Source: Algoriphagus limi
GTDB lineage: Bacteria > Bacteroidota > Bacteroidia > Cytophagales > Cyclobacteriaceae
NCBI RefSeq assembly: GCF_024919275.1
Contig: NZ_JANWGH010000002.1
Coordinates: 372,001-436,000 of the forward strand
Direction of reading: 5' to 3'
DNA: 64,000 bases
Shown: piece by piece, positions 1 through 64,000 of the stretch
Layout: every line of letters begins with the position of its first letter
How positions within the stretch are numbered: position 1 is the stretch's first letter
Made by a program: the position numbers and the translations under genes
Notes under the pieces: model-generated
The model's input: only the letters and a program-made list of their open reading frames with translations
Told to the model about the DNA's origin: nothing
The model's database searches: none

Positions 1-336
1 ATCTACAGCTCTTTCCAATTCTTCGGGATCAATGGGCTTCAGCAAATAATCCACAGCATTAACTTGAAAGGCCTTGATGGCATATTGATCAAAGGCTGTC
101 GTGAAAATGACAGGTGCTTGAATCGGGCGTTTTTGAAAGATCTCGAAACTCAACCCATCTGCTAATTGGATATCACAGAAGATCAAATCCGGCTCTGGGT
201 TTGTCTCCAGCCAATGAATTGCTGACTTAACCGAGTCCAAATTTCCAAAAAACTCGGCTTCCGAAAAATGAGGTTTCAAAAGTGTCAATAATCTTTTTGC
301 TGCCGGATTTTCATCCTCAATCAGTAAAATTCTCAT
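1..336 (-). CDS. Response regulator receiver domain, LytTR type likely (3' part beyond window)
   Basis: The first 112 residues of a response regulator are visible; the gene runs off the left edge. The receiver domain has the acidic pocket near residues 7-9 (IEDE), the phospho-acceptor Asp at residue 55 (IFCDIQ), and the conserved Lys at 100 in VDYLLKPI. The stretch AFQVNAVDYLLKPI is typical of LytR/AlgR-family receivers, which carry a C-terminal LytTR DNA-binding domain, but that half is not in the window, so the output domain is inferred. The start ATG overlaps the stop of the upstream sensor kinase by 4 bases, so the two are translationally coupled and form a cognate two-component pair. Confidence 0.85.
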   Translation of the reverse strand, partial: MRILLIEDENPAAKRLLTLLKPHFSEAEFFGNLDSVKSAIHWLETNPEPDLIFCDIQLADGLSFEIFQKRPIQAPVIFTTAFDQYAIKAFQVNAVDYLLKPIDPEELERAVD

Positions 337-1403
337 GACTCAATTTGGATTAGAGGCAAAATAACCAAAAACTCATCCACTCCCTGCTTTGCCGTAGGAG
401 TGGGAGCTTTTAACAATTGATACCTTTTTGAAATATTTTTCAACCCAACGCCCGTGGAATAGGTCTCGGATTGATTTTTCAACTGAAGCGTATTGGTTAC
501 CCAAAGCTCTCCGTTTTTCTGTTGAATATGGATAAAAAGAGGATTGTCTTTGGAAGCCACATTATGTTTGATGGCATTTTCCAAAAGCAATTGAAGGGAT
601 AGCGGAGGAAGAAAATATTCTTTCTTATCCTCAACTTGAACCCGGAATTCCAGCTTGTCTTCGAAGCGGATTTTCTGCAATTCCAGAAAGTTCTTAGCAA
701 AATCAAGCTCCTTCTCCAGCGATACTAATTCCTCCTGCTGTACTTCCAATACATAGCGATAAATCCGTGAGAGCTTCTGAATAAATGCCGCCGATCGATC
801 CGCATCCTCATATACCAAATTGGTCAAGACATTGAGGGAATTGAAGAGAAAATGCGGATTGAGCTGATCTTTTAAGCTTTGATATTGACTGGCAAATTGC
901 TCGGTTTTTAGCCGCTCAGCCTCCACAGCCGATTTTCGCCACTCACCCAGCCAAGACCAAGTAGTAAAGATGGCCATCACCACCACAGCAACTTGCATTG
1001 GCATAATGGTGTATTTGGTGATTTCAAGCCACGGGATATTATCCAATGAAAACTGTCCCAAAAACCAGGCATGAAAAAACACCAATATGTAGGACACTAA
1101 GAAGGAATAGCCTAGATAAATTCCAATTGTGGCAAAAAGTCGAGGGATGGGTTTGTCAATCCAAGAAATTCGGCGATCAAGCCAATCGGTAATTACACTT
1201 CCTCCAAAACTCAAAGAACAGGAGACCAGAAATGAAAAAATAAAATCGGGAATTAGTTTGATGAAACCATCGAAAGACAAAAAACAACTTGGACAAATGC
1301 TAAATGAAATAATCAAGGCAATCCCCAAGTTCAACAGAATGAAGGGCCCAATCTTTTTGAATAGGACTTCGTAGGTAGGGGTTTTGTCTATTTCAGATTG
1401 CAT
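333..1403 (-). CDS. LytS-type sensor histidine kinase
   Basis: A 356-residue membrane sensor kinase. Roughly four hydrophobic segments lie in residues 18-150, followed by a short coiled linker and a His_kinase (PF06580) domain. The phospho-acceptor motif is NPHFLFNSLN with His184, and the N-box-like LLLENAIKH and a C-terminal VGLKNISKRY lie in the ATPase part. This family phosphorylates LytTR response regulators; the regulator overlaps its 3' end by 4 bases. There is no extracellular sensor domain, so the signal is probably sensed in or at the membrane. It follows a TonB receptor/TPR pair read in the same direction, but a strong hairpin separates them, so co-transcription is uncertain. Confidence 0.92.
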   Translation of the reverse strand: MQSEIDKTPTYEVLFKKIGPFILLNLGIALIISFSICPSCFLSFDGFIKLIPDFIFSFLVSCSLSFGGSVITDWLDRRISWIDKPIPRLFATIGIYLGYSFLVSYILVFFHAWFLGQFSLDNIPWLEITKYTIMPMQVAVVVMAIFTTWSWLGEWRKSAVEAERLKTEQFASQYQSLKDQLNPHFLFNSLNVLTNLVYEDADRSAAFIQKLSRIYRYVLEVQQEELVSLEKELDFAKNFLELQKIRFEDKLEFRVQVEDKKEYFLPPLSLQLLLENAIKHNVASKDNPLFIHIQQKNGELWVTNTLQLKNQSETYSTGVGLKNISKRYQLLKAPTPTAKQGVDEFLVILPLIQIES

Positions 1404-1420
1404 CGATGGAAATTAAGAAT

Positions 1421-1472
1421 AAAAGCCAAACCAATGAACCTTAAAATCAGATTCATTGGCCTTTGGCTTTTT
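1421..1472 (-). terminator. Long bulged hairpin, probable terminator of the TonB receptor/TPR unit
   Basis: Ten bases at 1421-1430 pair with 1462-1471, and eight at 1431-1438 pair with 1452-1459, leaving a two-base bulge and a 13-base loop. Both flanks are A/T runs, so it could stop transcription in either direction. It lies after the TPR-like gene and before the sensor kinase, both read leftward. Confidence 0.6.
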
Positions 1473-1481
1473 AAAGATTAA

Positions 1482-2126
1482 TTATAGACATCTTTTTGAC
1501 AACTCTTCGGCTGTCTCTACGCCCCAAGTAGGGTGAATATAGTTTTCATCAATTTTAGCACTTTCACTCTTGTACAAATCCAAAGCAATTCGTGCCATGC
1601 CGCAAGCTTTTTGAGGGCCAGAACCGAAAAACTCCGCCATTCCTAATTCCATCTGCGCCATGAGAGTCACTGCACGGGGATTTTCGCGATCCTGATTGAT
1701 AGCAAGACCGAATAACTGCATTACCTGAGGACTCATGCTCTGTCCTCTAGAAACCGGATCCAAAGATAATTTCCCCATCAAAGCATAACCATGCAAGGCA
1801 GTAAGCTCTGAGTTGTTTGGTGAAATTTCAGATGCTTGTTGGATCAACTCAATAGCGGAGTCAAATTCCAGATCCTTGTTGACATCGAAGCGGAAAGCAC
1901 CTTCGATTTTAGTCAAAGCGGCATAGTAAAGTGGAAGCCATTCATCAGAATTTGCTTCAGCTATGCGCAAGAAAGCATTGGCAACTTCCGCACTTGCTTG
2001 GGTGTCGGAAATTTGATTCATAGCTTGAATCTGAGACTTCATTGCGGATTGAAAAGCTGGATTAGCTTGTGCTACAAGTGATACATTCACTGCAAGAAAT
2101 ACGATGATAAAGAGATACTTTTTCAT
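1482..2126 (-). CDS. Secreted TPR-like protein of unknown function
   Basis: A 214-residue protein with a clear signal peptide (MKKYLFIIVFLAVNVSLVAQ). The mature part is all-helical, and repeated helix-turn-helix units such as ADEWLPLYYAALTKI-like and SPNNSELTALHGYALM-like stretches (residues 55-170) suggest degenerate tetratricopeptide repeats, so it is probably a periplasmic scaffold. It starts 12 bases after the stop of a TonB-dependent receptor and is surely in its operon, so a role with that receptor is likely. I do not recognise a named family beyond TPR-like proteins of Bacteroidota. Confidence 0.75.
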   Translation of the reverse strand: MKKYLFIIVFLAVNVSLVAQANPAFQSAMKSQIQAMNQISDTQASAEVANAFLRIAEANSDEWLPLYYAALTKIEGAFRFDVNKDLEFDSAIELIQQASEISPNNSELTALHGYALMGKLSLDPVSRGQSMSPQVMQLFGLAINQDRENPRAVTLMAQMELGMAEFFGSGPQKACGMARIALDLYKSESAKIDENYIHPTWGVETAEELSKRCL

Positions 2127-2138
2127 GATTTATTGATT

Positions 2139-4298
2139 TTAGAGGTTATTTAATTGATTTGCGTTTTTGTCTTTGGAAAGGGTCAAGAAGATCCCGAGGA
2201 AAAGAAACCTAGGAGCCGGCTGCCCAATGGCTCTTGATTCGTAGACACCCTGGGAATTTGGCTCGGTCGTAAAGTCATAACCGAATACATTTTCTCTTCC
2301 CAGTACATTGGTCACACCAGCATGGATGATCAAATTTGGTTTGGGTAGGTAACTCCAGCTTAGACTTAGATTTTGAAAGCCTGAAGTCTTGCGATTCATT
2401 TCTCCCGGAAAGTTGGGGTCCGTGTAGGCATAGCCATCATTTAGTGAAAAACTCGCTCCCAGTTGAGACTTTAGCGGAACTATAAAATGCTTGACAACCA
2501 CTGAGAAATTATGTCGAGGGGCGAATCCTGGCTGAACCTGAGAAGAATACTGCTCAAAGCTTCGCTTACTGTCCACAAAGCTGTAGGTAATCCAGTAGTC
2601 CGTGTTTTTGATGGATTTTTGATTCCGAAAGAAGAAATCCAAACCTCGAGCAAAGCCTTGCCCTTCATTTCGGAGGTTTTCAGGGTTTTGTACAGTCCCA
2701 TCAAATCGTATCAAGCCTTGATAGCTTTTATAAAAAGCTTCTGCCCGAAAAGTAATCCCTTCACCCTGCCAGAGGTAGTTTAAAATCAAATGGTTGGATT
2801 CTGTATTGTCTAGGTTTTGGGCCTGTACTCGATACCTTTCAATAGGTAATTGAGAAAATTTTCCAGCAGCGAGACTTAACTGACCTTTTGGTGAAAGTTT
2901 ATAAGCCAGAGAAAAACGCGGATCTAACCAATCCTCAGAACTCAAGCTGCTTTTCCCTGCTCGAAGCCCCCCTCTTAGCACTAATTTTCGGCTGAGATAC
3001 CAATCCCATTCAGTATAGAAAAAACTTTGATTATCAAGAAAATCCCGCTCCTGATTGATCTGAGGTAATCCTTCCGCATAGCGATGAATAAAATGCTCCA
3101 CTCCGACTTTCATGGAAATACGGTCTGAAAAATCCTTTATAGCTGATGCTTTCAGATGCGCCAATTTGTTCTCCCGCTCTGTTTGCAAAGTATCAAAATC
3201 CACTTCATCCAAATTGGAGGAAATAGCTGCACCAGCAAACCAAGTCCAGCCCTTCTTTCCAGCTTTACTCCAATTAGTTTGGGCGTAGCTATAGTAGTTC
3301 TTCAAGTCAATTAATGCTCCCCTGTTTTCAGAGCCAGGCTGAACATCCCAGAGTTTCATTCCTCCGGATTCGGTTCTGGCAAGTACTTTCCAAAGGCCTC
3401 CATTTTTGAGCTTTTTTTGAGCAGCTAATTCCAAATCCCATCCAAATGGAGCCCGTTCAAAATCAAAATCCTGTGGGATGATTTGCTGGTAGGGACTCAG
3501 ATCAAAATAATTACCTGTCAAAGTCAGACTTTGCTTTTCTGATGCCCATGTTTGAGAATAGCCACCACCCACTGACATCAGGCTTAAATCACCTTGTTTT
3601 CTAACTGAAAGATCCTTGGTATTTAAAGCGAGCGCAGAAGAAAGTGCCTGTCCATATTCGGCAGAATAGCCCCCGGTTGAAAAGAAGGTGCCCTTAAAAA
3701 GATTGGGGTTAAATCTGGTGCGGGTGGGAACATTTCCAGCGGTAGTTCCATAAGCATTGCCTACACGCATTCCATCAATGTATATCCCAACTTCACTCGC
3801 ATCTCCTCCGCGAACAAAAAGTCTTCCGTCATTTCCAACCGTGCTGGTTCCAGGAAGTGTCTGCAAAGCCCCTACAATATCACCCATGGCACTTGGAGTG
3901 GTTACGATATCCAAAGGCCGAAGAATGACTGATTTTTTCTCATCAGATGCTTCCATAGCACCTGCTGAAATCGTCACTCCATTCATCTCCGTAATTAGCT
4001 CCACCAATTCAAAATCCTCAAGCTTGATTTCTCCTCCATTACAGGTAATACTTTGCTCTTGGCTTTTAAACCCCATCATTCGGAAAACCAAAATTTGAGT
4101 TCCCTCCTGGGTGGTTTGAAATGAAAAGTCACCTTCTGTTCCAGAAGTGGTGCCATCATAAGAGCCTTTGATATAAACATTGACCCCAGGAAGTCCTTTT
4201 CCTTGCTCATCCAAAACTCGCCCCGTTAGTAGGGTCTGGCCAAAAGCCATGAATTGGCTGAGGAAAAAGTAGAAGAATAAGAGAACTCGGGTTTTCAT
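2139..4298 (-). CDS. TonB-dependent outer-membrane receptor with CarboxypepD_reg-like domain
   Basis: A 719-residue outer-membrane receptor. The start is set at the ATG at 4298, which directly gives the signal peptide MKTRVLLFFYFFLSQFMAFGQ; an upstream in-frame start adds only a short non-hydrophobic leader. Next comes a carboxypeptidase-regulatory-like beta domain (about residues 22-105, LTGRVLDEQGKGLPGVNVYI), then a plug domain (VGALQTLPGTSTVGNDGRLFVRGG split over residues 130-180), then a long beta-barrel ending in alternating aromatic strands. Such receptors take up large nutrients or metal complexes with TonB energy. No SusD partner is present, so it is not a canonical SusCD pair; the only operon partner is the TPR-like gene downstream. 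Substrate unknown. Confidence 0.9.
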   Translation of the reverse strand: MKTRVLLFFYFFLSQFMAFGQTLLTGRVLDEQGKGLPGVNVYIKGSYDGTTSGTEGDFSFQTTQEGTQILVFRMMGFKSQEQSITCNGGEIKLEDFELVELITEMNGVTISAGAMEASDEKKSVILRPLDIVTTPSAMGDIVGALQTLPGTSTVGNDGRLFVRGGDASEVGIYIDGMRVGNAYGTTAGNVPTRTRFNPNLFKGTFFSTGGYSAEYGQALSSALALNTKDLSVRKQGDLSLMSVGGGYSQTWASEKQSLTLTGNYFDLSPYQQIIPQDFDFERAPFGWDLELAAQKKLKNGGLWKVLARTESGGMKLWDVQPGSENRGALIDLKNYYSYAQTNWSKAGKKGWTWFAGAAISSNLDEVDFDTLQTERENKLAHLKASAIKDFSDRISMKVGVEHFIHRYAEGLPQINQERDFLDNQSFFYTEWDWYLSRKLVLRGGLRAGKSSLSSEDWLDPRFSLAYKLSPKGQLSLAAGKFSQLPIERYRVQAQNLDNTESNHLILNYLWQGEGITFRAEAFYKSYQGLIRFDGTVQNPENLRNEGQGFARGLDFFFRNQKSIKNTDYWITYSFVDSKRSFEQYSSQVQPGFAPRHNFSVVVKHFIVPLKSQLGASFSLNDGYAYTDPNFPGEMNRKTSGFQNLSLSWSYLPKPNLIIHAGVTNVLGRENVFGYDFTTEPNSQGVYESRAIGQPAPRFLFLGIFLTLSKDKNANQLNNL

Positions 4299-4402
4299 TT
4301 CGATTCGTATTTGAATCAAAATTGAAGAGCCTTAGCCTTTTAAAAAATTGAACCTGACTGAAGTGTAGAAATCAGCGACTGAACTGTCAAAATTGGAAAC
4401 TC

Positions 4403-4432
4403 AAAAAAAAGAGTAGGCTGCTGGCCTACTCT
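4403..4432 (-). terminator. Rho-independent terminator after the amidohydrolase gene
   Basis: A nine-base perfect stem (4410-4418 with 4424-4432, loop of five) is followed on the minus strand by eight T residues. The amidohydrolase stop codon lies inside the stem. Confidence 0.85.
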
Positions 4433-5547
4433 GGAAAAAGGGTTTTGTCCATGCCTGGAACGATTCGGAGGGCATTTTTATAGTAAACTTTCTTCAACAC
4501 CTCATCAGGCAAATCCAGCCCGTACATTCGCCAAAAGGCATGGTATTTTTTGTAATAAGGAAAATATTCATCGGCTGTCTCCAAAACTCGGAAGTAGGTA
4601 TGAAACTCCTCAGGATTGTAGGCATCCTTCCCGAAAAGCAGACGGTCTTGATATTTAATGAAAAATTCGCGAGCTCTTCGAGGCTGTCTTCCAAACTCTG
4701 CAATCACGGCTCCAATCCCAAAATTCACATTCGGATAGCGCTCCAAATGCGCTTCGGCCTTATCCAAATCATTGGCCATCCAACCCATGTGTGCATTGAT
4801 AAAGGTTGTATTTGGGTGCTTTTCAAACACATGATGCTGCTCGGCAATGATTTGCTCAAAAGGAGCAGGATCCGTTTCGGAACGTTGTCTATTTGGGTGA
4901 GTTTTCAGTTCCAGCCAGCGCTCGTTGTTGGCATCCATAGGTTGCCAAAATTGTGCAGGATCCGCCGAATGGATAATGACAGGGATCCCCAATTCACCGG
5001 CCTTTGCCCAGACAGGATCCAAATCAGGATGATCAACAGGAACACGGTTCCCATTTATATCTTTTACAGAAAGACCTAAGCTCTTGTAAATTTTAAGTCC
5101 TACAGCTCCAGCTTGCACGTCTTCCTCTAATTCCTTCACCGCAATTCTACTCCAATTTTCATCCCCGAAACCCGCAAAATTCAAATTGGTAAACACCATA
5201 AACCTTCCCGGAGCATGTGCCTCAAATTCTTTGAGCATACCTCGGATATATTCTTGCTGACTATTAGAATCTCCTCTACCGAAACCTCTCCCACTGAGAT
5301 TGACCAAGACCCCCATATTCAACTCCTCCATTTCAGAGAGAAGCTTTTCAATTTTCTCCTGATTGATTCCTCCCTGATGGCTATGTATATCCACAAAAGG
5401 ATATTTAGCTCGGGTAACTGGGTTTTCTGGGACTTTAAGAGTCGAAGGAGGATTGTATTCCTCGAAGCTCATTTCCTGCGCAACAGCCGACAATTGATAT
5501 CCGAAGAATATGCAGGCAGCAGAAGCAATAGTTAGAAGGTTTTTCAT
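4426..5547 (-). CDS. Exported amidohydrolase (Amidohydro_2 family)
   Basis: A 373-residue protein with a signal peptide (MKNLLTIASAACIFFGYQLSAVAQ). The metal-binding HxH motif of the amidohydrolase superfamily is at His55/His57 (FVDIHSHQGG). Further metal and active-site candidates are the His of PVIIHSAD, the His of FINAHMGW, and the Asp of LLFGKDAY near residue 312. This is the PF04909 TIM-barrel fold, whose members include decarboxylases and lactonases; the substrate cannot be read from sequence. Export to the periplasm is the main distinguishing point. It appears to be transcribed alone: a terminator follows it, and an inverted repeat lies between it and the M14 peptidase gene upstream. 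Confidence 0.88.
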   Translation of the reverse strand: MKNLLTIASAACIFFGYQLSAVAQEMSFEEYNPPSTLKVPENPVTRAKYPFVDIHSHQGGINQEKIEKLLSEMEELNMGVLVNLSGRGFGRGDSNSQQEYIRGMLKEFEAHAPGRFMVFTNLNFAGFGDENWSRIAVKELEEDVQAGAVGLKIYKSLGLSVKDINGNRVPVDHPDLDPVWAKAGELGIPVIIHSADPAQFWQPMDANNERWLELKTHPNRQRSETDPAPFEQIIAEQHHVFEKHPNTTFINAHMGWMANDLDKAEAHLERYPNVNFGIGAVIAEFGRQPRRAREFFIKYQDRLLFGKDAYNPEEFHTYFRVLETADEYFPYYKKYHAFWRMYGLDLPDEVLKKVYYKNALRIVPGMDKTLFPE

Positions 5548-5600
5548 GAATTTGGAAAAAGGGTTGAAACAAAACAGGCTGTCTATGAAATATTAGTTAT

Positions 5601-5662
5601 CACATTGAGCGAAGTCGAAATGTTATCAAAATGCCATTGAATGGCCTTCGACTCCGCTCAGG
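5601..5662. repeat. REP-like imperfect inverted repeat
   Basis: The left arm TTGAGCGAAGTCGAAA (5605-5620) is mirrored by the right arm TTCGACTCCGCTCAGG (5647-5662), separated by 26 bases. The arms agree except for one or two positions. Sequences of this TGAGCG-AGTCGAA type are, from general knowledge, frequent intergenic palindromes in Bacteroidota. It lies in the 154-base gap between two leftward genes and may act as a terminator or mRNA stabiliser, or be a mobile REP-type unit. Confidence 0.6.
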
Positions 5663-5701
5663 CTGACAGAAATATTGAAATTGAGACAGCCTCTTGAACT
5701 A

Positions 5702-8257
5702 TTATCGGCTTGTTCCGCCGTTAATTACTTGTCCAAAGAAAATCGCATTCAAGAACAACTTATTCGTACCAAACCAGAAAGCTCGGAAGTTCATGTTGTC
5801 AGCGAAAGCCACTACTCGGCCTCGCCCAACACCACGAACCTGAATCACAGATCCATTTTGAATACCCGGCAAATTGCTTGGATGCAGGTATCCAGAAGCG
5901 AGTGGATTATCAGTATATACCAATGGGTTGGCATAAGGATTTTCAGCTGGCTCTAAGAATAAATTATCATTTCGGAAGGTGTGGATATCCGCTCCGGTAT
6001 AACCATAACCGATCGGATGAGTCAAATCCAATTTTGCATTGAAGATAGCTCCACCAGTAACCTTAGCTCCGGTTGCATTCTGGTAATCTCCATATGGTAG
6101 CTGCAGTCCTTTGTCTGATGTATCAAGATTTCTGAATTTAACATCGGTCACTTCATTTTGTGCCAACCAACGTAGCGCTCTACCTTTTGCAAGTAGAGTA
6201 TTGCCTCGAGAAACCCAACCTCGCAAGGCATTCGCACCGGAAGACCCTAAACTACCATAGGAACCATCAGGCATGATAATCACATTGTATCGCTCAATCA
6301 CAGAGCTGCTTACCCGATCTACTGGCAATAAGGTAATTGGCATTTCTATTCGCTGATCCATTAAATGCCATATTTCACCGGCCTCATAGCTGTCCACTCC
6401 TCCATCAACTAAAAGGGCAACTTTTGGAATTTCCAATGGAGTGATAAAAGTAGACCCCATATTGATTCCTGAAGTGTAACCTGTACTGATCGCATGAATA
6501 TCTACTGTGGATGCAGCGGCGATCTCCTGAAGTTTTTGGAAGAACTGCTGATCTGACTGACCTGATTCTCCTTTATCCACTAGGATAGTTCCTCGACCAA
6601 AACTCTTTCCTTCTGGCGTGCTAAATTCCGCATTGGCTACTCGTACTCGATAACCTTCTTTCATCAGCTTATAAGCCGCTTTTGGCGCATAGTAATCCGT
6701 CCATTCCAAAGCATATTGATAGGCACCAGCTCCACCAACTACTTGTCCTTGCTTTAAGCTGAAGTCATTCTTATTGATTTCTTTCACATTGGCCAAGTTG
6801 AGGATACGGCTATTCAAAGCCATGTAATCCAAGCCGAAAGCCATAGGATAAGTCCAAGCAGAAATGTCATAAAATAAGGAATCCTGAAAAGTAGTCCTCG
6901 TCTCAAACATTGCCTTTATTAATCGGTACTGCGGTTGATCTGCAGGTACGATGTAGGAATTTTCACTTTTAAATTCCTTGCCATTCACTGTGATGTCTTC
7001 CTGAAGGCTGAAGACTTTGATATCATGCTGCAAAATCAGATCCGCCAAATGATAGCTTCTCGCATCATCCTCTGCACTTCCGAAAATATAGGCCTTGTTT
7101 ACATCAGCAGCTGTTTCTTCAGCAATTCCTTGATAGAAATCGCGCATCCACTGATTTAACTCTACCCGCATTTCCTTTGCCGCTTGGAAAGAAGAAAGGT
7201 TTGCAGTGAATTGATTTCGAATAGTAAAAGGAAAACTCAACATACCATTCGCCGACTCCTGAAGGTGTCCTCGAGAACTTGCCTGCTCGAAAAGAATTCC
7301 TATCGATCCCTGTACGTCCGGATAGGTTGACCCTTTTCCATAGTAAAAGTCATCGTAGTTTTCTTGATTATAGTACAAGGACCCAATTTTATCCAAAGCT
7401 TTGGCATGATAGGTTCCGATCTTCTCGGTCAATTCAAAATTCTTTGTTGGAGTAAGTGGATGGGTTCGGGAAGGAACACCTGGCTGGAAGAAGAAGGTGC
7501 TATTAGTTCCCATTTCATGGAAATCCAGATGAATATTCGGTAACCAACTTTGGAAAACTCGAACGCGATTTCTTGATTCAGGATGCTGAACAGGCAACCA
7601 ATCCCGATTCAAGTCAAACCAATAATGATTAGTACGACCTCTTGGCCAAGCCTCATTATATTCTCGACCATTTGGATCACCATTTAAGTTGTAAGCCTTA
7701 TGTGAGTTTACCCAAGAAGCAAATCGATTGAGTCCATCAGGATTGATAGCTGGATCCAAAAGGAGAACAATATTTTCAAGATCCGCTTCGATTTCATTGG
7801 CAGCAACAAAATGATAGGCCGCCAAAAGGGATGCATTGGCGCCACTTGGTTCGTTTCCATGAACAGAATAGCCCATGAACATTACCACAGGCATGGACTC
7901 AATGGAAACGCTAGCATTGGGATCTCTTAATTTTTTTCGGTCGGATTTGATTTGATCCAATCTTGCCAAATTGGCTGGCGAACTAATGGTCAATAAAGTC
8001 TGAGGGCGTTTTTCATAACTACGACCGGTCTCTTCAAAAATAACACGATCAGATGCAGCAGCTACAGCTTTCATATACATGACCAACTGATCATGAGTCA
8101 CGTGCCATTCACCTACTTCATATCCCAAAACCTCCTTTGGAGTCGGAATATCAGGATTATAGGTATATCCTTCAGGCAAATAATAAGACAAATCTACTTG
8201 AGCACTTACCCAAGTACTCAGAAAGCAAAGAGAAAGAAGAAATACAATTCTTTTCAT
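5702..8257 (-). CDS. Exported M14 family zinc carboxypeptidase
   Basis: An 851-residue secreted metallopeptidase with signal peptide MKRIVFLLSLCFLSTWVSAQ. Zinc ligands follow the M14 pattern: HGNE at residues 133-136 and the distal His247 (LDFHEMG). Substrate-contact residues appear in FDLNRDW (about 215-220), and the catalytic Glu is probably Glu324 (GILFEQASSRG). The C-terminal third (VALLVDGGVDSYEAGEIW onward, about residue 610) looks like a class I glutamine-amidotransferase-like fold, as in many long Bacteroidota M14 peptidases. It probably trims peptides in the periplasm or outside the cell. It is read leftward as a single gene; the neighbouring genes to its right are divergent. Confidence 0.92.
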   Translation of the reverse strand: MKRIVFLLSLCFLSTWVSAQVDLSYYLPEGYTYNPDIPTPKEVLGYEVGEWHVTHDQLVMYMKAVAAASDRVIFEETGRSYEKRPQTLLTISSPANLARLDQIKSDRKKLRDPNASVSIESMPVVMFMGYSVHGNEPSGANASLLAAYHFVAANEIEADLENIVLLLDPAINPDGLNRFASWVNSHKAYNLNGDPNGREYNEAWPRGRTNHYWFDLNRDWLPVQHPESRNRVRVFQSWLPNIHLDFHEMGTNSTFFFQPGVPSRTHPLTPTKNFELTEKIGTYHAKALDKIGSLYYNQENYDDFYYGKGSTYPDVQGSIGILFEQASSRGHLQESANGMLSFPFTIRNQFTANLSSFQAAKEMRVELNQWMRDFYQGIAEETAADVNKAYIFGSAEDDARSYHLADLILQHDIKVFSLQEDITVNGKEFKSENSYIVPADQPQYRLIKAMFETRTTFQDSLFYDISAWTYPMAFGLDYMALNSRILNLANVKEINKNDFSLKQGQVVGGAGAYQYALEWTDYYAPKAAYKLMKEGYRVRVANAEFSTPEGKSFGRGTILVDKGESGQSDQQFFQKLQEIAAASTVDIHAISTGYTSGINMGSTFITPLEIPKVALLVDGGVDSYEAGEIWHLMDQRIEMPITLLPVDRVSSSVIERYNVIIMPDGSYGSLGSSGANALRGWVSRGNTLLAKGRALRWLAQNEVTDVKFRNLDTSDKGLQLPYGDYQNATGAKVTGGAIFNAKLDLTHPIGYGYTGADIHTFRNDNLFLEPAENPYANPLVYTDNPLASGYLHPSNLPGIQNGSVIQVRGVGRGRVVAFADNMNFRAFWFGTNKLFLNAIFFGQVINGGTSR

Positions 8258-8349
8258 GGGATGACGATTAAACTTCCGACTAAATTCTTACTTATTTTTC
8301 GCAAAAAAAGCTATTTTGGAACAGTGGTAAAAATAACTGAAGAAACGTA

Positions 8350-8613
8350 ATGGATTTAGTCACACCTGGAAATGGACTTCTGATTTGGCAGGTATCGGGC
8401 TTTATAATCGCATTTGGATACCTCGCTTTCTGGTTTTATGGCTTGATTGATTTGGTAAAAAGTGATTTCAGAAGCCCACATGACAAGTTAATCTGGTTAC
8501 TCATCATCCTATTCGCACAACCTTTTGGTGTCTTCATCTATCTCTCTATGGCAAGAGGTACTAAAGAGAAGCGAAAGTTTCAACCTAATTTTTCAAATCG
8601 AACCTTAAACTAA
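8350..8613 (+). CDS. PLDc_N-domain mini membrane protein (first of three)
   Basis: An 87-residue protein with two transmembrane helices (about residues 10-33 and 45-67) joined by a short conserved loop FYGLIDLVKSDFRSPHDKLIW. This is the Phospholipase_D-nuclease N-terminal (PF13396) module that normally precedes the catalytic HKD domains of cardiolipin synthases; no HKD domain is present here. The positively charged tail is probably cytoplasmic. It is the first of three tandem paralogues; the next starts 9 bases downstream. Function unknown; stand-alone PLDc_N proteins are common but uncharacterised. Confidence 0.85.
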   Translation: MDLVTPGNGLLIWQVSGFIIAFGYLAFWFYGLIDLVKSDFRSPHDKLIWLLIILFAQPFGVFIYLSMARGTKEKRKFQPNFSNRTLN

Positions 8614-8622
8614 AATTCTAAC

Positions 8623-8844
8623 ATGGCTTTTGTTCAAAATATGGGAGGTGGATTTTTAATCCTATTTCTTATCAGCATTTTCTACTTCATTTTCTGGGTG
8701 TATTGCCTGGTAGATGTCCTACGCTCAGAATTCAAAGATCCAAATATGAAATTGATTTGGGTATTGATCTTAATTTTTGCGCAAGGATTAGGGCCCATCA
8801 TCTACATCTTGATAGGAAACAATGGTAAAAAATATTCCTTCTGA
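8623..8844 (+). CDS. PLDc_N-domain mini membrane protein (second of three)
   Basis: A 73-residue paralogue of the preceding gene: two transmembrane helices around the loop VYCLVDVLRSEFKDPNMKLIW, then the second helix and a very short Lys-rich tail. The aligned cores (D-L/V-x-x-S-x-F, K-L-I-W) show it arose by tandem duplication. Its stop codon TGA shares its last base with the ATG of the third copy, so translation of the two is coupled. Confidence 0.85.
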   Translation: MAFVQNMGGGFLILFLISIFYFIFWVYCLVDVLRSEFKDPNMKLIWVLILIFAQGLGPIIYILIGNNGKKYSF

Positions 8845-9017
8845 TGTTTGGACTGGGATTTATAGGGCTAATCATCTACGCTTACACCATATATGACGTG
8901 GTTGTGAGCAAATTCGCCAATGAAACAGATAAGCTGATTTGGCTTTTGATCGTAGTGCTCGTCCCATTTTTGGGAACGGTGCTTTGGTTTGTTATTGGAA
9001 GGGAAAAACGGCTTTAA
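8844..9017 (+). CDS. PLDc_N-domain mini membrane protein (third of three, 57 residues)
   Basis: A short open frame that is easy to miss. The ATG at 8844 overlaps the previous stop by one base (TGATG). The 57-residue product begins MFGLGFIGLIIYAYTIYDVV, has the loop VSKFANETDKLIWLL matching the other two copies (S-x-F and K-L-I-W conserved), a second helix, and ends IGREKRL. The two-helix plan, the shared motif and the coupled start make it a real gene. It completes a three-gene array of divergent paralogues that may form hetero-oligomers (inference). Confidence 0.85.
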   Translation: MFGLGFIGLIIYAYTIYDVVVSKFANETDKLIWLLIVVLVPFLGTVLWFVIGREKRL

Positions 9018-9034
9018 TCTCGCCCCCTTCAAAT

Positions 9035-9925
9035 TCATCGACTAAACAAATCCTTCAAGGCATCTTGTAATTGGTCAAACTCAAACTCAAATCCAGCTTT
9101 TTGGATCTTTTGGCAAGAAACTCGGTTTCCCCCCAAAACCATGGCGGCCATTTCTCCTGATACCAGCCTGAGTAAAAATCCCGGAACTCCGATTCCCAAA
9201 TAAGGTTTTCCTTTTGCTCGAGCGGCTTCTTGGGTTAATAATTGGTTAGTTGCCGGCTGAGGTCCTACCGCATTATAAACTCCTTGCAGGGTGGTCTTGT
9301 CCAAAGCAAAAACAAACATCCGAGCCAAATCTTCGATATGAATCCAACTCATCCACTGATCGCCATTTCCCAAAGGCGCGGCAACGGGCGGCTTAAGCAT
9401 TTCACCCAAGGCTCCTCCTTCTGCATCCAGGACGATACCGATTCGAAGTAAAACCGTACGAAGATTTAGATTTTCGATTTTTTTCACCTCCTGCTCCCAA
9501 GCCACTACTACTTCGGCCAAAAAATCATGGCCAGCAGGAGAATTTTCATCTACCAAAGCAGCTCCAGTATTGAAACCATAATACCCTACCGCAGAGGCAG
9601 AAATAAAGGTAGTTGGTTTATTTTCAGCCTTCTCGATTGCACTATATAGCAATTGGGTGCTTTTCACTCGGGAGTCCAAAATCTCCTTTTTTCGCTCAGG
9701 TGTCCATCGCTTATCGGCTACTCCTGCCCCTGCTAAATGAATGACTGCATCAGCCCATTCCATCGCCTCAGGATCGAGCTTTTGTTTAGAAATATCCCAC
9801 TGGAACGATTTCCGAACTTGAGATGAACGGCTAAGCCAAGCCACTTCCAACCCTTTTTTTTCAAGCAATTGGGTGATTCTACGACCAATCAGCCCTGAGC
9901 CTCCGGTGATGAGAATATTTTTCAT
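9035..9925 (-). CDS. TIGR01777 / SDR39U1-like NAD(P)-binding epimerase-family protein
   Basis: A 296-residue atypical short-chain dehydrogenase. The N-terminal Rossmann motif GGSGLIGRR (residues 8-16) binds NAD(P), and ISASAVGYYGF (about 108-118) carries the SDR Ser/Tyr region. The last 50 residues (PGFLLRLVSGEMAAMVLGGNRV split) match the DUF1731 extension typical of this family. Its members are widespread and conserved, but the reaction is not established. The gene has no same-strand close neighbour; its 3' end abuts the PLDc_N array convergently. Confidence 0.88.
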   Translation of the reverse strand: MKNILITGGSGLIGRRITQLLEKKGLEVAWLSRSSQVRKSFQWDISKQKLDPEAMEWADAVIHLAGAGVADKRWTPERKKEILDSRVKSTQLLYSAIEKAENKPTTFISASAVGYYGFNTGAALVDENSPAGHDFLAEVVVAWEQEVKKIENLNLRTVLLRIGIVLDAEGGALGEMLKPPVAAPLGNGDQWMSWIHIEDLARMFVFALDKTTLQGVYNAVGPQPATNQLLTQEAARAKGKPYLGIGVPGFLLRLVSGEMAAMVLGGNRVSCQKIQKAGFEFEFDQLQDALKDLFSR

Positions 9926-10041
9926 TTTGATGATTTGTGTTGATAACCAATTTGGTCAAGCTTTGGTTGAAACCGACCATTTGATTTCTAAAAATTCAAT
10001 TTCTATTCCTAATTTGTCTGCTGCAAGAAAGAAAACCTGCT

Positions 10042-11259
10042 TTGGCTAACAAATCATTTGCTCTTTACTTTTTTCAATGGCTCATAGGAGGGCTGGTAAT
10101 TGGGCTTCTGGCTGGCAGTGCATCAGCCTTTTTTCTTATCGCTTTGGACTGGGCAACCAATTTCCGCGAAAGCCATATCTGGATAATTGCCTTGTTACCG
10201 ATTGCTGGATTTTTGATTGGTTGGTCTTACTATAAAATCGGCCAAAATTCTGTCAAAGGAAATAACCTACTACTCGACGAACTTTATGAGCATAAAAGCC
10301 CAATTCCGCTTCGAATGACCCCATTAGTGCTTCTTGGGACGATTTTGACACATTTATTTGGTGGTTCGGCCGGAAGAGAAGGTACTGCCGTCCAAATGGG
10401 TGGTTCTCTAGCTGATCAACTTACACGAATCATTGGATTTGAACCAGAAAATCGTCGTCTAATTCTCATAGGAGGCGTTGCAGGGGGATTTGCTTCTGTA
10501 TTTGGAACACCCCTAGCTGGGGCAATTTTCGCTTTGGAATGGATGCATTCAAGACAGCTTCGCTGGAAGTCCATTTATCCCGCATTTTGGGCAGGCTGGG
10601 TGGCCCATTGGGTCTGCGAATCGATGTGGGGAGTTGGTCATACGGCTTATCATATTTCAGAAGTTCCGAGTCACACCCTTACCAACTTATTTTGGATAAT
10701 TCCCGCAGGTATTGCTTTTGGTTTGTCCGGCAGACTCTTTGGAGAGACCAGTCATTTTTTTTCAAAAATTTTTTCAAACACCATTTCATACCCTCCACTT
10801 CGTCCGGTCGTAGGCGGACTGATGATCGCTTTGTTTGTATGGATTTCGGACAGTACGACTTACTTAGGATTGGGTGTGCCGAGGATAGTAGAGGCCTTCG
10901 AAAACCCACTTCCTTGGTATGATTGGTTGGCAAAAACAGGTTTGACAGGATTTACCCTTGGAGCGGGCTTCAAGGGAGGAGAAGTCACTCCCTTATTCTT
11001 TACGGGGGCCACCTTAGGCAATGCCTTACATGGATTGATTCCTCTCCCCTTAGCATTATTAGCTGGATGTGGATTTGTGGGAGTTTTTTCTGGAGCCACC
11101 AACACACCAATGGCTTGCACCGTAATGGGGATGGAATTATTTGGGGTAGAGGCTGGTGTATTTTTAGCCTTATCCTGTGGGATTGCCTATGTTTTCAGTG
11201 GAAAAGGAAGCATTTATTCTTCCCAGGATTTAGGCTGGAAAAAGAGCTGGTTTTATTAA
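10042..11259 (+). CDS. CLC-type antiporter of the fluoride-specific (CLC-F) subgroup
   Basis: A 405-residue polytopic CLC protein. Two motifs point to CLC-F fluoride/proton antiporters rather than chloride channels: GNNLL at residues 73-77 where chloride CLCs have GSGIP, and GREGTAVQM at 111-119 with gating Glu113 and the Met (119) seen in CLC-F proteins. A second helix-N-type region GGEVTPLF lies near residue 314. It would export toxic F- from the cytoplasm in exchange for H+. No ATG exists upstream in frame before a stop; TTG at 10042 is the best start, giving a short polar N-terminus before the first helix, so the start is less certain than the frame. I saw no crcB fluoride riboswitch upstream. 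Confidence 0.85.
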   Translation: MANKSFALYFFQWLIGGLVIGLLAGSASAFFLIALDWATNFRESHIWIIALLPIAGFLIGWSYYKIGQNSVKGNNLLLDELYEHKSPIPLRMTPLVLLGTILTHLFGGSAGREGTAVQMGGSLADQLTRIIGFEPENRRLILIGGVAGGFASVFGTPLAGAIFALEWMHSRQLRWKSIYPAFWAGWVAHWVCESMWGVGHTAYHISEVPSHTLTNLFWIIPAGIAFGLSGRLFGETSHFFSKIFSNTISYPPLRPVVGGLMIALFVWISDSTTYLGLGVPRIVEAFENPLPWYDWLAKTGLTGFTLGAGFKGGEVTPLFFTGATLGNALHGLIPLPLALLAGCGFVGVFSGATNTPMACTVMGMELFGVEAGVFLALSCGIAYVFSGKGSIYSSQDLGWKKSWFY

Positions 11260-11275
11260 AAAATTCAGTTTCTAT

Positions 11276-12076
11276 TTAGAGTTTCTTCGCTTCATTCCAA
11301 AACACATCCATTTCAGCCAAAGTCATATCACTGAGATTTTTCCCGGCATCCTTAGCAGCTTTTTCCAAATACTGGAATCGCTTGATGAATTTCAAATTCG
11401 TTCGCTCTAGAGCCTCCTCGGGATTGATATCAATGAAGCGCGCGTAATTAATTAGAGAAAAAAGCAAGTCTCCAAATTCGGCTGTGGCTTTCTCTTTGTC
11501 AATTTCTTCATTGGAAGCTGCATTGAATTCATTTTTGAATTCTTGCATTTCCTCCTCGACTTTTTCCCAAACTTGATGTTTTTCTTCCCAATCAAATCCA
11601 ACACCTCTAGCCTTCTCCTGAATTCGCATCGCTTTGATCAATGCAGGCAGAGATTTGGGCACTCCTCCCAAGACAGACTGATTTCCCTTTTCTTTAAGTT
11701 TGATTTTCTCCCAATTCTGACTGACTGTATCTGCGTCATTGGCTTGAGTATCTCCATAAATATGTGGATGCCGGCGAATCAGTTTTTCACAAAGAGAATG
11801 GGTCAGGGATGCAATGTCAAAATTACCTTCCTCCGAACCGATCTTCGCATAAAAAACTATGTGCAAGAGCAAATCTCCCAGTTCCTTTTTGATTTCCTCT
11901 GGATTTCCCTCCAAAATCGCATCCGACAACTCGAATGTTTCCTCAATGGTAAGATGGCGAAGGCTTTCCGTAGTCTGCTTTCTATCCCAAGGGCATTGGG
12001 CTCGAAGCTCATCCATGATGGTCAATAGTCGGTCAAATGCAGCCAATTGCTCGGCCCGGTTACTGAAATTTGACAT
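11276..12076 (-). CDS. mazG: Nucleoside triphosphate pyrophosphohydrolase MazG
   Basis: A 266-residue all-alpha NTP pyrophosphohydrolase with the usual two MazG repeats. The first has CPWDRKQTTESL then the metal-binding ExxE...ExxD pattern (IEETFELSDAI and KKELGDLLLHI, residues 47-75). The second repeat is around 170-215 (VEEEMQEFKNE, AEFGDLLFSLINYARF). It hydrolyses (d)NTPs to monophosphates and clears aberrant nucleotides. Length equals the family norm. It diverges from a small membrane-protein gene and both appear to start from one palindromic promoter. Its 3' end converges closely on the CLC gene. Confidence 0.95.
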   Translation of the reverse strand: MSNFSNRAEQLAAFDRLLTIMDELRAQCPWDRKQTTESLRHLTIEETFELSDAILEGNPEEIKKELGDLLLHIVFYAKIGSEEGNFDIASLTHSLCEKLIRRHPHIYGDTQANDADTVSQNWEKIKLKEKGNQSVLGGVPKSLPALIKAMRIQEKARGVGFDWEEKHQVWEKVEEEMQEFKNEFNAASNEEIDKEKATAEFGDLLFSLINYARFIDINPEEALERTNLKFIKRFQYLEKAAKDAGKNLSDMTLAEMDVFWNEAKKL

Positions 12077-12124
12077 GATTTGGGAAACTAAGATGATTTG
12101 GTAGTCGTTTTCGAAGTAAAGCTT

Positions 12125-12142
12125 TAAATTTGTGCAAATTTA
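12125..12142. promoter_or_regulatory. Palindromic divergent promoter between mazG and the 76-residue membrane protein
   Basis: TAAATTTG (12125-12132) is a perfect Bacteroidota -7 element (TAnnTTTG) for the rightward gene, and its mirror image CAAATTTA (12135-12142) is the same element for mazG. Together they make an 18-base palindrome with two central bases. A TTG at 12098-12100 could be the -33 element of the rightward promoter, at a slightly long spacing of 24. Predicted leaders are about 10 bases rightward and about 50 bases for mazG. Confidence 0.6.
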
Positions 12143-12148
12143 TCGGTT

Positions 12149-12379
12149 ATGACAACTGTATTAATCACGCTGGGCTTTGTGGCATTGTTCTTTGTATTGA
12201 TGTCTGTAAGGCTCCTATTCTTGAAAAACGGAGAATTTAAAGGCACTTGTGCCTCTCAAAACCCTTACCTCAATAAAGATGGAGGAACTTGTAGCTACTG
12301 CGGAAAAACCGTGGATGCAAATAGCTCCTGCGGTAATCCCGACAATGAAGTGGATAAAGTTCTAGCCAAATTCAAATAA
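12149..12379 (+). CDS. Small single-pass membrane protein with Cys-rich tail
   Basis: A 76-residue protein with one N-terminal transmembrane helix (residues 3-25) and a polar tail holding four cysteines: Cys34, the CSYC pair Cys48/Cys51, and Cys61. The spacing suggests a small zinc-ribbon-like or Fe-S-like knuckle, or disulphides if the tail is periplasmic. The family is known to me only as an uncharacterised membrane or secreted protein of Cytophagales. A hairpin terminator follows directly, so it is monocistronic, and it diverges from mazG. Confidence 0.75.
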   Translation: MTTVLITLGFVALFFVLMSVRLLFLKNGEFKGTCASQNPYLNKDGGTCSYCGKTVDANSSCGNPDNEVDKVLAKFK

Positions 12380-12387
12380 AAACACAC

Positions 12388-12410
12388 TCCTGCCTCTGGC
12401 AGGATTTTTT
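12388..12410 (+). terminator. Rho-independent terminator
   Basis: A seven-base stem TCCTGCC/GGCAGGA with a three-base loop is followed by six T residues, just after the small Cys-rich membrane protein gene. Confidence 0.9.
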
Positions 12411-12440
12411 ACGATTTTTCACTAAAAACATTTACTGTAC

Positions 12441-13835
12441 GTGTCACTGATCAAATCAATTTCCGGAATCCGGGGGACAATAGGAGGGAAAGCCGGAGAA
12501 GGTCTGACTCCTATTGATGTCGTGAAATTTACAGCGGCTTATGGCGCTTGGGTATTGGAAAAAACAGGAAACCCGAAGGTCGTCATCGGAAGAGATGCAC
12601 GAATCTCCGGTGATATGGTTTCCCGATTAGTTTCGGCTACTCTACAAGGCTTAGGAATCCATGTGATCGACTTGGGGCTAAGCACTACGCCTACTGTCGA
12701 ATTGGCTGTCCCTATGGAAAAGGCAGGCGGAGGAATCATCCTTACAGCTAGCCACAATCCTATTCAATGGAATGCCTTGAAGCTTTTGAATGCAAAGGGT
12801 GAATTCATTTCTGATGCAGAAGGAAAAGATGTCTTGGAAAAAGCCGAGAATGAGGATTTTTCCTTTGCTGAGGTGAAAAAACTGGGAGACTACACGGCTA
12901 TTGACGATTACTTGGATCGCCATATTCAGCATGTTTTGGACTTGGAATTGGTGGATGTGGAAGCAATCCGAGCCAGAGGTTTCAAAATCGTGGTGGACGC
13001 GGTGAATTCAACGGGTGGTATTGTGGTACCCAAACTTTTGAAAGCACTAGGAGTGGAAGTAGTAGAAGAAATGTATTGCACTCCAGATGGACATTTCCCT
13101 CATAATCCTGAGCCTCTTCCCGAAAACCTACGGGACATTTCCCAAAAACTTGAAAAGGGAAATTTCGACTTGGGAATCGTTGTTGATCCGGATGTAGACC
13201 GCTTGGCCTTGATCAATGAAGATGGTTCTCCTTTTGGGGAGGAATATACCTTAGTAGCTGTGGCGGATTATGTGCTTTCCAAAACTCCCGGAAATACCGT
13301 TTCCAACCTTTCTTCCACTCGAGCACTTCGAGATGTGACTGAAAAACGAGGAGGAAATTACACCGCTGCTGCTGTGGGAGAAGTGAATGTAGTCAATCAA
13401 ATGAAAGCTGTTGATGCTGTAATTGGTGGTGAAGGAAATGGTGGAATCATCTATCCTGCCTCCCACTATGGTCGGGATGCTTTGGTTGGTATCGGCTTGT
13501 TTTTAACACATTTAGCAAAATTCGGAAAATCCATTTCCCGTCTTCGGGCGACCTATCCGAACTACTACATTTCGAAAAATAAAATTGAACTGACTCCTGA
13601 AATCAATGTGGATAAAATCCTCGATGAAATCAGAGAGAAGTATAAAAAACAGCCTATCAACGATATTGATGGGGTAAAAATCGAATTTGACAAAGAGTGG
13701 GTTCACCTTCGGAAATCCAATACGGAACCGATCATTCGGATCTATGCCGAATCCGATTCTGAAGCCAAAGCCGAGCACTTAGCCAAAAAAATCATATTAG
13801 ATATCAAAGAGGTAATCAGCGCCTCCCTGATTTAA
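12441..13835 (+). CDS. glmM: Phosphoglucosamine mutase
   Basis: A 464-residue alpha-D-phosphohexomutase. The phosphoserine loop TASHNP carries Ser104, the Mg-binding loop DPDVDR is at 249-254, the sugar-binding loop GEGNGG is around 340, and the C-terminal phosphate-binding loop RKSNTEPIIRIYAE is near 430. The N-terminal SGIRGTIGG and the family subtype fit GlmM, which turns glucosamine-6-P into glucosamine-1-P for UDP-GlcNAc; phosphomannomutase activity cannot be excluded from sequence. The start is GTG at 12441, since no ATG is near and the family N-terminus begins here. It sits 24 bases ahead of the cysteine desulfurase gene. The partner enzyme glmS is in the same window at 49-51 kb. Confidence 0.92.
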   Translation: MSLIKSISGIRGTIGGKAGEGLTPIDVVKFTAAYGAWVLEKTGNPKVVIGRDARISGDMVSRLVSATLQGLGIHVIDLGLSTTPTVELAVPMEKAGGGIILTASHNPIQWNALKLLNAKGEFISDAEGKDVLEKAENEDFSFAEVKKLGDYTAIDDYLDRHIQHVLDLELVDVEAIRARGFKIVVDAVNSTGGIVVPKLLKALGVEVVEEMYCTPDGHFPHNPEPLPENLRDISQKLEKGNFDLGIVVDPDVDRLALINEDGSPFGEEYTLVAVADYVLSKTPGNTVSNLSSTRALRDVTEKRGGNYTAAAVGEVNVVNQMKAVDAVIGGEGNGGIIYPASHYGRDALVGIGLFLTHLAKFGKSISRLRATYPNYYISKNKIELTPEINVDKILDEIREKYKKQPINDIDGVKIEFDKEWVHLRKSNTEPIIRIYAESDSEAKAEHLAKKIILDIKEVISASLI

Positions 13836-13859
13836 TTAAACCCAATTAACGAAGAAAAG

Positions 13860-15002
13860 ATGAAGGTCTATTTTGACAATGCCGCCACTACGGCCATGGA
13901 TGATCGAGTAATCGAAGCCATGCTGCCTTTTATGAAAAATCATTACGGAAATCCATCTTCAGTTCACAGTCATGGCCGAGAAGTGCGTACTGCAATTGAA
14001 AGAGCTCGTAAAAAAGTGGCAGAATTACTCAATGCAACACCTTCTGAAATCTTCTTTACCTCAGGGGGAACAGAAGCTGATAATACAGCTTTGGTTTGTG
14101 GGATTGAAACACATGGCATAAAGCATGCGATCACTTCGCCTCTTGAACACCATGCAGTATTACATACTTTGGAAGTATGTGAGCAAAAAGGAAACATCCA
14201 ACTTCACACTTTGGATGTCAATGCAAAAGGTGAAATTGATCTGAACCAATTAGAGGAGCTTTTGAAAAAGTATCCGAATGCTTTGGTTTCTTTAATGCAT
14301 GCAAACAATGAGATCGGCAACCTCAATGATTTGCAGAAAATCGGATCTTTGGCTCAGGAATATGGAGCATTTTTCCATTCGGATACGGTGCAGACCATGG
14401 GACATTATACACATGATCTAAAAAATCTTCCTGTGGATGCGATTGTAGCAGGAGGACATAAATTCCATGGCCCGAAAGGTTCAGGCTTTTTATATGTACG
14501 CAAGGACAAAAAAATCCATCCATTTATTCATGGGGGTGCTCAGGAACGAAACATGCGGGGTGGAACTGAAAATGTGATTGGAATTATCGGAATCGCAAAG
14601 GCTTTGGAACTTGCCTATGAGGACATGGCAGGTCATGAAGCCCATATCAAAGCACTTAAGAAGCACTTTATCGAAAAGTTGAAAGCTGAAATCCCTGGAG
14701 TAGAATTCAATGGGCTTTCCGGGCAAACTGATAAATCACTTTATACCGTATTGAATGTCAGCATGCCTCCGTCGGAAGCAAATTCCGGAATGCTGCTATT
14801 CAACTTGGACTTGGCGGGAATCTCTGCCTCTGGAGGATCTGCATGCAGTTCTGGTGCTACTGTGGGATCTCATGTTTTGCGGGCTTTAAACCACAATCCT
14901 GAAAGAGACTCTGTTCGTTTCTCTTTCAGCCGATTCAATACAATTGAAGAGGTTGACTACACCATAGAGAAACTAAAAGAACTCTACGCAGTAGAAGCAT
15001 AA
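13860..15002 (+). CDS. Cysteine desulfurase (IscS/NifS family)
   Basis: A 380-residue class V aminotransferase-fold PLP enzyme that takes sulfur from cysteine for Fe-S clusters or thiolated tRNA. The PLP lysine is Lys201 in GGHKFHGPKG and the persulfide-forming Cys329 sits in the loop GGSACSSG, as in group I (NifS/IscS) desulfurases. SGGTEADN near residue 68 and the His of SPLEHHA at about 97 complete the active site. No iscU or sufBCD gene is adjacent, so its client pathway is open. It probably shares a transcript with glmM, and a strong terminator follows. Confidence 0.93.
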   Translation: MKVYFDNAATTAMDDRVIEAMLPFMKNHYGNPSSVHSHGREVRTAIERARKKVAELLNATPSEIFFTSGGTEADNTALVCGIETHGIKHAITSPLEHHAVLHTLEVCEQKGNIQLHTLDVNAKGEIDLNQLEELLKKYPNALVSLMHANNEIGNLNDLQKIGSLAQEYGAFFHSDTVQTMGHYTHDLKNLPVDAIVAGGHKFHGPKGSGFLYVRKDKKIHPFIHGGAQERNMRGGTENVIGIIGIAKALELAYEDMAGHEAHIKALKKHFIEKLKAEIPGVEFNGLSGQTDKSLYTVLNVSMPPSEANSGMLLFNLDLAGISASGGSACSSGATVGSHVLRALNHNPERDSVRFSFSRFNTIEEVDYTIEKLKELYAVEA

Positions 15003-15031
15003 AAAAAAGAGCCTTCGAGGCTCTTTTTTAT
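15003..15031 (+). terminator. Rho-independent terminator
   Basis: A stem GAGCC/GGCTC (15009-15013 with 15019-15023), extended by an A-run pairing with a T-run, follows directly after the desulfurase stop codon. Confidence 0.88.
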
Positions 15032-15040
15032 TTTCATATT

Positions 15041-15152
15041 CTCCCACAGATATCCACGGAAAAAATCACAGATTAACACGGATATATGATGAGAATGCTT
15101 AATCTTTTTTGCTCATAAAATCTGTGCTCAAAATCTGTGAAAATCTGTGGGA
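15041..15152. repeat. Palindromic repeat element, copy 1 (downstream of the GxxExxY gene)
   Basis: The ends TCCCACAGAT (15042-15051) and ATCTGTGGGA (15143-15152) are perfect inverted repeats. Each arm is built from spaced heptamers: CACAGAT or CACGGA(T) at 15045, 15055, 15067 and 15077 on the left, and the complement ATCTGTG at 15120, 15133 and 15143 on the right, so the element is both a palindrome and a short array with about 10-13-base period. The first 41 bases match copy 2 at 35 positions. Confidence 0.8.
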
Positions 15153-15164
15153 AATTAAATAAGA

Positions 15165-15545
15165 CTAAAGGTAACCATTAATCTTTCGATGGATCTCCTT
15201 ATCAATTTTTGTAGTGTTAAAATTGACGAGCAACCCAACTTTTAACCCTGAAAGTCTCAAATAGGTTAGTAATTGCTTGTGATGAACTTCATGGAGATTT
15301 TCAAGAGATTTGATCTCCACAATTACTTTTTTCTCTACTAATAAATCAATACGATACCCCACATTCAGTTTTAACTCTTCATAAATCAAAGGAAGACCAA
15401 CTTGATGCTCCACCAATAGCCCCTCTTGGACCAATTCATATCCTAAAGCCGCCTCATAACTTGATTCCAAAAGTCCCGGTCCCAATGAATTATAAACTTT
15501 AAAAATCGCTCCCCTGATCAAAAATGTTAATTCATTTTCATGCAT
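15165..15545 (-). CDS. GxxExxY family protein (PD-(D/E)XK nuclease-like)
   Basis: A 126-residue protein with the family-naming motif GLLESSY at residues 24-30 and a PD-(D/E)XK-type core: Asp67 in YRIDLLV, then Glu77 and Lys79 in VEIKS, followed by the helix HHKQLLTYLRLSG. Length and motif order match the GxxExxY/PDDEXK_3 family. The fold predicts a metal-dependent nuclease, but no substrate is established to my knowledge. The gene is bracketed by two related palindromic elements: copy 2 lies about 60 bases upstream and copy 1 about 12 bases downstream. No host-like operon partner is present, which suggests a self-contained cassette of about 700 bases. Confidence 0.9.
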   Translation of the reverse strand: MHENELTFLIRGAIFKVYNSLGPGLLESSYEAALGYELVQEGLLVEHQVGLPLIYEELKLNVGYRIDLLVEKKVIVEIKSLENLHEVHHKQLLTYLRLSGLKVGLLVNFNTTKIDKEIHRKINGYL

Positions 15546-15606
15546 GAATAAATTTAAAAAATAGTTGGATTGAGTTTAGTTCTTAACCCAATTTTTACAC
15601 TAAATA

Positions 15607-15736
15607 TTTTCTCCCACAGATATCCACTGAAAAGGTCACAGATTAGAACAGAAATTTGATCAGGATTTATAAACCTTTGAGTTCAAAAATCTGGAAATAT
15701 CTTTGTAACAAATCCGTGAAAACCTGTGGGAGAAAA
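15607..15736. repeat. Palindromic repeat element, copy 2 (upstream of the GxxExxY gene)
   Basis: The outer ends form a perfect 13-base inverted repeat, TTTTCTCCCACAG (15607-15619) with its complement at 15724-15736. CACAGAT heptamers recur at 15615 and 15637 on the left, and degenerate complements at 15689, 15699, 15712 and 15722 on the right. The left arm lies in the same orientation as copy 1, 570 bases away. The right arm is more decayed than that of copy 1. It ends 12 bases before the stop of the next leftward gene and could fold as its terminator. Confidence 0.8.
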
Positions 15737-15747
15737 CTCGAGATTTT

Positions 15748-16494
15748 TTACTTTTTCGCTCCTGGATATCCGATTGCATACGGAGTCCAAATCTCATAGA
15801 TCGGATTTCCGGTTGAGCTTAATCCGCTATGATGCCACTCTCCATCGATCACCTCATAATTGAAGCTCAAACTAGCTCCTACTCGGGAATCATCTCGGGA
15901 GAAGAAAGTAATATTCTCTGTGTACTTTCCATCAACAGCTGTGTAGGTTCCTCCACCCGAGCCACTAAACTCTTTGGTTTCGGAATTAAAAGCCACCCAC
16001 TGAAATCTTCCTCCTGATAGGATTTTGATCGTTCTTCTAGCGCCAGGAGTTGATCGACGGATTTCATCATCCCGCTTTCTTCCTGTGATCACCCAGTTTC
16101 CGGTCAAATCATCCTTCTCATCAGAAACCCTTTCCCAGATTTCAACCAGCATTTTACCATTGATCTCGCTGGATATTACCATCTTTCCATCTACCCAATC
16201 CAAGGTATATTTATTGACAGTCCCTACTTGAAATGGATCCAAGGTGAAAAAATCCAAGGTTTCAGTGTAATCATTTCCATTCAATTCAAAAGGCCCTCCT
16301 CCGGCACCTACGAAATGATTGTCTGCCACCTGCTTAGCTCCAAAAGCGAAATAACCGTCTTGATAAATTTTGATGTATTCCACATCTTCCACAGGCTGAC
16401 CATCTTGATGGGTCATTTTCCAAGATCCCTCTATGGACTGAGCTTTTACCCAGCCAAAGAGCATTGTCAAAGCGATTAAAAGGTATTTTCTCAT
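15748..16494 (-). CDS. Secreted protein with two lipocalin-like repeat domains, unknown function
   Basis: A 248-residue protein starting at the ATG at 16494, which gives the signal peptide MRKYLLIALTMLFGWVKAQ; the longer frame to 16578 would bury it. The mature part holds two related beta-rich domains: residues about 20-125 (IEGSWKMTHQDG) and 130-245 (LTGNWVITGRKRD). Both contain a G-S/N-W start, a gly-rich GAGGGPF- or GSGGGTY-type turn, and a conserved -YTE-(T/N)-(L/I)-(D/T)-FF- strand. This is an internal duplication of a lipocalin-like strand set seen in uncharacterised Bacteroidota proteins. No catalytic residue is evident. Confidence 0.75.
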   Translation of the reverse strand: MRKYLLIALTMLFGWVKAQSIEGSWKMTHQDGQPVEDVEYIKIYQDGYFAFGAKQVADNHFVGAGGGPFELNGNDYTETLDFFTLDPFQVGTVNKYTLDWVDGKMVISSEINGKMLVEIWERVSDEKDDLTGNWVITGRKRDDEIRRSTPGARRTIKILSGGRFQWVAFNSETKEFSGSGGGTYTAVDGKYTENITFFSRDDSRVGASLSFNYEVIDGEWHHSGLSSTGNPIYEIWTPYAIGYPGAKK

Positions 16495-16596
16495 GATTTT
16501 TATCTCTGTTTGTAGAAAATTACCAAAACAAACACTGGAATTCCAACCTTTTCTTTTCAGCGGTTGGAATTCTTTCAATTTTGTATAGACTCAAGT

Positions 16597-16917
16597 ATGA
16601 AAAACTATCAACTCGGTTCTTCTCGTGATTCAGCTCTTTCACTCTTCCCAAATCGGACTATCAAACGCGTTCGCTTAGGGGAAAAGGAAATAGGAGTAAT
16701 CCGAATTGAGGAGGAATTTTTTGCTTTTGATCCTTCATGTCCCCATCGAGGTGCTTCCCTCCTACAAGGTCGAATCAATGGAAGCGGAGAAATAATCTGT
16801 CCTTTACATGAATATCGCTTTGAGCTGAAGACAGGACAGGTGAAAGCAGGGCTTTGCCCAGATTTACCCATCTACCCTGCTCAATTAACAGAAGAAGGAT
16901 TATTGATCTCTATTTAA
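16597..16917 (+). CDS. Small Rieske [2Fe-2S] domain protein
   Basis: A 106-residue stand-alone Rieske protein. The cluster ligands are Cys48-x-His50 and Cys68-x2-His71 (DPSCPHRG and ICPLHEYRF), the normal C-x-H...C-x2-H pattern. The ATG at 16597 is chosen because upstream in-frame residues do not resemble family members. It has no transmembrane anchor, so it is probably a cytosolic ferredoxin-type electron carrier of the NirD or dioxygenase-ferredoxin kind. No partner oxygenase or reductase is adjacent. Its stop overlaps the stop of the convergent TonB receptor gene. Confidence 0.9.
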   Translation: MKNYQLGSSRDSALSLFPNRTIKRVRLGEKEIGVIRIEEEFFAFDPSCPHRGASLLQGRINGSGEIICPLHEYRFELKTGQVKAGLCPDLPIYPAQLTEEGLLISI

Positions 16918-19157
16918 TATCGGAAGTTGACTTTGGCGCCAAAGTAAAAATTCCGCTCTGGAGCAGGCTGATAGTAACGCCCTCCAAATGGATTCAGGTC
17001 ATTTCCCAAGGAGTAAAGTTCATCCAACAAATTCTCCACCCCGAAATAGATTTCTACATCAATCTTTTTGGAAATCGGCTCGATGAATCCCGTGCGCAAA
17101 TTCATCAGATGAAATGCATCCTGATAAACCGTGTTTGCATCATTCAGAGGAATCTCATCGGTAAACTGATGGGTCAAATTCAGATAAACGTTTCCAGAAA
17201 AGCGAAAATCCAAAGTACTGACCAAGGTATTCGGAGCGACGCCAGTCAATTGGTTACCAGAGTAATCAGTTTCCCTTTTTTGATAATCCTTGAATTTGAA
17301 ATAATGTCCTGTAAAAGCTGATCCCCATTTGATTCCCCGGACGAAGCCAGCATTTCTTTGCTGAAAAATTTGATAATCTATAGCGGCCTCGATTCCTTTT
17401 TGGTCAGTGGATCCAGCATTTCGGAAAAGCACCACTCCTTGTTCATTCGTATAGGTGGTGATAGTTTCATTTAACCTAAAATAGAAAGCCGTCAAGTCCA
17501 GATTTAAGCGATCTTTCCCCAATCGATATCCGACTTCGAAATTGGTTCCTTTTTCTGCTTCCAAATCTAGATTCAAACTTCCCTCATTGGTTCGAACTTC
17601 ATCAATTGTAGGCGGAGAGAAGCCGCTACTGATGGAAGCTCTCAGGGCGGAAAACTCATTCAAACTGTAGCTCATCGCCAATCGGGGAACCAAAATAGGA
17701 TCAAAAGTCCGCTTCTGTAATCCAGTAGCTCCTCCACTGGCATCAATCTGCCTGTCAATTTCAAAGGAAGAGAAGTTTTGACTGAGTCCTAGTGTCAACA
17801 GGAATTTTTCAGTCAATTCCCATTCAGCTTGCTGAAATAAAAATCCCTGCGTTGCTTTCAACTTATCAGCAAATCGGATGGTATCCGCCACTCCATCCCG
17901 ATTGCCAAAATTCTGCGCATCAGTCAAGCTTTGCTGATACTCAGCTCCCGCAATTAGCCGAAAAGGCTTCCCTGCCAAATCCCAATCAAAGGTAAAACGA
18001 GTTCTTCCGCCATAGCCAAAACCCAATTCCTTTTTGTAATCCAAAATGAAAGGATTCTCAAAATCATTGGTGTTCAAATAGAGGGTGGTGTTGTTTTCGG
18101 CCTTTTCTGAGAAATGGTATTTATGACCAAAAGTGGCTAATACGGACTGTTGAGAAATGGAGCTGTTTTGGGCTACCGAACCGGGACGGGCTTGCTTTGG
18201 ATTTTCTGCCAGTTGATCGGCATTGAGGGCACCTGGAATCTGGTAATCCAAATCCGAAATCAACAACTGGGTTCGGATCTCTTGTTTTTCATTGATTGGA
18301 AATAATCCCCCTGCTTGAAAGACTGTACGATCCACTGCCGAATGCTCCCGATAACCTTCGCTTTCCTGATTAACAATTGAAACCTCCAAGCCACCTTTGC
18401 CGATCGGTTGGGCTATAGCAAATCGGCCCTTATTCAGTCCAAAAGACCCGGAAAGCCATTCTGAAGTGAGTAATCCTGTTTGAGGATTTGCTGGACTTTG
18501 CAAATTGATTACCCCGCCATTTCCAGCTCCATAGATGCTACCCGAAGGACCTTTAATCACTTCGGCTGTGCGAATATTACTCAAGTCGAACAGATTCAAA
18601 GCTGTAGTCCCATCGGGGGCAGTGATCGGCACTTCATTCCAATAGACTTTCACATTCCGAACCCCAAAAGGTGCCCGAAGCGAACTTCCCCGGATAGAAA
18701 CCCGATAACTGGCCGGTGCTCTTTCTTCTATCCGCACGCCCGGCTTGGTATTGAAGGCGTTGACGATTGAGGTTTCATTGAATCGAAAGAAATCTGATTC
18801 CCCGATTAGGCTGATCGAAGCGGATTGCTCCAAAAGCGGCCGTTCCGTTTCGAAAGCATTTACAGTGACCCCTGAAAGTGAAATACTGAGAGGGAAAAGG
18901 AAAATGCTCTTCTCATTTTCGGTGATATTTACTGATAATGATTCATAGCCTTCCTTAAAAAGTGTAACCTCTAGTGGAGTCGATTGATCCAAAGTAACCT
19001 GTCCCAGTCGATCCGTTCGAAATTCATCTCCAGACTTCAAACGAACCAAAACTTCTGGAATTGGACTAAATGTCAAACCATCCCGAACTGTAAGAGAAAC
19101 TTGAGCCCAGGCTGACCATGAAACAAAAACCAACAGAAGAGGTAGCAACTTTTTCAT
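16914..19157 (-). CDS. TonB-dependent receptor, probable siderophore or metal-complex type
   Basis: A 747-residue outer-membrane receptor starting at the ATG at 19157 (MKKLLPLLLVFVSWSAWAQ signal peptide). A short carboxypeptidase-regulatory-like domain (residues 20-85) precedes the plug (NAFNTKPGVRIEERAPASY through EVIKGPSGSIYGAGNGG, about 125-215), then a barrel with conserved features such as FSPPTIDEVRTNEG and a terminal aromatic strand ending FRY. The plug style is closer to FecA/BtuB-like receptors than to SusC. No SusD, permease or regulator is adjacent, so the ligand stays open. Confidence 0.9.
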   Translation of the reverse strand: MKKLLPLLLVFVSWSAWAQVSLTVRDGLTFSPIPEVLVRLKSGDEFRTDRLGQVTLDQSTPLEVTLFKEGYESLSVNITENEKSIFLFPLSISLSGVTVNAFETERPLLEQSASISLIGESDFFRFNETSIVNAFNTKPGVRIEERAPASYRVSIRGSSLRAPFGVRNVKVYWNEVPITAPDGTTALNLFDLSNIRTAEVIKGPSGSIYGAGNGGVINLQSPANPQTGLLTSEWLSGSFGLNKGRFAIAQPIGKGGLEVSIVNQESEGYREHSAVDRTVFQAGGLFPINEKQEIRTQLLISDLDYQIPGALNADQLAENPKQARPGSVAQNSSISQQSVLATFGHKYHFSEKAENNTTLYLNTNDFENPFILDYKKELGFGYGGRTRFTFDWDLAGKPFRLIAGAEYQQSLTDAQNFGNRDGVADTIRFADKLKATQGFLFQQAEWELTEKFLLTLGLSQNFSSFEIDRQIDASGGATGLQKRTFDPILVPRLAMSYSLNEFSALRASISSGFSPPTIDEVRTNEGSLNLDLEAEKGTNFEVGYRLGKDRLNLDLTAFYFRLNETITTYTNEQGVVLFRNAGSTDQKGIEAAIDYQIFQQRNAGFVRGIKWGSAFTGHYFKFKDYQKRETDYSGNQLTGVAPNTLVSTLDFRFSGNVYLNLTHQFTDEIPLNDANTVYQDAFHLMNLRTGFIEPISKKIDVEIYFGVENLLDELYSLGNDLNPFGGRYYQPAPERNFYFGAKVNFRY

Positions 19158-19290
19158 ACCCTGAAAATACAAGGAATGGATAGCATAAGTTTCATAGAAT
19201 TTGCCAAATGGCAGAAAAGGCCGTTTGAATCAATGCTTTTCCTTTCCAAATCCTTCGAAATTTCTTAGAATGCTTCCTTAAATCCAGACC

Positions 19291-21321
19291 ATGAAAAAAC
19301 AACTGCTTCCTCTTGTCCTTCTACTATTTACTTTTTGCCAAGAAAAAGCTGCACCACCAAACCCTATCTCTCCAATCCCGGATGAGCGACAAATCGCCTG
19401 GCAGAAATTGGAATATTATGGATTCATCCATTTCAATATGAATACCTTTTCAGATCGGGAATGGGGATTCGGAGATGAAAAACCGGAGCAATTTAATCCC
19501 ACTGCTCTTGATGCAAGACAGTGGGCTAGAATCGCCTCCGAAGCCGGAATGAAAGGGCTGATCATTACCGCCAAGCATCACGACGGGTTTTGCCTATGGC
19601 CATCGGCCTACACCGAGCACTCCGTGAAAAATAGTCCTTGGAGAGATGGAAAAGGAGATTTGATCCGGGAGTTTGCGGATGCCTGTCGAGAATACGGATT
19701 AAAAGTTGGCATCTATTATTCTCCTTGGGATCGAAATCACCCCGATTACGGCAAGCCCGAATACATTACCTACATGCGGAATCAGCTGACCGAATTACTG
19801 ACGAATTACGGGGATATTTTCGAGGTCTGGTTTGATGGAGCTAATGGGGGTACAGGCTGGTACGGCGGCGCAAATGAGGAGCGTAAAGTTGATAAACTCA
19901 CCTACTATGACTGGCCTACTACCCATCAATTGGTTCGCGACCTGCAGCCTGGAGCCATGCTCTTCAGTGATGCCGGACCGGATGTGCGTTGGGTGGGTAA
20001 TGAACATGGATTCGCTTACGAAAGCACCTGGTCCAACCTGATGCGAGACTCCGTCTATGCCGGTATGCCCGAGTATTCGGATAAATGGGCCTCGGGTCAG
20101 GAAAATGGCACACATTGGGTTCCTGCCGAGTCCGATGTCAGTATTCGGCCGGGTTGGTATTATCATGCCTATGAAGATCATAAAGTAAAAACTCTACCCC
20201 AATTGATGGAGATTTTCTACAAAAGCATAGGCAGAAACTCTTCACTTTTGATCAACTTTCCTGTAGATACCCGAGGGCTGATTCATGAAAATGATGAAAA
20301 AGCCATCCTTCAATTCGCTGCTAAAGTCCGGGAAGATTTTGAAACGAATCTTGCTCAAGATGCTGAGATTTCGGCAAGCTTGGAACTTGGAAAAGGCTAT
20401 GAGGCAGAATTAACCATCGATGGGGATTACAATACTTATTGGACTGTCCCAGGTGGACAAATTGAATCACAGCTGGAATTAGACTTTGGTAATGAAATCA
20501 ACTTTAATCGACTGCTCTTGCAGGAATTTACTCCGCTAGGTCAGCGAGTAAAAAGCTTCTCTTTGGAAGTTGAAAAAGATGGAGCCTGGGTAAAAATCGC
20601 CTCGGGAACCACCATCGGTTACAAGCGGATTTTGCGGTTTCCCGATGTAAACGCTCAAAAAATCCGAATCCGTTTCGAGGATGGGAAAGACATTCCAGTC
20701 ATCTCTGAATTGGGTGTCTATTCTGCTCCCAAATTACTTTTGGCTCCAGAAATCAAGCGGGAAAAATCCGGATTGGTTACTTTGGTATCACCAGACGAAG
20801 GCTTGGAAATTCGGTATTCATTGGATGGTTCTGAACCTAGCCAAACCTATCAGGAGCCCTTCCTCGTGGAAAAGGCCACTACCCTTCAAGTCCTTTCTGC
20901 CGATCCTAATTCAGGACAAAAAAGTGAGATATCACGAAAAGACATGGAAGTACCCAAAGCCAAATGGGAAAGTTCCGGAGAGCGAGCCATTGATGAAAAC
21001 CCAGCCACTTATTTTACAAGTTCTGACAATGAGCTAATCGTCGATTTGGGGGAAAAATTAACGATTGAAGGTTTCACTTACCTACCCATGCAAGCCCGCT
21101 ACCCAAGTGGTCATATTACTGAATATACCTTTTGGGTAAGTTTGGATGGAAAAAATTGGCAGAAAATCAGCAGCGGTGAATTTTCAAATGTAGTCAATAG
21201 CCCTATCGAACAGTTTATCCGATTTGATCCAACAGAAGCCAAGTTTATCAAACTCCAGGCTTTGAAGACAGCCGATGGCAACTCAGCTACGGTTGGGGAG
21301 TTAGGTGTTTTAACCCGATAA
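19291..21321 (+). CDS. GH29 alpha-L-fucosidase lipoprotein
   Basis: A 676-residue lipoprotein: the signal peptide ends at lipobox LFTFC with Cys16. The GH29 catalytic barrel spans about residues 35-340, with KHHDGF at 95-100 and the nucleophile Asp182 in EVWFDGANG. Behind it lie a discoidin-like F5/8 type C domain (about 355-470), a chitobiase-type C-terminal beta module (APEIKREKSGLVTLVSP, about 485-550), and a second F5/8-like domain (560-676). It releases L-fucose from glycans at the cell surface or in the periplasm. No other glycoside hydrolase or SusCD pair is next to it, so it is not in a classic polysaccharide-utilisation locus; a GMC oxidoreductase pair follows. Confidence 0.93.
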   Translation: MKKQLLPLVLLLFTFCQEKAAPPNPISPIPDERQIAWQKLEYYGFIHFNMNTFSDREWGFGDEKPEQFNPTALDARQWARIASEAGMKGLIITAKHHDGFCLWPSAYTEHSVKNSPWRDGKGDLIREFADACREYGLKVGIYYSPWDRNHPDYGKPEYITYMRNQLTELLTNYGDIFEVWFDGANGGTGWYGGANEERKVDKLTYYDWPTTHQLVRDLQPGAMLFSDAGPDVRWVGNEHGFAYESTWSNLMRDSVYAGMPEYSDKWASGQENGTHWVPAESDVSIRPGWYYHAYEDHKVKTLPQLMEIFYKSIGRNSSLLINFPVDTRGLIHENDEKAILQFAAKVREDFETNLAQDAEISASLELGKGYEAELTIDGDYNTYWTVPGGQIESQLELDFGNEINFNRLLLQEFTPLGQRVKSFSLEVEKDGAWVKIASGTTIGYKRILRFPDVNAQKIRIRFEDGKDIPVISELGVYSAPKLLLAPEIKREKSGLVTLVSPDEGLEIRYSLDGSEPSQTYQEPFLVEKATTLQVLSADPNSGQKSEISRKDMEVPKAKWESSGERAIDENPATYFTSSDNELIVDLGEKLTIEGFTYLPMQARYPSGHITEYTFWVSLDGKNWQKISSGEFSNVVNSPIEQFIRFDPTEAKFIKLQALKTADGNSATVGELGVLTR

Positions 21322-21353
21322 AAAATGAATTCTGCCAGTAATGGTGATGATCT

Positions 21354-21383
21354 GGGATTTTGCTTGAAAAATCCCTACTTTTT
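21354..21383 (+). terminator. Probable terminator after the fucosidase gene
   Basis: GGGATTTT (21354-21361) pairs with AAAATCCC (21368-21375), and TACTTTTT follows. It lies between the fucosidase and the GMC pair, which suggests these are separate transcription units. Confidence 0.55.
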
Positions 21384-21411
21384 AAAACGATTGCTTTAAA
21401 CCCAATACCTA

Positions 21412-21984
21412 ATGAACAGAAGACATGCTTTGCGGCATATTGCTTTGATTTCCGGAGGACTTGCCCTGATTCCTTCCTGTGATTTCAGCCAAGAAGATAT
21501 TCTAGCCGCATACGACAATTTAAAAATCACCCCTTCCCAAAAAGCACTTTTGGGAGCTATTTCAGACACTATAATTCCTGCCGGAGAAATTAAAGGAGCC
21601 TTAGACCTAGAGGTTCATGATTTCATCTTGGTGATGGTGAATGACTGCTTTACCTCCGAAAATCAGGAAAAATTCTCCGCCGGGCTAAATGCTTTCCCGG
21701 ATTTTGTACAGGAGCAAAGCGGTAAAAAATTCGATGCCCTAAGCACAAAAGAGCGGGAACAACTTATTTTGGATAGTGCCAAATTGGAAGGAGATGAAAC
21801 AGAAGCTGGCAAAAGAAATAGCAACATTTCCTATTTTGTGAATTCAGCCAAGCGCTTCACCATACAAGGCTACATGGCCTCCGAGTATATCCAAACTGAA
21901 GTGGTGCCTTATTCCCTTATCCCAGGAGAATACAATGGCGCTGTATTGATTTCTGACCTTCAAAAACCTCGTGTCAATGGCTAA
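21412..21984 (+). CDS. Gluconate 2-dehydrogenase subunit 3-like protein
   Basis: A 190-residue small partner subunit of a GMC dehydrogenase (Gluconate_2-dh3, PF13618). The N-terminus MNRRHALRHIALISGG has a twin-arginine-like pair followed by a hydrophobic stretch and a Cys at 23 (PSC), so Tat export, possibly as a lipoprotein, is likely. The helical core includes LLGAISDTIIPAGEIKGA, typical of the family. It overlaps the GMC gene by 14 bases. In characterised gluconate dehydrogenases the small subunit carries the flavoprotein across the membrane and a cytochrome c subunit accepts the electrons; no cytochrome gene is in this operon. Confidence 0.9.
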   Translation: MNRRHALRHIALISGGLALIPSCDFSQEDILAAYDNLKITPSQKALLGAISDTIIPAGEIKGALDLEVHDFILVMVNDCFTSENQEKFSAGLNAFPDFVQEQSGKKFDALSTKEREQLILDSAKLEGDETEAGKRNSNISYFVNSAKRFTIQGYMASEYIQTEVVPYSLIPGEYNGAVLISDLQKPRVNG

Positions 21985-23686
21985 TCTCAATATTCGAAGC
22001 AAACAAGAGCGAACTTATCAGGCCATCGTGATCGGTTCGGGAATCAGCGGTGGCTGGGCTGCCAAAGAACTATGTGACTTGGGTGTCAAAACCCTCATGC
22101 TCGAGCGTGGCCGCAATGTGGAGCATATCAAAGATTACCCTACGACGAACATGCTTCCTTATGAATTTCCACATCGGGGGCAGATTCCGGAGAAGATCAA
22201 ACAGGAAAATCCGGTGGTGAGCCGTTGCTATGCCTTTCGGGAAGATGCCATGCATTTTTTCGTAAAAGACACGGAGCATCCCTATGTGCAGGAAAAGCCT
22301 TTTGACTGGATTCGGGGCTATCAGGTCGGGGGAAAATCCCTTCTTTGGGCAAGACAGGTACAGCGCTGGTCTGATTTTGACTTCGAGGGTCCTGCTAGAG
22401 ATGGCTTCGCTGTGGACTGGCCAATTCGCTACAAGGATATTGCACCTTGGTATAGTCATGTGGAAAAATTCGCTGGGGTATCCGGAAATAAGGATGGAAT
22501 ACCACACCTGCCAGATGGGGAGTTTTTACCGGGCTATGAGCTGAATGTCGTGGAAAAGTACTTCGCAGAGCAGTTGAAAAAGCATTATGGCAATGATAGA
22601 CATATGATTTCTGCCCGATGTGCACATATTCATGGCAATGCGGAATTCTATGCTCAGCAAGGAAGAGCGCTTTGTCAAAACCGAAATCTATGTCAGCGTG
22701 GATGTCCATTTGGTGGATATTTCAGTTCCAATTCCTCCACCATTCCATGGGCACTTAAAACTGGCAACTTGACACTTCGGCCGGATTCCATCGTTCATTC
22801 GATTATTTATGATGAAGAAAAAGGAAAAGCCACCGGCGTTCGAATCATTGACCGCCTAACCAAAGAAATGGAAGAGTTCTATGCTGATGTAATTTTCCTC
22901 AATGCTGCGGCCTTAAACTCCAACCTAATCTTATTGAATTCTACCTCAAGCCGATTCCCGAATGGTCTCGGCAATGACAATGGTTTGCTTGGAAAATATG
23001 TGGCTTTCCACAACTACAGAGCCCGAGTTTCAGCAGAATACGAAGGTCATTCAGAATATACTACTTCAGGAGGAAGACCAACGAGCGGCTATTTCCCTAG
23101 ATTCCGAAATGTGTACAAACAGGAGACCGATTTTCTCCGAGGATATGCAGCTGGATTCTCTGCTAGTCGATGGACAGGTACGGATACAAGCGGAATCGGT
23201 ATGGATTTGAAAAATAGCATTCTCAATCCAGATCAATATGGCCCTTGGCGGGTAGGTTCGCATATGATGGGCGAAACCATCCCGAAGGAAAGCAACTATG
23301 TAGCGCTCGATCCGAACTTGAAAGATGAGTGGGGTATGCCTCAACTTAAAATCAATGTGGATTACGATGATAATGATGAAAAAATGGTCAAGGACTACAT
23401 TGAGCAGATGACGGAGATGTTTACCAAAGCAGGCTTCACCAATATCCGGTCAAATGACAGTAAGCAGGCTCCTGGTTTGGATATCCACGAAATGGGTGGC
23501 GTTCGAATGGGTAAGGATCCAAAGACTTCCCTTCTCAATGCAAATCATCAGCTGCATGCCGTGCCGAATGTCTATGTGACGGATGGAGCTTCTATGACAT
23601 CTACGTCTACACAGAATCCATCTCTAACCTACATGGCCTTTGCTGCGAGAGCAGCACACCATGCTGTAGCAGAAAGTCAGAAATGA
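21971..23686 (+). CDS. GMC family FAD-dependent oxidoreductase (sugar/polyol dehydrogenase type)
   Basis: A 571-residue glucose-methanol-choline oxidoreductase. The dinucleotide-binding motif IGSGISGG is at residues 21-28, GYQVGGKSLLWARQ near 113 is the GMC FAD-attachment region, and the C-terminal catalytic segment has DIHEMGGVRMG (His) and STQNPSLTYMA (Asn). Four Cys in ALCQNRNLCQRGCPFGG (about 233-249) are characteristic of the gluconate/2-keto-sugar dehydrogenase subgroup. It oxidises a sugar or sugar acid hydroxyl, probably in the periplasm together with the small subunit encoded just upstream. ATG codons at 21971 and 21977 are both possible starts. Confidence 0.93.
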   Translation: MSMANLNIRSKQERTYQAIVIGSGISGGWAAKELCDLGVKTLMLERGRNVEHIKDYPTTNMLPYEFPHRGQIPEKIKQENPVVSRCYAFREDAMHFFVKDTEHPYVQEKPFDWIRGYQVGGKSLLWARQVQRWSDFDFEGPARDGFAVDWPIRYKDIAPWYSHVEKFAGVSGNKDGIPHLPDGEFLPGYELNVVEKYFAEQLKKHYGNDRHMISARCAHIHGNAEFYAQQGRALCQNRNLCQRGCPFGGYFSSNSSTIPWALKTGNLTLRPDSIVHSIIYDEEKGKATGVRIIDRLTKEMEEFYADVIFLNAAALNSNLILLNSTSSRFPNGLGNDNGLLGKYVAFHNYRARVSAEYEGHSEYTTSGGRPTSGYFPRFRNVYKQETDFLRGYAAGFSASRWTGTDTSGIGMDLKNSILNPDQYGPWRVGSHMMGETIPKESNYVALDPNLKDEWGMPQLKINVDYDDNDEKMVKDYIEQMTEMFTKAGFTNIRSNDSKQAPGLDIHEMGGVRMGKDPKTSLLNANHQLHAVPNVYVTDGASMTSTSTQNPSLTYMAFAARAAHHAVAESQK

Positions 23687-23713
23687 TAAATTAAAAATGT
23701 AGAACTAAGAATG

Positions 23714-23742
23714 GCCCAAGTCGAGAGATTTGGGCTTTTTTA
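23714..23742 (+). terminator. Terminator after the GMC operon
   Basis: GCCCAA (23714-23719) pairs with TTGGGC (23730-23735) and is followed by TTTTTTATTTTTT. Confidence 0.8.
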
Positions 23743-23809
23743 TTTTTTACCAAATAAAACATGAATTATCAATTTCATTCCCTTCATCCTCCAAATCAAT
23801 TTGTTTCCT

Positions 23810-23817
23810 TAATTTTG
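23810..23817 (+). promoter_or_regulatory. Predicted -7 element of glyS
   Basis: TAATTTTG fits the Bacteroidota consensus TAnnTTTG. It ends six bases before the ATG at 23824, so the transcript would be nearly leaderless. It lies inside the longer frame that begins at 23761, which argues against that upstream ATG. No good -33 TTG at normal spacing. Confidence 0.45.
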
Positions 23818-23823
23818 CGCCCT

Positions 23824-25290
23824 ATGGCAAAGACAGCGAATTCGGCGGAAAACGCCCAATTGAAAGATATAATTGCCCATGCCAAGGAGTATGGGTTTGT
23901 GTACCCAAGTTCGGAAATCTACGATGGCCTTCAAGCGGTCTATGACTATGGGGCTTATGGGGTTGAGTTGAAAAACAACTTGAAGCGTCTCTGGTGGGAA
24001 ACCATGACCCGTGTCCACGAAAATATCGTGGGGATTGATGCGGCTATTTTTATGCATCCTACGACTTGGAAGGCTTCCGGTCACGTGGATTCCTTCAATG
24101 ATCCTATGATCGACAACAAGGACAGCAAAAAGCGCTACCGTGCCGATGTCTTGGTGGAGGAGCATGCTGCCAAATTGGAAAATGATGGGAAAGTAGAAGA
24201 AGCCAAGCAGCTCACTGCTGCTTTAGCCCGCTTACTGGAAGCGGAAGACTTGGCAGGTGTCCGTGATTTGATCATCAATGAAGGCATTACCTGTCCTATC
24301 AGTGGCACCTCCAACTGGACCGATGTACGCCAGTTTAACCTGATGTTTTCTACTCAGGTAGGTTCAGTAGCTGACGATGCTTCGACCATTTACCTGCGTC
24401 CTGAGACTGCACAGGGGATTTTTGTCAACTTCCTAAATGTGCAGAAAACAGCCCGGATGAAAGTTCCTTTCGGGATTGCCCAAATCGGGAAAGCCTTCCG
24501 AAATGAGATCGTCGCCCGTCAGTTTATCTTCCGTATGCGGGAATTTGAGCAGATGGAGATGCAGTTCTTCGTTCGCCCTGGCACCGAGCTAGACTGGTAT
24601 CAGAAATGGGCAGATGTTCGGATGAGATGGCACTTGGCCTTGGGTACCCCAGCCGAAAAGCTTAGAAAGCATGACCATGAAAAATTGGCCCACTATGCCA
24701 ATGCTGCCATGGATATCGAATACGAGTTCCCTTTTGGTTTCAAAGAAGTGGAAGGGATTCACTCCCGAACTGATTTCGACTTGAAATCCCATCAAGAATA
24801 CTCCAAGAAAAAGCAGCAATACTTCGATCCGGAGGTCAATCAGAACTATATTCCGTATGTGATTGAGACTTCAATCGGAGCAGATCGCTTGTTCTTGCTT
24901 ACCCTTTGCAATGCCTATACAGAGGAAAAAACCGAGGACAAGACTCGCGTATACTTGAAGTTCCACCCAGCAGTTGCTCCGGTAAAAGCAGCTATTCTTC
25001 CTTTGACCAAAAAGGATGGCTTGCCGGAAAAAGCTCAGGAAATCGTAGAACTTTTGAAGTATGATTTCAATATCATTTACGAAGAGGCAGCATCCATCGG
25101 TAAACGATATACCCGTCAGGATCTAATCGGAACGCCATTCTGTATCGCAGTGGATCATCAGACCTTGGAAGACAATACCGTCACCATCCGTCATCGGGAC
25201 ACCACCGAACAGGAGCGAGTGCCTATCTCTGAACTCCATGCTAGAATTGCTGAGGCGACGAGTTTTAGAAGAGTTTTTGAGAGGATTTAA
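23824..25290 (+). CDS. glyS: Glycyl-tRNA synthetase (dimeric, archaeal/eukaryal-type)
   Basis: A 488-residue class II aminoacyl-tRNA synthetase that charges tRNA-Gly. The N-terminus AHAKEYGFVYPSSEIYDGL and the insert-bearing core are typical of the single-chain alpha2 enzyme, not the bacterial alpha/beta type. Motif 2 is FRNEIVARQFIFRMREFEQME (split, about 235-258) and motif 3 is the region ETSIGADRLFLL near 358. The anticodon-binding domain forms the last 100 residues. ATG 23824 is preferred because the family starts just before that conserved segment and a promoter element overlies the upstream extension. It is flanked by terminators on both sides, so it is a single-gene unit. Confidence 0.95.
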   Translation: MAKTANSAENAQLKDIIAHAKEYGFVYPSSEIYDGLQAVYDYGAYGVELKNNLKRLWWETMTRVHENIVGIDAAIFMHPTTWKASGHVDSFNDPMIDNKDSKKRYRADVLVEEHAAKLENDGKVEEAKQLTAALARLLEAEDLAGVRDLIINEGITCPISGTSNWTDVRQFNLMFSTQVGSVADDASTIYLRPETAQGIFVNFLNVQKTARMKVPFGIAQIGKAFRNEIVARQFIFRMREFEQMEMQFFVRPGTELDWYQKWADVRMRWHLALGTPAEKLRKHDHEKLAHYANAAMDIEYEFPFGFKEVEGIHSRTDFDLKSHQEYSKKKQQYFDPEVNQNYIPYVIETSIGADRLFLLTLCNAYTEEKTEDKTRVYLKFHPAVAPVKAAILPLTKKDGLPEKAQEIVELLKYDFNIIYEEAASIGKRYTRQDLIGTPFCIAVDHQTLEDNTVTIRHRDTTEQERVPISELHARIAEATSFRRVFERI

Positions 25291-25304
25291 ATCTAAACAC
25301 AAAC

Positions 25305-25334
25305 AAAAAAGGGACGATTGATCGTCCCTTTTTT
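25305..25334. terminator. Bidirectional terminator between glyS and the lipoprotein gene
   Basis: A perfect eight-base stem GGGACGAT/ATCGTCCC with a two-base loop, bounded by an A6 run on the left and a T-run on the right; it serves both convergent genes. Confidence 0.9.
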
Positions 25335-25372
25335 CTATTTAGAAAGTACTTTCAAACTGAGGAATTAAACCA

Positions 25373-26350
25373 TTAATCTTCCTCCTCTTCGGATACACAT
25401 GTTTGTACATCCAGATGTATAACATAATATCGATCACCATTGGTATCTATCACTAGACTTGTTCCCTTATTTGGTGCTTGACCAGGAGTTGGTCTACCAG
25501 CAGTAGGTAATTGACCATCAGCGTAACTGTACCATTTAACCGATTCATCTTCTCCCTCTTCAAGGGAATAATCAGAATTTAATGAAATGGTAATGGTTCC
25601 TTCTACTTCATCATAGGTCGCAGAGCCTATTACATTTTCATTCTCATATACATTTTGAATTTCATCTCCTTCGGTATCAAAAGCATACCACCAAGCATTA
25701 TTGAATCCATTTCCAGGAGTGCCACTATTTTCGCCTTTTGTATTTCCTACATATCCAGTTTCTTCAACAATCAAGCACTCCACAGAACATACCTCAAAAA
25801 GTGAATATGTCTCATTCCATTCAATAGGGTTCCCAAGTGCTTCTTGCAATACAGAAAATTCAATTAAATCACAGGCCTCCCAACCCTCAGGAAGGGGAAT
25901 GCTATGAGAAACAGTACTTCCAAAAGGAACATCTTCAATTAGCAATTCATCACCTTCAATTGTTATTGAAATGTCCGCCTCAGCATTAGAGTTACCACTC
26001 AATTTGTTATAGTCAACTTCAACCACAAAATCTGTTTCTGTGTTATAGGCTCTATAGGTTACTTCTTTGGTATTTGGTCCTGCTGATCCAGTCTCAGAGG
26101 CCGACTTAATAAAATATTCCCCTGATCCAGGCTCGATACAGTCTACGGAACAATCTGCAACTTCATATTCCCTTGCATTCTCATTTCCATATGTATTACC
26201 ATAAGGACTCAATTTGAATCCCTCCTTGTCTGCCTTGGCTTGCTCCAAAGTCAAATCTTCGCTTTCATAAGTAGCCACCTGGCTACAAGCACTGAGTAAA
26301 AGGCCTGAGATCACCAACCCCAAAAAGCCTGATGTAAAAGTTTTCTTCAT
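25373..26350 (-). CDS. Lipoprotein with two Cys-motif repeats, unknown function
   Basis: A 325-residue lipoprotein from the ATG at 26350; the signal peptide ends in lipobox LLSAC. The mature protein is very acidic and appears to contain two related parts, each opened by a CSV(D/E)C motif (ADCSVDCIEPGSGEYF about 65-80, and EVCSVECLIVEETGYVG about 188-205). Each is followed by a beta-rich stretch mentioning Ala-Tyr-aromatic strands (YRAYNTETDF; WWYAFDTEGD). The paired Cys probably form disulphides. It is transcribed alone. I do not recognise the family; a surface adhesin or binding role is only a guess. Confidence 0.7.
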   Translation of the reverse strand: MKKTFTSGFLGLVISGLLLSACSQVATYESEDLTLEQAKADKEGFKLSPYGNTYGNENAREYEVADCSVDCIEPGSGEYFIKSASETGSAGPNTKEVTYRAYNTETDFVVEVDYNKLSGNSNAEADISITIEGDELLIEDVPFGSTVSHSIPLPEGWEACDLIEFSVLQEALGNPIEWNETYSLFEVCSVECLIVEETGYVGNTKGENSGTPGNGFNNAWWYAFDTEGDEIQNVYENENVIGSATYDEVEGTITISLNSDYSLEEGEDESVKWYSYADGQLPTAGRPTPGQAPNKGTSLVIDTNGDRYYVIHLDVQTCVSEEEED

Positions 26351-26508
26351 AGTGAACATAAGTTATTCTAATGTAATATTAAGTGTTTTTTAAATACAAA
26401 AAAATGCTTTTGAAAAAATTTTTTCATAAAAATTAAAATTGTTCTTTAGAATAATAAAATTCCATCTTCAGATATTCTACACTATCTTCAATTACTTAAA
26501 AAGCTTCT

Positions 26509-26533
26509 AAACAAGGGGCTTGCTTCCTTGTTT
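26509..26533 (+). other. Hairpin in the leader of the carotenoid desaturase gene
   Basis: AAACAAGG (26509-26516) pairs with CCTTGTTT (26526-26533) around a nine-base loop, 11 bases before the ATG of the desaturase. The rest of this 194-base gap is AT-rich with no other clear signal. It may be a 5' stabilising stem or an attenuator; a loose T-rich tail follows. Confidence 0.4.
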
Positions 26534-26544
26534 TTATTGTCATT

Positions 26545-28020
26545 ATGAAGAAAACTGCCATCATAATCGGTTCCGGTATCGCCGGTATTGCTTCATCCAT
26601 CCGCTTAGCTATCAAAGGCTATCAAGTTGAAGTCTTCGAAGCCAATGCCTACCCCGGAGGAAAGCTTTCTGAAATTCAATTAGGGGGTTATCGATTTGAT
26701 GCGGGCCCTTCGCTTTTTACGCTACCTGAGCAAGTTGAGGAACTTTTTAAACTGGCAGGCAAAGACCCACAGGAACATTTCGATTATGAGAAACTGGATG
26801 TGGCCTGTCATTATTTCTGGGAAGACGGAAAAAAAATCAAGGCTTGGGCTGATATTAATCGATTTGCTGAGGAGGTGGAGACTAAGTTGGGAGAACCTGC
26901 CCAGCATATTCGACAAGCACTGAAAAACTCCGCCTATATCTATGAGCATTTGGCACCGCTTTTTATGCATAGATCCTTGCATCAGCTTAGCACATGGACG
27001 AATGCACAAGCCATCAAATCCTATTTGAAAATGGGGAAGTTGGGGATTTTTTCCACCATGAACCAAGCAAATGAGAATCAATTCCAAAATCCGAAGCTAG
27101 TTCAGCTATTCAATCGCTACGCCACCTACAACGGTTCGGACCCTTATCAGACTCCCGCCACTTTGAATATCATTCCGCACTTGGAGTTTAATATCGGAGC
27201 CTACTTTCCCAAAAAAGGCATGCATGATATCACGTTTAGCCTTTATCAACTTGCCTTGGATTTGGGAGTAAAATTTCACTTCAATTCCAAAGTGGAAGAA
27301 ATTCTGGTGGAAAAAGGAAAAGCAGTCGGTATTCAGGTCAATGGCAAAACTCATCCTGCGGATGTGGTAGTCAACAACATGGATATGGTGAATGCTTACA
27401 AAACCATTTTGCGAAAGCAAAAACAGCCTGAAAAATTGCTCAGCCAGCCTAAATCCAGTTCAGCCTTGATTTTCTATTGGGGGATCAAAAAGAATTTTCC
27501 AGAATTGGGTCTGCACAACATCCTCTTTTCGGATCATTACCAAACCGAATTCGAACATATATTCAAAAAGGGTTCGATTTACCATGACCCAACGGTTTAC
27601 ATCAATATCACTTCTGTTTGCAAACCTGATGATGCTCCAGATGGCTGCATGAACTGGTTTACCATGATCAATGTACCAAACAACCAAGGGCAGGATTGGG
27701 ATAGCTTGATAGCGGAAGCCCGAAAAAATATGATCGCTAAGATTAACCGAATTCTAAAAACCGATTTGGAATCGTTAATCGAAGTAGAGGATGTCCTTGA
27801 GCCTAGAAGTATAGAGTTCAAAACCTCAAGTGCCAATGGTGCTTTGTATGGCAACAGCTCCAATAACCGCTTTGCTGCCTTCCTTCGTCACGCCAATTAT
27901 TCCTCTGACATCAAGAATCTCTATTTCTGCGGGGGCTCAGTCCATCCTGGTGGCGGAATCCCGCTGAGTCTGCTCTCGGCCAAGATTATGAGCGAGATGA
28001 TTTCAAAATTGAAAAATTAG
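26545..28020 (+). CDS. CrtI/CrtD-type carotenoid desaturase (phytoene desaturase family)
   Basis: A 491-residue FAD-dependent desaturase. The N-terminal Rossmann motif IIGSGIAGIAS and the ADP-binding acidic residue in VEVFEANAYPGGKL are followed by YRFDAGPSLFTLP, a family signature. The C-terminal FAD motif NLYFCGGSVHPGGGIPLSLLSA is split over about residues 461-482. CrtI desaturates phytoene to lycopene, while the closely related CrtD introduces the 3,4 double bond in 1-hydroxy-carotenoids made by flexixanthin/saproxanthin-producing Cytophagales. The absence of a neighbouring phytoene synthase gene leaves the choice open; I lean slightly to CrtD. Transcribed alone. Confidence 0.85.
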   Translation: MKKTAIIIGSGIAGIASSIRLAIKGYQVEVFEANAYPGGKLSEIQLGGYRFDAGPSLFTLPEQVEELFKLAGKDPQEHFDYEKLDVACHYFWEDGKKIKAWADINRFAEEVETKLGEPAQHIRQALKNSAYIYEHLAPLFMHRSLHQLSTWTNAQAIKSYLKMGKLGIFSTMNQANENQFQNPKLVQLFNRYATYNGSDPYQTPATLNIIPHLEFNIGAYFPKKGMHDITFSLYQLALDLGVKFHFNSKVEEILVEKGKAVGIQVNGKTHPADVVVNNMDMVNAYKTILRKQKQPEKLLSQPKSSSALIFYWGIKKNFPELGLHNILFSDHYQTEFEHIFKKGSIYHDPTVYINITSVCKPDDAPDGCMNWFTMINVPNNQGQDWDSLIAEARKNMIAKINRILKTDLESLIEVEDVLEPRSIEFKTSSANGALYGNSSNNRFAAFLRHANYSSDIKNLYFCGGSVHPGGGIPLSLLSAKIMSEMISKLKN

Positions 28021-28067
28021 AAAATTGGAAATTTGTCGTCATGAGCAGGAGCAGTTCTTTAGCCATA

Positions 28068-28126
28068 GGTTGGAAAGTGGAAATGTGGAAAAGTTCGGGC
28101 AAAGACTCTAAGCTTCACTTCCAACC
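28068..28126. repeat. Imperfect inverted repeat in the crt-recX gap
   Basis: GGTTGGAAAGTG (28068-28079) is mirrored by CACTTCCAACC (28116-28126) with one extra A in the left arm, around a 36-base loop. The remainder of the gap ends with loosely repeated TCGTAA(A/G)TC words (28139-28169). It may act as a terminator for the convergent genes. Confidence 0.4.
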
Positions 28127-28166
28127 CTACTCTGCCCATCGTAAGTCCTACTTCGTCAATCGTAAA

Positions 28167-28667
28167 TCACAAAAGTGATTCTATCGCTTCCTGAATCAGG
28201 TCTTGCTCGAATCCCCTTTGCATCAAATATCCCACGACTTTGAAGCGCTTCTTGTAAGGGTCAGGTTCCTTGGTTTTTTCCCACTTCTTCTCCGCCTCAC
28301 CCAATAAGGTATCGTAGTATTCCACCGGATCAATTTCGGCCAAACCTTTTCGAATTAAAGTCTCTGGGATTTGGCGCATTTTCATTTCCATTCGGATTCG
28401 GTTTCTCCCCCACTTCTTCAGCCGAAATTTCCCTCGAGCAAATGCTCTTGCAAAGCGCTCCTCATCCAAAAATTTTTCCTTCAGCAAAAAATTGATCAAC
28501 TCTTCCTCCTTTTCACCAGAAATGCCTTTTTCAAACAGCTTTCTGCGAACATCCCAAATGCATCGCTCCTGATAAGCACAAAAGGCAGCGATTTTTTCCT
28601 TGGCCTCTTCAGCGGTCCATGTGGTTTTTCGCGTATGCTGCGGGTTATTCCTTCCCCAACCGGACAT
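28167..28667 (-). CDS. recX: Regulatory protein RecX
   Basis: A 166-residue protein of three tandem three-helix repeats, the RecX architecture that caps RecA filaments and inhibits recombinase activity. Recognisable family segments are CAYQERCIWDVRRKL (repeat 1, residues 30-44), FLDEERFARAFARGKFRLKKWG (split, repeat 2, 66-87) and KRFKVVGYLMQRGFEQDLI (split, repeat 3, 144-162). recA is not adjacent, so recX has its own promoter. The gene diverges from tpiA, and a possible -7 element (TAGGTTTG on the minus strand) lies in the short gap. Confidence 0.9.
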   Translation of the reverse strand: MSGWGRNNPQHTRKTTWTAEEAKEKIAAFCAYQERCIWDVRRKLFEKGISGEKEEELINFLLKEKFLDEERFARAFARGKFRLKKWGRNRIRMEMKMRQIPETLIRKGLAEIDPVEYYDTLLGEAEKKWEKTKEPDPYKKRFKVVGYLMQRGFEQDLIQEAIESLL

Positions 28668-28733
28668 TTTGATTAATTTTAGAGAAAATTTCTACTCAAG
28701 TTTCTCTCAAACCTAACAAAATTTTAACTGACG

Positions 28734-29495
28734 ATGCGAAAGAAAATCATAGCCGGGAACTGGAAAATGAACATGACCTATGAAGAAGGTCAAAAACTCA
28801 CCTCCGAAATTGTACAAATGGCCAAGGACGAAAATTTGGAGGGAGTGACACTGGTTCTTAATCCTCCTTTTCCTCACCTCTATGTGGTAAAAAAATTGAT
28901 CGGAGGAACTTCAAATATCTTCGTGGGCGCACAAAACTGTTCGGATAAAGAATCCGGTGCCTATACCGGTGAGGTTTCAGCCCCAATCTTGGCTTCTTTT
29001 GGCGTTGACTATGTGATCATCGGGCACTCTGAGCGAAGAGAATATTTCAAGGAAAGCAATGAACTGCTCGCTACTAAGGTGAAGCAAGCGTTAGCCGCTG
29101 GTTTGACTCCAATTTTTTGCTGTGGGGAGTCATTGGATATTCGGGAAGCAGGCACGCATGAGCCTAATGTCAAATACCAATTAACTGACAGCCTTTTTGA
29201 TCTTTCGGCTGAAGAGATTTCAAAAGTTGTGATTGCCTATGAACCTATTTGGGCTATCGGAACGGGTAAAACTGCAACTGCCGAGCAAGCTCAGGAAATG
29301 CACTATGCATTGAGAAAACATCTTGCTTCCAAGTACGGAAAAGAAGTGGCAAACTCTATTTCCATCCTTTATGGCGGAAGTATGAAGCCTTCCAATGCAG
29401 CTGAGTTACTTTCCAAGCCAGATGTGGATGGCGGACTCATCGGAGGAGCTTCCTTGAAATCACGGGACTTTATTGACATTGCCAAATCCTACTAA
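28734..29495 (+). CDS. tpiA: Triose-phosphate isomerase
   Basis: A 253-residue TIM barrel that interconverts glyceraldehyde-3-P and dihydroxyacetone-P. All catalytic residues are present: Asn9 and Lys11 (AGNWKMN), His98 (IIGHSERR) and Glu170 (AYEPIWAIGTG); the phosphate loop YGGSMKPSNA is near 215. Length is normal. It starts a run of rightward genes (tpiA, prmA, a small membrane protein, then recJ, lptB, GH3), with prmA only 5 bases downstream. Confidence 0.97.
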   Translation: MRKKIIAGNWKMNMTYEEGQKLTSEIVQMAKDENLEGVTLVLNPPFPHLYVVKKLIGGTSNIFVGAQNCSDKESGAYTGEVSAPILASFGVDYVIIGHSERREYFKESNELLATKVKQALAAGLTPIFCCGESLDIREAGTHEPNVKYQLTDSLFDLSAEEISKVVIAYEPIWAIGTGKTATAEQAQEMHYALRKHLASKYGKEVANSISILYGGSMKPSNAAELLSKPDVDGGLIGGASLKSRDFIDIAKSY

Positions 29496-29500
29496 TTAGG

Positions 29501-30328
29501 ATGGACTATCGGGAATTTAAGTTCACCTGCTCGGAGGACTTCCGCGAAATTCTGATCGCAGAATTATCTGAAATAGGCTTTGATGCTTTCTTGGAAACAG
29601 AAGAAGGCTTTGATTGCTATTCTCCTTTGGAAGGATTTGATGAAGCAACTTTCGGAGAAATTATTGATCGCTATCAGGAGCCTGCACAAATTCAAGTCAA
29701 AGAAAGCATTACCCAAAAAGTCAACTGGAATGAGGAATGGGAAAAAAACTACGATCCCATTGCAGTTGACAATTTGGTCTATGTCCGGGCATCTTTTCAT
29801 CCCCCAAAAGAGGGCTTCCGATATGAAATCGTGATCAATCCCAAAATGTCCTTTGGGACTGGACACCATGCTACCACATTTCAAATGCTCCAACTTCAGG
29901 GGCAAATCGATCATCAAGGAAAAAGAGTATTGGATGTAGGTTCAGGAACAGGAATTTTGGCAATCATGGCTCATCTTCTGGGGGCTGAATCCGTAGAAGC
30001 ATTTGATATTGATGATTGGTGTGTGGATAATGGAAATGAAAATTTCCAACTCAATCAGGTACCTGCTCAGATGGGATTGGGAACTATCCGCGATGTCAAT
30101 CCAAAAGGGCCTTATGACATTATCCTAGCCAATATCAATAAGAATGTTTTGCTGGACGAATTGGAAATTTATGCCCAACTGATGAAGCCAGATGCATTTC
30201 TTTTACTAAGCGGGTTTTATTCAGAGGATATTCCGGATTTGGTTAATCATTGCAAGGCTTTAGACCTGGAATTGATCAAACAATCGACACGGGATAATTG
30301 GGCTGCATTGGTCTTCACTAAACAATAA
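29501..30328 (+). CDS. prmA: Ribosomal protein L11 methyltransferase
   Basis: A 275-residue SAM-dependent methyltransferase that trimethylates ribosomal protein L11. The N-terminal substrate-recognition domain covers residues 1-95; then comes NPKMSFGTGHHATT (about 113-126), a PrmA signature, and motif I LDVGSGTGILAIMA (about 144-157) binds SAM. The motif IV region is DIILANINKNVL (about 206-217). It follows tpiA by 5 bases and is probably cotranscribed. Confidence 0.95.
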   Translation: MDYREFKFTCSEDFREILIAELSEIGFDAFLETEEGFDCYSPLEGFDEATFGEIIDRYQEPAQIQVKESITQKVNWNEEWEKNYDPIAVDNLVYVRASFHPPKEGFRYEIVINPKMSFGTGHHATTFQMLQLQGQIDHQGKRVLDVGSGTGILAIMAHLLGAESVEAFDIDDWCVDNGNENFQLNQVPAQMGLGTIRDVNPKGPYDIILANINKNVLLDELEIYAQLMKPDAFLLLSGFYSEDIPDLVNHCKALDLELIKQSTRDNWAALVFTKQ

Positions 30329-30329
30329 T

Positions 30330-30527
30330 ATGGAGGAACTGATTCTATATGCTGTCCTTTTTTTGCTTTTGATTGGACACACACTTTTAGCTGGGAAAAT
30401 GTACCGGAAGGTTCATGAAAATCCCAAATTGACTATTCAGGAAAAGAATGATTGGAAGCTAAAAGCTTTGATTTTCCCCGGATATTTTTGGTTTCAATAC
30501 CAAAAAAGTCAACACAAAGCTTCCTAA
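30330..30527 (+). CDS. Small single-pass membrane protein, unknown function
   Basis: A 65-residue protein starting one base after the prmA stop. Residues 3-20 are a hydrophobic helix (LILYAVLFLLLIGHTLLA), followed by a basic, aromatic tail (WKLKALIFPGYFWFQYQKSQ). The tight spacing to prmA supports real translation. No family recognised; it may be a short inner-membrane protein related to the PLDc_N-like ones only in size. Confidence 0.65.
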   Translation: MEELILYAVLFLLLIGHTLLAGKMYRKVHENPKLTIQEKNDWKLKALIFPGYFWFQYQKSQHKAS

Positions 30528-30599
30528 AATCCGTTAATTCAAATTCCTAATCAAAAAATCAGTTCGATCGAAACTGAAGAACTTTCGTAATTTACACCC

Positions 30600-32324
30600 A
30601 TGGAGTACGTCTGGAAAACGAAGCCTAAAGCCTCTCAGGCTGCACTGGAAAAGCTGAGTAAGGAAATCAATGTGAATCCTACCCTGGCGAATGTGCTTAT
30701 CAATCGAGGAGTTGAAAGCTTTGATCAGGCCAAGGATTTTTTCCGCCCAAGCTTGAGCCAATTGCATAATCCCTTTCTAATGAAGGGAATGAGCAATGCC
30801 GTAGAGCGCATAGAACAAGCTATTAGCTCTGGGGAAAAAATCCTTGTTTATGGAGATTACGATGTGGATGGCACCACAGCTGTAGCACTGGTTTTTAGTT
30901 TTTTGAAAGGATTTTATCCCCAAGTGGATTTTTACATCCCTGATCGCTACAAAGAAGGATATGGTATTTCTGAACGAGGAGTTCGATATGCTGCTGAGGA
31001 GAATTTCTCCTTGGTAATCGCCCTAGACTGTGGTATCAAAGCCATTGATAAAGTTGCACTCGCCAAAGAGCTAGGAGTGGATTTTATTATTTGCGACCAT
31101 CATACCCCTGGCGAAACCCTTCCTGAAGCGGTGGCTGTTTTGGATGCCAAGCAAGAAGATTGCCCTTACCCTTACAAAGAGTTGAGTGGATGTGGAGTTG
31201 GCTTTAAATTGATTCAGGCATTTGCGAAAAAGCGGGGAATGGATGAATCAAGCCTCTACTCCTACCTGGATCTTTTGGTAGTTAGCATTGCTGCTGATAT
31301 TGTCCCCATTTCTGGTGAAAATCGAATTTTGGCCTATTACGGATTGGACCGAATCAACAATACCCCAAGACCTGGTCTTAAGGCTTTGATATTGCGATCC
31401 AAAATCGAAAAGGAAATAGGGATTTCAGATATCGTCTTCAAAATTGGACCGCGGATCAATGCCTCCGGTCGCTTGGAGCATGCCAAAGCTTCAGTGGAAT
31501 TGTTGATTTCTACCGATTTGGATGAAGCATTGGAGCGGGCAAAAGTGGTAGATGAAGTCAATGCGACTCGGCGGAATTTTGACGAAAACATCACCAAAGA
31601 GGCCTTTGAGATGATCGCCGCTCGCGAACAGGAACAAGTCTGGAATACAACGGTCCTGTTCAAGGAAGATTGGCATAAGGGAGTGATTGGGATTGTAGCC
31701 AGCCGATGTATAGAAAAGTATTACCGACCTACGATTATTCTAACTGAATCGAATTCTAAAGCCACGGGAAGCGCACGATCAGTTGTGGATTTTGACATTT
31801 ATGAAGCAATATCCCAGTGTAGTGATTTGTTGGATCAATTCGGAGGACATAAATATGCGGCAGGATTGACTTTGTCTGTGGATAAGGTTCCGGCTTTCCA
31901 AGCAAAATTCGAAGAAGTCGTCAAAAGCAGAATTGAGGAAGTTCATCGCAAACCAGTCATTGAAATTGACGATGAATTGCTCTTGGATCAAATCAACTAC
32001 CGCTTTTATAATATTCTTAAGCAGATGGCGCCTTTTGGCCCGGGAAATCCAGAACCAATTTTCCGAATTTCAAATGTCTATGCTGAGGATGTGGTGGTTT
32101 TGAAAGAAAAGCACCTCCGCTTCAAAATAAAGCAGGATGGTCAGGAAACTACACCTGTTTGTCTAGGTTTTGGCATGGCTGACCGAGCCAAAGATCCAGA
32201 TTTGACGACGGTGAATTTTCTTCGTTCCAAAATGCGCTTTGATTTGGTAGCGGAAATGCGTGAAAATTTCTTCCGGGATAAAAGTAGCTTGCAACTCTAC
32301 GTGAAAGATATCAAATTCGACTAA
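30600..32324 (+). CDS. recJ: Single-stranded-DNA-specific 5'-3' exonuclease RecJ
   Basis: A 574-residue DHH-family nuclease. The metal-binding motifs are in order: YGDYDVDG at 84-91, the Asp of ALDCG at 143, DHH at 166-168, and the GGHKYAAGL motif of the DHHA1 domain near 417-425. An OB-fold domain (about 455-570) ends the protein as in other RecJ. It degrades single-stranded DNA in RecFOR recombination, base-excision and mismatch repair. lptB follows after one base, which suggests they share a transcript. Confidence 0.95.
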
Positions 32325-32325
32325 G

Positions 32326-33066
32326 ATGATACTGAAAGCCGAACATTTGGTCAAAATATACAAAGGACGAAGAGTCGTCAATGATATATCTGTGGAAGTG
32401 AGTCAGGGAGAAATCGTTGGACTTTTAGGTCCAAATGGAGCCGGAAAAACCACTTCCTTTTACATGATTGTAGGTTTGATTCAACCGAATGAAGGAAAGA
32501 TTTTTTTGGAACAAGAAGACATTACCGGGCTTCCCATGTATAAGCGGGCACAACAAGGAATCGGCTATTTGGCTCAGGAAGCTTCTGTTTTTCGAAAACT
32601 TTCCGTCGAAGAAAATATCATGGCGGTTTTGGAAATGACGGACCTTCCCAAGCAGGCTCAAAAAGAAAAAATGGAGAGTCTGCTGGAGGAATTCAGCCTT
32701 ACCCATGTTCGGAAAAACCTAGGGATGGTACTTTCCGGGGGTGAGCGTAGGCGAACTGAGATTGCAAGGGCATTGGCTGTAGATCCGAAATTCGTATTGC
32801 TTGATGAGCCTTTTGCAGGTGTGGATCCTATTGCAGTGGAGGAAATTCAAACAATAGTAGCCAAACTCAAGACCAAGAATATCGGAATTCTGATCACTGA
32901 CCACAATGTGAATGAAACCCTTTCCATTACCGATCGTGCCTATTTGATGTTCGAAGGAAGACTTCTCAAGGCCGGTACGGCAGAAGAACTAGCAGCTGAT
33001 GAGCAAGTCCGAAAGGTCTATCTAGGAAGCCAATTCGAGTTGAAACGCAAAATTTTTAAGAATTAA
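32326..33066 (+). CDS. lptB: LPS export ABC transporter ATP-binding protein
   Basis: A 246-residue ABC ATPase. Walker A is GPNGAGKTT (35-43), the signature is [15 protein letters not shown] (about 138-152, with ERRR typical of LptB), Walker B is [13 protein letters not shown] (split, about 159-171), and the switch His is in [11 protein letters not shown]. It powers lipopolysaccharide extraction by LptFG from the inner membrane. Its partner lptF/G genes are not nearby, which is common. It sits between recJ and a GH3-family gene, overlapping the latter start by one base. Confidence 0.93.
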
Positions 33067-34586
33067 TGGAGGTCATTAACAGTTTCATGACCTGGATCTT
33101 CAGGAGCCGATTGGGTCAAATCGAAAGCTTTAAACAGGATCCGGATTCTATCCAAGGGGAAGTTTTTAGAGAATTAATTGAAGCTGGCAAGCAAACTAAA
33201 TTTGGTAGAGAATTCGGGTTCTCTTCCATCCGAACCTACACTGATTTTTCAAAGCAAGTCCCTCTTTTTGACTATGAAGGCCTAAAACCCTACATAGACC
33301 GGGTAATGAAAGGAGAGCAAGAGGTACTTTGGAATACGGAAGTAGAATGGTTTTCCAAATCCTCCGGTACCACTTCCAGCAGAAGTAAATACATCCCAGT
33401 CACCGAAGAAAGCCTGGAAGACTGTCATTTCAAAGGCGGAAAAGACATGGTGACCCTCTATGTGAATAACTATCCTGACTCGAAGCTTTTCTCGGGAAAA
33501 AGTCTTTCTATAGGAGGTTCGCTAGAGAAAAATCCCTTAAATCCTTATGGCAGCACCAAGGCTGGAGACATCTCAGCCGTCATCATGAAGAATCTACCCA
33601 TCTGGGCTCAATTTGCCCGGACTCCCTCTTTAGAGGTTGCACTTATGGGTGAATGGGAAGCCAAGATTGAAAAAATGGCCCGGGAGACCATGCATGAAAA
33701 CGTGGTCAGTATTGCTGGAGTTCCAACTTGGACAATTGTCCTCCTTCGAAAGATTTTGGAAATCAAAAAAGCCAAACACATTCTAGAAGTATGGCCGAAT
33801 TTGGAAGTATTTTTTCATGGAGCAGTTGCATTTGGCCCTTACAAAGGTCTTTTCGAGGAATTAATTCCTTCCGAGAAAATGCGATACATGGAGACCTATA
33901 ATGCTTCTGAGGGATTTTTTGGGCTTCAGGATCAGCCTCATTCCGATGAGCTTTTGCTTTTGTTGGATTATGGGATTTTTTATGAGTTTATCCCTATGGA
34001 CCATTGGGATGATGAAAATCCTGAGGCTATTCCATTGGAAGATGTTGAAGTTGGTAAAAATTATGCAGTGGTCATTTCAACCAATGGAGGACTATGGCGA
34101 TACAAAATCGGGGACACCATCCGCTTTACCTCTATCAAACCTTATCGCTTTAAAATCTCAGGCCGAACCAAGCATTTTATCAATGCATTCGGAGAAGAAG
34201 TGATTGTGGAAAATGCCGAAAAGGCAATTGCTTATGCAGCAGAGCATACCACTGCTAGCATTGAAAACTTTACTGCGGCACCCGCCTATTTTGGAAATTC
34301 AGGCGAAAAAGGAGCCCACGAATGGATCATTGAATTCGCCAAACAACCATCAGATATTGATCGCTTTACTGAGCTGTTAGATCAGCACCTGCGAGAAATC
34401 AATTCAGATTATGATGCCAAGCGGCACAAAGACCTAGCTTTAGTCAAACCCATTATTCATGTTGCAGAAGAAGGACTTTTCCAAAATTGGCTAAGCCAAA
34501 AAGGAAAATTGGGAGGACAGAATAAGGTGCCTAGACTTTCGAATAACCGGGAGTATCTGGATGAGCTTTTGAAGTTGATGAAATAA
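33066..34586 (+). CDS. GH3 auxin-responsive promoter family protein (adenylate-forming)
   Basis: A 506-residue member of the GH3 family, acyl-acid amido synthetases first known in plants. ATP/AMP-binding motifs are visible: SKSSGTTSSRSKYIPVT (about 99-115), YNASEGFFGLQ (about 277-287), and a C-terminal YRFKISGRTKHFINAFGE (about 360-377). Plant GH3 enzymes join amino acids to hormones such as indole-acetate and jasmonate; the bacterial substrate is not known. Its start overlaps the lptB stop by one base (TAATG), so translation is coupled to an LPS-export gene. Confidence 0.9.
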   Translation: MEVINSFMTWIFRSRLGQIESFKQDPDSIQGEVFRELIEAGKQTKFGREFGFSSIRTYTDFSKQVPLFDYEGLKPYIDRVMKGEQEVLWNTEVEWFSKSSGTTSSRSKYIPVTEESLEDCHFKGGKDMVTLYVNNYPDSKLFSGKSLSIGGSLEKNPLNPYGSTKAGDISAVIMKNLPIWAQFARTPSLEVALMGEWEAKIEKMARETMHENVVSIAGVPTWTIVLLRKILEIKKAKHILEVWPNLEVFFHGAVAFGPYKGLFEELIPSEKMRYMETYNASEGFFGLQDQPHSDELLLLLDYGIFYEFIPMDHWDDENPEAIPLEDVEVGKNYAVVISTNGGLWRYKIGDTIRFTSIKPYRFKISGRTKHFINAFGEEVIVENAEKAIAYAAEHTTASIENFTAAPAYFGNSGEKGAHEWIIEFAKQPSDIDRFTELLDQHLREINSDYDAKRHKDLALVKPIIHVAEEGLFQNWLSQKGKLGGQNKVPRLSNNREYLDELLKLMK

Positions 34587-34587
34587 A

Positions 34588-36096
34588 TTATTGGCTGGAT
34601 AATATATCCTCCACAAAAGATCGAATATCCTTTGCCAAGGCCTCAAAATCTTCTCTTCGGTTATACATCATGTGTCCCGCCTCGTAATATTTCATTTCGA
34701 TTCTTTCCTGTGGAAAATCATGCCTTGCAAATGTAAATTCCGCATCGAAAAAAGGAGTAATTAGATCATAATAGCCATTGGCAACCATGACTCTCATTTT
34801 GGTGTTTCGATGCATCACTTCACTCAATCCTCTTGCAGTACTCACAAAGCTCGGTTCCCAATAACTTCCATCAGGAACAGGCCTCCAACGCCATTTCCCA
34901 CCGATTTCTCCATTAGATGACAAATAGGGAGTTTCCATATCCACCCCTAAATCATTGAGCAAATAAGCATTGAATGCGGCAGTATAGGCTCCCTCAGTCA
35001 TGTAATCGCTTGGATCACCTAATACAGGACCTTCTGCAACTTGGTCAGTCTCCTCTGCAGCAAAGCGACCATCCAAGGTTCCAATAGCCATCCCCTCCTC
35101 TCGGAGAAGTTCTTTTTTGAAGCGATGCATCAAAACTTGGTTATCTGATCGAAGAATGTATTCTTTATCCAATCCGGTAAAATAAGCTAGCTTCTCAGCA
35201 ATTTGCTCCTGTTTATCTTTCGGTAGATTTTGACCTTCAAAAAGAGCAGGCAGGTATTCCCGATAAGCAAAATCCCGCGCTTCCTGAGCAAATTCCTCCA
35301 GACTTTTCCCTTCCCCAGCTTTTCCATGATATTTGGCTGTCACGGCCATGGAAGGCAAATAGGTGAAGAAAGAGGTCAAATTATCCTGCCATGAGGAAGA
35401 TCCTCCGTAATCCAAAGCTTGGGAAATTAGGATTAATCCATTTAGAGCCACATGCTGTCCATCCCCTTCCAAAACTTCGGCAACCTTGGCAGCTCGAGTC
35501 GTTCCAAAACTTTCTCCTGCCAAAAACTTAGGCGCCTGCCAGCGATTATTTTCACGAATCCAAATCCGAATAAAATCAGCAACAGATTGAGCATCCTCCA
35601 CCAATCCCCAATAATCTTCAACTTTCCCTTTTTCAGTAACTCGGCTAAAGCCCGTACCAATCGGATCTAAAAAAACCAAATCAGCCAAATCCAATAAGGC
35701 CATCGAGTTTGACTCCGTAGTGTAAGGAGCCGCTCCATCATCTTCTTTGGCATCCGAGTCAACACGGACCACCTTCGGCCCAAAAAATCCCATATGCAAC
35801 CAAATGGAAGCGGAGCCCGGTCCACCATTAAAGATAAAAATCACAGGCCGAGATTGATCGGCTCCCTCTTTGATATAACTCGTACTCCAAAAAGAAGCAG
35901 TGACTTCATCTTTGGAATTTTTGAGGAAAGTTTCTTTAACCACGGATTTATAATTAATTCGCTCTCCATTGAAAACACCCGTATGGTTTCGCTCAAAAAA
36001 CCGAGGACTTCGCTGAATAGTAGCTGAATCTTGAGCGAAGCTGAGTTCTGCAAAAGACAAAAACAGAAGTAGGAAAATCGGTAAAATTTTTCTCAT
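34588..36096 (-). CDS. Exported S10 family serine carboxypeptidase
   Basis: A 502-residue secreted peptidase with signal peptide MRKILPIFLLLFLSFAELSFAQ. The alpha/beta-hydrolase catalytic Ser196 lies in GESFGTT; the oxyanion segment NGGPGSASIW is at 90-99. The catalytic Asp and His are probably those of GYYDLITPF and EAGHMMYNR near the C-terminus. It removes C-terminal amino acids from peptides in the periplasm at acid-tolerant pH, as is typical for S10. It lies three bases downstream of csaA in the same direction; the 3' end converges on the GH3 gene with no gap. Confidence 0.93.
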   Translation of the reverse strand: MRKILPIFLLLFLSFAELSFAQDSATIQRSPRFFERNHTGVFNGERINYKSVVKETFLKNSKDEVTASFWSTSYIKEGADQSRPVIFIFNGGPGSASIWLHMGFFGPKVVRVDSDAKEDDGAAPYTTESNSMALLDLADLVFLDPIGTGFSRVTEKGKVEDYWGLVEDAQSVADFIRIWIRENNRWQAPKFLAGESFGTTRAAKVAEVLEGDGQHVALNGLILISQALDYGGSSSWQDNLTSFFTYLPSMAVTAKYHGKAGEGKSLEEFAQEARDFAYREYLPALFEGQNLPKDKQEQIAEKLAYFTGLDKEYILRSDNQVLMHRFKKELLREEGMAIGTLDGRFAAEETDQVAEGPVLGDPSDYMTEGAYTAAFNAYLLNDLGVDMETPYLSSNGEIGGKWRWRPVPDGSYWEPSFVSTARGLSEVMHRNTKMRVMVANGYYDLITPFFDAEFTFARHDFPQERIEMKYYEAGHMMYNRREDFEALAKDIRSFVEDILSSQ

Positions 36097-36099
36097 GAC

Positions 36100-36438
36100 T
36101 TAAAATAATTTGGCCCCATTTGGGATTTTTCGTTCAACAGTAATAAGGACTACCCGACCTTGTTCATCAGGAAATCCAGTAATCAAAACTTCAGACATAA
36201 AGTCTGCAATTTGTCGAGGTTTAAAATTTACTACACAAACCACTTGGCGCCCTATTAATTCTTCAGGGGAATAAAGGTCTGTGATCTGAGCAGAGGATTT
36301 TTTAATCTCTAGTTCGGCACCCAAATCAACCCAAATTTTATACGCCGGTTTTCTGGCTTTTTCAAAATTTTCAACTCGAATTATGGTACCCGCGCGAAAC
36401 TCTAATTTGGCGAAATCTTCGTAGTCAATCGTTTGCAT
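36100..36438 (-). CDS. csaA: CsaA-type tRNA-binding domain protein
   Basis: A 112-residue single-domain tRNA-binding (OB-fold) protein. Conserved segments are [15 protein letters not shown] (about 8-22), the pair of [10 protein letters not shown] and [20 protein letters not shown] (split, about 46-86), and the terminal PNGAKLF. ATG at 36438 is preferred; two extra upstream codons start with TTG. CsaA was described as a secretion-linked chaperone in Bacillus and binds tRNA or peptides. It precedes the S10 peptidase in an apparent two-gene unit. Confidence 0.92.
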
Positions 36439-36511
36439 AGACAATTTTTTTATTAATTTTAGAAACCTTTTACAAAACTCTCAGTTTAAAACAGGTAAGC
36501 TCTACTTAAAG

Positions 36512-36874
36512 ATGTCAAGAAAATCAATATTTTCTTTTTCCAAAGTTGGATTCTTCCTCTGTTCCCTTTTGGGTTTCTGTCTTTTGTCAGAAAAATCTAT
36601 GGCTCAGACGGAACAAGATAAGCCAATTATGGAAAATAGTCGTCCCCAAGACAAGGTAATTCTCGAAGAGGATTTGGGACTGCATCACGAGCCTTTAATC
36701 ACTCCAAATGCAGCCAAGCCTAATCAGGAGTCAAAAAACATCTCACCTCTTATCCCTTCTACGCCTATCCGAAGGGAAGTCGTGATCGGACCAGAAGGAA
36801 AGAAAACAGAAACTCCTTCTACCTTGTCATTTAATATTTTCCTATACGTATTGGAAAAATTCAAAGCGAATTAA
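36512..36874 (+). CDS. Small secreted protein, unknown function
   Basis: A 120-residue protein with a signal peptide (hydrophobic core VGFFLCSLLGFCLLS, cleavage after SMAQ, residue 32). The mature 88 residues are polar and Pro-rich, with no predicted fold (EEDLGLHHEPLITPNAAKP), and the last 15 (SFNIFLYVLEKFKAN) could form an amphipathic helix. It diverges from csaA and is closed by a good terminator. No family recognised. Confidence 0.6.
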   Translation: MSRKSIFSFSKVGFFLCSLLGFCLLSEKSMAQTEQDKPIMENSRPQDKVILEEDLGLHHEPLITPNAAKPNQESKNISPLIPSTPIRREVVIGPEGKKTETPSTLSFNIFLYVLEKFKAN

Positions 36875-36895
36875 TTTGTGTTTTCTTAATAAATA

Positions 36896-36926
36896 AAAAG
36901 GGACCTTCTTATACGGTCCCTTTTTT
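36896..36926 (+). terminator. Rho-independent terminator
   Basis: GGGACC (36900-36905) pairs with GGTCCC (36915-36920), extended by A-run/T-run pairing, with six T residues after the stem. Confidence 0.88.
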
Positions 36927-36980
36927 ATGCAATTTGGTTAGATATTTCGGCTAATGCTTTGCCTCTCTAATGAATAAAAA

Positions 36981-37715
36981 TCATCCTTCTTGTAGGAACT
37001 TTTCTAAATCATTTAGAGAGATTTTCCCTTCGAAATAGGCTCTTCCAAATACAGCCGAATGAACTCCCATATCCCGAAGTGCTCTAAAATCATCGATTCC
37101 TCGAACTCCCCCACTTGCTGCTAACTGAATAGAGGAGAATTTCTCCAGAATACTTTTATACAAATCAAAATTAGGCCCTTCCATTACGCCATCCCGTGTC
37201 ACATCTGATACTTTGAGGTACTTCAATCCACGATCATAGAAGAATTGAATATGATCGTAAAGGTCAATACTGGTTTTCTTCAGCCAACCTCTGATTTTGA
37301 TTTTATGGTCTGTAGGATTGGTATCTGCCGCCAGGTTTATTTTTTCCCGTCCATAAGAAAGGATGAATTGAGCAAATCGCTCTGGATAATTGGCTGCAGC
37401 TGAAGAGATGGTTACTGTTTTAGCTCCAAACTCAAAGCATTTGATTACATCTCCATCGGTGGAAACCCCTCCAGTGAAATCAACTTTGAGATTGGTATAT
37501 CCTGCTATCGCTTCCAGTATGTGGTAATTCTTGGGTTCTCCTCGTCTCGCTCCATCCAAGTCAACAAGGTGAAGCCTTTTAATTCCAATGGATTCAAATT
37601 CTTGGGCAATTCCCAAAGGATTGGATGATACCACCTCCTCGGTAGCAAAATCCCCGCGCTCTAGGCGCACACATTTGCCATTGATCAACCAAATAGATGG
37701 TATTATTTCAAACAT
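36981..37715 (-). CDS. HisA-like TIM barrel lacking the first catalytic aspartate
   Basis: A 244-residue protein of the HisA/HisF family (phosphoribosylformimino-AICAR-P isomerase fold). Family landmarks are intact: INGKCVRLERGDF (11-23), VDLDGA (51-56), FTGGVST (80-86), Asp131 in LAADT, DVTRDGVMEGPNF (171-183) and ASGGVRG (200-206). But the N-terminal IIPAxDL motif reads IIPSIWL: Trp9 replaces the catalytic Asp of HisA. The gene is also far from any other his gene. It is therefore probably a paralogue with another activity, or an inactive one, rather than the histidine enzyme. Confidence 0.85.
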   Translation of the reverse strand: MFEIIPSIWLINGKCVRLERGDFATEEVVSSNPLGIAQEFESIGIKRLHLVDLDGARRGEPKNYHILEAIAGYTNLKVDFTGGVSTDGDVIKCFEFGAKTVTISSAAANYPERFAQFILSYGREKINLAADTNPTDHKIKIRGWLKKTSIDLYDHIQFFYDRGLKYLKVSDVTRDGVMEGPNFDLYKSILEKFSSIQLAASGGVRGIDDFRALRDMGVHSAVFGRAYFEGKISLNDLEKFLQEG

Positions 37716-37880
37716 AATTAGTTGTTATTGAGGTGATTTATAATTTAAGCATTAAAAATTTGAATCCTAAAGATAATACACAAGTAGGCTACCCTTCCAA
37801 AATCTTCCTCAAAACTTTACATTTTTTTAAACAAAAAGCCCCGAATTATAGGATTTCCTTACCTAGTCATCTATTATTTT

Positions 37881-38936
37881 TCAAAATATCAATTTTGCCA
37901 CTTTCCCTTTAGCTCCGGAAGCCCAGACACTTTCTCCATTCCTACTTTTGAAAACTGCGTGAAAACCTTCCGATGAAAACTTTTGCCAGAAACCTCCTCC
38001 ATTTTCAGAATAATCCGATCCAGATGGTCCAACTGCAATCAACCAAGAGTTTTTCGAGAAGTAGGTTATTCCAGATCTATATCCTCTTGGTGAAGTATCC
38101 TTTTTCTCCTTCCAAGCCTTTGTATTTTTATCAAAAACTCCCCAATTCTTATCAGTATCCTCAGGCTTCAAATAATCCCCACCAACAACCACTATTTCCT
38201 CATTATCAACCTCTACAAGCGAAAATATTCCTTGTGATGATTCACCCTGAATAATTGGTGTGGAATACCGAAACCAAGTTTTACCACGGTCTGGAGAATG
38301 ATGTAGAAAGGAATAACTTCCACCAGTCCCCAACCAAATATCATCCCCCCTTGCAGAAAGTGAGCTAGCCGAAGCTGCAAAACCAGCCTCTCCCTCTTCT
38401 GCTTTCGGCAAGGAATCTAATAATGTCCAAGTATTTCCTTGATCCAAAGTTTCATAGATCATCCATAACCCGTCTACTGGATCGCCAAAAACATAGCCTC
38501 GGTTTTCATCTGCAAAACTGATCCCATCAAAAAATGCCTGTTCAGATTCTGCAAGTTTCAATTCCCAGTTCTTACCTCCATCTGAAGTTTTATAGATTTG
38601 GGCAGGCTGCCCAGCTGTAACGGCGATTGCATTTTCAGCATCGAAGGCATGAATAGAACGGAAATCAACCGTATCCATTCCTCCGATTACTCCGGTTTCC
38701 CAAGTCTCTCCTCCGTCTACAGTCCTTAACCAAGTTCCTCCAGAACCGCTAGCCCAAGCAACTTCATCCGAGACAGGGCTAAGCCCTCTGAGCGATGCTT
38801 CAGTGGGGGTATTAAAAATCTTCCAATCTGTTGGCTTGGAAGTAACTTCGGCTTCTTTTTGACTTTGGCAAGAAAAGGCCCCAACCAGAAATCCAATTTC
38901 CAGTAAGATGATTAAGGCTTTTTTAACTTTTAACAT
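37881..38936 (-). CDS. Ycf48-like beta-propeller lipoprotein
   Basis: A 351-residue lipoprotein (lipobox GAFSC, Cys23). The mature part is a propeller of Ycf48/BNR-type repeats with blade turns such as WLRTVDGGETWETG, IYKTSDGGKNWELK, IYETLDQGNTWTL and HHSPDRGKTWFRY. It is the last gene of a five-gene leftward operon of exported proteins and overlaps the preceding TIM-barrel gene by 14 bases. Such proteins are often auto-named oxidoreductase because of this context, but no redox motif is present; a structural or assembly role is more likely. A larger T9SS-exported Ycf48-type protein diverges from the top of the same operon. Confidence 0.85.
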   Translation of the reverse strand: MLKVKKALIILLEIGFLVGAFSCQSQKEAEVTSKPTDWKIFNTPTEASLRGLSPVSDEVAWASGSGGTWLRTVDGGETWETGVIGGMDTVDFRSIHAFDAENAIAVTAGQPAQIYKTSDGGKNWELKLAESEQAFFDGISFADENRGYVFGDPVDGLWMIYETLDQGNTWTLLDSLPKAEEGEAGFAASASSLSARGDDIWLGTGGSYSFLHHSPDRGKTWFRYSTPIIQGESSQGIFSLVEVDNEEIVVVGGDYLKPEDTDKNWGVFDKNTKAWKEKKDTSPRGYRSGITYFSKNSWLIAVGPSGSDYSENGGGFWQKFSSEGFHAVFKSRNGESVWASGAKGKVAKLIF

Positions 38937-39837
38937 CTACTTTTCGATAGGCATCAATCAATGCTAATTCGCCCTCTTTACCCGCTTGAGCATTCCCATG
39001 CTCCATACCCAAAATCCCCTTGAATCCTTTTTTATGGATATATTCAAATACATTTTGGTAGTTTATCTCACCAGTCCCCGGTTCTTTTCTACCTGGATTA
39101 TCTCCGATTTGAATGTAAGCGATTTCATCCCAAGTTTTTTCCATGGTAGCGATGAGATTCCCCTCGTTTCTTTGCATGTGATAGATATCGTAAAGGATTT
39201 TGCAGGAAGGACTCCCTACAGCCTGGCAAATCATAAATGTCTGATCAGCATGTCGCAAAAAGAGATCAGGATTGTCACTCAAAGGCTCCATCACCATGGT
39301 CAGTCCATGAGGTTCGAATATCTCAGCTCCCCGCTTCATAGCCTCAATAACATTCGCTGTTTGAATTCCAAGAGGTAAATTCCGCTCAAAATATCCAGGA
39401 ACAACCGTCATCCATTTAGCATTTACTCGCTTGGCGGTATCCACAGCGGCACGACAAGTCTTGAGAAAATTATCCATAAACTCCTGCTTGCCTGTAGCCA
39501 AGGAAACCTTCCAATTATCTCCTCCATCAATCACAAAGACACCCATTCGCATGCCCAATTCATCCAAGGTCTTTCCTATTTGCTCCTGAACTTCCACGGG
39601 TCGCTGAAGCATTCCATTGTCTTCAAAAGATCGAAAACCCTGATCTGCCATGAATTTAAGTTCGTCAATTATTCCTCCAGGAGCATGATTTTTAAACATG
39701 CCAAAATGTGGAGCAAAATCCAGGGTAAAAGCATCAGCCTTCTTTTTATCAAGGGAACTTGGGAAGGCCAAGCCCCCGGAAACACCCATCAAAGCACCGC
39801 TTAATCCTACTTTTTTTATAAATCCTCTTCTTTTCAT
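38923..39837 (-). CDS. Tat-exported sugar-isomerase-like TIM barrel (hydroxypyruvate isomerase type)
   Basis: A 304-residue AP-endonuclease-2-like TIM barrel. The N-terminus MKRRGFIKKVGLSGALMGVSGG is a twin-arginine signal (RRGFIKK), so the folded enzyme is sent to the periplasm. Metal-binding acidic/His residues of the Hyi/xylose-isomerase-like family are seen in TMVMEPLSDNPD, ILYDIYHMQRNEG, YIQIGDNPGRKEPGTGEINY (split) and GILGMEHGNA. It sits four bases after a Tat-exported Gfo/Idh/MocA gene, so it probably isomerises or epimerises the keto-sugar product. Confidence 0.88.
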   Translation of the reverse strand: MKRRGFIKKVGLSGALMGVSGGLAFPSSLDKKKADAFTLDFAPHFGMFKNHAPGGIIDELKFMADQGFRSFEDNGMLQRPVEVQEQIGKTLDELGMRMGVFVIDGGDNWKVSLATGKQEFMDNFLKTCRAAVDTAKRVNAKWMTVVPGYFERNLPLGIQTANVIEAMKRGAEIFEPHGLTMVMEPLSDNPDLFLRHADQTFMICQAVGSPSCKILYDIYHMQRNEGNLIATMEKTWDEIAYIQIGDNPGRKEPGTGEINYQNVFEYIHKKGFKGILGMEHGNAQAGKEGELALIDAYRKVDVKS

Positions 39838-39840
39838 GGC

Positions 39841-41157
39841 TTAAATCACTTTAGTTTTTCCTGGAATGGCATGCGGATAATATCCATCCTCATTTGGAAG
39901 GATTTTAGGAAGAGCATCCCAAGCAAGTTCATCTGGGAATAGATCTACTGTACCATTCAGAGCTTCATCCCAAGTAATGACTTTTCCGGAATAGGTTGCA
40001 TAGCGCCCCATAATGGATGTCATGGTGCTTTTTGCGGCATTTTCGGCATCCGCAAATTTGTACTCTCCATTGACCAGAGCAGCCCAAAGCTCATCATGCT
40101 CTTGTTGATAAGGATTTGGATTATTTTCTCGGTCATGCGTATAAAGGGCATTTCCCTTCCAATCTGTCAAGTTTCCATGATTTCCAGCACTGAGATAGGC
40201 CGTACCTTTTGTTCCTTGAAAAGTTTCATCCACTCGATTGGCTGCTCCTGGAAAATGTCGGCATTCACTATGGATAACTGAGCCATCTTCGTAGGTAAAG
40301 GTCAATACATGATGATCAAAGATCTCACCATGATCTTTTCCAGTACGGACTAATCTTCCCCCGGTACCTTCTGCTTTTACAGGATATCCCTGCTTTACCC
40401 AGTTGGCCACATCAATGTTATGCACATGTTGTTCAGTAATGTGATCCCCACAAAGCCAATTGAAATAATACCAATTTCGCATTTGGTACTCCATCTCAGT
40501 TTGGCCTGGCTGACGTTCTCGTACCCATACACCCCCATCATTCCAATACACCTGACCTCCAATAATGTCTCCGATTTCTCCATCATGAATTCTTCGAATC
40601 GTTTCCCGGTAATTGTTTTGGTAATGCCGCTGTAAACCAACCACCACATTCAATTTCTTAGCCTTGGCTTCTTCAGCTGCTGCCAAAACACGACGAATCC
40701 CAGGAGCATCAGTTGCCACAGGCTTTTCCATAAAAATCTGTTTGCCTTGACGAACTGCCTCCTCAAAGTGACTTGGCCTAAATCCTGGAGGTGTTGCCAA
40801 AATCACCACATCCGCCTCTGCAATAGCATGCTTGTAGGCATCGAATCCTACAAATTGTTTTTCTTGGGGAACCTGAACTTTTTCAGGACCATATTTCGCC
40901 AAAATAGGCTTTAGGCTATTTTCCAATCGGTCCTGAAAGGCATCCGCCATGGCTACGAGTTTTATTGGATGCCCTGTTTCAAACGCTTGAAAAACTGCTC
41001 CAGTACCTCTACCCCCACATCCAATCAAAGCTAGTTTCAGGTGATTATCAGGAGCAGCATAAGCTCCTGGTGTTGTAAATGGAGAAGTCATCAGTCCTCC
41101 TGCTACTAGGGCAGAACTTTTGATAAAGGTGCGTCGGGATGAGTCTGTTTTCATCAT
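39841..41157 (-). CDS. Tat-exported Gfo/Idh/MocA family oxidoreductase
   Basis: A 438-residue NAD(P)-binding oxidoreductase. The canonical twin-arginine signal SRRTFIK is at residues 7-13, followed by ALVAGGLMTSPF. The Rossmann motif is LALIGCGGRGTGA (about 42-54), the catalytic EKP motif is MEKPVATDA (about 141-149), and HITEQHVHNIDVANW (about 238-252) supplies the active-site His/Asp. Tat export as a folded protein suggests that the tightly bound nucleotide is carried along and recycled in the periplasm. It lies in the operon between a SUMF1-fold gene and the TIM barrel; together they fit keto-sugar chemistry such as 3-keto-glycoside turnover (inference). Confidence 0.9.
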   Translation of the reverse strand: MMKTDSSRRTFIKSSALVAGGLMTSPFTTPGAYAAPDNHLKLALIGCGGRGTGAVFQAFETGHPIKLVAMADAFQDRLENSLKPILAKYGPEKVQVPQEKQFVGFDAYKHAIAEADVVILATPPGFRPSHFEEAVRQGKQIFMEKPVATDAPGIRRVLAAAEEAKAKKLNVVVGLQRHYQNNYRETIRRIHDGEIGDIIGGQVYWNDGGVWVRERQPGQTEMEYQMRNWYYFNWLCGDHITEQHVHNIDVANWVKQGYPVKAEGTGGRLVRTGKDHGEIFDHHVLTFTYEDGSVIHSECRHFPGAANRVDETFQGTKGTAYLSAGNHGNLTDWKGNALYTHDRENNPNPYQQEHDELWAALVNGEYKFADAENAAKSTMTSIMGRYATYSGKVITWDEALNGTVDLFPDELAWDALPKILPNEDGYYPHAIPGKTKVI

Positions 41158-41169
41158 GTTATTTTAGGT

Positions 41170-42135
41170 TTAATAGTCATCGATTGGTGCTTGCCCATAA
41201 TAGGCCTTGATTTCTTCCTCACTGGGTGGATTTAATGGGCGAACAAGTCTGATTCCCAGAAATGGAGCCTCTGGAAACCACCATTGGCTCTTTGGAATCT
41301 GAGGGTCAATCTGTTTCCATTTAGGATCACTGACAAATCTTCGGGTAGAACTGATTTCATTAGCTGAATGCTTAAAACTTCCTCCACGGACAACCCGAGG
41401 ATATAGATTCAAAGAGGGATTAATCGGGTTTTCTTTGGGAGAGCTTTTATAATATTCCGGATCATATTGATCGGAAGTCCATTCCAAGACATTCCCATAT
41501 ATGTCATACAAACCCCAAGGATTCGGTTTTTTCTGGCCTACTTGCTGAGTGGTTTCATTTGAATTCTCTTTTGTCCAAGCATAATCAGACAAAAGATTAG
41601 AATCTTCTCCAAAAAAATATGGGGTATTTGATCCGGCTTTAGCGGCATATTCCCACTCCGCTTCAGTAGGTAATCGGTAAAAAAATCCAGTCTTAAGATA
41701 TAACCAATGACAGAATTGAATGGCCCCATACTGAGTCATTCCAACGGCAGGCTTTCCTTCCTTTCCCATCCCAAAAGTCATATCCAAATAAGGTAAAGAG
41801 GGACGGGAAAGCCCATCTACACGATCCCCGATTGGCTCCTCAGAAATAGCTAATTCATAATTTTTGTCTACAAAAAGCTCAAAAATATCCCATGTTACCT
41901 CATGAGTCCCCATCCAAAAAGCATCCAATTCAACCAAATGAGCTGGTTTTTCATCCTCTCTGATGCTTTCATCAGCCCCCATCTCAAAAGACCCTTTAGG
42001 AATCGGAGTCATGGAAAAACTCAGGCTTGTACCTGGAATTTTTTGATCATAAGCTTCGAAAGCTTGATTCTTGGAATTCACACTCTCACCTTGGAGAAAA
42101 AGGACTAAAGAAAACCAGAAAATAAATTGAATCAT
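41170..42135 (-). CDS. Exported SUMF1/FGE-fold protein without the catalytic cysteines
   Basis: A 321-residue protein with a signal peptide (MIQFIFWFSLVLFLQGESVNS). The formylglycine-generating-enzyme fold is clear: GSFEMGADESIREDEKPAH (split, about 49-67), FWMGTHEVTWDIF, YRLPTEAEWEYAAKAG (about 155-170), GLYDIYGNVLEWTSDQY and VVRGGSFKHSANEISSTRRF (split). The two copper-binding Cys of true FGE are missing (SSTRRF in the usual SYCxRYR place), so it cannot be an aerobic FGE; it is probably a binding or structural member, as with GldJ/GldK-type proteins. Third gene-equivalent in the exported five-gene operon. Confidence 0.87.
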   Translation of the reverse strand: MIQFIFWFSLVLFLQGESVNSKNQAFEAYDQKIPGTSLSFSMTPIPKGSFEMGADESIREDEKPAHLVELDAFWMGTHEVTWDIFELFVDKNYELAISEEPIGDRVDGLSRPSLPYLDMTFGMGKEGKPAVGMTQYGAIQFCHWLYLKTGFFYRLPTEAEWEYAAKAGSNTPYFFGEDSNLLSDYAWTKENSNETTQQVGQKKPNPWGLYDIYGNVLEWTSDQYDPEYYKSSPKENPINPSLNLYPRVVRGGSFKHSANEISSTRRFVSDPKWKQIDPQIPKSQWWFPEAPFLGIRLVRPLNPPSEEEIKAYYGQAPIDDY

Positions 42136-42153
42136 GAGCTGGGTAATCAGGGC

Positions 42154-42807
42154 TTACATTCTTTTTACAACCTCTTTTTTAGGGATTCTTATGGACCACA
42201 TTCCCCGCAGATCACCAATTTTATGTCCTTTTGCTTTATCCTCAGGATAGAGTTCCTCTAAAACCTTGAGCGTTTCATCATTGATTTCTTTCCCAGGTTC
42301 ACCATGACAGCTTAGGCAAAGTCCACCCGGTATCACAATCGCTTTTGTGTAAAGGAATTCTTCTCCCTCATTGATTTTCTGAATATTGGGAGAAAGCGGA
42401 TTCCCATTTTCCACATCGTATTCATAAGTTTCTAGATATCGCTGCTCCATATCAGAAGGTTGATCAGCTGGATTTCGGTAGCGATTAGAAGCTCTCCTGA
42501 TTTCTACTCCATAAGGCTTTCCTACTTTCTCAAAGATCGGTAAGGCTTGAACATTGCAAAATTCAATAGCTCCTGGAATTCCTTTTTCGGAAATAGCTTG
42601 CTGTAATTGGCTGACTAATTGTTGCTGTGCCTCCATACTGATAGAATCTCCCCAAACCATTGCTTCATCAATGATTTCCGCTTCGCTGAGTTTTTTGATT
42701 TCCATCGCCTCATTCACCTCCTCAAAAACTTCTTTGGAGACTCGTTCGCCTCCTCCACAGGAACTTAAAAACACCGATATTCCAACAATTGAAAATATTT
42801 TTCTCAT
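42154..42807 (-). CDS. DUF3365 haem c lipoprotein
   Basis: A 217-residue lipoprotein (lipobox FLSSC, Cys17) with one c-type haem site, CLSCH at residues 164-168. The conserved context AIEFCNVQALPIF, GVEIRRASNRYRNPADQP (split) and a C-terminal GDLRGMWSIRIP place it in DUF3365 (Tll0287-like), a redox or sensory haem domain. It heads the leftward operon and may take electrons from the sugar oxidation that the next genes suggest. Its start at 42807 lies about 140 bases from the divergent T9SS protein. Confidence 0.88.
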   Translation of the reverse strand: MRKIFSIVGISVFLSSCGGGERVSKEVFEEVNEAMEIKKLSEAEIIDEAMVWGDSISMEAQQQLVSQLQQAISEKGIPGAIEFCNVQALPIFEKVGKPYGVEIRRASNRYRNPADQPSDMEQRYLETYEYDVENGNPLSPNIQKINEGEEFLYTKAIVIPGGLCLSCHGEPGKEINDETLKVLEELYPEDKAKGHKIGDLRGMWSIRIPKKEVVKRM

Positions 42808-42900
42808 TATGAATTACATTTTGAATAAGCTAAATCTACTAATCAATCGGCATAAATGGTAGCAATGAAGCGAATTGGTTTACTCATCTCAAAGCAAACT

Positions 42901-42929
42901 TTGACAAGTGAGGAAATCACTTAATTTTG
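42901..42929 (+). promoter_or_regulatory. Promoter of the T9SS Ycf48-type protein
   Basis: TTG (42901-42903), then 18 bases, then TAATTTTG (42922-42929), an excellent match to the Bacteroidota TTG-N17-23-TAnnTTTG promoter. Initiation near 42935 would leave a 15-base leader to the ATG at 42950 and rules out the upstream in-frame GTG at 42908. Confidence 0.65.
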
Positions 42930-42949
42930 TTTATATAGAATTCATTACA

Positions 42950-45760
42950 ATGAAAAGATTTGGCCTAGCCCTATTTTTTATTTTTTTATCTGCAAGTCTA
43001 ACAGCACAAACTTGGACCCGAATGCAAGGCTGGGGTTTGGACCTTTCAGCAATTTTTTGGACCGATAATCTACACGGGGTAGCAGGTGGTGAAAATTTAC
43101 TTATTGAAAGTAAGGATGGAGGACAAACTTGGAGTGAAATACCCATTCAGTTTGAAGGGAATATCCTAGCTATTCACATCAATTCCGAATTAGAAGGATT
43201 TGCTGTTGGGGAAGGAGGACTGATTTTTAGAACTACTGATGGAGGAGAAAACTGGGAGTCTCAAAAAATCACTTTTTCAGATGATTGGAAGGAAGTGCTA
43301 TTTAATGGCGATGATACCTGGATTTTAATTGGAAATAGCGGATTGATCATTCGGAGCAGGGATTTTGGAGAGAATTGGGAGGATATTTCTCCATCGCCAA
43401 AGAATGAAATCTATGGAGGGAATTTTGCGAATTCTGACTCTCTTTTCTTAGTTGGCAGCCAAGGCCTAATTCTCCGAAGCTGGGATCAAGGGGATCTTTT
43501 TGAAATTCAATCTAGTGGTACAAGCTCTAATTTATTTGGGATTGCATTTTCATCTAGACAGGTGGGCTATGCCGTAGGTGAAAATGGGGCAATCTTAAAA
43601 ACGCTGGATTTTGGAAATACTTGGACTCCCTTAAATTCAGGTATGACAAAAACCCTCAAAAAGATCGCAATTTCACCGCTTGATTCCAGGATTTTTACCG
43701 CAGTTGGAGATGAAGCTGGCGCCATACGATCAACAAATGAGGGGGCTACTTTTTCCATAGCCAATCTGGGAAGTGGAAATAATCGAAACCTTTCAGATTT
43801 AGCTTATATACCCAACTCAAATATAGTTTGGGCTGTTGGGGAAACCGGATATGTCATTTCCTCGACAAATGCAGGAGCCTCATACACACAGCGCCAAGCT
43901 GGTCAGGCTATCGATTTTTTAGAAGTTGATTTTAAATCCGACCGGTATGGGCTAATTGGAGGAGAGGAAGGAAAAGTATTTGTTACATCCAATTTTGCCC
44001 AGAGCTTAGTTGAAAGACCAATTCCAGAATCCTCCACGATCAAAGGTTTGAGTTTTTGGAATGGCTCTTTTGGGTATGTTTCTACCGAGAGCTCAAAAAT
44101 CTATCGGACCACAAATGCTGGAAGTACTTGGCTTGATGTAACTCCTCCACAAAGAAATGTGATAAATGGATTCTATCTTTTCGCTCCATCTGTTTTTTAT
44201 GTAGCAGGAAATGATGGTTTTGTTGCTAGTTCCTTCAATTCTGGAGACAGTTGGAATGACCTCCCAACGACAGATACAGACAAAGCCTTTAAGGCGGTAA
44301 TGTTTTTTGATTTTGTCTTTGGGATTGCAATTGGGGATGATGGAGAAATTTCTTTTTCGGCTGGGGGAATTCAATGGGCCAGTATGGATTCGCCCACCAC
44401 AGAAGATTTAAATGGACTTGCCAAACTGGATGAATTCACCGCCATTGTAGTGGGAAATAAAGGAACCATTCTAAAAACAGAAGATAAGGCTACTTCATGG
44501 CGGGTTATCGAGACAGATATTTCTGAGGACTTACTTTCAGTCGATTTTTTTGATAATCAATATGGATTCATCTCGGGCAAAAACGGATTAACACTAGCAA
44601 CCAAAGATGGAGGTGAAACCTGGCAAAAAATTGAAACTGGTACATCAAGAGACCTTCATGGCGTCAGCGCAGGAACTCCACTGATTGCCTATGCGGTCGG
44701 GGATGACGGTACCATCTTAAGATATAATTGTACACCGCCAGAAGGTACACTTAGCGAGATTCAAGGGCCTAATGAAACCTGCCTCCAAGCTCAAACCTAC
44801 CGAATCGAAGATAGTCCTATTCCTGGCTCCTCCATTGTATGGAGAGTAGATGGTGGAGAAATCATTTCAGGTCAAGGAACCTCAGAAATAGAAGTTCAAT
44901 GGATTGATCCGGGTAGAAAAGGGGTCTTTGTAAGTCGTCAAAATTTCTGCGGAACAGGCGAAACATCTTATATCGAAGTCCTAGTATCTGACCTTCCTCC
45001 TCAAAATCTACAAATCGAAGGACAAGGTGCTACCTGTGTTAATCAAACAGAAACTTATTCCCTTCCAAACCTAGAAGGTATAAACTATAACTGGAGTGCT
45101 GAAGGAGGAGAAATCATCTCAGGGCAGGGAACTTCAACTGTTGAAATCCTCTGGAATTCTCCAGGATTCACTGAAGTAATTGCAGTTTCCCAAAATACCT
45201 GTGGGACGAATCCAGCAATCAAACTTCCTGTACAAATTTCATCCACTCCAGAGCAACCCTCCGAAATTATTGGAGAAACCATCGTTCCACCGGGAGAATT
45301 TACTTATCAAATTGAGAATGAGCCTGATCTTAATTATCAATGGTCTATTGATGGAGGCGGACGAATTCTTGGAGGTCAAGGAACAGCTGAAATCCAGGTT
45401 CTTTGGGAGGAGGAAGGAGAGTTTATATTATCTGTTTCTGCTCAAAATTCTTGTGATTTCGGGCCAGCTAGAATTTTACCAATTCAGGTAAGTCTGATTA
45501 CTGCACTTGAACCTTCACCTAATCTAAAAGGGCTGAAAATTTACCCTAATCCAAGTTCGGGGCACCTATATATAGAAGCAGAATTCTTGGATCGTTGGTA
45601 CCAAGCAGAATTAATTTCAAGTCAAGGGCAAGCCTTAATAAACCAAGAAATTTCCCCTGGTTTGAGAAGGATAGAATTTACTGACTTAAAGCCCGGGATG
45701 TATTTTATCCGGTTGCTGGGATCTCAAGATACTTTTGTGAGAAAAATTGTGGTTCATTAG
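42950..45760 (+). CDS. Large secreted Ycf48-propeller protein with Ig-like repeats and T9SS sorting domain
   Basis: A 936-residue protein. After the signal peptide (MKRFGLALFFIFLSASLTAQ) come about 590 residues of Ycf48/BNR-type blades (LIESKDGGQTWSE, IFRTTDGGENWES, ILKTLDFGNTWTP, IYRTTNAGSTWLD, LATKDGGETWQK), enough for two propellers. Then follow three PKD/Ig-like repeats, each with a GGxIxxGQGT(S/A) core and paired Cys. The last 80 residues are a type A T9SS C-terminal domain (LKIYPNPSSGHLYIE ... GMYFIRLL ... KIVVH). It is therefore moved over the outer membrane by the gliding/type IX system. It diverges from the exported sugar operon, whose last gene is a smaller Ycf48 protein. Confidence 0.9.
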   Translation: MKRFGLALFFIFLSASLTAQTWTRMQGWGLDLSAIFWTDNLHGVAGGENLLIESKDGGQTWSEIPIQFEGNILAIHINSELEGFAVGEGGLIFRTTDGGENWESQKITFSDDWKEVLFNGDDTWILIGNSGLIIRSRDFGENWEDISPSPKNEIYGGNFANSDSLFLVGSQGLILRSWDQGDLFEIQSSGTSSNLFGIAFSSRQVGYAVGENGAILKTLDFGNTWTPLNSGMTKTLKKIAISPLDSRIFTAVGDEAGAIRSTNEGATFSIANLGSGNNRNLSDLAYIPNSNIVWAVGETGYVISSTNAGASYTQRQAGQAIDFLEVDFKSDRYGLIGGEEGKVFVTSNFAQSLVERPIPESSTIKGLSFWNGSFGYVSTESSKIYRTTNAGSTWLDVTPPQRNVINGFYLFAPSVFYVAGNDGFVASSFNSGDSWNDLPTTDTDKAFKAVMFFDFVFGIAIGDDGEISFSAGGIQWASMDSPTTEDLNGLAKLDEFTAIVVGNKGTILKTEDKATSWRVIETDISEDLLSVDFFDNQYGFISGKNGLTLATKDGGETWQKIETGTSRDLHGVSAGTPLIAYAVGDDGTILRYNCTPPEGTLSEIQGPNETCLQAQTYRIEDSPIPGSSIVWRVDGGEIISGQGTSEIEVQWIDPGRKGVFVSRQNFCGTGETSYIEVLVSDLPPQNLQIEGQGATCVNQTETYSLPNLEGINYNWSAEGGEIISGQGTSTVEILWNSPGFTEVIAVSQNTCGTNPAIKLPVQISSTPEQPSEIIGETIVPPGEFTYQIENEPDLNYQWSIDGGGRILGGQGTAEIQVLWEEEGEFILSVSAQNSCDFGPARILPIQVSLITALEPSPNLKGLKIYPNPSSGHLYIEAEFLDRWYQAELISSQGQALINQEISPGLRRIEFTDLKPGMYFIRLLGSQDTFVRKIVVH

Positions 45761-45945
45761 AAAATTTCTTCCTCCGTATAGGATTTTTTTAAAGGTTTGA
45801 GAATCGAATCTCTACCAAATTTTATTTGGCAATTAAAAAAGGATATACTTTTTGTTGGGAATATTTAGAATATGTTCCTGAAAATGTAATTTAGACAAAA
45901 TATTATTAGGATTTAAAATTTGAAAATTCGAAAAAAAATATCCTG

Positions 45946-45970
45946 ATTTGGGTAAAATTTAAACCCAAAT
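45946..45970. promoter_or_regulatory. Perfect inverted repeat, possible operator of the PLP enzyme gene
   Basis: ATTTGGGT (45946-45953) and ACCCAAAT (45963-45970) are exact mirror images around the nine-base AT-only spacer AAAATTTAA. The repeat ends six bases before the ATG at 45977. Its position would let a dimeric regulator block transcription or translation start, or the stem could occlude the start codon. The rest of this 216-base gap is AT-rich with no gene. Confidence 0.5.
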
Positions 45971-45976
45971 ATAACC

Positions 45977-47209
45977 ATGAGATCCCTAGCACCTGAAAGC
46001 CTCATGATGTCTTATGGCTACCATCCCGAGTGGTCAGAAGGCGCCGTCAAATGTCCCATCTTTCAAACTTCTACTTTCGTCTTCAAAAGTGCCCATGAAG
46101 GGAAGGAGTTTTTTGAAATTGCCTACGGTAAACGAGAAAAGTCACCGGGTGAACAGCCGGGATTAATTTATTCCAGATTAAACAATCCTGACCTCCAAAT
46201 CTTGGAAGAGCGATTGACCCTATGGGATGGAGCGGATGAATGTGCGGTATTTGAAAGCGGCATGTCCGCAATTTCTACCGTATTGCTTGAGTTTTTAAGA
46301 CCGGGAGATGCTCTATTATATAGCAAGCCAGTCTATGGAGGTACGGATCATTTTATCAACAAAGTACTTCCTCAATACCAAATTCAGGGAGTGGGTTTTA
46401 CCAATCACATGGATGAAGAAGCATTGGTCTCTTTGGCTGATGGCAAGAATATCCGACTTATATATGTTGAAACCCCTGCAAACCCAACCAATGCACTTTT
46501 TGACCTACAGCTTTGTAGAAAAGTAGCAGATCGGCTTAGCACTCCTGAAAAGCCCGTTTATGTAGTAGTTGATAACACCTATATGGGACCACTTTGGCAG
46601 CATCCTTTAAAATTGGGAGCTGATTTGGTGGTTTATTCAGCTACCAAATACATTGGAGGGCATTCTGATTTGATTGCGGGAGCTGTACTAGGACGTTCCG
46701 AATTAATGGTTCGTGTTAGAACACTACGAACTTTTTTGGGGAATATGGCAGGACCTTGGACAGGTTGGTTGCTGATGCGAAGCTTGGAAACTTTGAAAGT
46801 CAGAATGACCCAGCAGGCTCAAAATGCTGAAAAAGTAGCTGACTTCTTGAGAAATCATCCAAAAGTGAGCAAGGTCTATTACCTAGGACATTTAGAAGAG
46901 AATGATCCTCAACATGAAATTTTCAAGTATCAATTAAGTTGTGCTGGCGCCATGGTTTCTTTCGATGTAATTGGTGGAGAAGAAGCAGCATTTCGGTTTT
47001 TGGATGGATTGAAATTATTCAAACTTGCCGTTTCACTTGGAAGCACAGAATCACTTGCAGAGCATCCGGCGACTATGACTCATAGCGATGTAGATGAAAA
47101 AGACCGAGCTGAAATAGGAATTTCCGAAAACCTTGTTCGCTTATCAATCGGAGTAGAATACTATGAAGATCTTATTTGGGATATTTCCAATGCCTTAGAT
47201 AAGGCCTAA
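45977..47209 (+). CDS. Trans-sulfuration PLP enzyme (cystathionine gamma-synthase / methionine gamma-lyase family)
   Basis: A 410-residue Cys/Met-metabolism PLP enzyme. The Schiff-base lysine is Lys224 in YSATKYIGGHSD; YSRLNNP (65-71) binds the PLP phosphate of the neighbouring subunit, ESGMSAIS (93-100) holds the phosphate loop, and VETPANPTN (164-172) and VDNTYMGP (198-205) line the cofactor. The C-terminal SLGSTESLAEHPATMTH is the substrate-carboxylate site. Subtype (synthase, gamma-lyase, O-acetylhomoserine sulfhydrylase) is not resolved by these motifs. It is monocistronic, with an inverted repeat upstream and a hairpin downstream. Confidence 0.9.
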   Translation: MRSLAPESLMMSYGYHPEWSEGAVKCPIFQTSTFVFKSAHEGKEFFEIAYGKREKSPGEQPGLIYSRLNNPDLQILEERLTLWDGADECAVFESGMSAISTVLLEFLRPGDALLYSKPVYGGTDHFINKVLPQYQIQGVGFTNHMDEEALVSLADGKNIRLIYVETPANPTNALFDLQLCRKVADRLSTPEKPVYVVVDNTYMGPLWQHPLKLGADLVVYSATKYIGGHSDLIAGAVLGRSELMVRVRTLRTFLGNMAGPWTGWLLMRSLETLKVRMTQQAQNAEKVADFLRNHPKVSKVYYLGHLEENDPQHEIFKYQLSCAGAMVSFDVIGGEEAAFRFLDGLKLFKLAVSLGSTESLAEHPATMTHSDVDEKDRAEIGISENLVRLSIGVEYYEDLIWDISNALDKA

Positions 47210-47218
47210 AATTAAAAA

Positions 47219-47240
47219 GGCGGGGATTTTATTCCTCGCC
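47219..47240. terminator. Bidirectional hairpin between convergent genes
   Basis: GGCGGGGA (47219-47226) pairs with TCCTCGCC (47233-47240) including one G-T pair. A-rich sequence on the left and a T-rich tail on the right fit termination of both the PLP-enzyme and GNAT transcripts. It includes the GNAT stop codon. Confidence 0.7.
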
Positions 47241-47753
47241 TCTTACTTTTACATATTGGAAAATATCCCCAATGCTTCCTCGTTTGATATAAGCTTTTTT
47301 AAGAATGGCTTCAGGCACATACCCTGCTTTTTCCAACACATGCATGGATTCCCCATTGTAATCATATACTTGAGCAAAAATTCGCTGCACATCAAAACGC
47401 TCGAATAGGTAATTGGTATATAGCTTGATTGCTTCTGTCGCAATTCCTTTGCCCCAGAAAGGTTCACCAATCCAAAAGCCCAATTCTACGTTGGTGCTGA
47501 GTTCATCCTTCCCACGTTCTGAGCCTATAGCTCCAGCAAGTTTGCCTTCAAACTCAATCGCAAAATTTTGAGGAGGATTAAATTTTTGGTTATGCTCAAT
47601 CCAATGGCGCGCATCATGAATCGTATAAGGTTGCGGGAAGCTATCCCGGAGATTCATAGCTATTTTGGGATTATTGGCCAAAGGGTAAAGCTGATGAAAA
47701 TGAGTTTCATTCCAATTGACCAAATTAATTTCTCTTTCTCCTGCTAATATCAT
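47229..47753 (-). CDS. GNAT family N-acetyltransferase (RimJ/RimL type)
   Basis: A 174-residue acetyltransferase from the ATG at 47753; the longer frame would begin with TTG in an unlike leader. The acetyl-CoA-binding segment is GFWIGEPFWGKGIATEAIKL (split, about 91-111), with the Q/RxxGxG/A-type loop GKGIA, and the C-terminal VYDYNGESMHVLEKAGYVPEA (split) is characteristic of RimJ/RimL-like enzymes that acetylate protein N-termini or small amines. Substrate unknown. Confidence 0.85.
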   Translation of the reverse strand: MILAGEREINLVNWNETHFHQLYPLANNPKIAMNLRDSFPQPYTIHDARHWIEHNQKFNPPQNFAIEFEGKLAGAIGSERGKDELSTNVELGFWIGEPFWGKGIATEAIKLYTNYLFERFDVQRIFAQVYDYNGESMHVLEKAGYVPEAILKKAYIKRGSIGDIFQYVKVRGEE

Positions 47754-47837
47754 AAAAACAAATCCTATCAATAAGTAAGATAAGTAGCTATCTCACCAAT
47801 CTACAAAAATACCTACACATTTATGCAAATGGTCGAT

Positions 47838-48914
47838 TTATTCTTCTAAGCCAGAATTTTGCATCTTTTCCAGATTCTCAGCTAATCGAAGAGCTGAAAT
47901 AAATTCCTCGATATGACCATCCATTACTTCGGGAAGATTATAAACGGTTTTATTAATCCTGTGGTCTGTAACCCTAGATTGAGGGTAATTATAGGTTCGG
48001 ATTTTATCGGATCTATCTCCACTTCCTACCATGGATTTTCGCTGAGCTCCAACTGACTCATTATGCTTAGCTAATTCTATCTCATACAAACGTGAACGGA
48101 GTACTTTCAGCGCCTTTTCAAAGTTTTTGATCTGAGATTTTTCATCCTGGCAAGTAACGACCAGACCCGTCGGATTATGGGTCAACCGTACCGCTGAATA
48201 AGTAGTATTGACCGATTGTCCACCCGGACCTGATGAACAATAGGTGTCCTTCCGAATATCATTCATGTCCAAATGAACTTCGACCTCATCCATTTCCGGC
48301 AAAACTGCAACTGATGCTGCTGAGGTATGAACCCTTCCTTGGGATTCGGTAGCCGGTACTCGCTGAACTCTATGAACGCCTGATTCATATTTTAGCATCC
48401 CATAGACATCTTCACCAGAGACTGTAGCAATGATTTCTTTATAGCCTCCTGCCGAACCGAAGGTCAAATCCAAAACCGTCAATTTCCAGCCCTGCATTTC
48501 GCAGAATCGCTGATACATCCTGAATAAATCACCGGCAAAAATCGCCGCCTCATCTCCACCAGTTCCTCCACGGATTTCCAAAATACAATCCTTGGAATCA
48601 TTCGGATCTTTGGGAATAAGCAATTGCTTCAAATGTTCCTCTAATTCAACTTTCCTTTCCTTGAGCTCCTCCAATTCGGCCTTTGCCATCTCTCGAAAAT
48701 CAGGTTCTTTTTCCTTCTCAAGGATTTCCTTGGAACTATCAATATTTTCTAATACCAGCTTGTATTCATCATAAGCTTTGACAACCTTTTCCAAGTCCTT
48801 GTATTCCTTGGTAAGCTTTGTGTACTTACTCATATCGGACATGGTGTCCGGTTGGATCAAAAGTTGTCCTACTTCTTCAAATCGATCCTTAAGTGCTTGT
48901 AATTTATCCAGCAT
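47838..48914 (-). CDS. prfA: Peptide chain release factor 1
   Basis: A 358-residue class I release factor. The peptidyl-hydrolysis motif GGQ is at residues 231-233 (SGPGGQSVN), and the stop-codon reading tripeptide is PAT at 187-189 (QRVPATESQG), which marks RF1 (UAA/UAG) and not RF2. ATG 48914 is the true start: a predicted -7 element at 48933-48940 overlies the first codons of the longer alternative. Read leftward as a single gene; the Kazal lipoprotein gene diverges from it. Confidence 0.96.
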   Translation of the reverse strand: MLDKLQALKDRFEEVGQLLIQPDTMSDMSKYTKLTKEYKDLEKVVKAYDEYKLVLENIDSSKEILEKEKEPDFREMAKAELEELKERKVELEEHLKQLLIPKDPNDSKDCILEIRGGTGGDEAAIFAGDLFRMYQRFCEMQGWKLTVLDLTFGSAGGYKEIIATVSGEDVYGMLKYESGVHRVQRVPATESQGRVHTSAASVAVLPEMDEVEVHLDMNDIRKDTYCSSGPGGQSVNTTYSAVRLTHNPTGLVVTCQDEKSQIKNFEKALKVLRSRLYEIELAKHNESVGAQRKSMVGSGDRSDKIRTYNYPQSRVTDHRINKTVYNLPEVMDGHIEEFISALRLAENLEKMQNSGLEE

Positions 48915-48932
48915 ATTTCTTTGTTCGCTTCG

Positions 48933-48940
48933 CAAAAGTA
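48933..48940 (-). promoter_or_regulatory. Predicted -7 element of prfA
   Basis: On the minus strand the sequence is TACTTTTG, matching TAnnTTTG, about 19 bases before the prfA ATG. No convincing -33 TTG at proper spacing. Confidence 0.4.
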
Positions 48941-49030
48941 AGGATTAATTCTCTCTTCAGTTGATAAGGCGGCATCCCTGCTGTATCATTTCTGGCGAAT
49001 CTTTCGTTTACGGTTTGTAAATTTATCAAC

Positions 49031-49267
49031 ATGAAAGCTTTCCGCATTTCAGTATTTCTTTTTCTAGCTGTTGGCTTTTCCCAATGTTCGGAAGACACAC
49101 AACTTCATGATTGCATCGACGAGTCAAAAATCAACTTAGATGCAGCTTGTATCACACTGTATGCACCTGTTTGTGGATGTGATGGCAAAATATACAGTAA
49201 TGAATGCGTAGCAATCAATTCAGGTGTGACCTCCTTTACCCAAGGAGCATGTGATGAAAAAAATTAA
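49031..49267 (+). CDS. Kazal-domain lipoprotein (predicted serine protease inhibitor)
   Basis: A 78-residue lipoprotein: signal peptide with lipobox GFSQC (Cys19). The mature 59 residues hold one Kazal-type domain with the hallmark YAPVCGCDGKIYSNECVA (residues 52-69) and six cysteines (28, 40, 56, 58, 65, 74), close to the classic disulphide plan. Kazal domains inhibit serine proteases by a canonical loop; the P1 residue cannot be assigned reliably. A surface or periplasmic inhibitor protecting the envelope from its own or foreign proteases is plausible. It diverges from prfA and ends in a terminator shared with glmS. Confidence 0.88.
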   Translation: MKAFRISVFLFLAVGFSQCSEDTQLHDCIDESKINLDAACITLYAPVCGCDGKIYSNECVAINSGVTSFTQGACDEKN

Positions 49268-49288
49268 GGCCCTGTTTCCAGGGCCTTT
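49268..49288. terminator. Bidirectional terminator between the Kazal gene and glmS
   Basis: A perfect seven-base stem GGCCCTG/CAGGGCC with a four-base loop and a short T tract, between two convergent genes. Confidence 0.8.
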
Positions 49289-49291
49289 CTA

Positions 49292-51133
49292 TTATTCTAC
49301 TGTTACAGATTTTGCCAAGTTCCTCGGCTGATCCACATTACATCCTCGCATTACTGCGATATGATAAGAAAGCAATTGCAATGGCACCACCGCAACTAAT
49401 GGAGCAAAGGCTTCATGAGTTTCTGGGATTTCAATAACGTGGTCTGCCATATTTTTTACCTGGGTATCTCCTTCAGTCACTACAGCAATCACTTTACCTT
49501 TTCTTGCTTTAACTTCCTGAATATTACTGATCACCTTTTCATAGGAGCTATCCTGTGTAGCAATGAAAATCACAGGCATTTCCTCATCAATCAAAGCGAT
49601 CGGGCCGTGCTTCATTTCTGCGGCAGGATATCCTTCTGCATGGATATAGGAAATTTCCTTCAACTTCAAGGCTCCTTCCAAAGCAACTGGGAAGTTATAT
49701 CCGCGTCCTAGGTATAGCGCATTTCGAACATCCTTGTATTCACCAGCGATATACTTGATAACCTCATTGGTTTCCAAGGCCTTTTCAACTTTGCCAGGTA
49801 TCGCCTCCAATTCATGCAATAATTGGATGTATTTCCCTTCTGGTAAAGTTCCACGATGATAGCCTAACTTCAGTGCCATCATAGCCAATACAGAGATTTG
49901 CGCAGTGAAAGCCTTGGTAGAGGCAACACCAATCTCTGGACCGGCATGCGTGTAAGAACCTGCATGAGTAGCTCTCGGAATAGATGAACCCACGACATTA
50001 CATACCCCAAAGATGGTAGCGCCTTTTGATTTGGCTAATTCAATCGCAGCAAGCGTATCAGCAGTTTCTCCGGATTGAGAAATGGCAATCACAAAATCGC
50101 GATCATTGATCACTGGATTTCTGTATCGGAATTCAGAAGCGTATTCCACTTCAACAGGTACGCGAGCAAATTCCTCAAATAGATATTCCGCTACCAATCC
50201 AGCATGCCAGGATGTACCACAAGCTGTAATGATAATTCGCTCTGCATTTTGGAACTTATTCATGTAATCCCTCAAGCCTCCCAATACCAATCTTCCTGAC
50301 TTGGCATCCAATCGGCCACGAAGACAATCTGCAATGGATTTAGGCTGCTCGTAGATTTCTTTTAGCATAAAGTGGTCATAGCCACCTTTTTCGATTGCTT
50401 CAAGCTCCAACTCCAATTGATTGATATATGGGTTGGTTTCTACATTTTCGATGGTTTTTACCTGAAGTCGATTATTTCGAATAACTGCAATTTCGTAATC
50501 ATCCAAATACACCACCTTATTGGTATACTCGATAATGGGAGTAGCATCAGAAGCTAAAAAGTACTCATCTTCTCCAACACCGATTACCAAAGGAGAGCCT
50601 TTTCTCGCTGCAATTAGAGTATCCGGTTCTTCCAAATTGATAAGCACAATCGCATAAGCTCCTACTACTTTATGAAGGGCAAGGCGAAGCGCCTCTTCCA
50701 AAGAGCAGTTATTGTGCAACTGAATATCTTCAATGAATTTGATAAAGACCTCAGTATCTGTCTCTGATTGGAAAGTATAACCTTTCTGAAGCAGGTCTTT
50801 TTTCAACACCTCATAATTCTCAATAATCCCATTGTGGATCATCGCAAGTTTTTCAGAAGAAGAATAATGAGGGTGGGCATTTACATCGTTTGGCTCACCG
50901 TGAGTAGCCCAGCGAGTATGGCCAATTCCAATTTTCGAATGGATTTCACCATTGGATTCAAGGTGCTTTTCAAGTTCGGAAACCTTGCCTTTCTTTTTGT
51001 AAATGCTAAGCCCATTTTGGTCTAGCAAGGCAACCCCAGCACTGTCATACCCCCGATACTCTAGTCTTTTTAGTCCTTTGATAATGATGGGCAAAGCTTC
51101 TTGCTGCCCCACATATGCAACAATTCCACACAT
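49292..51133 (-). CDS. glmS: Glutamine-fructose-6-phosphate aminotransferase (isomerizing)
   Basis: A 613-residue enzyme that makes glucosamine-6-P, the first step to UDP-GlcNAc and cell wall. The N-terminal glutaminase domain begins MCGIVAYVG with Cys2 as nucleophile; GHTRWATHG (about 71-79) and HNGIIENY follow. Two SIS domains (about 290-430 and 460-600) bind the sugar, with TACGTSWHAG, ISQSGETADTLAA and the C-terminal NLAKSVTVE tail. Length is normal. No glmS ribozyme is expected in this phylum and I see none. glmM lies 36 kb away in the same window. Confidence 0.97.
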   Translation of the reverse strand: MCGIVAYVGQQEALPIIIKGLKRLEYRGYDSAGVALLDQNGLSIYKKKGKVSELEKHLESNGEIHSKIGIGHTRWATHGEPNDVNAHPHYSSSEKLAMIHNGIIENYEVLKKDLLQKGYTFQSETDTEVFIKFIEDIQLHNNCSLEEALRLALHKVVGAYAIVLINLEEPDTLIAARKGSPLVIGVGEDEYFLASDATPIIEYTNKVVYLDDYEIAVIRNNRLQVKTIENVETNPYINQLELELEAIEKGGYDHFMLKEIYEQPKSIADCLRGRLDAKSGRLVLGGLRDYMNKFQNAERIIITACGTSWHAGLVAEYLFEEFARVPVEVEYASEFRYRNPVINDRDFVIAISQSGETADTLAAIELAKSKGATIFGVCNVVGSSIPRATHAGSYTHAGPEIGVASTKAFTAQISVLAMMALKLGYHRGTLPEGKYIQLLHELEAIPGKVEKALETNEVIKYIAGEYKDVRNALYLGRGYNFPVALEGALKLKEISYIHAEGYPAAEMKHGPIALIDEEMPVIFIATQDSSYEKVISNIQEVKARKGKVIAVVTEGDTQVKNMADHVIEIPETHEAFAPLVAVVPLQLLSYHIAVMRGCNVDQPRNLAKSVTVE

Positions 51134-51188
51134 ATTGAAAAATTCTTTTAGTTTTCTAGAACTTGCACAAAGAAACAGCTTTCATGCC

Positions 51189-51229
51189 AAAAAAAAGAAT
51201 CCACTTCAGTAAAATTTAGAAGTGGATTC
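51189..51229 (-). terminator. Strong terminator after the DUF4270 gene
   Basis: An eleven-base perfect stem (51197-51207 with 51219-51229) with an 11-base loop is followed on the minus strand by eight T residues. It separates DUF4270 from glmS. Confidence 0.92.
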
Positions 51230-51254
51230 AGAATACTTTTTCGAAATCGATTGT

Positions 51255-52634
51255 TTAGCGGATTTTCGAGTAGATCACCTTGACTTTTAATCGGTTATTC
51301 TGAACCTTAAACTGCCTCAAAGAACGCTTAAAATCATCTCCTGTAGTCTCAGAGGAATTTCCATACAGTAACCAATCTTTTCTGGTAACATCTCCTCTAA
51401 AGATTCCATTCAAATACGAAGTAATTCCCACTACATAAGTTCCTTGACCAGAATTATATGTACCAATAGCAGGAGCAATCACGGCAGGAATGGTTTGTTC
51501 ATTTTCATCGATGGTATTTTGAGGCTGACCATCACGCTGAATAGTCAATGGCTGACCATCTGCACGGGTCAAAATCTCATTACTGTCATCCGTAAAATAG
51601 GACACGAAGAAAGCGGGAGGATTTTGACCTTCGGGTACAGTTTCTATTTCGCCAATTTCCAATTGGACCTGCTTGAAAATCACTCCAGATAAGGTATCTA
51701 AAAACTCATCAATTGGAGAACTATCAATCTTAATAGTCATTCCAAGATTAGCTTTCATTCCAACCAAATTTCCTGTTTGATAAGCCTTTTGTTTTTCTAC
51801 CACAACCTCAGTTGGCGTCCCAGTTCGATCACTTTTGACCCCATTGAAGCTTCGGGAAGAAGCTGTATTGATTTCAAATGATGAAGCTACTGTATCTCCT
51901 GGATAATGGAAATAGGTTAAAATAGATGTTTGAGAACCCAAATTCACACCAATAGTGGTGTTATCACCCTCTCTTGCCTTAATAGCAACACCTGGGAGAT
52001 ATTCTCTAAAAGTGAAAATATTATTGAATTCCGTACCTCGCTTTAACTTTCCAAAAAGCTCCTCGGAAAACTCAGGAATCACCGGCATCAAAACCGTGGT
52101 ATCCTTGGTTTCTCCAAATTCTATTTCTGAACTGGCGATTGGATTTTCCTCATACGCAAGTTCATTGAAATTATAATAAAGCGTATCAAGGATGCTCTCA
52201 GTCAGACGATGGACACTATAAACCTTTGGTTCATCCAAATCTTGCCCATTCACAGAGACGATATCCACAGAGAAAAACATGGAGTCCAGAATAGCCTCTG
52301 CCTTAGGACGCTCATCTGTCACTTCAAAAAACATTCGAGTGTAGCCCGTACTGGAAGTTTTTCCGAAATACGGGTCTTCCTCATTCCCTACTACCAACAA
52401 GCTTTGGTTGGTGGTATTGAATGAGTCCAACAATACGACTTCCGCAGGAAGTTCGAATTCGGTGAAGAAAACTCCCACTTGGTTGTTTCCTGGAGCCAAT
52501 TCGATCCCTACGGAAGACGGGTCAGAACAAGAATTAAAGAAAATGGTGAATACAATGGCAAGAGCTGTCCACTTAGCCTGCCAAATTGGTGTAGATATCG
52601 TAGAGCTCTTCGTGAGCTTGTTCCTCTTCTTCAA
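51255..52634 (-). CDS. DUF4270 family lipoprotein
   Basis: About 459 residues. The lipobox FFNSC follows a hydrophobic stretch WTALAIVFTIFF, and the mature N-terminus CSDPSSVGIELAPGNNQVG is typical of DUF4270, a Bacteroidota outer-membrane lipoprotein family of unknown role. There is no ATG in frame before the signal sequence. The TTG at 52634 gives MKKRNKLTK, a sensible n-region; TTG codons at 52646 and 52673 are alternatives. All of these lie inside the 3' end of the GT5-like gene, so the two genes overlap by at least 60 bases in different frames. Confidence 0.8.
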   Translation of the reverse strand: MKKRNKLTKSSTISTPIWQAKWTALAIVFTIFFNSCSDPSSVGIELAPGNNQVGVFFTEFELPAEVVLLDSFNTTNQSLLVVGNEEDPYFGKTSSTGYTRMFFEVTDERPKAEAILDSMFFSVDIVSVNGQDLDEPKVYSVHRLTESILDTLYYNFNELAYEENPIASSEIEFGETKDTTVLMPVIPEFSEELFGKLKRGTEFNNIFTFREYLPGVAIKAREGDNTTIGVNLGSQTSILTYFHYPGDTVASSFEINTASSRSFNGVKSDRTGTPTEVVVEKQKAYQTGNLVGMKANLGMTIKIDSSPIDEFLDTLSGVIFKQVQLEIGEIETVPEGQNPPAFFVSYFTDDSNEILTRADGQPLTIQRDGQPQNTIDENEQTIPAVIAPAIGTYNSGQGTYVVGITSYLNGIFRGDVTRKDWLLYGNSSETTGDDFKRSLRQFKVQNNRLKVKVIYSKIR

Positions 52635-53385
52635 TGCTGATTTCAAACTTCTTGTCTTTAGAGAAATCCTCAATTAGTTGGTTTAATTCATCGGAGACTT
52701 CGCCGCCTTTCACTACTAAATCGGCATATTCCATACCCATACGGATAAAGCCTTCGAAGTCTTTGCTTTCCAAAGGTGCTAAAATCGTGTCATCAATGTC
52801 CACCATCTTAACCTTGTTTAACAAATCATCGCCAAAGGTATGAGAAAATCCATTGTTGTAGATAGCAAAAACGGATTTTGTGTTCTTGAAGAGAGGTTCG
52901 TTCTTATAGGTGGTCTTCAAATACATCGGGATCAATGAAGTCATCCAGTCATTGCAGTGTACAATGTCCGGAGCCCATCCCAATTTTTTGACTGTTTCGA
53001 TCACTCCCTTACAGAAGAATATGGCCCGCTCGTCATTATCCTCGTAGAATTTCTCCTGCTTGTCGTGGAATACACTCTTACGCTGGAAGTAATCCTCATT
53101 GTCGATGAAATAAACCTGCAATTTTGCCTGCGGGATAGATGCTACTTTAATGACTAGGGGTTTTTCTTCCTCACCCACGGCAATATTAATCCCTGAAAGT
53201 CTCACAACTTCATGAAGGCGATTCTTGCGCTCATTGATGAGGCCAAACCGTGGCACCAAAATACGGATCTCCATACCACGCTCTTGCATGGCTTGAGGGA
53301 GTGTTCGTAAGAATTGGGCTACTTCTGAAGTTTGGAGGAAGGGGTTGATTTCACTGGCAACGTAGAGGATACGTAATTTGGACAT
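52573..53385 (-). CDS. Short GT5-like (starch synthase N-terminal domain) protein
   Basis: A 270-residue protein resembling the N-terminal catalytic half of glycogen/starch synthase (MSKLRILYVASEINPF; IRILVPRFGLINE; DIVHCNDWMTSLIPMYLK; FAIYNNGF). The C-terminal GT1-like domain of a full GlgA (about 480 residues) is missing, and the KTGGL substrate loop is replaced by LQTSEV. Bacteroidota commonly carry this short form beside panC. It is therefore unlikely to be a working glycogen synthase. It diverges from panC and overlaps the DUF4270 gene. Confidence 0.85.
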   Translation of the reverse strand: MSKLRILYVASEINPFLQTSEVAQFLRTLPQAMQERGMEIRILVPRFGLINERKNRLHEVVRLSGINIAVGEEEKPLVIKVASIPQAKLQVYFIDNEDYFQRKSVFHDKQEKFYEDNDERAIFFCKGVIETVKKLGWAPDIVHCNDWMTSLIPMYLKTTYKNEPLFKNTKSVFAIYNNGFSHTFGDDLLNKVKMVDIDDTILAPLESKDFEGFIRMGMEYADLVVKGGEVSDELNQLIEDFSKDKKFEISIEEEEQAHEELYDIYTNLAG

Positions 53386-53422
53386 ATTAATTGTTTTTTA
53401 AGTAAAGTGATAAACAACGGCA

Positions 53423-53430
53423 CAAAGATA
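53423..53430 (-). promoter_or_regulatory. Predicted -7 element of the GT5-like gene
   Basis: On the minus strand the sequence is TATCTTTG (TAnnTTTG), about 38 bases before the ATG. A TTG lies only 12 bases upstream, so the -33 element is not clear. Confidence 0.4.
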
Positions 53431-53451
53431 ATAAAAAAAGCCCAAAAAGCC

Positions 53452-53480
53452 TTGTTTTTCTGAATATTAATCTAGTTTTG
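53452..53480 (+). promoter_or_regulatory. Promoter of panC-panD
   Basis: TTG (53452-53454), 18 bases, then TAGTTTTG (53473-53480): a full Bacteroidota promoter. The in-frame TTG at 53478, the longest possible panC start, is part of the -7 element and so cannot be translated from this transcript; the GTG at 53511 can. Confidence 0.65.
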
Positions 53481-53510
53481 CGGCAATTTCCCCAAACTAT
53501 TTCCCGACCT

Positions 53511-54359
53511 GTGCAGGTATTTAATACTCCAGCCGAATGGGCAGCCATCAGGCTCCAATTTCAATCCAAGAATCCTTCAATTGGTCTTGTCCCAACTATG
53601 GGAGCACTCCATGAAGGCCACCTTGGTTTAGTTACTCAATGTATCAAGAAATCAGGCGTTTCCGTCGTTTCTATTTTCGTAAACCCTACTCAATTCAATA
53701 ATCCAGAAGACTTCGAAAAGTATCCAAATAGTCTTCAGGAAGACTTAGATTTATTGGAAAAAGCAGGAGTTGATTATGTCTTTGTTCCAGAGGTGAAAAC
53801 CATGTATCCTCAGGAAACAAATTTGAAGATTGACTTTGGATCGCTAGAACGGGTTTTGGAAGGGGCATTCCGACCTGGTCACTTCAATGGAGTTGGAATT
53901 ATTGTTTCCAAACTTTTCCACATGATCCAACCTGACTTGGCATTTTTTGGACAAAAGGACCTTCAGCAAGTTGCCATTATAAAAAGAATGGTAAACGATC
54001 TATCTTTTCCTATCCAACTAGAGATTGTCTCCACTCGAAGAGAGACGGACGGCTTGGCGCTATCCTCACGAAATAGAAGATTGAGTCCAAGCGAGAGAGA
54101 AAAAGCCCTAATCCTTTACCAATCCATGGTTTTGGCAAAGAAGGAACTATTGGAAGGAAAAAGCTGGTTTGAGGTACAACAAACCATCCAGCGAGAATTT
54201 GAGAAAACCGAAGGAGTAGATTTAGAGTATTTTGAATTAGTCGAAACAGACCAATTCGAACTATTCACCGACTTCGATCCCCAAAAAAAGAACTCCATCT
54301 GTGTGGCCGCCTATGTGGGAGAAGTCAGATTAATCGACAACCTTCCCGTAATTTCTTAA
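53511..54359 (+). CDS. panC: Pantothenate synthetase
   Basis: A 282-residue ligase joining pantoate and beta-alanine to pantothenate (vitamin B5). Nucleotidyl-transferase motifs are present: PTMGALHEGHLGLV (HxGH, about 28-41), SIFVNPTQFNNPEDF (about 57-71), HFNGVGIIVSKLFHMI and GQKDLQQVAIIKRMV. The KMSKS equivalent is LALSSRNRRLS. The GTG at 53511 (MQVFNTPAEW) is chosen because it gives the standard length and because the promoter overlies the only longer start. panD follows 25 bases later and supplies beta-alanine. Confidence 0.95.
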   Translation: MQVFNTPAEWAAIRLQFQSKNPSIGLVPTMGALHEGHLGLVTQCIKKSGVSVVSIFVNPTQFNNPEDFEKYPNSLQEDLDLLEKAGVDYVFVPEVKTMYPQETNLKIDFGSLERVLEGAFRPGHFNGVGIIVSKLFHMIQPDLAFFGQKDLQQVAIIKRMVNDLSFPIQLEIVSTRRETDGLALSSRNRRLSPSEREKALILYQSMVLAKKELLEGKSWFEVQQTIQREFEKTEGVDLEYFELVETDQFELFTDFDPQKKNSICVAAYVGEVRLIDNLPVIS

Positions 54360-54384
54360 GTTTGCGGGCTGAATTACTAAACCA

Positions 54385-54732
54385 ATGCATATTCAAGTCA
54401 TGAAGTCCAAAATCCACCGGGTGAAAGTCACTCAGGCGGAACTTCATTATGTGGGATCCATTACCGTTGATGAAGATTTGATGGACGCAGCCAATATTAT
54501 TGAAAACGAAAAGGTCCAAATCGTGAACATTAATAATGGAGAGCGATTGGAAACTTATGTCATTAAAGGAGAACGTGGAAGCGGGCAAATATGTCTCAAT
54601 GGCCCAGCGGCCAGAAAAGTAGCAGTTGGCGATATTGTTATTATCATTTCCTATGCAGGAATGGATTTTGAAGAGGCGAAGAAACACAAACCCGTGGTGA
54701 TTTTTCCAGACGACCATAACCGGCTTATCTAA
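54385..54732 (+). CDS. panD: Aspartate 1-decarboxylase proenzyme
   Basis: A 115-residue pyruvoyl enzyme that decarboxylates aspartate to beta-alanine for PanC. The self-cleavage site Gly24-Ser25 lies in [12 protein letters not shown], as in the family; the catalytic Tyr and the [10 protein letters not shown]-like tail ([10 protein letters not shown]) are intact. The start could be Met1 or Met6. The stop overlaps the next ATG by one base (TAATG). Confidence 0.96.
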
Positions 54733-55736
54733 TGCTCCATCCCCGAATCAAACAGACTATTCAGGTATTGCTGTCCTTAGGGTTGGCTATCTGGATATTT
54801 TGGTTTCTTTATCGGGATATAGAAATCGATACGCTCTGGAGTCAGGTTCGAAGCAGTAATTGGCTCTGGATTGGATTTTCCTTGGCAATCTCCCTTTTTG
54901 GTTTTTGGTTGAGGGGCTGGCGCTGGACCCTTTTGATGGATTCAAAAGAAGGAAAACCCGTAAGCAACGGAGACGCATATCACGCCGTGATGGTAGGCTA
55001 CTTAGCAAATCTATTGGTTCCGCGAGCGGGAGAAGTGGCGCGCTGTGGTATTCTAAGCCGAACAAACGGAATTTCTATCGGACATTTATTAGGAACAGTA
55101 ATTCTTGAACGATCCATTGACTTGGTTTTTCTTGTAGGCACGATAGTATTGGCTTTTCTGGTAGAAAGTCAACTCTTCATTAGCCTAGCTAATCAATTGG
55201 TCAATTTGGACCTGCTTCTCCAAAAAGCCACCCAAAACCTTCCCATTATTCTAGGTGGACTGGGAGTCTTGGTACTATTCCTATACATTCTATTAAGAAA
55301 ATTCAGACAACACAGCCTGATTTTAAAAGCACAGCATTTTCTCAGGGAAATTTATTCAGGAATAAAAGGAATAGCACGGCTTGGAAATCCTTGGGGCTTT
55401 TGGATCAGTTCTGTGGTGATTTGGGTGATTTACTTTTTAACCATGTTTGCTGTATCCAAAGGGATTGCAAGTACTGCCAATTTGTCCAGTGGTGAAGTGC
55501 TCCTAGTCATGGTAATGGGCAGTATTGGCATGGTTGCCCCGGTCCAAGGGGGTATTGGCACCTTCCATGCTTTGGTGGCCTTTATTTTGATACAATTAGG
55601 AATAGCTGAGCAGGATGGAAAAATCTTTGCAGCCATTATCCATGGAACCCAGCTGGTGTTGATATTAATAGCCGGACTGGTTTCTTGGATCTATATGATG
55701 CAAAAACCTGCTTGGAATAAACCCGTAAGGGAGTAA
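54732..55736 (+). CDS. Flippase-like (lysylphosphatidylglycerol synthase TM region, UPF0104) membrane protein
   Basis: A 334-residue protein with about eight transmembrane helices. The conserved motif YLANLLVPRAGEVARCGIL (about 89-107) and the late VAPVQGGIGTFHALV (about 263-277) are signatures of the UPF0104/AglD2-like family, related to the membrane half of MprF. Such proteins are thought to flip or modify lipids. It is coupled to panD by a one-base overlap but has no obvious link to pantothenate synthesis; the association is recurrent in Bacteroidota to my knowledge. Confidence 0.88.
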   Translation: MLHPRIKQTIQVLLSLGLAIWIFWFLYRDIEIDTLWSQVRSSNWLWIGFSLAISLFGFWLRGWRWTLLMDSKEGKPVSNGDAYHAVMVGYLANLLVPRAGEVARCGILSRTNGISIGHLLGTVILERSIDLVFLVGTIVLAFLVESQLFISLANQLVNLDLLLQKATQNLPIILGGLGVLVLFLYILLRKFRQHSLILKAQHFLREIYSGIKGIARLGNPWGFWISSVVIWVIYFLTMFAVSKGIASTANLSSGEVLLVMVMGSIGMVAPVQGGIGTFHALVAFILIQLGIAEQDGKIFAAIIHGTQLVLILIAGLVSWIYMMQKPAWNKPVRE

Positions 55737-55768
55737 ATTCGTAACCAATCCAGAAATTTAAAACGACT

Positions 55769-56455
55769 ATGATAATACTGATTGTTGTTGTATTTGCGAT
55801 CCTCGGATTCGTGGTGAGCACCAGATTAAAAAGCAAATTCAAGCGCTATTCTCAGACTGCCTTGCAGGCAAATCTCTCTGGTGCTGAAATAGCCAAATTG
55901 ATGTTGGCGGATCATAATATTCATGATGTACAAGTAGTATCTGTAGAAGGCCAGTTGACAGACCACTACAATCCCATGAATAAGACGGTCAACTTAAGTC
56001 CAGATGTATATTATGGAAGAAATGCTGCTGCTGCTGCCGTAGCAGCTCACGAATGTGGCCATGCCGTACAGCATGCCACTAGCTATGCTTGGCTCAATTT
56101 CCGATCAGCAATGGTCCCTATTCAAAATATCTCCGGAAAAATTTTGAATGTAGTATTAATCGCTTCGCTTTTCGGTGGCTATGCATTAGGACTTCCTTAT
56201 CAGTGGATAGGCTTTATTATAGTGGGCTCATATGGGGTAATGACCTTATTTACTCTGGTTACCCTGCCTGTAGAATTCGACGCATCTAACCGCGCTTTGG
56301 CCTGGGTCAAAAATCGAAACATCGTGACCGCTCAGGAATATGACATGTCTAAAGATGCGCTGAAATGGGCTGCCATGACTTATGTAGTAGCGGCACTAGC
56401 TTCCTTGGCGACTTTGGCTTACTATATTTTTATTTTCTTTGGCAACCGAGATTGA
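55769..56455 (+). CDS. Membrane zinc metallopeptidase (YugP-like, PF04298)
   Basis: A 228-residue integral membrane protein with an N-terminal helix (residues 2-18), the zinc-binding HECGH in AAHECGHAVQHA (about 94-98), two mid helices (about 122-170) and a C-terminal helix. Downstream EFDASNRALAWV supplies the third ligand region (Glu/Asp) seen in this family. Role uncharacterised; probably membrane protein quality control. It lies 32 bases after the flippase-like gene, and a terminator closes the panC-led unit. Confidence 0.9.
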   Translation: MIILIVVVFAILGFVVSTRLKSKFKRYSQTALQANLSGAEIAKLMLADHNIHDVQVVSVEGQLTDHYNPMNKTVNLSPDVYYGRNAAAAAVAAHECGHAVQHATSYAWLNFRSAMVPIQNISGKILNVVLIASLFGGYALGLPYQWIGFIIVGSYGVMTLFTLVTLPVEFDASNRALAWVKNRNIVTAQEYDMSKDALKWAAMTYVVAALASLATLAYYIFIFFGNRD

Positions 56456-56477
56456 TTCAAATCAAAATTATATTCGG

Positions 56478-56510
56478 AAAGGGGCAACATTTTGCCCCTT
56501 TTCTTTTTTT
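56478..56510 (+). terminator. Rho-independent terminator
   Basis: A ten-base stem AAAGGGGCAA/TTGCCCCTTT with a four-base loop, followed by a T-rich tract. Confidence 0.9.
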
Positions 56511-56551
56511 AATATAAATTCCAATCCAAAATAAACCCGAATAAAACACAG

Positions 56552-57691
56552 ATGAATTTTCAACTTACTGAAGAGCATTTGGCTGTACGAGATGCAGCCC
56601 GTGAGTTTACTCAAAGTGAACTTCTTCCCGGTGTCATAGAACGAGATTCAGAAGCCCGATTCCCAAAGGAACAAATCCAAAAGATGGGAGAATTAGGGTT
56701 CATGGGAATGATGGTTGACCCAAAATATAATGGAGGAGGAATGGATACCATCTCCTATGTTTTGGCAATGGAAGAAATTTCAAAAATCGATGCCTCCGCT
56801 TCAGTTTCCATGTCAGTCAATAATTCATTGGTTTGCTGGGGACTCGAAAAATACGGAACAGAGGAGCAAAAAGAGAAATACCTTAAAAAACTAGCAACAG
56901 GAGAAATTCTGGGAGCCTTTTGCTTATCCGAACCAGAAGCAGGATCTGATGCTACCTCTCAGCGAACTGAAGCAAAATTAGAAGGGGATCATTATGTATT
57001 GAATGGTACCAAAAACTGGATTACTAACGGTTCTTCTGCCAGTGTCTATTTGGTAATTGCCCAGACAGATGCTAGTAAAGGTCATAAAGGAATCTCTGTT
57101 TTTATAGTTGAAAAGGGCTGGGATGGATTCATTATTGGAAAGAAGGAAGACAAACTTGGAATCCGAGGAAGTGATACCCACTCTTTGATGTTCAACGACG
57201 TCAAAGTTCCAGTAGAAAACAGAATCGGGGCCGAAGGGTTTGGATTCACTTTCGCAATGGAAACTCTTAATGGAGGAAGAATAGGGATTGCTGCCCAAGC
57301 TTTAGGAATTGCTGCTGGAGCATATGAGCTTGCACTTGCATATTCTAAAGAAAGAAAAGCTTTTGGTAAGCCAATCAGTCAGCATCAAGCTATTCAGTTT
57401 AAGTTGGCAGATATGGCTACTCAAATCGAAGCGGCTCGACTCCTAGTCTATAAAGCTGCTTGGTTAAAAGATCAAGGAGAAGACTATGCCCACGCTTCAG
57501 CTATGGCAAAATTGTATGCTTCTGAGGTAGCAATGAATGTAACCGTAGAAGCTGTCCAAGTGCATGGAGGATACGGATACGTGAAAGAATATCATGTGGA
57601 GCGACTGATGCGAGATGCTAAAATCACTCAGATTTACGAAGGAACATCGGAAATTCAAAAAATAGTTATATCCAGAGGCATTCTCCGATAA
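56552..57691 (+). CDS. Acyl-CoA dehydrogenase (short/medium-chain, butyryl type)
   Basis: A 379-residue flavoenzyme of beta-oxidation. The catalytic base is the Glu in YEGTSEIQK near residue 366; FCLSEPEAGSDA (about 123-134) and KNWITNG (about 151-157) are the FAD/acyl-CoA signatures, and GYGYVKEYHVERLMRDA precedes the active-site loop. Length and the Glu position fit short-chain/butyryl-CoA dehydrogenases, but chain length preference is inferred only. Transcribed alone between two terminators; no etfAB nearby. Confidence 0.93.
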   Translation: MNFQLTEEHLAVRDAAREFTQSELLPGVIERDSEARFPKEQIQKMGELGFMGMMVDPKYNGGGMDTISYVLAMEEISKIDASASVSMSVNNSLVCWGLEKYGTEEQKEKYLKKLATGEILGAFCLSEPEAGSDATSQRTEAKLEGDHYVLNGTKNWITNGSSASVYLVIAQTDASKGHKGISVFIVEKGWDGFIIGKKEDKLGIRGSDTHSLMFNDVKVPVENRIGAEGFGFTFAMETLNGGRIGIAAQALGIAAGAYELALAYSKERKAFGKPISQHQAIQFKLADMATQIEAARLLVYKAAWLKDQGEDYAHASAMAKLYASEVAMNVTVEAVQVHGGYGYVKEYHVERLMRDAKITQIYEGTSEIQKIVISRGILR

Positions 57692-57712
57692 ACCGATTAT
57701 CACCTAAATCAG

Positions 57713-57742
57713 AGGCGCAATTCAAAAAATTGCGCCTTTTTT
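57713..57742 (+). terminator. Rho-independent terminator
   Basis: A ten-base stem AGGCGCAATT/AATTGCGCCT around a five-base loop followed by a run of T. Confidence 0.92.
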
Positions 57743-57796
57743 AATTTATTTTCACTTTTAACATGGATTTTTATAAAATCTTAGTTAGAAAAATGC

Positions 57797-57804
57797 TATT
57801 TTTG
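57797..57804 (+). promoter_or_regulatory. Predicted -7 element of the AraC-type regulator gene
   Basis: TATTTTTG matches TAnnTTTG, 28 bases before the ATG. No TTG at normal -33 spacing, so it may depend on an activator. Confidence 0.4.
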
Positions 57805-57831
57805 TGACTCAGAATATATTGAAAAAAAATA

Positions 57832-58758
57832 ATGGAATATTACAATAAGGTTATTGAATCAGTAAATATTCGCTTTTTAAGAGGTTTCAATTATAAGGTT
57901 GAAAAACCCGTATTCATTCCTGATCACAAGGAATTTGATAATATGCTGATTTTGCTCCATCATGGTACTCTAAAATTTGGAGACGAACAAGAACTAGTCA
58001 ATGAAGGGGAAGTTCTCTTTTTGCCCGGTGAAAAGAAGACACCTTTGACCATTGGTGGCGGGAACAAGAGAGCTGAAGTTCCCATGGAGCACTTTATTGA
58101 AAACAAGCGGAAATACCTTCAAAGCATTAGCTTTAAGGACATCCGAAATTCCGAAGAAGACTGCATTTCAGTCGTAAGCTTTGAATCCAAGGTCTTCGAT
58201 GTAGTCAATTTCTTCAACAGTCTTGATATCCCGGCCTTCATCATTCGATTCAATGATCGAATTGCTATTCTGATAGAGGACATCATGAAGGAAATGGAAC
58301 AGAGTAGTGTCGGAAAAGAGCGAATTCTTCGAGCTCTAACCGAGGCCTTGGTGATCGAAGTTTTAAGACATATTCTGAAAAACCGTCTCTTTGTAGAAGA
58401 ACTTTCTACTAACGTAACTTACTTCAAAGATCCACGTCTTATCGAATTGTTCAAGTACATCAAGACTAATTTGGGAGGGGATTTATCCAATAAAGTCCTT
58501 GCCAAAGTAGCCAATGTATCTGAAGACTATGTGGGTCAATACTTCAAAATGTTGACAGGAATTAATCCTCAAGATTATATCGAATATCAGCGAATGGAAG
58601 CAGCGGTAGATTTACTACGAACTACCAAAAAATCCATCCGGGATATTGGAAAAGAGGTTGGCTACAAGGATACTGCTTATTTCTGCCGCCGATTCAAAAT
58701 GATGTATGGGGTACCGGCAGGGAAAATGCGAAGAAGAGAATCACTAATTAACGTGTAA
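57832..58758 (+). CDS. AraC family transcriptional regulator
   Basis: A 308-residue regulator. The N-terminal part (residues 20-90) looks like a cupin-type sensing domain (ILLHHGTLKFGDEQELVNEG); the C-terminal 100 residues hold the two AraC helix-turn-helices (LSNKVLAKVANVSEDYVGQYFK about 221-242, and SIRDIGKEVGYKDTAYFCRRFK about 270-291) with the ending FKMMYGVPAGKMRR. Targets unknown; it may act on the neighbouring acyl-CoA dehydrogenase or elsewhere. The 3' end overlaps the convergent GGGP synthase gene by 15 bases. Confidence 0.92.
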   Translation: MEYYNKVIESVNIRFLRGFNYKVEKPVFIPDHKEFDNMLILLHHGTLKFGDEQELVNEGEVLFLPGEKKTPLTIGGGNKRAEVPMEHFIENKRKYLQSISFKDIRNSEEDCISVVSFESKVFDVVNFFNSLDIPAFIIRFNDRIAILIEDIMKEMEQSSVGKERILRALTEALVIEVLRHILKNRLFVEELSTNVTYFKDPRLIELFKYIKTNLGGDLSNKVLAKVANVSEDYVGQYFKMLTGINPQDYIEYQRMEAAVDLLRTTKKSIRDIGKEVGYKDTAYFCRRFKMMYGVPAGKMRRRESLINV

Positions 58759-59523
58759 TTCTTCGTTATAAAATTTCTTAAAGTTCAGGACCTCGGTTAA
58801 AAAACCGGGGTCTTTTTCTATCTGATTACCGATGACAACCACATCGGCTCCTGCTTCAAAGCATTGATGGATTTTTTGAAGTTTATTGAGACCCCCACCG
58901 ACGATCAAGGGGAGTTGAAGTTCGGAAGAAACAGCCCGAATAACTGCTGGAGCAACCGTGGATGATGAACCACTTCCCGCATCCAAATAGCAATAGTTCA
59001 TTCCTAGAAACTTACCAGCTAATGCCGTATCCAGAATCAAGTCTAATTCTTCATTTGATATTGGTAGTGTTTCTGATTTACGATGCACGCTACAAATTTC
59101 TCCATCATTGACTAAAAGGTAGGCAGTAGGTAAAACTTCTAACCCCGAGTTTTGGGTAGCTCGGGATGCACGGACTTGTTGGGAAATCAAATACTCGGGG
59201 TTTCTTCCTGAAATTAAACTCATAAAAAGAATCGCATCAGCCTCAGGACAAACTTGCTGATAAGAACCTGGAAATAGTACTACGGGGATTGAGCTTGTTC
59301 TTTCTTTAATAAATTGGATCAATTCTCCCAAATCAGATGATTCATCTTGACTCCCTCCTACCAAAATCAGGTCTAATTCCAGCCCATGAAGGTTTGCCCA
59401 GAAAACATCAGAAATGGAATTAGGATTAAATTTCCCCGGATCAATCAGCCAAGCAACACCTTTTTTTTTATTTTCAAAAAGCTGTTGAATAGCATTACTC
59501 ACCTTTCTCTGCTGCTTCGGCAT
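58744..59523 (-). CDS. Geranylgeranylglyceryl / heptaprenylglyceryl phosphate synthase (PcrB-like)
   Basis: A 259-residue TIM barrel prenyltransferase of the GGGPS/PcrB family. Visible motifs: AWLIDPGKF (19-27; the family has a xxDP(D/E)K start), LILVGGSQ (52-59), VVLFPGSYQQV, YCYLDAGSGSSSTV (catalytic Tyr/Glu region), LPLIVGGGLNKLQKI (phosphate-binding) and VVVIGNQIEKDP. It forms an ether bond between glycerol-1-P and a long prenyl diphosphate, the first step of archaeal lipids; Bacteroidota carry group II members of unknown lipid product. First of several leftward genes read together with the two membrane-protein genes upstream. Confidence 0.9.
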   Translation of the reverse strand: MPKQQRKVSNAIQQLFENKKKGVAWLIDPGKFNPNSISDVFWANLHGLELDLILVGGSQDESSDLGELIQFIKERTSSIPVVLFPGSYQQVCPEADAILFMSLISGRNPEYLISQQVRASRATQNSGLEVLPTAYLLVNDGEICSVHRKSETLPISNEELDLILDTALAGKFLGMNYCYLDAGSGSSSTVAPAVIRAVSSELQLPLIVGGGLNKLQKIHQCFEAGADVVVIGNQIEKDPGFLTEVLNFKKFYNEELHVN

Positions 59524-59875
59524 CTTCAGGTGCTATCAATTTTTTTAATAATTTTTCTTGAGCCAATGCAAAACCTACCAACAACAATCGCTGTCCTAGA
59601 CTAGGCCAAAAAGTAGACTTCTGTGGTTTGCTGAGTTTTTCTTTTATTTCTTCATCCAGCAATCCTTCCCTTTCTAAAACCTCCAAAGCTTTAGCTGTTT
59701 TTCGGTTTTTTTTTCGTTTGGTCATTTTGACGATGGAATATGCCAATAAGCCTCCTGCAAGCACAGCACCTCCGACTTTGAGCCAGTCCTCGGAATCCTT
59801 CTTTAGCAAATCCAATTGTTTTTGAAGGGTTTGCTCCAATTCCTCTGCCTGATTTTCAAGCTCCTTCTTCGCCAT
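59495..59875 (-). CDS. Small coiled-coil membrane-associated protein, unknown function
   Basis: A 126-residue protein from ATG 59875. An N-terminal amphipathic coiled coil (KKELENQAEELEQTLQKQ, 3-20) is followed by a Gly-rich hydrophobic segment (VGGAVLAGGLLAYSIV, about 34-49), a very basic stretch, and a second hydrophobic region near 94-110. It overlaps both neighbours: 20 bases with the holin-like gene upstream and 29 bases with the GGGPS gene downstream. It resembles the YtxH-like envelope-stress proteins that often accompany Phage_holin_3_6 genes, but I cannot name it. Confidence 0.65.
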   Translation of the reverse strand: MAKKELENQAEELEQTLQKQLDLLKKDSEDWLKVGGAVLAGGLLAYSIVKMTKRKKNRKTAKALEVLEREGLLDEEIKEKLSKPQKSTFWPSLGQRLLLVGFALAQEKLLKKLIAPEDAEAAEKGE

Positions 59876-60224
59876 CTTCTTCTTTTTTGCTATTGTCAAA
59901 AATAAAATTGCTCATTCCACCCTGAATTTCCTTTCGAATAGAAGGTGAATACCGAAGCCAATAAAGGCCAACTACCAGTAATAGATAGAACAATCCTACC
60001 AAAAGGAAGCCTGAATAGGTCGACTCAAATACACTACTCAAGAAAAAGGCCAATGCAAGGCTAAAAAATAACAGGACCAGCAACATCAATCCACCGATAA
60101 TTACTAAGAGAAGCACCCGTGTGACCACACCCATTACTTGATCTTGGATTTCTTCCTTGATCAAATTTATTCGTGTCTCAACGAGTTTGCGGATTGTTTG
60201 GCTGATTTCAGAAATATTCACCAT
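59856..60224 (-). CDS. Phage_holin_3_6 family (YqjE-like) membrane protein
   Basis: A 122-residue protein with an N-terminal amphipathic helix (ISQTIRKLVETRINLIKEEI), then two transmembrane helices (about 36-65 and 72-92) and a polar tail. This matches the Actinobacteria holin-X/Phage_holin_3_6 family, which despite its name is chromosomal and linked to envelope stress (YqjE). No other phage gene is near. It is the first gene of the three-gene leftward group. Confidence 0.82.
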   Translation of the reverse strand: MVNISEISQTIRKLVETRINLIKEEIQDQVMGVVTRVLLLVIIGGLMLLVLLFFSLALAFFLSSVFESTYSGFLLVGLFYLLLVVGLYWLRYSPSIRKEIQGGMSNFIFDNSKKEEDGEEGA

Positions 60225-60286
60225 ATGAAAAGCGAAAAAGATGATTTCAATGCTCTAATATACTCCAATTGCAAAGAGCAAAAAAA

Positions 60287-60886
60287 TCAGAGTTCCTCTG
60301 CCGATTCAGATTCTTCATAGAATTTATACTGCAGGACCATTTCAATGGCAATTCTTATCGCTTGATTGATCGGGTAAGTTTGGCTCAAATGATTATCTAT
60401 ATCATGAAGCCGGCCGTAAAATGAAGCTGCCAAGGGAATTTCCAAATCCTCCTGAATTGCCTGCGTAGCTCGATGGTATTGATCCGCTTTATTTTCCTTC
60501 AAGACTTTACAGATAATTAACTCTTTGAGACCATGTTTATTTCGGCGGGCAGCACTGGCAAAAAGTCTACAAATCAATCCCCGTGAGGAATGATTTCCAC
60601 AGAATCCCTTAGACCCATCTTCATTTGTAGGTCTATAGAGCAAGCAAAATCCATTTTCTCCCAATGAATCCAAAAGCCGGATGCTGGCTTCAACGGCTCC
60701 ATTTTCATAAAGCTCAAAAGCCAAAGGGAGAAATTCCAAAGGACTCGCCGGAATGGAAGGATTGGCGCAGCATTTCCCACAACCAACCACACAACCCAAA
60801 TCAGCCCTCTCGGCAAAAGCCCTACTCTCAATTTCAAGGTCCTGGAATAATTCCAAAACAGCTTGAGACTTTTCGCTCAGTTTCAA
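60287..60886 (-). CDS. YkgJ family cysteine-cluster protein
   Basis: A 199-residue putative metal-chelating protein (PF03692). The N-terminal cluster is Cys32, Cys36, Cys39, Cys40 (GCVVGCGKCC), with further Cys in GFCLLYRP, GFCGNH and LICRLF near 92-127; together they could hold a zinc or iron site. The start is TTG at 60886: no ATG exists in frame before the cluster, and a -7-like element CAAAATTA (60906-60913, TAATTTTG on the minus strand) lies 20 bases upstream. Function unknown. Confidence 0.85.
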   Translation of the reverse strand: MKLSEKSQAVLELFQDLEIESRAFAERADLGCVVGCGKCCANPSIPASPLEFLPLAFELYENGAVEASIRLLDSLGENGFCLLYRPTNEDGSKGFCGNHSSRGLICRLFASAARRNKHGLKELIICKVLKENKADQYHRATQAIQEDLEIPLAASFYGRLHDIDNHLSQTYPINQAIRIAIEMVLQYKFYEESESAEEL

Positions 60887-60905
60887 GATTTCAATAATTA
60901 GCCTT

Positions 60906-60932
60906 CAAAATTACCACCAAAACAAGCTTGTT
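60906..60932. promoter_or_regulatory. Promoter element and adjacent 12-base palindrome upstream of the YkgJ-type gene
   Basis: On the minus strand TAATTTTG (60906-60913) fits the -7 consensus. Just upstream of it is the perfect palindrome AACAAGCTTGTT (60921-60932), placed where a repressor or activator could contact the promoter. Confidence 0.4.
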
Positions 60933-61059
60933 GATACCAGCTCCTGCAAAAATTTTCTACCTTCACAGTACATTCCATGATCGTTTTTAGAAAAATTTAA
61001 TTCGAGTTTCATCGACATTTTGTCACTCGATTCGTTTTGAATGAAAATACTATTAGAAT

Positions 61060-61782
61060 ATGACCAATCAAGAGATTAAGAAACAGGAAGAAAAAATCAG
61101 AAGAGCATTTAAAGAAAGAGATTGGAGTGAGATAAAAAGTGCAGACTCATGGGCAATTTTTAAAGTGATGTCTGAGTTTGTGGAAGGCTTTGAAAAGCTT
61201 GCAAAAATCGGCCCCTGCGTCTCAATTTTTGGTTCGGCCCGAACCCCTAGAAATCACAAACATTACCAAATGGCGGAAGAAATTGCCGCTAAACTTGTCC
61301 GCCATGGCTACGGGGTTATTACTGGTGGTGGCCCAGGTATAATGGAGGCGGGTAATAAAGGAGCCCATTCCGAAGGAGGAAAATCAGTGGGTTTGAATAT
61401 TGTGCTTCCATTTGAGCAATTCAATAACATCTACATCGATCGTGATAAACTTTTGACTTTCGATTACTTCTTTGTCCGAAAGGTCATGTTTGTGAAATAC
61501 TCCCAAGGTTTTGTGGTTTTGCCGGGAGGTTTTGGAACGATGGACGAATTCTTCGAAGCATTAACTCTCATCCAAACCAATAAAATTGGTCGGTTCCCAA
61601 TCGTATTAGTTGGAAAAGATTATTGGGAAGGATTGGTCGATTGGATCAAAGAAACCCTTCTGGCCAACAAATATGTCAGCCCTGAGGATATGGATTTGTT
61701 TTGTGTCGTAGAAAATGCAACTGAAGCAGTTCAAGTCATCGATGACTTTTACAGTAAATATCTTCTCAGTCCAAACTTCTAA
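61060..61782 (+). CDS. LOG family protein (TIGR00730)
   Basis: A 240-residue Rossmann-like enzyme of the LOG family. The two signatures are GGGPGIMEAGNKGA (about 87-100) and PGGFGTMDEFFEAL (about 165-178, the PGGxGTxxE motif with the catalytic Glu). LOG proteins hydrolyse nucleoside 5'-monophosphates to base and ribose-5-P and in plants and some bacteria release cytokinin bases; PpnN-type nucleotide hydrolase is the more likely role in this host. The stop overlaps the next ATG by one base. Confidence 0.92.
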   Translation: MTNQEIKKQEEKIRRAFKERDWSEIKSADSWAIFKVMSEFVEGFEKLAKIGPCVSIFGSARTPRNHKHYQMAEEIAAKLVRHGYGVITGGGPGIMEAGNKGAHSEGGKSVGLNIVLPFEQFNNIYIDRDKLLTFDYFFVRKVMFVKYSQGFVVLPGGFGTMDEFFEALTLIQTNKIGRFPIVLVGKDYWEGLVDWIKETLLANKYVSPEDMDLFCVVENATEAVQVIDDFYSKYLLSPNF

Positions 61783-62720
61783 TGAATCGCTTTCACCTCA
61801 ATGCGCTCTATGGATTGATTGCTATTTGTATGGCAATGCTTGGTTATTTGCTTTGGAAGCAATCTTTTCCATCGACTCCAACTGACTCAGGTTTTCCAAT
61901 TTCCTCGCAGGGTTTTTCTCCAATTCCTTTGGACTCAGTGAGGATTTTTCCAATTCCCGAAAGTCTGACTTTCGCAGGAGAACCTGTACCTCTTGATCAT
62001 CAGGATATCCTGGAGCGATTGGAGCGGGAAATCTATGTGAATGCGTATTGGCAATCCAATATGATTCTTTTAATGAAGCGATCAGGAAAATATTTGGATG
62101 AAATCACAAGGATTCTGAAAGAGGAAGGAATTCCTGAAGATTTTAAATACTTGGCAATTGCAGAATCCGGCTTGATGAATGTCACTTCTCCTGCCGGTGC
62201 CAAGGGCTTTTGGCAATTTATGCAAGGCACAGCCAAAGATTATGGACTGGAAGTCAATCGGAATATCGATGAGCGCTATGACTGGAAAAAATCCACCCTT
62301 GCAGCTACTAAGTATTTGAAAGAAGCTCACGATAAATTTGGTAACTGGACTTCTGTTGCCGCTAGTTATAATATGGGGCAAACAGGTTTTTCGAAACGAC
62401 AAAAGGAACAACTCGAAGAGGATTATTATCACTTACTCCTTAATGATGAGACTAGTCGTTACATGTTCCGAATATTAGCTTTTAAAGTCATTTTTGAAAA
62501 CCCAAAAACCTTCGGCTTTAATCTCCGGGAGAAAGATTATTACCAAGATCCTCCACTTCAGGCGATTGAGGTTAATGAAGACATTTCCAATCTAGCGGAA
62601 TGGGCAAAATCTAAAGGTTACACTTACAAGGAATTAAAAATCTACAACCCTTGGCTTCGGGAAAGAAACTTGAATGTCAGAAGAGGGAAAACCTACCAAA
62701 TTCTTTTGCCTGAGAGATAG
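61782..62720 (+). CDS. MltD-like membrane-bound lytic murein transglycosylase
   Basis: A 312-residue transglycosylase with an N-terminal transmembrane anchor (about residues 7-25). The GH23 SLT domain has the catalytic Glu128 in IAESGLMNVTSPAGAKGFWQ (about 126-145), followed by KYLKEAHDKFGNWTSVAASYNMG (split). The final 50 residues (ISNLAEWAKSKGYTYKELKIYNPWL) look like a LysM-like module but weak. It cleaves peptidoglycan strands to 1,6-anhydro-muropeptides during wall turnover. It is read in one unit with the LOG gene (TAATG overlap). Confidence 0.92.
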   Translation: MNRFHLNALYGLIAICMAMLGYLLWKQSFPSTPTDSGFPISSQGFSPIPLDSVRIFPIPESLTFAGEPVPLDHQDILERLEREIYVNAYWQSNMILLMKRSGKYLDEITRILKEEGIPEDFKYLAIAESGLMNVTSPAGAKGFWQFMQGTAKDYGLEVNRNIDERYDWKKSTLAATKYLKEAHDKFGNWTSVAASYNMGQTGFSKRQKEQLEEDYYHLLLNDETSRYMFRILAFKVIFENPKTFGFNLREKDYYQDPPLQAIEVNEDISNLAEWAKSKGYTYKELKIYNPWLRERNLNVRRGKTYQILLPER

Positions 62721-62821
62721 ATTGAATACACCAATTAAAAAGACAAATCTTCCTCTCCGGCGAATATTATTCTATTATTCAGGGAGTTTTTGGTCAAATT
62801 CCAATTATTTTTCTTGATGGC

Positions 62822-62854
62822 TTGCTTTAGCCTGAGAAATTGTTTGTACATTTG
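62822..62854 (+). promoter_or_regulatory. Predicted promoter of guaB
   Basis: TTG at 62822-62824, 22 bases, then TACATTTG (62847-62854), matching TTG-N17-23-TAnnTTTG. The leader to the ATG would be about 30 bases, too short for a riboswitch. Confidence 0.55.
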
Positions 62855-62866
62855 GCGGGCAAATAG

Positions 62867-64000
<1,134 letters not shown>

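Follow-up and report, generated by a model that had tools for sequence, protein, structure and literature searches.

GxxExxY genes and their lineage-specific heptamer arrays, probable partners of the REP/RAYT type, as seen from a locus of Algoriphagus limi

Introduction

The closest described systems in which a gene is associated with palindromes are the REP/RAYT pairs. According to the available sections of the corresponding papers, RAYTs are always flanked by inverted REPs, co-evolve with them and correlate with the abundance of the cognate REPs (PMC2817692, PMC3686654). The same kind of partial text presents RAYTs as fast evolving (PMC2817692), and as vertically inherited, domesticated transposases (PMC8049555). 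At the level of the protein, the relevant comparison is with Cas4, which, in the accessible part of its description, carries four conserved cysteines and an Fe-S cluster (PMC5704561).

The proteins considered here belong to the GxxExxY family, for which the open-licence papers that we found, including the available part of PMC8934634, describe neither a function nor a repeat partner. The starting point was a 64-kb window of the A. limi genome (the whole stretch of DNA analysed), in which a GxxExxY gene lies between two related palindromes. The original prediction named no established function for such a pairing, and we likewise found no paper on it in the open-licence literature.

Results

The GxxExxY unit of A. 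limi

The GxxExxY gene and its palindromes make up the whole gap between a cysteine desulfurase gene (nifS) and a convergent gene, here termed lipo (Table 1), for which neither Pfam nor NCBIfam gave a match. The structure originally described for the locus was recovered in all its parts. The protein has 126 residues, with Asp67, Glu77 and Lys79 in place. The left arms of the two palindromes, whose starts lie 570 bp apart, match at 35 of 41 bases, and both elements have perfect inverted ends, of 10 bp in copy 1 (15042–15051 and 15143–15152) and of 13 bp in copy 2 (15607–15619 and 15724–15736). They are built of CAC(A/G)GAT words, nine of the 16 present on both strands of the window being located at 15045–15718. 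Beyond that description, the words occupy positions at about 0, 10, 22 and 32 bp within the arms, some of them being degenerate. Rfam gave no match in the window. Elsewhere in it, a 25-bp tandem unit in two imperfect copies (6828–6878) is probably trivial.

A search of the A. limi genome for the arm CTCCCACAGATATCCAC, proposed with the original prediction and run with up to two mismatches, returned just the two copies of this locus. CACRGAT pairs with a spacer of 1–6 bases have five matches in the whole genome, three at the window locus and two elsewhere; the latter are not part of a palindrome and, judged by eye, look like chance pairs, probably within coding sequence.

Table 1. Coordinates of the GxxExxY unit of A. 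limi and of its flanks in the 64-kb window.
Feature	Coordinates	Strand	Remarks
Cysteine desulfurase (NifS/IscS-like) gene	13860..15002	+	Left anchor of the orthologous gap; flank, outside the unit
Inverted repeat and T-run behind the desulfurase gene	14990..15042	+	Terminator-like by eye; palindrome 1 starts just after
Palindrome 1, inverted arrays	15042..15152		+ words at 15045, 15067, 15077; - words at 15120, 15133, 15143
GxxExxY protein gene, 126 aa, predicted Cas4/RecB-like PD-(D/E)XK core	15165..15545	-	ORF, profiles, alignment, model
Palindrome 2, inverted arrays	15607..15736		+ words at 15615, 15637; - words at 15712, 15722
lipo, uncharacterised convergent gene	15748..16578	-	Right anchor of the gap; flank, outside the unit

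The protein is a predicted nuclease of the PD-(D/E)XK type

The window protein matches TIGR04256 with 136.6 bits (curated cut-off 35) and PF13366 (PDDEXK_3) with 136.5 bits (cut-off 22). PF13366 is its sole Pfam match at E 0.001, a threshold at which no match to a tyrosine (HUH) transposase of the IS200/IS605-related type was obtained. Residues D67, E77, K79, G22, G24, E27, Y30, N108 and F109 are invariant in 20 aligned relatives, and Q91 and Y95 are nearly so. The order D...ExK...QxxxY is typical of RecB/Cas4-type nucleases. AlphaFold2 gave a confident model (mean pLDDT 96.2), and the predicted fold and the conserved D...ExK (D67, E77, K79) are those expected of a PD-(D/E)XK protein. The best fold matches of the model in the PDB, where the protein has no sequence relative, are of the Cas4 and lambda-exonuclease types (TMq about 0.5), none of them with E < 0.001.

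The likeness to Cas4 consists of this residue order, of the fold matches and of profile matches that are weak and were obtained for two of three GxxExxY proteins. Unlike Cas4, with its four cysteines, the 126-aa window protein has no cysteine at all, nor was a link to CRISPR genes noticed here. We consider the GxxExxY protein to be a small nuclease of the Cas4/RecB-type PD-(D/E)XK class, an assignment and an activity predicted from profiles and model. Ratios of dN/dS were low, between 0.026 and 0.139 in 14 of 15 pairs, the remaining pair being not computable.

Arrays of heptamers adjoin GxxExxY genes in general

The genome of A. limi has five GxxExxY genes. Matches to the family were found in 40 of 58 relatives and in 74 of 148 genomes of the phylum, and were over the family cut-off in 39 and 73 of them, respectively. 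Broken copies, with stops or reduced to fragments, are many beside intact ones in relatives (e.g. G037, G050, G015 and G004), which suggests repeated loss.

CAC(A/G)GAT words are absent from the loci of the other four A. limi genes, which have arrays of their own: CCACATAGGATCATAG (L003), CCACGAAGGACACGAAG (L004), CCACAGAGGACACAG (L005) and CGCAACGACGCAAAGGCGCAGCG (L006). The suggestion to look for the repeats near other GxxExxY genes was therefore fruitful, with the difference that the words found there are others. As the window arm is unique to its locus in the A. limi genome and the other four copies are devoid of CAC(A/G)GAT, one repeat common to all GxxExxY genes is ruled out: the association first proposed is general, its single shared repeat is not, and each lineage has its own word. 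In the right flank of L004 (about 2000–2150), repeats of another kind (AATAACCTTTAACC / AACTATTAACGATTAACC) adjoin the arrays.

The generality of the association was evaluated in two ways. In a template-free approach, the 400-bp flanks on either side of the gene were compared and their best inverted match was scored at 91 of 94 loci, three loci lacking flanks having been dropped. The median was 35; outer flanks gave 20 and swapped flanks 21. Of the 91 loci, 69 exceeded the 99th percentile of the outer-flank control, a level that 12% of swapped flank pairs also pass. When repeated with 60 further loci, the median was 32.5 versus 20, and 37 of the 60 were above the 95th percentile of swapped pairs.

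The second approach used the template C-R-C-N-N-V-K, counted in same-strand pairs and chosen after seeing the data. A de novo 7-mer finder, which it replaced, performed weakly, with 40 of 231 loci exceeding the 99th percentile of controls. Among 243 loci, template words occur at 18.5–19.7 per kb up to 100 bp from the gene versus about 1 per kb beyond 1 kb. Two or more are present within 400 bp at 200 loci, versus 45 loci at a distance of 1000–1400 bp; the remaining 43 loci are without two words within 400 bp. Array words stand on both sides of the gene at 144 of the 243 loci, so that the two-sided layout is a strong tendency and not universal. At least two words were also found at 36 of 60 held-out loci and at 75 of 80 loci taken from titled records. 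The latter are titled as Bacteroidetes, Planctomycetota, Anaerolineae, Alpha- and Betaproteobacteria, Mariprofundus, Ignavibacteria, Opitutaceae and one Methanothrix MAG, these taxa being read from record titles, which for MAGs can be wrong.

Several divergent GxxExxY proteins (L031, L035, L048, L056, L078, L079 and L093) have inverted arms with words like CAGGATT or ATGATT, which fall outside the template and were left out of the word counts. Neighbouring genes were convergent in 34 cases, divergent in 20 and co-directional in 163, that is, with little bias toward convergent neighbours. With one GxxExxY protein as query, none of 50,697 phage records and 8 of 72,556 plasmid records gave a match.

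Words are specific to gene lineages and change in concert around the gene

Of the 243 loci, 183 allowed a consensus word to be defined. The protein tree comprises 173 proteins, ten of the 183 loci with at least three words having been left out (in-frame stop, short protein, or failure in the motif filter). Words follow this tree: it requires 70 word changes, whereas 100 shuffles required 119 on average and never fewer than 112, and 54 changes of word class (positions 2, 5, 6 and 7), versus 107 shuffled (minimum 101). At the 144 two-sided loci, the words to the left and to the right of a gene have the same base at positions 2, 5 and 7 with frequencies of 0.83, 0.83 and 0.93, compared with 0.54, 0.45 and 0.75 between different loci. 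At position 4, agreement is 0.59 within a gene versus 0.44 between loci.

Words also change in concert around a gene. When right arrays were permuted within groups of genes that share a site, agreement was 0.880 for the actual pairs versus 0.828 for the permuted ones (p = 0.0005). In these groups, likeness is 0.849 between the words on the two sides of one gene versus 0.784 for same-side words of orthologs, the within-gene words being the more alike in 77% of 158 comparisons. The idea that words are better conserved than their flanks was not borne out, as between close orthologs they hardly are (330/364 versus 3826/4288).

Arm architecture and a candidate recognition code

The two arms of a palindrome share spacer lengths in 85% of 183 arm pairs, versus 36% in controls (maximum 46%). 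Spacer bases, in contrast, are not shared or complementary between arms (0.385 versus 0.348 in controls, maximum 0.438). Equal spacer lengths together with unlike spacer bases suit a protein that reads the words in double-stranded DNA, in register. The span of three words peaks at 21 bp (125 of 392); since spans of 16–20 bp are also common, a strict one-turn spacing fails for some word classes.

The protein residues that co-vary most with base 5 of the word are 7 (phi 0.72) and 8 (phi 0.67), the column median being 0.20. T7 goes with G5, S7 plus K8 or N8 goes with A5, and Y8 is present in all six T5 loci; the window protein has T7 and F8 as proposed readers of base 5. On a tree built without residues 6–9, 14.0 of 25 contrasts for residue 7 went the same way and 0.0 the opposite way (p = 1.2e-4, uncorrected for columns). 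The corresponding values for residue 8 were 11.0 and 0.9, and those for residue 112, the best of the rest, were 11.1 and 0.7. Restricted to supported branches, which leaves only 8 pairs, contrasts had the right direction and were not significant.

The rule made up of these pairings fits 115 of 121 training loci when the residues are placed by their distance from a conserved motif. For the held-out loci, 34 of 60 of which were scorable, the rule was fixed before the sequences were obtained. In its written form it made 11 correct predictions out of 14 (p = 0.18), with 9 of 10 for the T7 part and 2 of 4 for the K/N8 part. With residues placed by motif distance, a post hoc choice made after an alignment error surfaced in one miss (L384), it was right in 9 of 10 (p = 0.033), 9 of the 34 loci being without the anchor. 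A code by which residues 7–8 specify word base 5 is, on this co-variation, likely, not proved.

Palindromes of the cognate word elsewhere in genomes

Away from the gene, palindromes of a given word are frequent mainly in genomes that carry the cognate gene, with exceptions. Three words were counted in 37 genomes of the genus, the counts including the arrays adjoining the gene. CACAGAT pairs had 2, 3, 4, 6, 28, 29, 35 and 46 matches (median 17) in the eight genomes with a CACAGAT-type gene, versus a median of 0 (range 0–6) in the 29 others (p = 1e-5). For genomes with and without the cognate gene, medians were 9 versus 0.5 for CACATAG (p = 2e-4), and values of 5 versus 1 were obtained for CGCAAAG (p = 0.007). 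Non-cognate tests of the three words gave p = 0.39, 0.098 and 0.19, and reversed patterns, used as control, had 0–2 matches per genome and strand. For this comparison, word assignment at L003, L053, L091 and L033 relied on visual inspection or on protein clade, and some GxxExxY matches in G001, G007, G016 and G032, as well as fragments elsewhere, were left out and counted as no cognate gene seen. The exceptions are four of the 28 genomes in which no CACATAG-type gene was seen, with 11–12 CACATAG pairs; three of these four are incomplete assemblies.

In G016, the 20 array sites inspected consist of arrays or palindromes with varied spacers and two main arm designs, words being placed at 0-10-22-32 or 0-9-19, three of them being inside an open frame of at least 100 codons. 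A single-arm array of this genome (L353), located behind a terminator-like T-run, is absent from G023, where the adjoining sequence is 91% identical.

Word arrays are also found within tandem units: one of 203 bp in 5.7 copies, 97% matching, in L361 (G224, 1045–2181), and one of 197 bp in 2.8 copies, 95% matching, in L360 (G034, 1236–1793). Such levels of matching indicate recent local copying. Around the middle of L288 (G166), a stretch of a few hundred bases contains nested arrays of several different words, as would result from insertion of one element into the next.

Orthologous sites with and without the unit

The nifS gene was matched in 57 of 59 genomes. Thirty nifS loci were examined, and 27 of them had a readable nifS–lipo gap. 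Four gaps contain the gene with palindromes, three contain arrays without the gene (L253, L255 and L257), 13 are of 50–106 bp and seven hold other sequence. Orthologous loci without the whole block, which the original prediction had proposed to look for, therefore exist, as the 13 short gaps have no element. It had also been reasoned that the cassette idea would fail if all relatives kept the gene at this place without the repeats; all four gaps with the gene also have palindromes. The 106-bp gap of L268 (G213, 1995–2101) has AGCAGATCAACGCAGA inside a terminator-like hairpin, perhaps a remnant of one arm.

Genomes G219 and G215 carry the gene at the window's site, 87.8% identical where nifS is 90.2%. 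The word CACAGAT of A. limi is replaced there by CGC(A/T)GAT, and the palindromes stand on one side only, behind the stop codon of the gene. Constant bracketing of the gene by palindromes fails in these two genomes. Within the genus, 53 of the 74 copies retrieved fall into ten shared-site groups, set by hand from a pair table and with some links that rest on one flank. Frequent jumping of gene-bearing units is thus not supported in the genus and, since most copies sit at shared orthologous sites, "cassette" must not be taken to mean "shown to jump". Proteins at one shared site can differ by over 40%, so that replacement at a hot spot is possible.

Neither a target duplication nor an exact junction, the marks of a transposable element, was found at the sites without the element. 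A clean empty site was also looked for in the closest relative, G166, and discarded: the site of L003 has a different repeat there, and the flank of L004 has no match. In L281 (G166, about 900–1500), units of this different repeat (GTCCCTACGGGAC / ATGCCGTAGGCAT) fill the place of the L003 unit of A. limi, which may be a shared insertion hot spot.

Discussion

The GxxExxY loci reproduce most features of REP/RAYT pairs. The gene has a strong tendency to be flanked by inverted palindromes, with words on both sides at 144 of 243 loci; enzyme and flanking palindrome diversify together; and, in the 37 genomes compared and with exceptions, presence of the gene goes with abundance of its cognate palindromes. 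The differences lie in the enzyme, a PF13366 protein with a predicted nuclease-like fold; in the palindromes, which are arrays of heptamers in register; in their copy number, tens at most as against tens to over a thousand for REPs; and in the rate of evolution, as dN/dS is low in GxxExxY genes and RAYTs, in the accessible text, evolve fast (PMC2817692). As most REP/RAYT features recur with an unrelated enzyme, the system would be REP/RAYT-like in its working and not a RAYT.

What the sequence statistics show is the association and its inverted layout, words that are specific to lineages and change in concert, the presence of cognate palindromes elsewhere, and low dN/dS. As word and protein change together, they look like partners, and taken as a whole the data are probably best explained by a predicted nuclease and its own heptamer arrays behaving as a pair of the REP/RAYT type. 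The GxxExxY protein would recognise the heptamer C-R-C-N-N-V-K, in which positions 2, 5 and 7 depend on the lineage and position 4 is almost free. Its own gene is adjoined by inverted arrays of, as a rule, 2–4 words in a fixed spacing register; protein and word diversify together, and genomes with the cognate gene accumulate non-coding palindromes of that word elsewhere. Of the original alternatives, partners in the REP/RAYT manner or binding or cleavage sites of the protein, the partnership is supported; binding to the words is likely, as judged from co-variation, and would be direct and on double-stranded DNA, residues 7–8 at the start of helix 1 reading word base 5. The protein may also cut at the palindromes. 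A subsequent cut-and-repair copying could then spread the palindromes and keep the words of one gene alike, which would explain the concerted change of words around one gene.

Three other explanations were weighed. The arrays might be mere operators, bound by the protein for the control of its own gene with neither cutting nor copying. The maximal array density within 100 bp of the gene, the co-variation of words and protein and the permanence of most genus copies at shared sites are what operators would give, and yet we hold this explanation to be unlikely: arrays lie on both sides of the gene at 144 of 243 loci, or only behind its stop codon in G215 and G219, and in several genomes palindromes of the cognate word are far from the gene. 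A somewhat lower probability is given to hairpins of single-stranded DNA or RNA, such as terminators or mRNA stabilisers, next to which the GxxExxY protein would be a hairpin-binding protein or an unrelated neighbour. The arms are indeed inverted, the elements intergenic, and two of them located just behind terminator-like T-runs. Nevertheless, arm spacers match in length without being complementary (0.385 versus 0.348, maximum 0.438), so that spacer bases lend this reading no support, the word follows the lineage of the protein, and Rfam has no match in the window.

Common descent alone, that is, word and protein inherited together as neighbours that make no contact, appears the least probable of the three, and very improbable in itself. 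The presence of 53 of 74 genus copies in ten shared-site groups agrees with it, as does a conservation of words that, in close orthologs, hardly exceeds that of the flanks. It does not account for words of one gene that are more alike across the gene (0.849) than same-side words of orthologs (0.784, p = 0.0005), for cognate palindromes elsewhere in the genome that track the gene, for changes of residue 7 together with word base 5 in independent contrasts, or for the recurrence of the layout in records titled with several phyla.

Returning to the explanation as a pair of predicted nuclease and heptamer arrays, a broader version of it is tentative, and we give it slightly less than even chances. 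It proposes a second, independently evolved REP-like world, extending over several phyla, with private heptamer codes read by the start of helix 1 and palindromes driven by cut-and-repair copying. In it, T7 would stand for G5, S7 or A7 with K8/N8 for A5, and Y8 for T5.

GxxExxY genes are common, and no described function was found for them; they now have a likely DNA partner and a predicted recognition rule. If the proposal is true, unrelated enzymes gave rise to the REP/RAYT way of life on more than one occasion, and the family would constitute a natural library of protein–DNA pairs, each with a specificity that changes along with all of its sites.
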